Origin: Firmicutes bacterium UBA3871
Lineage (GTDB): Bacteria; Bacillota; Clostridia; Peptostreptococcales; Anaerovoracaceae
DNA length: 14,140 nt
NCBI GenBank assembly: GCA_002392265.1
Contig: DGGP01000067.1
Location: 1-14,140, forward strand
Reading direction: 5' to 3'
Shown: positions 1 to 14,140 of the stretch, piece by piece
How the letters are laid out: the number at the start of each line of letters is the position of its first letter
Numbering within the stretch: the first letter of the stretch is position 1
Notes under the pieces: generated by a model
The model's input: only the letters and a program-made list of their open reading frames with translations
The model's database searches: none
Told to the model about the DNA's origin: nothing
Program-made: the position numbers and the translations under genes

Positions 1-2050
1 CTGCTTCCGTCAGCTGACCGCCCTCGTCGTATCCAACATATCCCGGAGGTGCTCCGATCAGTCTGGAAACTGAGAATTTCTCCATATACTCCGACATATC
101 TATACGTATCATATTCTTTTCCGAATCAAAGAGTGCTTCGGAAAGGCTCTTTGCAAGCTCTGTCTTGCCGACACCTGTCGGTCCGAGGAATATGAACGAT
201 CCAATCGGCCTGTTTTCGTTACTCAGTCCTGCACGGCTCCTGAGGATTGCATCAGCAACCGCCTTTACGCCTTCCTCCTGACCGATAACGCGGCGATGGA
301 GAATTTCAGGCAGGCGGATAAGCTTGTCGCGCTCGGTCTCCACCAGCTTCGATACAGGAATGCCGGTCCAGGCAGATACGACATCTGCAATCTCTTCTTC
401 GCCGACCTCCTCTTTGAGCAGGCGGTTGTCGTTTGCTTCCTCGGCCTTTGCCTTTGCCTCCTCCAGCTCCTTTTCGAGAGCCGGCAGTGTGCCGTATTTC
501 AGCTGCGCCAGCTTTTCGAGGTCGTACTGTCTTTCGGCCTCTTCAATCTGGTGGCGCGTCTCTTCAATCTTTGCCTTTACTTCCTTTACACCGGAGATGC
601 TCTTTTTCTCCTCTTCCCACTGAGCGCGCATGCCGGCATTCTCTTCGCGCAACTCTGCGAGTTCCTTTTCGAGAGCCTCCAGCCTTGCCTTGCTGGCGTG
701 GTCGTCTTCTTTGGAGAGAGCCTGCCGTTCGATTTCGAGCTGCATGATCTTTCTGCTTATTTCATCGAGCTCGGCCGGCATGGAGTCGATCTCGGTACGG
801 ATCTTGCTGGCTGCTTCGTCCATGAGGTCTATCGCCTTGTCCGGCAGAAATCTGTCGGAGATGTATCTGTCGGAAAGTGTAGCACAGGCAATCAGCGCAT
901 TGTCGCTGATTCTGACGCCGTGGTGGATTTCAAAGCGTTCCTTGAGACCGCGGAGGATGGAGATTGTGTCTTCAACCGAAGGCTGGTCGACGAGAACCTT
1001 TTGGAATCTTCTCTCGAGCGCTGCATCCTTTTCAACATACTGTCTGTATTCGTCGAGCGTGGTGGCGCCGATGCAGTGGAGCTCGCCCCTTGCAAGCTTT
1101 GGCTTTAAGAGGTTTCCCGCATCCATCGAGCCTTCGGTTTTGCCTGCACCTACGATGTTATGAATTTCATCTATAAAGAGCAGGATTCTGCCGTTTGATT
1201 TCTCGATTTCGTTCAGTACGGCCTTGAGTCTTTCCTCGAACTCGCCTCTGTACTTTGCGCCCGCAATCAGCGCACCCATATCGAGTGCGAATATGGTCTT
1301 GTCCTTTAAGCCTTCCGGTACGTCGCCGTTTAAAATTCTCTGTGCGAGGCCCTCAACCACTGCGGTTTTGCCGACACCCGGCTCACCTATCAGCACAGGG
1401 TTGTTCTTTGTACGCCTCGAGAGGATCTGAATAGTGTGGCGGATTTCGTTATCTCTGCCGATTACCGGATCGAGCTTGCCCTCGCGGGCCATTTCAACGA
1501 GGTCTCTGCCGTACTTGTTCAGTGCGTCATAGTTCCCCTCCGGGTCCTGGCTGGTAATTCGCTGGTTGCCGCGGACCTGTGAAAGTGCGGTCAGGAAGTT
1601 TTCGCGGGTGATGCCTGCTTCTCTGAAGAGCTTTGCCATCGCGCCGCCCTTTTCGGCGAGAAGCGAGAGGAAGAGGTGTTCGACTGAGACGTATTCGTCT
1701 TTGAACTGCTCTGCTTCCTTTTCAGCGCGAATCAGCATCTGGCTGACCGCCCTGCTTGCGTAAACCTGGTCGGCTCCGCCGCTTACCTTTGGAAAGCCGT
1801 CGACGATTCGCTCCACACTCTGCGTGAAGGCTGTTACGTTTATTGATTTTCCGCTGTCAAAACCCTCTGCACCACCGCCGCTGCGGACCGGAATCAGGCC
1901 CATCAGCTTTGGAATCAGGCCGTCCTTTTGCTGCAAAAGTGCCAGCAGTATATGTTCGCACTCCATGGTCGGATTGCCGTTCATTGTGGAGATATTTTGC
2001 GCTTCCATTAAAGCGCTCTGCGCATTCTGCGTGTACTTTTCGATATTCAT
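1..2050 (-). CDS. clpB: ClpB disaggregase (Hsp100 AAA+ chaperone), C-terminus missing
   Basis: ClpB is a cytosolic AAA+ hexamer that threads aggregated proteins through its pore, working with DnaK/DnaJ/GrpE. About 683 residues are present of the usual 850-870; the gene runs off the left edge. In order: Clp N-terminal repeat domain (residues about 1-150), NBD1 with Walker A GEPGVGKT (about 222-229) and Walker [10 protein letters not shown] (about 290-298), a long charged coiled-coil middle domain (about 420-550) that separates ClpB from ClpA/ClpC, and the start of NBD2 with Walker A GPTGVGKT (about 623-630). The readable part ends in the conserved [17 protein letters not shown] pore-loop region. 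The ATG at 2048-2050 follows AAAGGAGG (2058-2065) with 7 nt spacing. The upstream CIRCE box indicates HrcA control. Family assignment is very secure. Confidence 0.97.
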
Positions 2051-2105
2051 ACTTTCGCCTCCTTTGCGAAAATTTGGCGGAGAGGCTTTTCCTCTCCACA
2101 ATCTA

Positions 2106-2134
2106 ATAGTAAACCCGCTAAATTTAAAAGTCAA
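2106..2134 (-). promoter_or_regulatory. sigma-A promoter of clpB
   Basis: On the minus strand there is a -35 TTGACT (2129-2134), a 17-bp spacer and a -10 TACTAT (2106-2111). Transcription would start near 2099, giving a leader of about 50 nt before the clpB ATG. It sits directly downstream of the CIRCE box. Confidence 0.85.
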
Positions 2135-2141
2135 GAACTTT

Positions 2142-2168
2142 TTAGCACTCACCGCAATAGAGTGCTAA
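2142..2168. promoter_or_regulatory. CIRCE operator (HrcA binding site)
   Basis: Perfect match to the CIRCE consensus TTAGCACTC-N9-GAGTGCTAA: left arm 2142-2150, 9-nt spacer 2151-2159, right arm 2160-2168. CIRCE is bound by the repressor HrcA, which is released on heat shock. Here it lies 7 bp upstream of the -35 of clpB rather than over the start site or in the leader. It is the only recognisable regulatory target, so clpB is inferred to belong to the HrcA regulon. Confidence 0.96.
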
Positions 2169-2174
2169 CAGGTG

Positions 2175-2232
2175 AATTTAGGGACAGGCACCAAATTGGC
2201 CAAAATTCCAATTTGGTGCCTGTCCCTAAATT
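2175..2232. repeat. REP-like 25-bp perfect inverted repeat
   Basis: Two exactly complementary 25-base arms (2175-2199 and 2208-2232) are separated by an 8-nt loop. Each arm carries the core GGGACAGGCACC flanked by AATTTA and AAATTGG. It would fold into a very stable hairpin in RNA or single-stranded DNA. No T-tract follows on either strand, so it is not a canonical terminator. It looks like a pair of REP/BIME-type units; from memory, similar GGGACAGGCACC motifs recur between genes in unrelated bacteria, but I could not check this. Confidence 0.85.
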
Positions 2233-2244
2233 AGAAAAAAGGCG

Positions 2245-2267
2245 AATTTGGTGCCTGTCCCTAGATT
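2245..2267. repeat. Third, solitary copy of the REP-like unit
   Basis: 23 bases repeating the right arm of the adjacent hairpin (core GGTGCCTGTCCC) with one substitution: CCCTAGATT instead of CCCTAAATT. It is in direct orientation relative to the arm at 2208-2232, from which it is separated by 12 nt (2233-2244). The cluster is therefore inverted pair plus single unit, as in BIME-like arrays. Confidence 0.8.
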
Positions 2268-2271
2268 AGCC

Positions 2272-2302
2272 TAATAAAAAGCCCCGAGCGTGAGCTCGGG
2301 GC
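2272..2302 (-). terminator. Rho-independent terminator of the antiporter gene
   Basis: On the minus strand a 9-bp perfect stem GCCCCGAGC/GCTCGGGGC (2281-2302) with a 4-nt loop is followed by TTTTTATTA (2280-2272). It lies 33 nt past the stop codon of the transporter gene at 2336 and insulates it from the clpB promoter. Confidence 0.92.
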
Positions 2303-2335
2303 GCGCTGTTGCGCATTTATGCCACTTGTCGTTTC

Positions 2336-3772
2336 CTACAGGAAGAATACAACTGTGTCGATCAGGAATGTTGGAACCAGGATCAGCAGCGACCACTTCA
2401 TGTAACCGAAGAAGGAAGGCATCTTAATCTTGTTTTCCTCGGCGATGGACTTAACCATAAAGTTAGGAGCATTACCGATGTAAGTGTTAGCACCCATGAA
2501 TACAGCACCGCAGGAGATTGCGAGCAGCAGCTTTTCGGCGATTGTGCCGACTGCAGTTACAAGACCTTCTGTAGCTCCGAGGGAGCCTGCAGTAGTCATG
2601 AATACGAGGTATGTAGGTGCGTTGTCGAGGAATGACGAAAGAGCACCTGTAATCCAGAAGAACTGCCAAGGATTGCTGAGTCCGAGGGATGCACCGTGAG
2701 TTCTGAGAAGTGCAAGCGCAGGAATCATGGTAAGGAAGATACCGATGAACAGCTTTGCAACCTCTGCGATAGGTGCGAATGTAAATCCGTTGAACTCTCT
2801 GATTTCCTTCTTTGTGGTCTTCATTGAGAGGAATGCCGCAAGGAGGATAATAACAACCTGAATCATGTAGCAGTACTGGAATGTATAACCGAATACTTCA
2901 ACGCCGGAAGTTCCGAGTCTTTCAGGAGCTGCGAGAATACCTGTCAGGATTACAGCACCAACGATCATTGCAACGAAGAGGAAATTGTGTGCACCTTCGA
3001 TGTGAATCTTTTCCTTTTCGCCTGTAATCATATCTTCAGGCTTTCTGCCCTCTGCAATTTCCTTCTTTGCGAGCTTTCTGTCGAGCAGTGCGAATACGAT
3101 CAGCAGGATTGCTGCGTTGAAGCACATGATCGGGAAGATTCTCATTGTCCAGAAGAACGGAACGCCTCTGAGGAATCCGAGGAAGAGTGGAGGGTCGCCT
3201 ACAGGAGTCAGGCAGCCGCCCAGGTTAGCTACTGTGAAGATGAAGAAGATGATAACATGAGCCTTCTTTTCTCTCCATGCGTTTGCTTTGATGATAGGTC
3301 TGATCATGAGCATTGCGGAACCGGTTGTTCCAACCCATGATGAAAGCAGTGTACCGATGATTAACAGTATGCAGTTAACCTTTGTAGTTCCTACCAGTGA
3401 ACCCTTCAGGGCAATACCGCCGGCTGCAACGAACAGACCGAACAGAAGCACGATGAAAGTGAGGTAGTCGCCCAGAATCATCTCGGACATTTCGTAAAGC
3501 AGGTGGTGTCCACCATATACGATGCCAAAAGGAATCAGGAAGCAAGCTGCCCAAAACAGTGCAACCCACAGCTGTTTCTCTTCCCACCATTCAGGCTTTA
3601 CGAGCGGGAAAATTGCGATTGACAGCAGCATGCCAACAAACGGAATGATACTCCAGATTGGAAGGCTGTTTCCGATATCTTCGCCACCATCTGATGCAAA
3701 TGCAAGCAGAGTGGTGCAAAAGATCATGATTGCTGCTGAGATGAAAATTTTAATTTCGCTCTTAGTAATCAT
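2336..3772 (-). CDS. Na+/H+ antiporter-type membrane transporter (ion transporter superfamily, NhaD/CitMHS-like)
   Basis: 478-residue polytopic inner-membrane protein with about 11-13 hydrophobic helices. Recognisable conserved stretches are SSWVGTTGSAMLMIRP (first half), TPVGDPPLFLGFLRGVPFFW (re-entrant/substrate region), SSFLDNAPTYLVF and GANTYIGNAPNFMVK near the C-terminus. The paired half-repeats with a proline-containing GDPP and a DNAP motif are typical of the ion transporter superfamily members annotated as sodium:proton antiporters or putative citrate carriers. The substrate cannot be settled from sequence, although Na+/H+ exchange is my preferred call. The N-terminus (AFASDGG near residue 25) could be a first helix or a cleaved signal. 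The ATG at 3770-3772 follows GGAGAG (3778-3783). It is transcribed alone, between its own promoter and terminator. Confidence 0.85.
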   Translation of the reverse strand: MITKSEIKIFISAAIMIFCTTLLAFASDGGEDIGNSLPIWSIIPFVGMLLSIAIFPLVKPEWWEEKQLWVALFWAACFLIPFGIVYGGHHLLYEMSEMILGDYLTFIVLLFGLFVAAGGIALKGSLVGTTKVNCILLIIGTLLSSWVGTTGSAMLMIRPIIKANAWREKKAHVIIFFIFTVANLGGCLTPVGDPPLFLGFLRGVPFFWTMRIFPIMCFNAAILLIVFALLDRKLAKKEIAEGRKPEDMITGEKEKIHIEGAHNFLFVAMIVGAVILTGILAAPERLGTSGVEVFGYTFQYCYMIQVVIILLAAFLSMKTTKKEIREFNGFTFAPIAEVAKLFIGIFLTMIPALALLRTHGASLGLSNPWQFFWITGALSSFLDNAPTYLVFMTTAGSLGATEGLVTAVGTIAEKLLLAISCGAVFMGANTYIGNAPNFMVKSIAEENKIKMPSFFGYMKWSLLILVPTFLIDTVVFFL

Positions 3773-3840
3773 TTTTTCTCTCCATATCTTAATATTTTTC
3801 AGTGAATAATTGCTGCTCGGGAAAAAACCCGAACATATTT

Positions 3841-3869
3841 ATTATATCAAAGAAGCTTTGCACTGACAA
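3841..3869 (-). promoter_or_regulatory. sigma-A promoter of the antiporter gene
   Basis: Minus strand: -35 TTGTCA (3864-3869), 17-bp spacer, -10 TATAAT (3841-3846) preceded by TGA, giving an extended -10 (TGATATAAT). The predicted leader is about 60 nt and contains a small 5-bp hairpin (TCGGG/CCCGA at 3817-3832). Confidence 0.85.
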
Positions 3870-3876
3870 GGGAAAT

Positions 3877-3892
3877 TGACAAAAAGTTGTCA
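3877..3892. promoter_or_regulatory. Candidate operator palindrome upstream of the antiporter promoter
   Basis: TGACAA-AAAG-TTGTCA is a perfect 6-bp inverted repeat with a 4-nt centre, 7 bp upstream of the -35. A third half-site, TGACAA (3864-3869), is the -35 hexamer itself read on the plus strand. The layout would suit a dimeric regulator, but no known operator is recognised. It could also be a weak hairpin after rlmH, though it lacks a T-tract. Confidence 0.4.
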
Positions 3893-3932
3893 TTTATATA
3901 CGAATTTGCGCAAGTTTTTTCATTGTACTTCA

Positions 3933-4412
3933 TTATTTATGGTACGTTTCTCCCCTGTTAATCTTGAAAGAACGATAAATTTGCTCCAGCAGGAACACTC
4001 TCATCATCTGATGAGGGAAGGTCATCGCCGAAAACGACAGCTTATAGTCTGCACGCGCCGACACCTCCGCAGAAAGGCCCAGCGATCCGCCTATTACAAA
4101 CGCCACGTCGCTCTTTCCCTCCAGTCCAAGCTTTTCAAGCTTTTCAGCAAGCCCCTCCGAGCTGAGACTTTTCCCCTGCACTTCGAGCGTTATGACGTAC
4201 TGCTCCTTTCGCAGGTGCGAGAGTATGTCCCGGCCCTCCGCCGTCTTTACAGCTTCCTCCTCTGCTGCGCCGCTGCGGTCAGGAAGCCGCGCTTCCTTTA
4301 GCTCTGTTATCTCCAGCGAGCAGTAAGCCCTCAGCCGCTTTGCATATTCCGCCACAGCTTCGCTCCAGTACTTTTCTTTTAGCTTTCCTATACATACAAC
4401 GTTTATGTTCAT
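3933..4412 (-). CDS. rlmH: 23S rRNA (pseudouridine1915-N3)-methyltransferase RlmH
   Basis: 159 residues, the normal length for this small SPOUT-class enzyme (YbeA/OrfX, COG1576), which methylates N3 of pseudouridine 1915 in helix 69 of 23S rRNA using S-adenosylmethionine. Visible hallmarks are the N-terminal MNINVVCIGKLKEKYW, the SAM-knot segment FVIGGSLGLS (about residues 105-114), the LSFSAMTFPHQMMRVFLLEQIYR motif region (about 127-149) and the C-terminal INRGETYHK that contacts the ribosomal RNA in homologues. The ATG at 4410-4412 is preceded by GGAGGG (4422-4427) with 9 nt spacing and by its own promoter. It is separated from the upstream walJ gene by a strong terminator and ends 63 nt before the -35 of the antiporter promoter. 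Confidence 0.97.
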   Translation of the reverse strand: MNINVVCIGKLKEKYWSEAVAEYAKRLRAYCSLEITELKEARLPDRSGAAEEEAVKTAEGRDILSHLRKEQYVITLEVQGKSLSSEGLAEKLEKLGLEGKSDVAFVIGGSLGLSAEVSARADYKLSFSAMTFPHQMMRVFLLEQIYRSFKINRGETYHK

Positions 4413-4448
4413 ATACGGCTACCCTCCGTTATTATTTGCTGCCCCTCC

Positions 4449-4476
4449 ATTATATCAGATATGCCAAAAACCGCAA
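4449..4476 (-). promoter_or_regulatory. sigma-A promoter of rlmH
   Basis: Minus strand: extended -10 TGATATAAT with TATAAT at 4449-4454, a 16-bp spacer, and a weak -35 TTGCGG (4471-4476). It lies just downstream of the walJ terminator, so rlmH has an independent start. Confidence 0.75.
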
Positions 4477-4484
4477 AAGGGCGC

Positions 4485-4519
4485 AAAAAAACCGAAAAGG
4501 GCAACATTCCCCTTTTCGG
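4485..4519 (-). terminator. Rho-independent terminator of the yycHI-walJ unit
   Basis: Minus strand: 10-bp perfect stem CCGAAAAGGG/CCCTTTTCGG (4492-4501 with 4510-4519), 8-nt loop, followed at once by seven T's (4491-4485). It begins 8 nt after the walJ stop codon. Confidence 0.95.
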
Positions 4520-4527
4520 CTGATTCT

Positions 4528-5331
4528 TTATACCATATATACGTCGGAAACCTGATCCCGCGAAAGAGTTGCCATGTCTATGTGTCTGCCCACATAATAG
4601 CCTTCGGATTCCATAACACCCTTTATCGTTGCCTCGGCCATTTCAGGGAAGTTTGTCTCCTTTGAAAGATGCGCCAGAAGCACAGTCGGAGTCTCGAGCA
4701 GCCCCCATTTGCCCTCGTCGAGAACCTTGCAAAGCTCTTTACCTGTAGTCTCGTTCGAAAGATGTCCGAAATCGCTGAGTATTCTCCTCTTTATATTGTA
4801 AGGATAATTGCAGAACTGAAGTGTATCCACATCATGATTTGATTCGAGCACTATCAGATTGGAATCCACGAGAAGCTCGTGAGCCTCGTCCGTTACATAT
4901 CCCGAATCCGTAAGTATTGTTAATATGCGCCCTTCACTCTCAAACGAATAGCCTACAGGCTCCTCTGCATCGTGGGAAAGAGTGAAAGGACAGCATCTGA
5001 TATCACCTATCCAGAAATCCTTTCCCGCTGCTACAGTGGTATGCTCCGCACTGCATTCCTTTTCGATATATTTCCAGGTGCCCGCAGTGCAATACACCTC
5101 GAGTCCCGGCAGTTTGTTGGTCAGGGGCTTTATACCACGCACATGGTCTGTATGCTCGTGTGTTACGAGAAGAGCTTCAACATCTGCTAATTTTGTTCCT
5201 GCTGCTTCCAGTCCCTCTTCAATTTTCTTGCAGCTGATTCCTGCATCAACCAGCAGTACAGTATCGTCTGTACGTACCAAATAGCAATTTCCGCTGCTGC
5301 CGCTTGCGATTGAACAGAATCTGAGAGTCAC
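4528..5331 (-). CDS. walJ: WalJ/YycJ-type metallo-beta-lactamase-fold hydrolase
   Basis: 267 residues, matching the usual 260-270 of WalJ (YycJ), a cytosolic MBL-fold protein encoded with walRK in many Bacillota and linked to coordinating cell division/DNA replication with wall synthesis; its biochemical substrate is unsettled. It starts TLRFCSIASGSSGNCYLV, the typical YycJ N-terminus. The metal-binding motif THEHTDH (about residues 58-64) supplies the HxHxDH ligands, and further ligands are expected at SHD (about 120), TDSG and the GHLSNE segment. I choose GTG at 5329-5331 because GGAGG (5339-5343) lies 7 nt upstream. The upstream in-frame ATG at 5371-5373 would add 14 residues, has no ribosome binding site and lies only 13 nt from a promoter -10. 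It is the last gene of the unit after yycI. Confidence 0.92.
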   Translation of the reverse strand: MTLRFCSIASGSSGNCYLVRTDDTVLLVDAGISCKKIEEGLEAAGTKLADVEALLVTHEHTDHVRGIKPLTNKLPGLEVYCTAGTWKYIEKECSAEHTTVAAGKDFWIGDIRCCPFTLSHDAEEPVGYSFESEGRILTILTDSGYVTDEAHELLVDSNLIVLESNHDVDTLQFCNYPYNIKRRILSDFGHLSNETTGKELCKVLDEGKWGLLETPTVLLAHLSKETNFPEMAEATIKGVMESEGYYVGRHIDMATLSRDQVSDVYMV

Positions 5332-5386
5332 GTCTATACCTCCAACATTTTGTCTTTTGTATACAATATACATTTTCGATATTTAT

Positions 5387-5415
5387 ATTTTAGCGCAGCC
5401 CCCCTGAAAAATCAA
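5387..5415 (-). promoter_or_regulatory. Possible internal promoter before walJ
   Basis: Minus strand: -35 TTGATT (5410-5415), 17-bp spacer, -10 TAAAAT (5387-5392), in the 94-bp gap between yycI and walJ. This would let walJ be expressed independently as well as by read-through from yycI. The hexamers are only moderately close to consensus in an AT-rich gap. Confidence 0.5.
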
Positions 5416-5425
5416 TGAAAAATTT

Positions 5426-6142
5426 CTAAATTTGTACTGCTCCGACATATTTTTTTTCGCCGCTTGAAAGTGTTATTTCCCAAGTAGGAAACGCCGTATC
5501 CGAAACCGTTTCACCGAGCTCCATATCCGTGTCGGGAACCCAGTAAACGAGCTCTATGCCCGTAATGGTCATCTTTGCTCCGGGCTGCTGATTAACCAGC
5601 GACATCAGAGCCACCGCCGCAGACATCGTTTCTATTTTACGAGGCGAAACCTCCACATCATCGAGCCAGTGATAATTCATATCTGTAATCCTGCCGTCCT
5701 TGAAATAGACCTCGATATAGTTTTCCGCAATCTGCAGGCCTTCGACCTCATTTTTAAAACGAACGCTCGCATCAATATCACCGTCCTCAAAGAGCTCCGT
5801 CTCCTCGTACACGGTTTCATCATCCAAAATTCCCAGATACTCGAGAAAGTCCTCCGCTACGCCCTCGTAATCCGAAGTCGCCGTAGGCATCCCCTGTGCG
5901 AGGGCCGCTATCTCTTCCCTATCAACGGAAAGATATTCTCCCTGGATTATTCGCAGGGAAGGATGCAGACGCGGTATATCCACTTCAAGCTCTATGTTTC
6001 TCTGCTCCATCAGCTGCAAAATTACTTCCTCGTTTGTCATTTCGCCTCTGTCCGAATGGCGGTCCAGAAGACTGTATATCAGAAAAACATTCGTGGCTAT
6101 CAGCGCTATTATTAAAATTGTCTTTGCTTTAGTCCAGTCCAT
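5426..6142 (-). CDS. yycI: YycI-like WalK accessory protein
   Basis: 238 residues beginning MDWTKAKTILIIALIATN, the standard YycI opening: a short cytosolic N-terminus, one transmembrane helix (about residues 6-26), and the rest outside the membrane. In Bacillus subtilis and Staphylococcus, YycI binds YycH and the sensor kinase WalK through the membrane helices and modulates WalK activity (inhibitory in the first, activating in the second). The ectodomain has the YycH/YycI fold pattern, including a late VYWVPDTD...AFPTWEITLSSG segment. The ATG at 6140-6142 is preferred over an in-frame start 14 codons earlier because GGAG (6147-6150) precedes it and family members start MDW. It overlaps the end of yycH by 14 bp, implying translational coupling. 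No walK is in the window. Confidence 0.9.
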   Translation of the reverse strand: MDWTKAKTILIIALIATNVFLIYSLLDRHSDRGEMTNEEVILQLMEQRNIELEVDIPRLHPSLRIIQGEYLSVDREEIAALAQGMPTATSDYEGVAEDFLEYLGILDDETVYEETELFEDGDIDASVRFKNEVEGLQIAENYIEVYFKDGRITDMNYHWLDDVEVSPRKIETMSAAVALMSLVNQQPGAKMTITGIELVYWVPDTDMELGETVSDTAFPTWEITLSSGEKKYVGAVQI

Positions 6143-7547
6143 ATTGCTCCGAAGTATATAAATCGAAATATAACGGTTTAGCAAGGCCCTTTACACCAAT
6201 CTGCCAAACGGGAACCAGCCTGTCTCCATCCGCATAGTATCCGTATTTAACCGAAGTCAGCCTTTGAGCGACCGCCTCCATCGAAAGGTCTTCGCCCAGG
6301 GCTGCAGCTATGTTTTGGTAATTGGCAGCTATTGTATTCAGCGCCGAAAAAACTTCATTCGTTCCGGCATCCTGCTTTGGCTCGATAATCGGTCTCTCCG
6401 CGTAGTAATATGTTACAACACCGCCCGAAACCTCAATTATAACAGGGTTTCCTTCTTTGAAGAAAATGTCCTCGCCGTCTGTCTCAAGCCCCAGTTCAAA
6501 GCGATACTTCCCGTGTCCGGCATTGTCAGTCTTTACCTTTTCAAGCTTTACTCCCGGCTCAATGCCTCCGCCTGTTACGATAGGCTGATGGCTGTCGAAA
6601 AACTGCAGCGCAATGTCAAGCGCTTCAAAGTAATTGACGCTCTGCGTACCCGCCGCCTCGGATTTGTACTCAACGCTGCCGTCTTCGTTCAAAATCAAAA
6701 CAGTCTCGCCATAGCCATACATATATATGACCTTCCCGCCGGACTCCTCAATCTTTCGCACGAAGTCAAAGGTGTTGCCAAAGAAAGACTTTGCCTGCAT
6801 CGCATCGGCCTCAGTATCCCGTCCCGCGTAAATGTCGCGCTCCGTCATATCGCTTTCCATGGACATAGGGAGCAAGAGGTCCAAATCGACGCCTTCGCCC
6901 AGCAGTGCGCTTATCGGATAGTAAACGGCCTCGCTGTCAAAGTCGGTCCCGCTAAAGAAGCTCTCCGCCCATTCGCTCTTTGCACCGCTTACGACGCGAA
7001 AGTATTTGTTCTGCGAAGCATCCTTCACCAGCAAACTGTCCGTAGCCGCTGCCGAAAAGCCTATCTCGGAGAGGTTTTTTATCTCCTCCACACCTGCAGC
7101 TCCGACCACATTTTTGTATTTGAAATAGTCGCCAAGTGGCAGCAAGTAGTCAAACACTGCCCTCACCGATCTGTAGGTGTAAGCCTCTTTGTACTGCTCT
7201 TCGGAAATCTCTTCGACAAAGAGCTCGTCGCTCTGCTCGAAGGCCAGCAGACTGCTGACAAAGCTGCCCGGATCTTCGATACTGCCATAAAGCGGCTTTA
7301 CGTCGCTTTTTACTATATAATCGCCCTGGCCGGTTCCGATTATCACGTACGACGGAACCGCTACATCCTCGACAAAAACGGTCCTTTCCTCGTCGTCATC
7401 GGAAAAGCCGAGATCTATGTCTGAAAGAGAGAAACGAGTCAGCTCAAGATCTGCCCAAAAAACATATAATAGTAGTATTGTCATTAAAGTCAATACTACT
7501 ATTAATACACTTTTTATTGATTCTTTTATGCTCGTCTTTCTATTCAA
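6129..7547 (-). CDS. yycH: YycH-like WalK accessory protein
   Basis: 472 residues, near the usual 440-460. Topology is a short basic cytosolic N-terminus, one transmembrane helix (about residues 13-31, VLIVVLTLMTILLLYVFW) and a large extracytoplasmic region with the three-domain YycH layout (a late PVWQIGVKG stretch mirrors the PTWEITL stretch in YycI). YycH forms a complex with YycI and WalK at the membrane and tunes WalRK signalling. The start is TTG (7545-7547), with GGAG at 7557-7560, 9 nt upstream. That ribosome binding site lies within the last codons of the preceding gene, whose stop is 4 nt before this start, so the two are probably co-translated. Codons 15-27 contain a long inverted repeat and are markedly AT-rich (listed separately). 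Confidence 0.9.
   Translation of the reverse strand: MNRKTSIKESIKSVLIVVLTLMTILLLYVFWADLELTRFSLSDIDLGFSDDDEERTVFVEDVAVPSYVIIGTGQGDYIVKSDVKPLYGSIEDPGSFVSSLLAFEQSDELFVEEISEEQYKEAYTYRSVRAVFDYLLPLGDYFKYKNVVGAAGVEEIKNLSEIGFSAAATDSLLVKDASQNKYFRVVSGAKSEWAESFFSGTDFDSEAVYYPISALLGEGVDLDLLLPMSMESDMTERDIYAGRDTEADAMQAKSFFGNTFDFVRKIEESGGKVIYMYGYGETVLILNEDGSVEYKSEAAGTQSVNYFEALDIALQFFDSHQPIVTGGGIEPGVKLEKVKTDNAGHGKYRFELGLETDGEDIFFKEGNPVIIEVSGGVVTYYYAERPIIEPKQDAGTNEVFSALNTIAANYQNIAAALGEDLSMEAVAQRLTSVKYGYYADGDRLVPVWQIGVKGLAKPLYFDLYTSEQYGLD
7457..7504 (-). repeat. Terminator-like hairpin inside the start of yycH
   Basis: A perfect 14-bp inverted repeat, TAATAGTAGTATTG (7467-7480) and its complement (7491-7504), has a 10-nt loop. 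On the minus (coding) strand the hairpin is followed after 4 nt by six T's (7462-7457). It lies about 43 nt inside yycH, in the transmembrane-helix codons. The stem is AT-rich, so it would be a weak terminator or an mRNA-processing or translation-modulating structure; the structure is seen, the function is inferred. Confidence 0.5.
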
Positions 7548-7551
7548 AACA

Positions 7552-8070
7552 CTAATCTCCGAATATTGTCTTTAGGAGGTTTTGCAGGAAAGTGAAGGTT
7601 CCGGACTGGCCCGTACTGAATACGGCGCTCTCCGTCGTTTCCTTTACCGCAACCTTTACGGTCCTAGTTGTAGTGTATACTACCTTTTTATCTTTACCTA
7701 ACGTGCTAACCGTGATCAGATAATTACCCGGTGTAACATTTTCAAATTTTTTTGTATAGTAACTCAGAGTATTTGTGCTCGTAAAGCTTTCCGGAGTTTC
7801 TATATTTGTATATGTCTTTGTAGTCTTTGTTTCTATCGTACCGTCAACAGCTGCAGATGTGGTAACCACAGTGGATTCCTTTGCAACTGCCACACTGATT
7901 GTTTCGGCCTTTGTCACCTTTACCGAAACTAGGAGGTTTGACGAATAAACTGTTGAATCTGCTGAAGGATTTACTATCGATACATACGGATCCGCATCCG
8001 CAAATGCCACCAATACCGATGAAAGCACCAGCACCAGCACTAAAGCGAGTACCGGCAGGATTCTTTTCAT
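7552..8070 (-). CDS. Exported Ig-like beta-sandwich protein of unknown function, heading the yycHI-walJ unit
   Basis: 172 residues; I do not recognise a named family. It begins MKRILPVLALVLVLVLSS with a predicted Sec signal peptide of about 24 residues, cleaved after AFA before DADPYV; there is no lipobox cysteine, so it is secreted or surface-held rather than a lipoprotein. The mature part is rich in Thr, Ser and Val with alternating hydrophobic strands, including VSIVNPSADSTVYSSNLLV and VTPGNYLITVSTLGKDKK, the pattern of a single bacterial Ig-like or fibronectin-like sandwich (about residues 28-145). A C-terminal segment TFLQNLLKTIFGD looks like an amphipathic helix. The ATG at 8068-8070 is chosen because AAGGAGG precedes it and the signal peptide starts there. 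Its stop is 4 nt before the yycH start. A WalR-type box precedes its promoter. A role as extracytoplasmic partner of YycH/YycI is inference. Confidence 0.85.
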   Translation of the reverse strand: MKRILPVLALVLVLVLSSVLVAFADADPYVSIVNPSADSTVYSSNLLVSVKVTKAETISVAVAKESTVVTTSAAVDGTIETKTTKTYTNIETPESFTSTNTLSYYTKKFENVTPGNYLITVSTLGKDKKVVYTTTRTVKVAVKETTESAVFSTGQSGTFTFLQNLLKTIFGD

Positions 8071-8148
8071 TTCGCTCGTTCCTCCTTTCCTTAAATTCGT
8101 ACTTAAAAATGGACACACTTTCAGAGTCTAATCTAGAATACTCAGTAT

Positions 8149-8157
8149 ATTGTATCA
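8149..8157 (-). promoter_or_regulatory. Extended -10 promoter of the secreted protein-yycHI-walJ unit
   Basis: Minus strand TGATACAAT: a TGn-extended -10 with TACAAT at 8149-8154. The position 17 bp upstream (8172-8177) reads ATACTG, which is not a -35, and falls inside the WalR-type box. This is the layout of an activator-dependent promoter. The leader to the ATG is about 70 nt. Weaker -10 alternatives overlap it. Confidence 0.5.
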
Positions 8158-8164
8158 CACTATT

Positions 8165-8181
8165 GTTACAGCAGTATTACA
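8165..8181 (-). promoter_or_regulatory. WalR (YycF) operator, exact consensus match
   Basis: Minus strand TGTAATACTGCTGTAAC fits TGTWAH-N5-TGTWAH exactly (half-sites 8176-8181 and 8165-8170). With equal base frequencies such a match arises about once per 466,000 positions. It overlaps the missing -35 region of the unit that carries the WalK accessory genes yycH and yycI. An additional isolated half-site TGTAAA lies further upstream on the same strand near 8198-8203. Confidence 0.75.
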
Positions 8182-8236
8182 ACCAGTTTAATTCATCTTT
8201 ACAGAATTGCATCTCATGCAAATTTATTCAAAGCAT

Positions 8237-8268
8237 AAAAAGCGGGCCCGGAAATATTCCGGGCCTGC
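8237..8268 (-). terminator. Rho-independent terminator of the chemotaxis receptor gene
   Basis: Minus strand: stem GGCCCGGAA/TTCCGGGCC (8245-8253 with 8257-8265, loop ATA), extended to 12 bp with one G-U pair, followed by five T's (8241-8237). It begins about 20 nt after the receptor stop codon. The stem is itself nested in an outer 12-bp inverted repeat, AAAGCATAAAAA (8230-8241) and its complement (8277-8288). Confidence 0.9.
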
Positions 8269-8287
8269 CTGTCATGTTTTTATGCTT

Positions 8288-11200
8288 TTAGAACTTGTCG
8301 TTTGGCTCTATATCCGGAAGAGCCTCAAAAGATGGCTCATCGTCGGTATTAAGTGCATTCTTCAGATATTCTTCCGAAGCATAGCCGATCTTGAACTGCT
8401 TTACCAAACCCTTTAATGTATCTGTCTGGCTGTACAGCTCTTCGGATGCGGCTGCCGATTCCTCGGTAGTTGCCGAAGAATTGCGGATAACATCGGAAAT
8501 CTCGCCGATTCCGGTATTAACCTTTTCGATACCCAGCTGCTGCTCATGCGAAACGTCCGCAATGGCATTACAGAAGCCTGCCGTCTCGGTAATACCTCCA
8601 ACGATTGCTTCGAGTGCCTGAGCAGTTTCGTTTGCAATCTTTGTTCCGGCCTCAACCTTTGAAATGGAGCCTTCAATAAGCGTAGTGGTCTGAGAAGCTG
8701 CTGCTGCCGATTTGGCGGCGAGGCTGCGAACTTCGTCTGCTACTACTGCAAAGCCCTTGCCGTGTACGCCGGCTCTGGCTGCTTCGACTGCTGCGTTGAG
8801 CGCCAGAATGTTTGTCTGGAACGCAATGTCATCGATAACCTTTATGATATTGCTGATGTTCGCCGAAGACTCGTTGATGTCCGACATAGACTGCAGCATA
8901 GCGCGCATCTTTGTATTGCCTGCTTCCGCCTGGTGCATAACGTCTGTCGAAAGCTCGGAAGCCTTCTTTGCATCCTCTGTGTTGCGTCTGGTCTGTGTAG
9001 CAACCTTGTCCATCGTGAGCGAAAGCTCCTGAACGGTGGTCGACTGTCTGGTGCTGCCCTCTGCCATGATGCTTGCGCCGTCTGCCAGCTGCTTTGCACC
9101 GTTTGCAACCTGGTCTGCCGATTCGTTCAGCTTTATGATCATGTCGGTGAGTCCGTTTCTGATCATAACGATAGAACCTGCAATCTTTCCGAAGTCGCCG
9201 CTGTACTTAACTCCTCTGTCATGCGGCTCCAGATCGCCCTTGCTCATATTTTCGAGAGTCCATGCCAAATCTTCCATTACGGCATTCAGACTGTCTATAG
9301 TCTTGTTGAGAGCGTTTGTCATTCTCGCATTGTCGCCGCGATATTCGCCTGTTACTCTGGTCGAGAAATCAGCCTTTGCCAGTTTTTCGAGAACAGTAAG
9401 CATTTCCTTTACCGGTTCGAGCACGGCATCGAGGATTGAGTTAACCCCCGCTGCAACGCTGGCGTATTCGCCCTTGTAATCCTCTACGTTCATGCGCTCT
9501 GAAAGGTTTCCTGCAACCGCCTCGCCTGCGAGAGCCTTTGTATCCGTAACAATCTTCTTTACGGAGTCGCCCACCATCTTCAGGCTGATGTCGATATTCT
9601 CGAACTGCTTTGCAGTCGCCTCTGTTGCCGGGTCAACCTCCTGAGTACTCTTTTCTATTGCAAAATTACCCAGTGCGATGTTGCTGAGATTTCTCTGAAC
9701 ACGCTTAACCTCGTTTGCGGTAAACTCTGCCTGACGAGCGACCTCTGTGAGATCCTGAAGCGTAACTACATAACCGATGTTTTCGCCGCTGCTGTCTTTG
9801 ATTTCACTGGTAAGTCTGTTTTCGATCTTGCCGTCTTCTCTGATAATCTTTTCATTGCCCTGACCTGCGAGAAGCTCAGGTATTCCGTTTATATCTCTGC
9901 CCTGTACCTCGGCCTTTTTGCCGTACAGGTCTTTGTTCTTTGATACAAATCCCTTTTTCTTCAGCGGTTCTGCAAACGCATCGTTTACGAGTACCCAGTG
10001 CTGGTCGTTATCCATTACCTGTACAGGAATAGGAATGCTGTTTAATACCTGCTCGTACCAGAGTGTCTTTGCCTCCACCATTTCGAGGGTCTTGTTGATA
10101 GCTGCGATAATCTCACGGAACACGCCCTCATAGTGGTCTTCGTGAGCAGGATCACTGAAGTTACCCGAAGCAACAGATGCGGCAAGTGACTGGGATTCGC
10201 TTGAAAGTGCGGTAATTGCACTTACCATGCTGCGAATTGCCTCTACTACCCTTGCGTAGTCGCCCTGAACGTTGTCCGGAATCTCCGGAACTACGCCGTG
10301 TCCCACGTCAATCATAGCATCCGAAAGCATATTTACCGTAAACATGATGCTGTCTACTACTTCGTTCATCTTGTTTATGAGAAGGCCGTAGCTGCCCTTC
10401 AGCTTGCCCGGATTTGCTCTGTAGCTCATGTCTCCGCGCATTACTGCTTCGTGGAGGTGATTCATTTCGCTGCGGAGCATCTGCATAGAGTGGTTAACTT
10501 CAATAACAGACTTATTCAGTATGTCATTGTCGCAGCGAGCCTCAACCTTCATGTTCATCTCACCGTCAGCCAGCTTTTGCAGTGTGTCAGCCTGCATTTT
10601 GCTGCTTTCTATCAGGTGATGGAACGCATTGTTTAATTTTTCCACTTCGTCATGCGGAACCTCGGTATATGGACACTGCACGGTAACAACATCGCCGATT
10701 GCCAGCTTTTCTGCCTGTACAACGAGATTCTTTATAGGTGTTACCTGTCTGCGCGTTACCAAAACGAGTACCAGGCAGATCAGAATCAGCGATACAATGA
10801 GACAGATTGCGAGGAAGATTATAGAGTTTCTAACCGGCGCAAGAGCTTCGCTTCTCGGCAGCATCGTTATGATTGTCCAGCTGGTATCTCCGATTTTTTC
10901 AATCTTTGCGAACTGCTTTTGCCCTTCGTATTTTGCCAGTGCAACGCTGTCGTAATCGCCGCCGCTGTAAAGCTCCATCACCTCATCCGGCAATCCGATT
11001 TCCGTGATAGATTTTCCTTTATATTCGAGCACCGGATGATAGAATACCGTACCGTCCTCAAGGACTGCTATGGAATATCCCGTCTCACCGATGGTGGCGT
11101 CCTTAAAGATTGCCGTAATCTCGTCGAGAACCACATCCACACCGGTCATGCCGACGAGCGTTCCGTCATAATATACCGGCGAACCGATTGTGCAAACGGT

Positions 11201-11773
11201 ATTTCCGGTAATCTTGTCGAAATACGGCTCAGTGACAGCTGTTTCACCATTAGCTGCAACAACCGCATCCATCCAGTCCGAATTAATTACATTGGTTGTA
11301 GGATAGTTGGTAAAGCAGTTTTCACCGTCACTCTCCAAAAGGTCGTTTATCGTGTATCCGGAAATATAGAAGTCATCGATTTTCGGGTACTTTTCAAGTG
11401 CAGCTGCCAGATAGTCAACAACATAGTTTGCACCCGGCTGCTGAATGTACGGAGTACCCGTCACACCCGAATTGTACATCATTTCCTGCAGGCGTTTGTC
11501 CCTGGCATAGCTTTCAGTAACCCCCGCATACTCTGTGAAGAAATCCTCAACTTCACATCTTACGATTTCGGAGGACTGTTTTAGCCGTTCTCCGACTATG
11601 TCCATTAACTGTCCTGACAGAATTACACCCATCACTATGATAATCTCAATAAAGATAAGAATGATAGGTACCCCTGTCCCCAATAAAAACTCGCGAGTCA
11701 AGCTGCTTGACTTCTTTGCTTTTTTAGTTTTTTCTACCTTTGGGCTCTTTACTTTCTCCTTATTTTTACTCAT
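8288..11773 (-). CDS. Large methyl-accepting chemotaxis protein: dCache, multiple HAMP-like modules, PAS, MCP signalling domain
   Basis: 1161 residues, about twice a typical receptor. A Lys-rich cytosolic start is followed by transmembrane helix 1 (about residues 28-50), an extracellular double-Cache ligand domain (about 55-312, with [19 protein letters not shown]), transmembrane helix 2 (about 314-340) and a HAMP domain. HAMP-like units recur every 42-52 residues, marked by G/A-D/N/H/E pairs near residues 361, 403, 449, 494 and 539. A PAS domain follows (about 571-676, [12 protein letters not shown] to [12 protein letters not shown]), then more units near 702, 754, 801 and 847. The signalling hairpin holds the highly conserved CheA/CheW-binding tip ([20 protein letters not shown], about residue 980) and likely methylation sites such as [13 protein letters not shown]. 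It directs flagellar motility through CheA; the ligand is unknown, and the PAS could sense an internal cue. The ATG at 11771-11773 is preferred over an in-frame TTG 10 codons earlier; its ribosome binding site (GTGAGAGA) is weak. Confidence 0.95.
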
Positions 11774-11822
11774 GATGTCTCTCACTTTCTTGCTTAAGAT
11801 CAAACATATTCCCGTACCCTAC

Positions 11823-11851
11823 ATTATATACAATGTACATTGAAAGCGCAA
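11823..11851 (-). promoter_or_regulatory. sigma-A promoter of the chemotaxis receptor gene, with palindrome in the spacer
   Basis: Minus strand: -35 TTGCGC (11846-11851), 17-bp spacer, -10 TATAAT (11823-11828). The spacer contains the perfect 12-bp palindrome CAATGTACATTG (11831-11842), a plausible repressor site. No sigma-28 elements are seen on this strand, so the receptor seems to be transcribed separately from the flagellar-class neighbour. Confidence 0.7.
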
Positions 11852-11897
11852 TAACTTATTCCAATATTCCGAAAATTTTATTTAAAATCCCCCAAAG

Positions 11898-11919
11898 AAA
11901 AAAAGCCCCAAAAAGGGCT
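11898..11919 (-). terminator. Weak terminator-like hairpin in the divergent intergenic region
   Basis: Minus strand: AGCCC/GGGCT (11904-11908 with 11915-11919), a 5-bp stem with 6-nt loop, followed by a run of six T's (11903-11898). It could block antisense transcription from entering the receptor gene. It touches the -35 of the sigma-28 promoter on the plus strand, so it may be incidental. Confidence 0.3.
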
Positions 11920-11945
11920 AAAGTTTTTGACCTTCCTGCCGATAA
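11919..11945 (+). promoter_or_regulatory. sigma-28 (SigD/FliA) flagellar-class promoter
   Basis: TAAA (11919-11922), 15-bp spacer, GCCGATAA (11938-11945). It matches the strict enterobacterial form TAAAGTTT-N11-GCCGATAA without a mismatch and also the Bacillus SigD consensus. Transcription would start near 11952 and read into the gene at 11985. Confidence 0.93.
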
Positions 11946-11984
11946 CATGAACAGAATCAGAATGATACGAAGGAGGTACCAATT

Positions 11985-12623
11985 ATGTCAGTATCAGGAG
12001 TGTCCACTATCAATACTGCAACCGTGAACCTTAAAGCCGAAGGCAAAATCAGCGCAAAGGCTGAATCCACAGTAGCAGAAAGCGCTGCAAACGCAAACCC
12101 AAAAGAGGCCGCAAAGGCTGTTGACAGTTTCGAGAAGAGTGAACCGTCTCAGGAAATTGGATACGGCAATATTGCAAAAGGTCTCTCCGCAGATCAGGTT
12201 CAGCAGCTGAACGACCAGAGACTCAGCTCACTGAAGAGTATGGTTGAAAAGCTGATTTCCCAGCAGGCAGGTAAGTCTGCAGGAATCAATTTCTCAGAGT
12301 TAAAGATTGATATTTCAATCGACATCACAAGCATCAGTGCCGAAAATGTCAGCGATGACATATTTAACGACCCTAACTGGGGCGTTGACGCAATGGCAAC
12401 AAAGCTGATGGATATGGCGATGGCTCTTTCCGGCGGTGACAGCTCAAAGGCCGATCTGCTCCTCGGCGCAGTTGAAAAAGGCTTCTCAATGGCCGGTGAA
12501 GCGTGGGGCGATGAGCTTCCTGACGTATGCCAGGCCACACTTACCGAAGTGAGAAACCGTTTCGACTACTGGTCACAGAACGGCACGATGGACGGTTACG
12601 AATACAAGGGCTATGAGGACTAA
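11985..12623 (+). CDS. sigma-28-controlled, motility-associated protein of unknown function
   Basis: 212 residues, no signal peptide or membrane helix. The ATG at 11985 follows AAGGAGGT (11970-11977) with good spacing. The N-terminal 60 or so residues (MSVSGVSTINTATVNLKAEG onwards) are Ala/Ser/Glu/Lys-rich and probably disordered. The C-terminal half is a compact, mostly helical domain containing WGVDAMATKLMDMAMALSGG and a final GEAWGDELPDVC...FDYWSQNG segment. From memory this C-terminal pattern occurs in uncharacterised clostridial proteins near flagellar genes and faintly recalls DUF5610; unverified. The exact sigma-28 promoter places it in the late flagellar regulon. The disordered start would suit a flagellar export substrate or chaperone-type partner, but that is inference. 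It is the only plus-strand gene and ends 5 bp from rnhA. Confidence 0.9.
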   Translation: MSVSGVSTINTATVNLKAEGKISAKAESTVAESAANANPKEAAKAVDSFEKSEPSQEIGYGNIAKGLSADQVQQLNDQRLSSLKSMVEKLISQQAGKSAGINFSELKIDISIDITSISAENVSDDIFNDPNWGVDAMATKLMDMAMALSGGDSSKADLLLGAVEKGFSMAGEAWGDELPDVCQATLTEVRNRFDYWSQNGTMDGYEYKGYED

Positions 12624-12628
12624 CGCTT

Positions 12629-13171
12629 TCAGCGAAGCTCGTCCATAGCTATATTCGCCAGCTCATCGGCGCGATTGTTCATTTCAGTAACATATTTAAA
12701 ATCTTCAAAGCTAAACCGGGCACCGTTCCACTCTACGAACTTTTCGTACAGAGCGTTGAAATTGGTGCTCTTGCTTTTTAAATTAACGTGCCCCTTTACC
12801 CGGAAGAATTCAGCTTTCCCCTGTCTCTCGAGCAGGCGCAGCAGCTCCTCCCAAAGCTCGCGGTTTTCCACGGGCTCTTTTTTCGAGTTTTTCCACCCGT
12901 TCTTTCGCCAGGAAACGTACCATTTTTCCCTGAAGCAGTTCATCAGGTAAGAGCTGTCCGAAAAAATCTCCAGCTCCAGCTCCTCTTTTTTAAGCGCCGA
13001 AAGCGCAGCAATCAGAGCCTTCATCTCCATACGATTGTTGGTCGTGTTCAGCTCTCCGCCGTGAAATTCCTTTCGGTAATCGCCGTACTCGAGAATTGCA
13101 CCCCATCCCCCTATATTTTCGTCCGACTGGTTGCCGGAGCAGCCTCCGTCGGTATATATGCGTATTTTCAT
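12629..13171 (-). CDS. rnhA: Ribonuclease HI with C-terminal-side insertion
   Basis: 180 residues. RNase HI cleaves the RNA strand of RNA-DNA hybrids, removing primers and R-loops. The DEDD active site is visible: D8 (IYTDGGCSGN), E49 (NNRMEMKAL), D72 (SDSSYL) and D169 (NNRADELAN), with the flexible-loop histidine at H128 (VKGH). The basic, Trp-rich handle (REKWYVSWRKNGWKNSK, about 81-97) contacts the hybrid. Between H128 and D169 there are about 40 residues against about 10 in Escherichia coli, an insertion including FVEWNGARFSFEDFKYVTEM. This resembles other clostridial RNases HI. The ATG at 13169-13171 lies 14 nt after the aroB stop, with a poor GAGAGG ribosome binding site, so it is probably co-transcribed with and coupled to aroB. 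Confidence 0.95.
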   Translation of the reverse strand: MKIRIYTDGGCSGNQSDENIGGWGAILEYGDYRKEFHGGELNTTNNRMEMKALIAALSALKKEELELEIFSDSSYLMNCFREKWYVSWRKNGWKNSKKEPVENRELWEELLRLLERQGKAEFFRVKGHVNLKSKSTNFNALYEKFVEWNGARFSFEDFKYVTEMNNRADELANIAMDELR

Positions 13172-13185
13172 TCTGCCTGCCTCTC

Positions 13186-14140
13186 TTAAAGTCCTGCTGC
13201 TATAAAATCTCTCATGGCCGTCACCGAAATTTCTTCGCTGCGGGCCTGCCCTATTCTGTCGAGCACGATAATTTTACTGTGGCTGCCGCTGCGTTTTTTA
13301 TCCGCAAGCACTGCCTCCGCCAGATCCCCCGCATTAAACGGCGAGCTGACCGGCAGTTCGTATCTGGTCAGCAGATTCCCGATAGGAATCGAAAAGTTTT
13401 CGCGGCAAAGGCCTTTATGATAAGCCGCCCTGCTTATTACCACCATGCCGATTGCGACCGCATGCCCGTGCGAAATCGTATATCCCGAGCACTTTTCTAT
13501 CGCATGGCCTATTGTATGCCCAAAGTTTAGGATTGCCCGGATGCCCTCTTCACGCTCGTCCTTTTCGACGATTCCCGCCTTTATCTCGGCACACTTCTTT
13601 ATTATGCGCCTTGCCTCAGGCGACACATTCCCAAGATAAGCGAAAAGCTCCGCATCCATTATCGCCCCGCACTTCACGGCTTCGGCAATGCCATCGAGAT
13701 AATACTCGTGCGGCAGTGTTTCAAGCAGTGAATAGTCGCAGATTACCATACACGGCTGCCAGAACGAGCCCACGAAATTCTTGCCGGCCGCAAGATTTGC
13801 ACCGGTCTTTCCGCCGACCGACGAATCGAGACAAGCCAGAAGCGATGTGGGCACCTGCACATAGCGAATACCGCGCATGTAAATCGAAGCCGCAAAGCCC
13901 GCTATGTCGCCCGTCACTCCGCCGCCGAGTGCAACTACCGCATCAGACCGTGTAAGCCCTTTGCGCGCCATATACTCCACCAAATCGTTTACCGTTGCGA
14001 TGGTTTTGTGCTCCTCACCGGCTTCAAAGCGGAAAACGCAAGGCTCATATCCACCCTCTGTCAGTGAGATTAGCAGCGTCGACGCATAAAGCTCTGCCAC
14101 GTTGCTGTCCGTAACCACACAGATTTTGCACGGCTGCAAA
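13186..14140 (-). CDS. aroB: 3-dehydroquinate synthase, N-terminus cut by window edge
   Basis: AroB converts 3-deoxy-D-arabino-heptulosonate 7-phosphate to 3-dehydroquinate, the second step of the shikimate pathway, using NAD+ and a divalent metal. 317 residues are present, and about 25-35 N-terminal residues are expected beyond the window; the TTG at 14137-14139 is not taken as a start because it has no visible upstream context. Landmarks are the NAD-binding ALGGGVTGDIAGFAASIYMR, the active-site VPTSLLACLDSSVGGKTG and KNFVGSFWQP, and metal ligands in DGIAEAVKCG (Glu), LNFGHTIGHAIE (His) and SHGHAVAIGM (His). The C-terminal ADKKRSG..I is also conserved. It is upstream of rnhA in what appears to be one transcript. 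No anomalies were seen. Confidence 0.97.
   Translation of the reverse strand, partial: LQPCKICVVTDSNVAELYASTLLISLTEGGYEPCVFRFEAGEEHKTIATVNDLVEYMARKGLTRSDAVVALGGGVTGDIAGFAASIYMRGIRYVQVPTSLLACLDSSVGGKTGANLAAGKNFVGSFWQPCMVICDYSLLETLPHEYYLDGIAEAVKCGAIMDAELFAYLGNVSPEARRIIKKCAEIKAGIVEKDEREEGIRAILNFGHTIGHAIEKCSGYTISHGHAVAIGMVVISRAAYHKGLCRENFSIPIGNLLTRYELPVSSPFNAGDLAEAVLADKKRSGSHSKIIVLDRIGQARSEEISVTAMRDFIAAGL

Follow-up and report, generated by a model that had tools for sequence, protein, structure and literature searches.

The DNA at 8149–8191 on the minus strand of a 14,140-nucleotide stretch from Firmicutes bacterium UBA3871 (“the window”, i.e., the whole stretch that was analysed) is very probably a WalR-dependent promoter, which would drive a unit of genes encoding helpers of the kinase WalK and thereby form a feedback loop. 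Judged from related genomes, it looks like a widespread WalR promoter for WalK helpers, joined by a new secreted Ig-like protein. In most Bacillota, wall homeostasis depends on the essential WalRK system, which is also an antibiotic target. The promoter predicts that helper genes are regulated by their own pathway in many Clostridia, which is the opposite of published reports of no autoregulation, and it names the sequence to mutate.

The predicted promoter and its gene unit

The core of the promoter is a WalR box, TGTAAT-ACTGC-TGTAAC (TGTAATACTGCTGTAAC), which reads from 8181 to 8165 on the minus strand and consists of two half-sites at 11-bp spacing. As claimed in the preliminary description of this DNA, it matches the consensus TGTWAH-N5-TGTWAH without mismatch. 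If up to one mismatch is allowed, the consensus occurs at three sites in the window (1.18 expected; 24 of 200 shuffles reach three), all of which overlap at this box. The TTAAA at 8187–8191 (minus strand), 11 bp before the box, is likely a third, upstream half-site: the combined pattern TTAAA-N5-YGTAAY-N5-TGTAAY has a single occurrence in the UBA3871 genome, at 8165–8191. The -10 element, TACAAT (8149–8154, minus strand), lies 10 bp below the box and has a TG one base ahead (8157–8156). A promoter scan of 8000–8420 returned no minus-strand pair of -35 and -10; its sole match is on the plus strand (1.2 expected). If transcription is assumed to begin some 7 nt downstream of the -10, the box would occupy approximately -39 to -23, i.e., the position of a -35. 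The earlier statement that the box stands where a -35 should be, upstream of an extended -10, is upheld.

Read 5′ to 3′ on the minus strand, the window contains an MCP gene, a terminator-like hairpin, the box promoter, a small secreted gene, a yycH-like gene, yycI, walJ and rlmH. The preliminary description had spoken of a yycHI-walJ unit lacking walRK: walRK is indeed absent from the window and the genes named were correct, but the list was incomplete, since the unit runs from the small secreted gene through yycH-like, yycI and walJ to rlmH. The hairpin (8265–8245, minus strand; one found, 0.4 expected) is located 3′ of the upstream MCP gene, between this gene and the box. The first gene of the unit (7552–8070, minus strand) starts 94 bp below the box and encodes a small, predicted secreted protein of 172 aa with a predicted signal helix, an Ig-like β-sandwich and a C-terminal helix. 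The second gene (6129–7547, minus strand) is called yycH-like because of its place before yycI and its relatives; its product scores 16.6 bits with Pfam YycH (PF07435; E = 0.0042; residues 9–83 only), under the cut-off of 27. The product of yycI (5426–6184, minus strand) passes the curated Pfam cut-off of YycI (PF09648; 53.9 vs. 29.7 bits), and its start is probably an internal ATG at 6142 (MDWTKAKT...), not the upstream TTG at 6184. An MBL-fold hydrolase gene (4528–5373, minus strand; Pfam Lactamase_B_2, 66.8 bits), which we take to be walJ (yycJ), has relatives downstream of yycI in many loci, and it is followed by rlmH (3933–4412, minus strand; NCBIfam NF000985, 226.9 bits, cut-off 172). 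The large MCP gene (8288–11803, minus strand) has no evident link to the wal unit; its product combines dCache with several HAMP domains and a PAS-like region.

Conservation of the promoter in the order

By itself, the single box is not convincing. The exact consensus is not enriched in the UBA3871 genome (1.48 Mb), where 12 sites compare with 11 for the reversed pattern, and dinucleotide-shuffled versions of 25 upstream regions from the family (200 bp each, one strand) yield exact matches at a rate of 0.0036 and matches with up to one mismatch at 0.061, which makes the chance frequency of 0.001 in the preliminary description somewhat optimistic. The box is taken as more than chance because it is conserved. 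Relatives of the small secreted gene were found in 25 of the 80 genomes searched, UBA3871 included, and the 200 bp before the gene contain TGTWAH-N5-TGTWAH with at most one mismatch at all 25 loci (exact at 14); this is a fair test, since the pattern had been fixed beforehand by the earlier reader. The form YGTAAY-N5-TGTAAY is present without mismatch at all of these loci, from which L088, the second piece of G038, is excluded. The box is also found at 19 of 20 further yycH loci that were fetched, and at all nine small-gene loci of named GTDB genomes, including the cultured Clostridium aminobutyricum, some of the nine being probably the same species as members of the 25. In C. aminobutyricum DSM 2634 (L166), the box precedes the small-gene match by 82 bp. 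Conservation upstream of orthologous units, which had been set as a test of the proposal, is thus found at both kinds of loci and, as described below, widely in the class.

An alignment of 44 promoters (the 25 small-gene loci and 19 from the further yycH loci) gives the consensus TTAAA-N5-YGTAAYA-N4-TGTAAYA-N9-TATAMT. As YGTAAY-N5-TGTAAY served to select the promoters, the invariance of GTAA and TGTAA in the 19 order-level ones reflects the selection. Features that were not selected for are TAA 11 bp upstream (44/44), TTAA (40/44), the A after the box (44/44) and the position of the best -10, which 42 of the 44 have at precisely 10 bp from the box on its downstream side. The TACAAT of UBA3871 departs from TATAMT, and both UBA3871 and its congener G001 have poorer -10s.

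A strict pattern of box plus -10 has 45 matches in 40 of the 80 relatives, a partly circular count as the pattern was derived from small-gene loci of two families, and the reversed pattern has two; 40 of the 45 matches precede yycH or the small gene and five lie elsewhere. With TTAAA replacing the -10, there are 34 matches in 30 genomes (28 at the yycH unit, six elsewhere) and one match of the reversed pattern. Relatives of the yycH-like gene are present in 47 of the 80 genomes, UBA3871 included. Eight yycH genomes lack the strict pattern: in G000, G001, G028, G054 and G076, the box is followed by a poorer -10, the yycH of G009 is at a contig edge, and G027 and G078 are the yycH relatives without a box. 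G022 and G027 have yycH without the small gene, and no yycH match was found in G023, which carries the small gene as well as the box.

Further sites were seen in passing. On contig C49 of G000 (6073–6184; about 1491–1602 of locus L004), three exact TGTWAH-type boxes precede the gene of an S-layer-homology protein, and one of them, TGTAACACTGCTGTAAT, is nearly identical to the box of the window. In G008, G066 and G055, SLH genes are likewise preceded by the pattern TTAAC-N5-TGTAAY-N5-TGTAATGGACAT, with no -10 at 10-bp spacing. A dispersed intergenic repeat, TTTGGTGCCTGTCCCCAAATTCGCC, with inverted copies, occurs on two contigs (L023, about 1690–1750; L024, about 1550–1610).

Distribution across the Clostridia

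In a sample of 393 genomes of the class, with membership in the Clostridia judged by named relatives, box plus -10 is found in 147 genomes and the reversed pattern in 12. YycI (PF09648) was found in 82, and at least 63 of these have a same-strand box with -10 at a distance of 1602–2511 bp (median 2184) upstream of the YycI match; this is a lower bound, as positions come from 150 matches in 139 genomes, compared with the tally of 147. Eight of the 82 belong to the order of UBA3871, and some of them were used to shape the pattern; the 74 outside the order are an independent test, and at least 56 of them have the box. Among the matches listed, six boxes in YycI genomes stand elsewhere, and 19 of the 82 genomes have no box, UBA3871 being one of them owing to its -10.

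Twenty YycI loci were read, 12 with and eight without a listed box, and as these were chosen, the resulting 15 of 20 with a box is not a frequency. At all 12 loci with a listed box, it lies between walK and yycI (in G289 by the box plus -10 pattern only). Among the other eight, G148, G125 and G096 have a one-mismatch form, which was accepted on condition that TAA stood above it and a near-TATAAT followed; no box was found at the YycI loci of G118, G087, G119, G105 and G342. The 15 loci with a box have space for a gap gene and the five without have none: there, walK is followed directly by yycH, by a stretch fitting yycH alone, or (G118) by yycI.

Of 72 box genomes without a YycI match, 20 were read, and 11 have YycH or YycI downstream by profiles built for this analysis. 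Among the nine boxes away from YycH/YycI, two stand ahead of NlpC/P60 genes, which follow at +75 and +76 bp, and one ahead of an FtsK/SpoIIIE gene. The products of lytE and cwlO are NlpC/P60 enzymes as well. In B. subtilis, WalR sites stand before these two hydrolase genes, and endopeptidase genes are described as being under WalR control in the parts of the source consulted (PMC7299342), so that the NlpC/P60 boxes point to WalR independently. Several genomes of genus g87, family f24 (e.g., 4406–4476 of L228 in G091) also carry near-identical boxes followed by a -10, with an FtsK/SpoIIIE gene downstream in the one that was read; possibly, this is a lineage-specific link of WalR to chromosome segregation.

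WalR as the candidate binder

The preliminary description had made the presence of a WalR orthologue in the genome a test, and such an orthologue is very likely present. In UBA3871, whose assembly is 70% complete, walR is cut by contig ends: one half is at an end of contig C147 and the other at an end of C10, and walK follows the second piece. The two pieces of the split gene score 142.4 and 180.2 bits with WalR/YycF (NF040534), for which the curated cut-off is 340; this cut-off is strict for the group, being passed by just 16 of 80 relatives. The DNA-binding half carries the WalR recognition helix and is nearest to solved WalR/YycF/VicR domains, and its RTVDVTVRRLREK is identical in four of the five solved domains shown, with one change in the S. 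aureus domain. The recognition-helix core DIRTVDVTVRRLREK can be recognized in 27 of 27 WalRs of relatives, kept in 22 and with one change in five.

Among the 80 relatives, box plus -10 (40 genomes) and yycH (47 genomes) are both confined to genomes with WalR, and neither occurs in any of the 23 relatives without WalR. WalR was called at 300 bits or more with NF040534 (54 genomes), a line set after seeing a gap between 306 and 286 bits, together with three contig-end cases (G000, G038 and G076).

Gene order and origin of the detached module

Of the 20 further yycH loci, G022 is from the family of UBA3871 and the other 19 are from different families of the order; a few had been matched earlier. 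Eighteen of the 20 have a contiguous walR-walK-[box]-gap gene-yycH-yycI cluster, with the box placed between walK and yycH; in G022, it stands before yycH without adjoining walK and without the small gene, and no box was found at the fetched yycH locus of G078. The gap gene matches the small-protein profile in 11 of the 18 contiguous clusters, and in six of the other seven an open frame follows the box (331 aa in G048), G076 being outside this check. The contiguous wal operon of Bacilli is not found in UBA3871, where walRK and walHIJ are on separate contigs. In the genomes read from its family and from the family of G055, G066 and G077, walRK is elsewhere and the module begins at the box, with a distance to walRK of 38–51 kb in G004, G012 and G010 and of 44 kb in G066. 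Since contiguous clusters in most other families read carry the box between walK and yycH, the box is apparently older than the split between walRK and the module, and the feedback would have turned trans secondarily. The idea of a trans loop from a detached locus, put forward in the preliminary description, was largely right but too narrow, given what looks like a widespread promoter for WalK helpers and a new secreted protein; the detachment itself is presumably secondary, since walRK-yycHI is contiguous in most other families of the order that were read. The case illustrates how a regulatory module might leave its operon yet retain control.

At loci L025 (1–6905) and L027, a DivIC-like gene is located after walRK and an M23 peptidase gene with LysM and G5 domains before it; further frames after walRK are presumably rnmV and ksgA.

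The small secreted protein

The AF2 model of the small protein (pLDDT 85.9, pTM 0.66) comprises a signal helix, an Ig-like sandwich at about residues 27–142 and a C-terminal helix. No Pfam family over cut-off and no NCBIfam match were found for it, and among 120 listed of its 138 database relatives, the named ones are hypothetical or uncharacterized. At the class level, 18 gap genes encode products of 143–180 aa, a representative of which folds with the same order of elements; this product and the small protein are likely homologous (hhalign 94.6%). The family, secreted, Ig-like and without a Pfam entry over cut-off, is a candidate third accessory protein. The broader proposal is tentative and held with slightly less than even confidence: across much of the Clostridia, WalR would regulate the sensor-tuning module and not walRK, the small secreted Ig-like protein would be a third extracellular modulator of WalK alongside YycH and YycI, and the module would be portable by virtue of its own WalR promoter. 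If true, the set point of an essential cell-wall pathway would be adjusted by feedback on helper levels, a possibility judged unlikely for B. subtilis.

Proposed mechanism and alternative readings

At PhoB-type class II promoters, the -35 is replaced by 11-bp direct repeats that stand roughly 10 bp upstream of the -10. Because the box of the window promoter would occupy the place of the -35 in the same manner, its activation by WalR~P is the best reading; the response regulator and the repeat sequence are different. Phosphorylated WalR would bind the 11-bp-spaced half-sites TTAAA, TGTAAT and TGTAAC in place of a -35 and, positioned 10 bp above the -10, recruit RNA polymerase as PhoB-type activators do. 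The small secreted gene, yycH, yycI, walJ and rlmH would form one transcript, and as YycH and YycI tune WalK, the output of WalR would set the amount of the helpers of its own kinase. In UBA3871, where the module is apart from walRK, this loop would run in trans. According to part of PMC10746227, YycH and YycI have opposite effects on WalKR in two species, repression in B. subtilis and activation in S. aureus; part of another report describes their effect in S. aureus as little (PMC4801191). The feedback would accordingly be negative should YycHI inhibit WalK, the B. subtilis case, and positive under the S. aureus mode of action, with an unproven leaning towards negative.

A box at near-fixed spacing above a -10 is the geometry of an activator, and no -35 was found that WalR could occlude. 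Both points weigh against the unlikely reading that WalR binds the box but represses the unit, such that helper production goes up when WalR~P falls; its precedent is that WalR represses some targets, e.g., iseA in B. subtilis (PMC7299342, in part). Slightly less probable again is that the box is the operator of a different OmpR-type response regulator. Regulators of this type other than WalR also read 11-bp direct repeats, tandem 11-bp sites being common in the family, and UBA3871 encodes two other complete ones (C67 and C63). However, their recognition helices differ (DDRTVDTHIKNLRNN and ETRTIDVHIGTLRTK), the box is restricted to relatives with WalR (40 of 40, and none of 23 without), it directly follows walK in most of the other families read, and it precedes NlpC/P60 genes in two class genomes.

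It is hardly credible that a TGTWAH match lies by chance ahead of a constitutive extended -10 promoter. The 12 exact genome matches against 11 reversed ones, and the 1.18 one-mismatch sites expected in the window, would allow for such a coincidence at a lone site, but the conservation at all 25 small-gene loci, at 19 of the 20 yycH loci fetched in addition and in at least 63 of 82 class genomes, along with the rarity of reversed patterns (two matches for box plus -10, one for the TTAAA form, 12 of 393 class genomes), already refutes it, provided that the conserved block is in fact the site of a regulator.

Comparison with known wal systems

No WalR promoter before yycHI, and no description of this secreted protein, was found in the titles and abstract openings listed by searches of openly licensed papers. 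The closest known arrangement is the walRKHIJ operon of B. subtilis and S. aureus, which shares the relatives of WalR, WalK, YycH, YycI and WalJ as well as the box consensus TGTWAH-N5-TGTWAH. According to the relevant parts of the sources, walRKHI of S. aureus is transcribed from promoters before walR, with no WalR sites there and no autoregulation (PMC4801191), and the wal operon of B. subtilis is not autoregulated either (PMC7299342). In UBA3871, in contrast, yycHI have their own WalR-box promoter, are accompanied by an extra secreted protein, and are separate from walRK.

The clostridial WalRK of C. difficile is encoded in a walA-walR-walK-truA2 operon, which is described as not autoregulated in the parts of PMC9210968 consulted; the regulon of this WalRK includes envelope and S-layer genes. 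YycH, YycI and WalH have no occurrence in the main text of that paper, whereas UBA3871 has yycHI under a WalR box. The lytE and cwlO promoters resemble the class-level sites, as the same box and -10 stand before NlpC/P60 genes in two class genomes; unlike at these promoters, the predicted targets of the unit in UBA3871 are helpers of the kinase and not a hydrolase.
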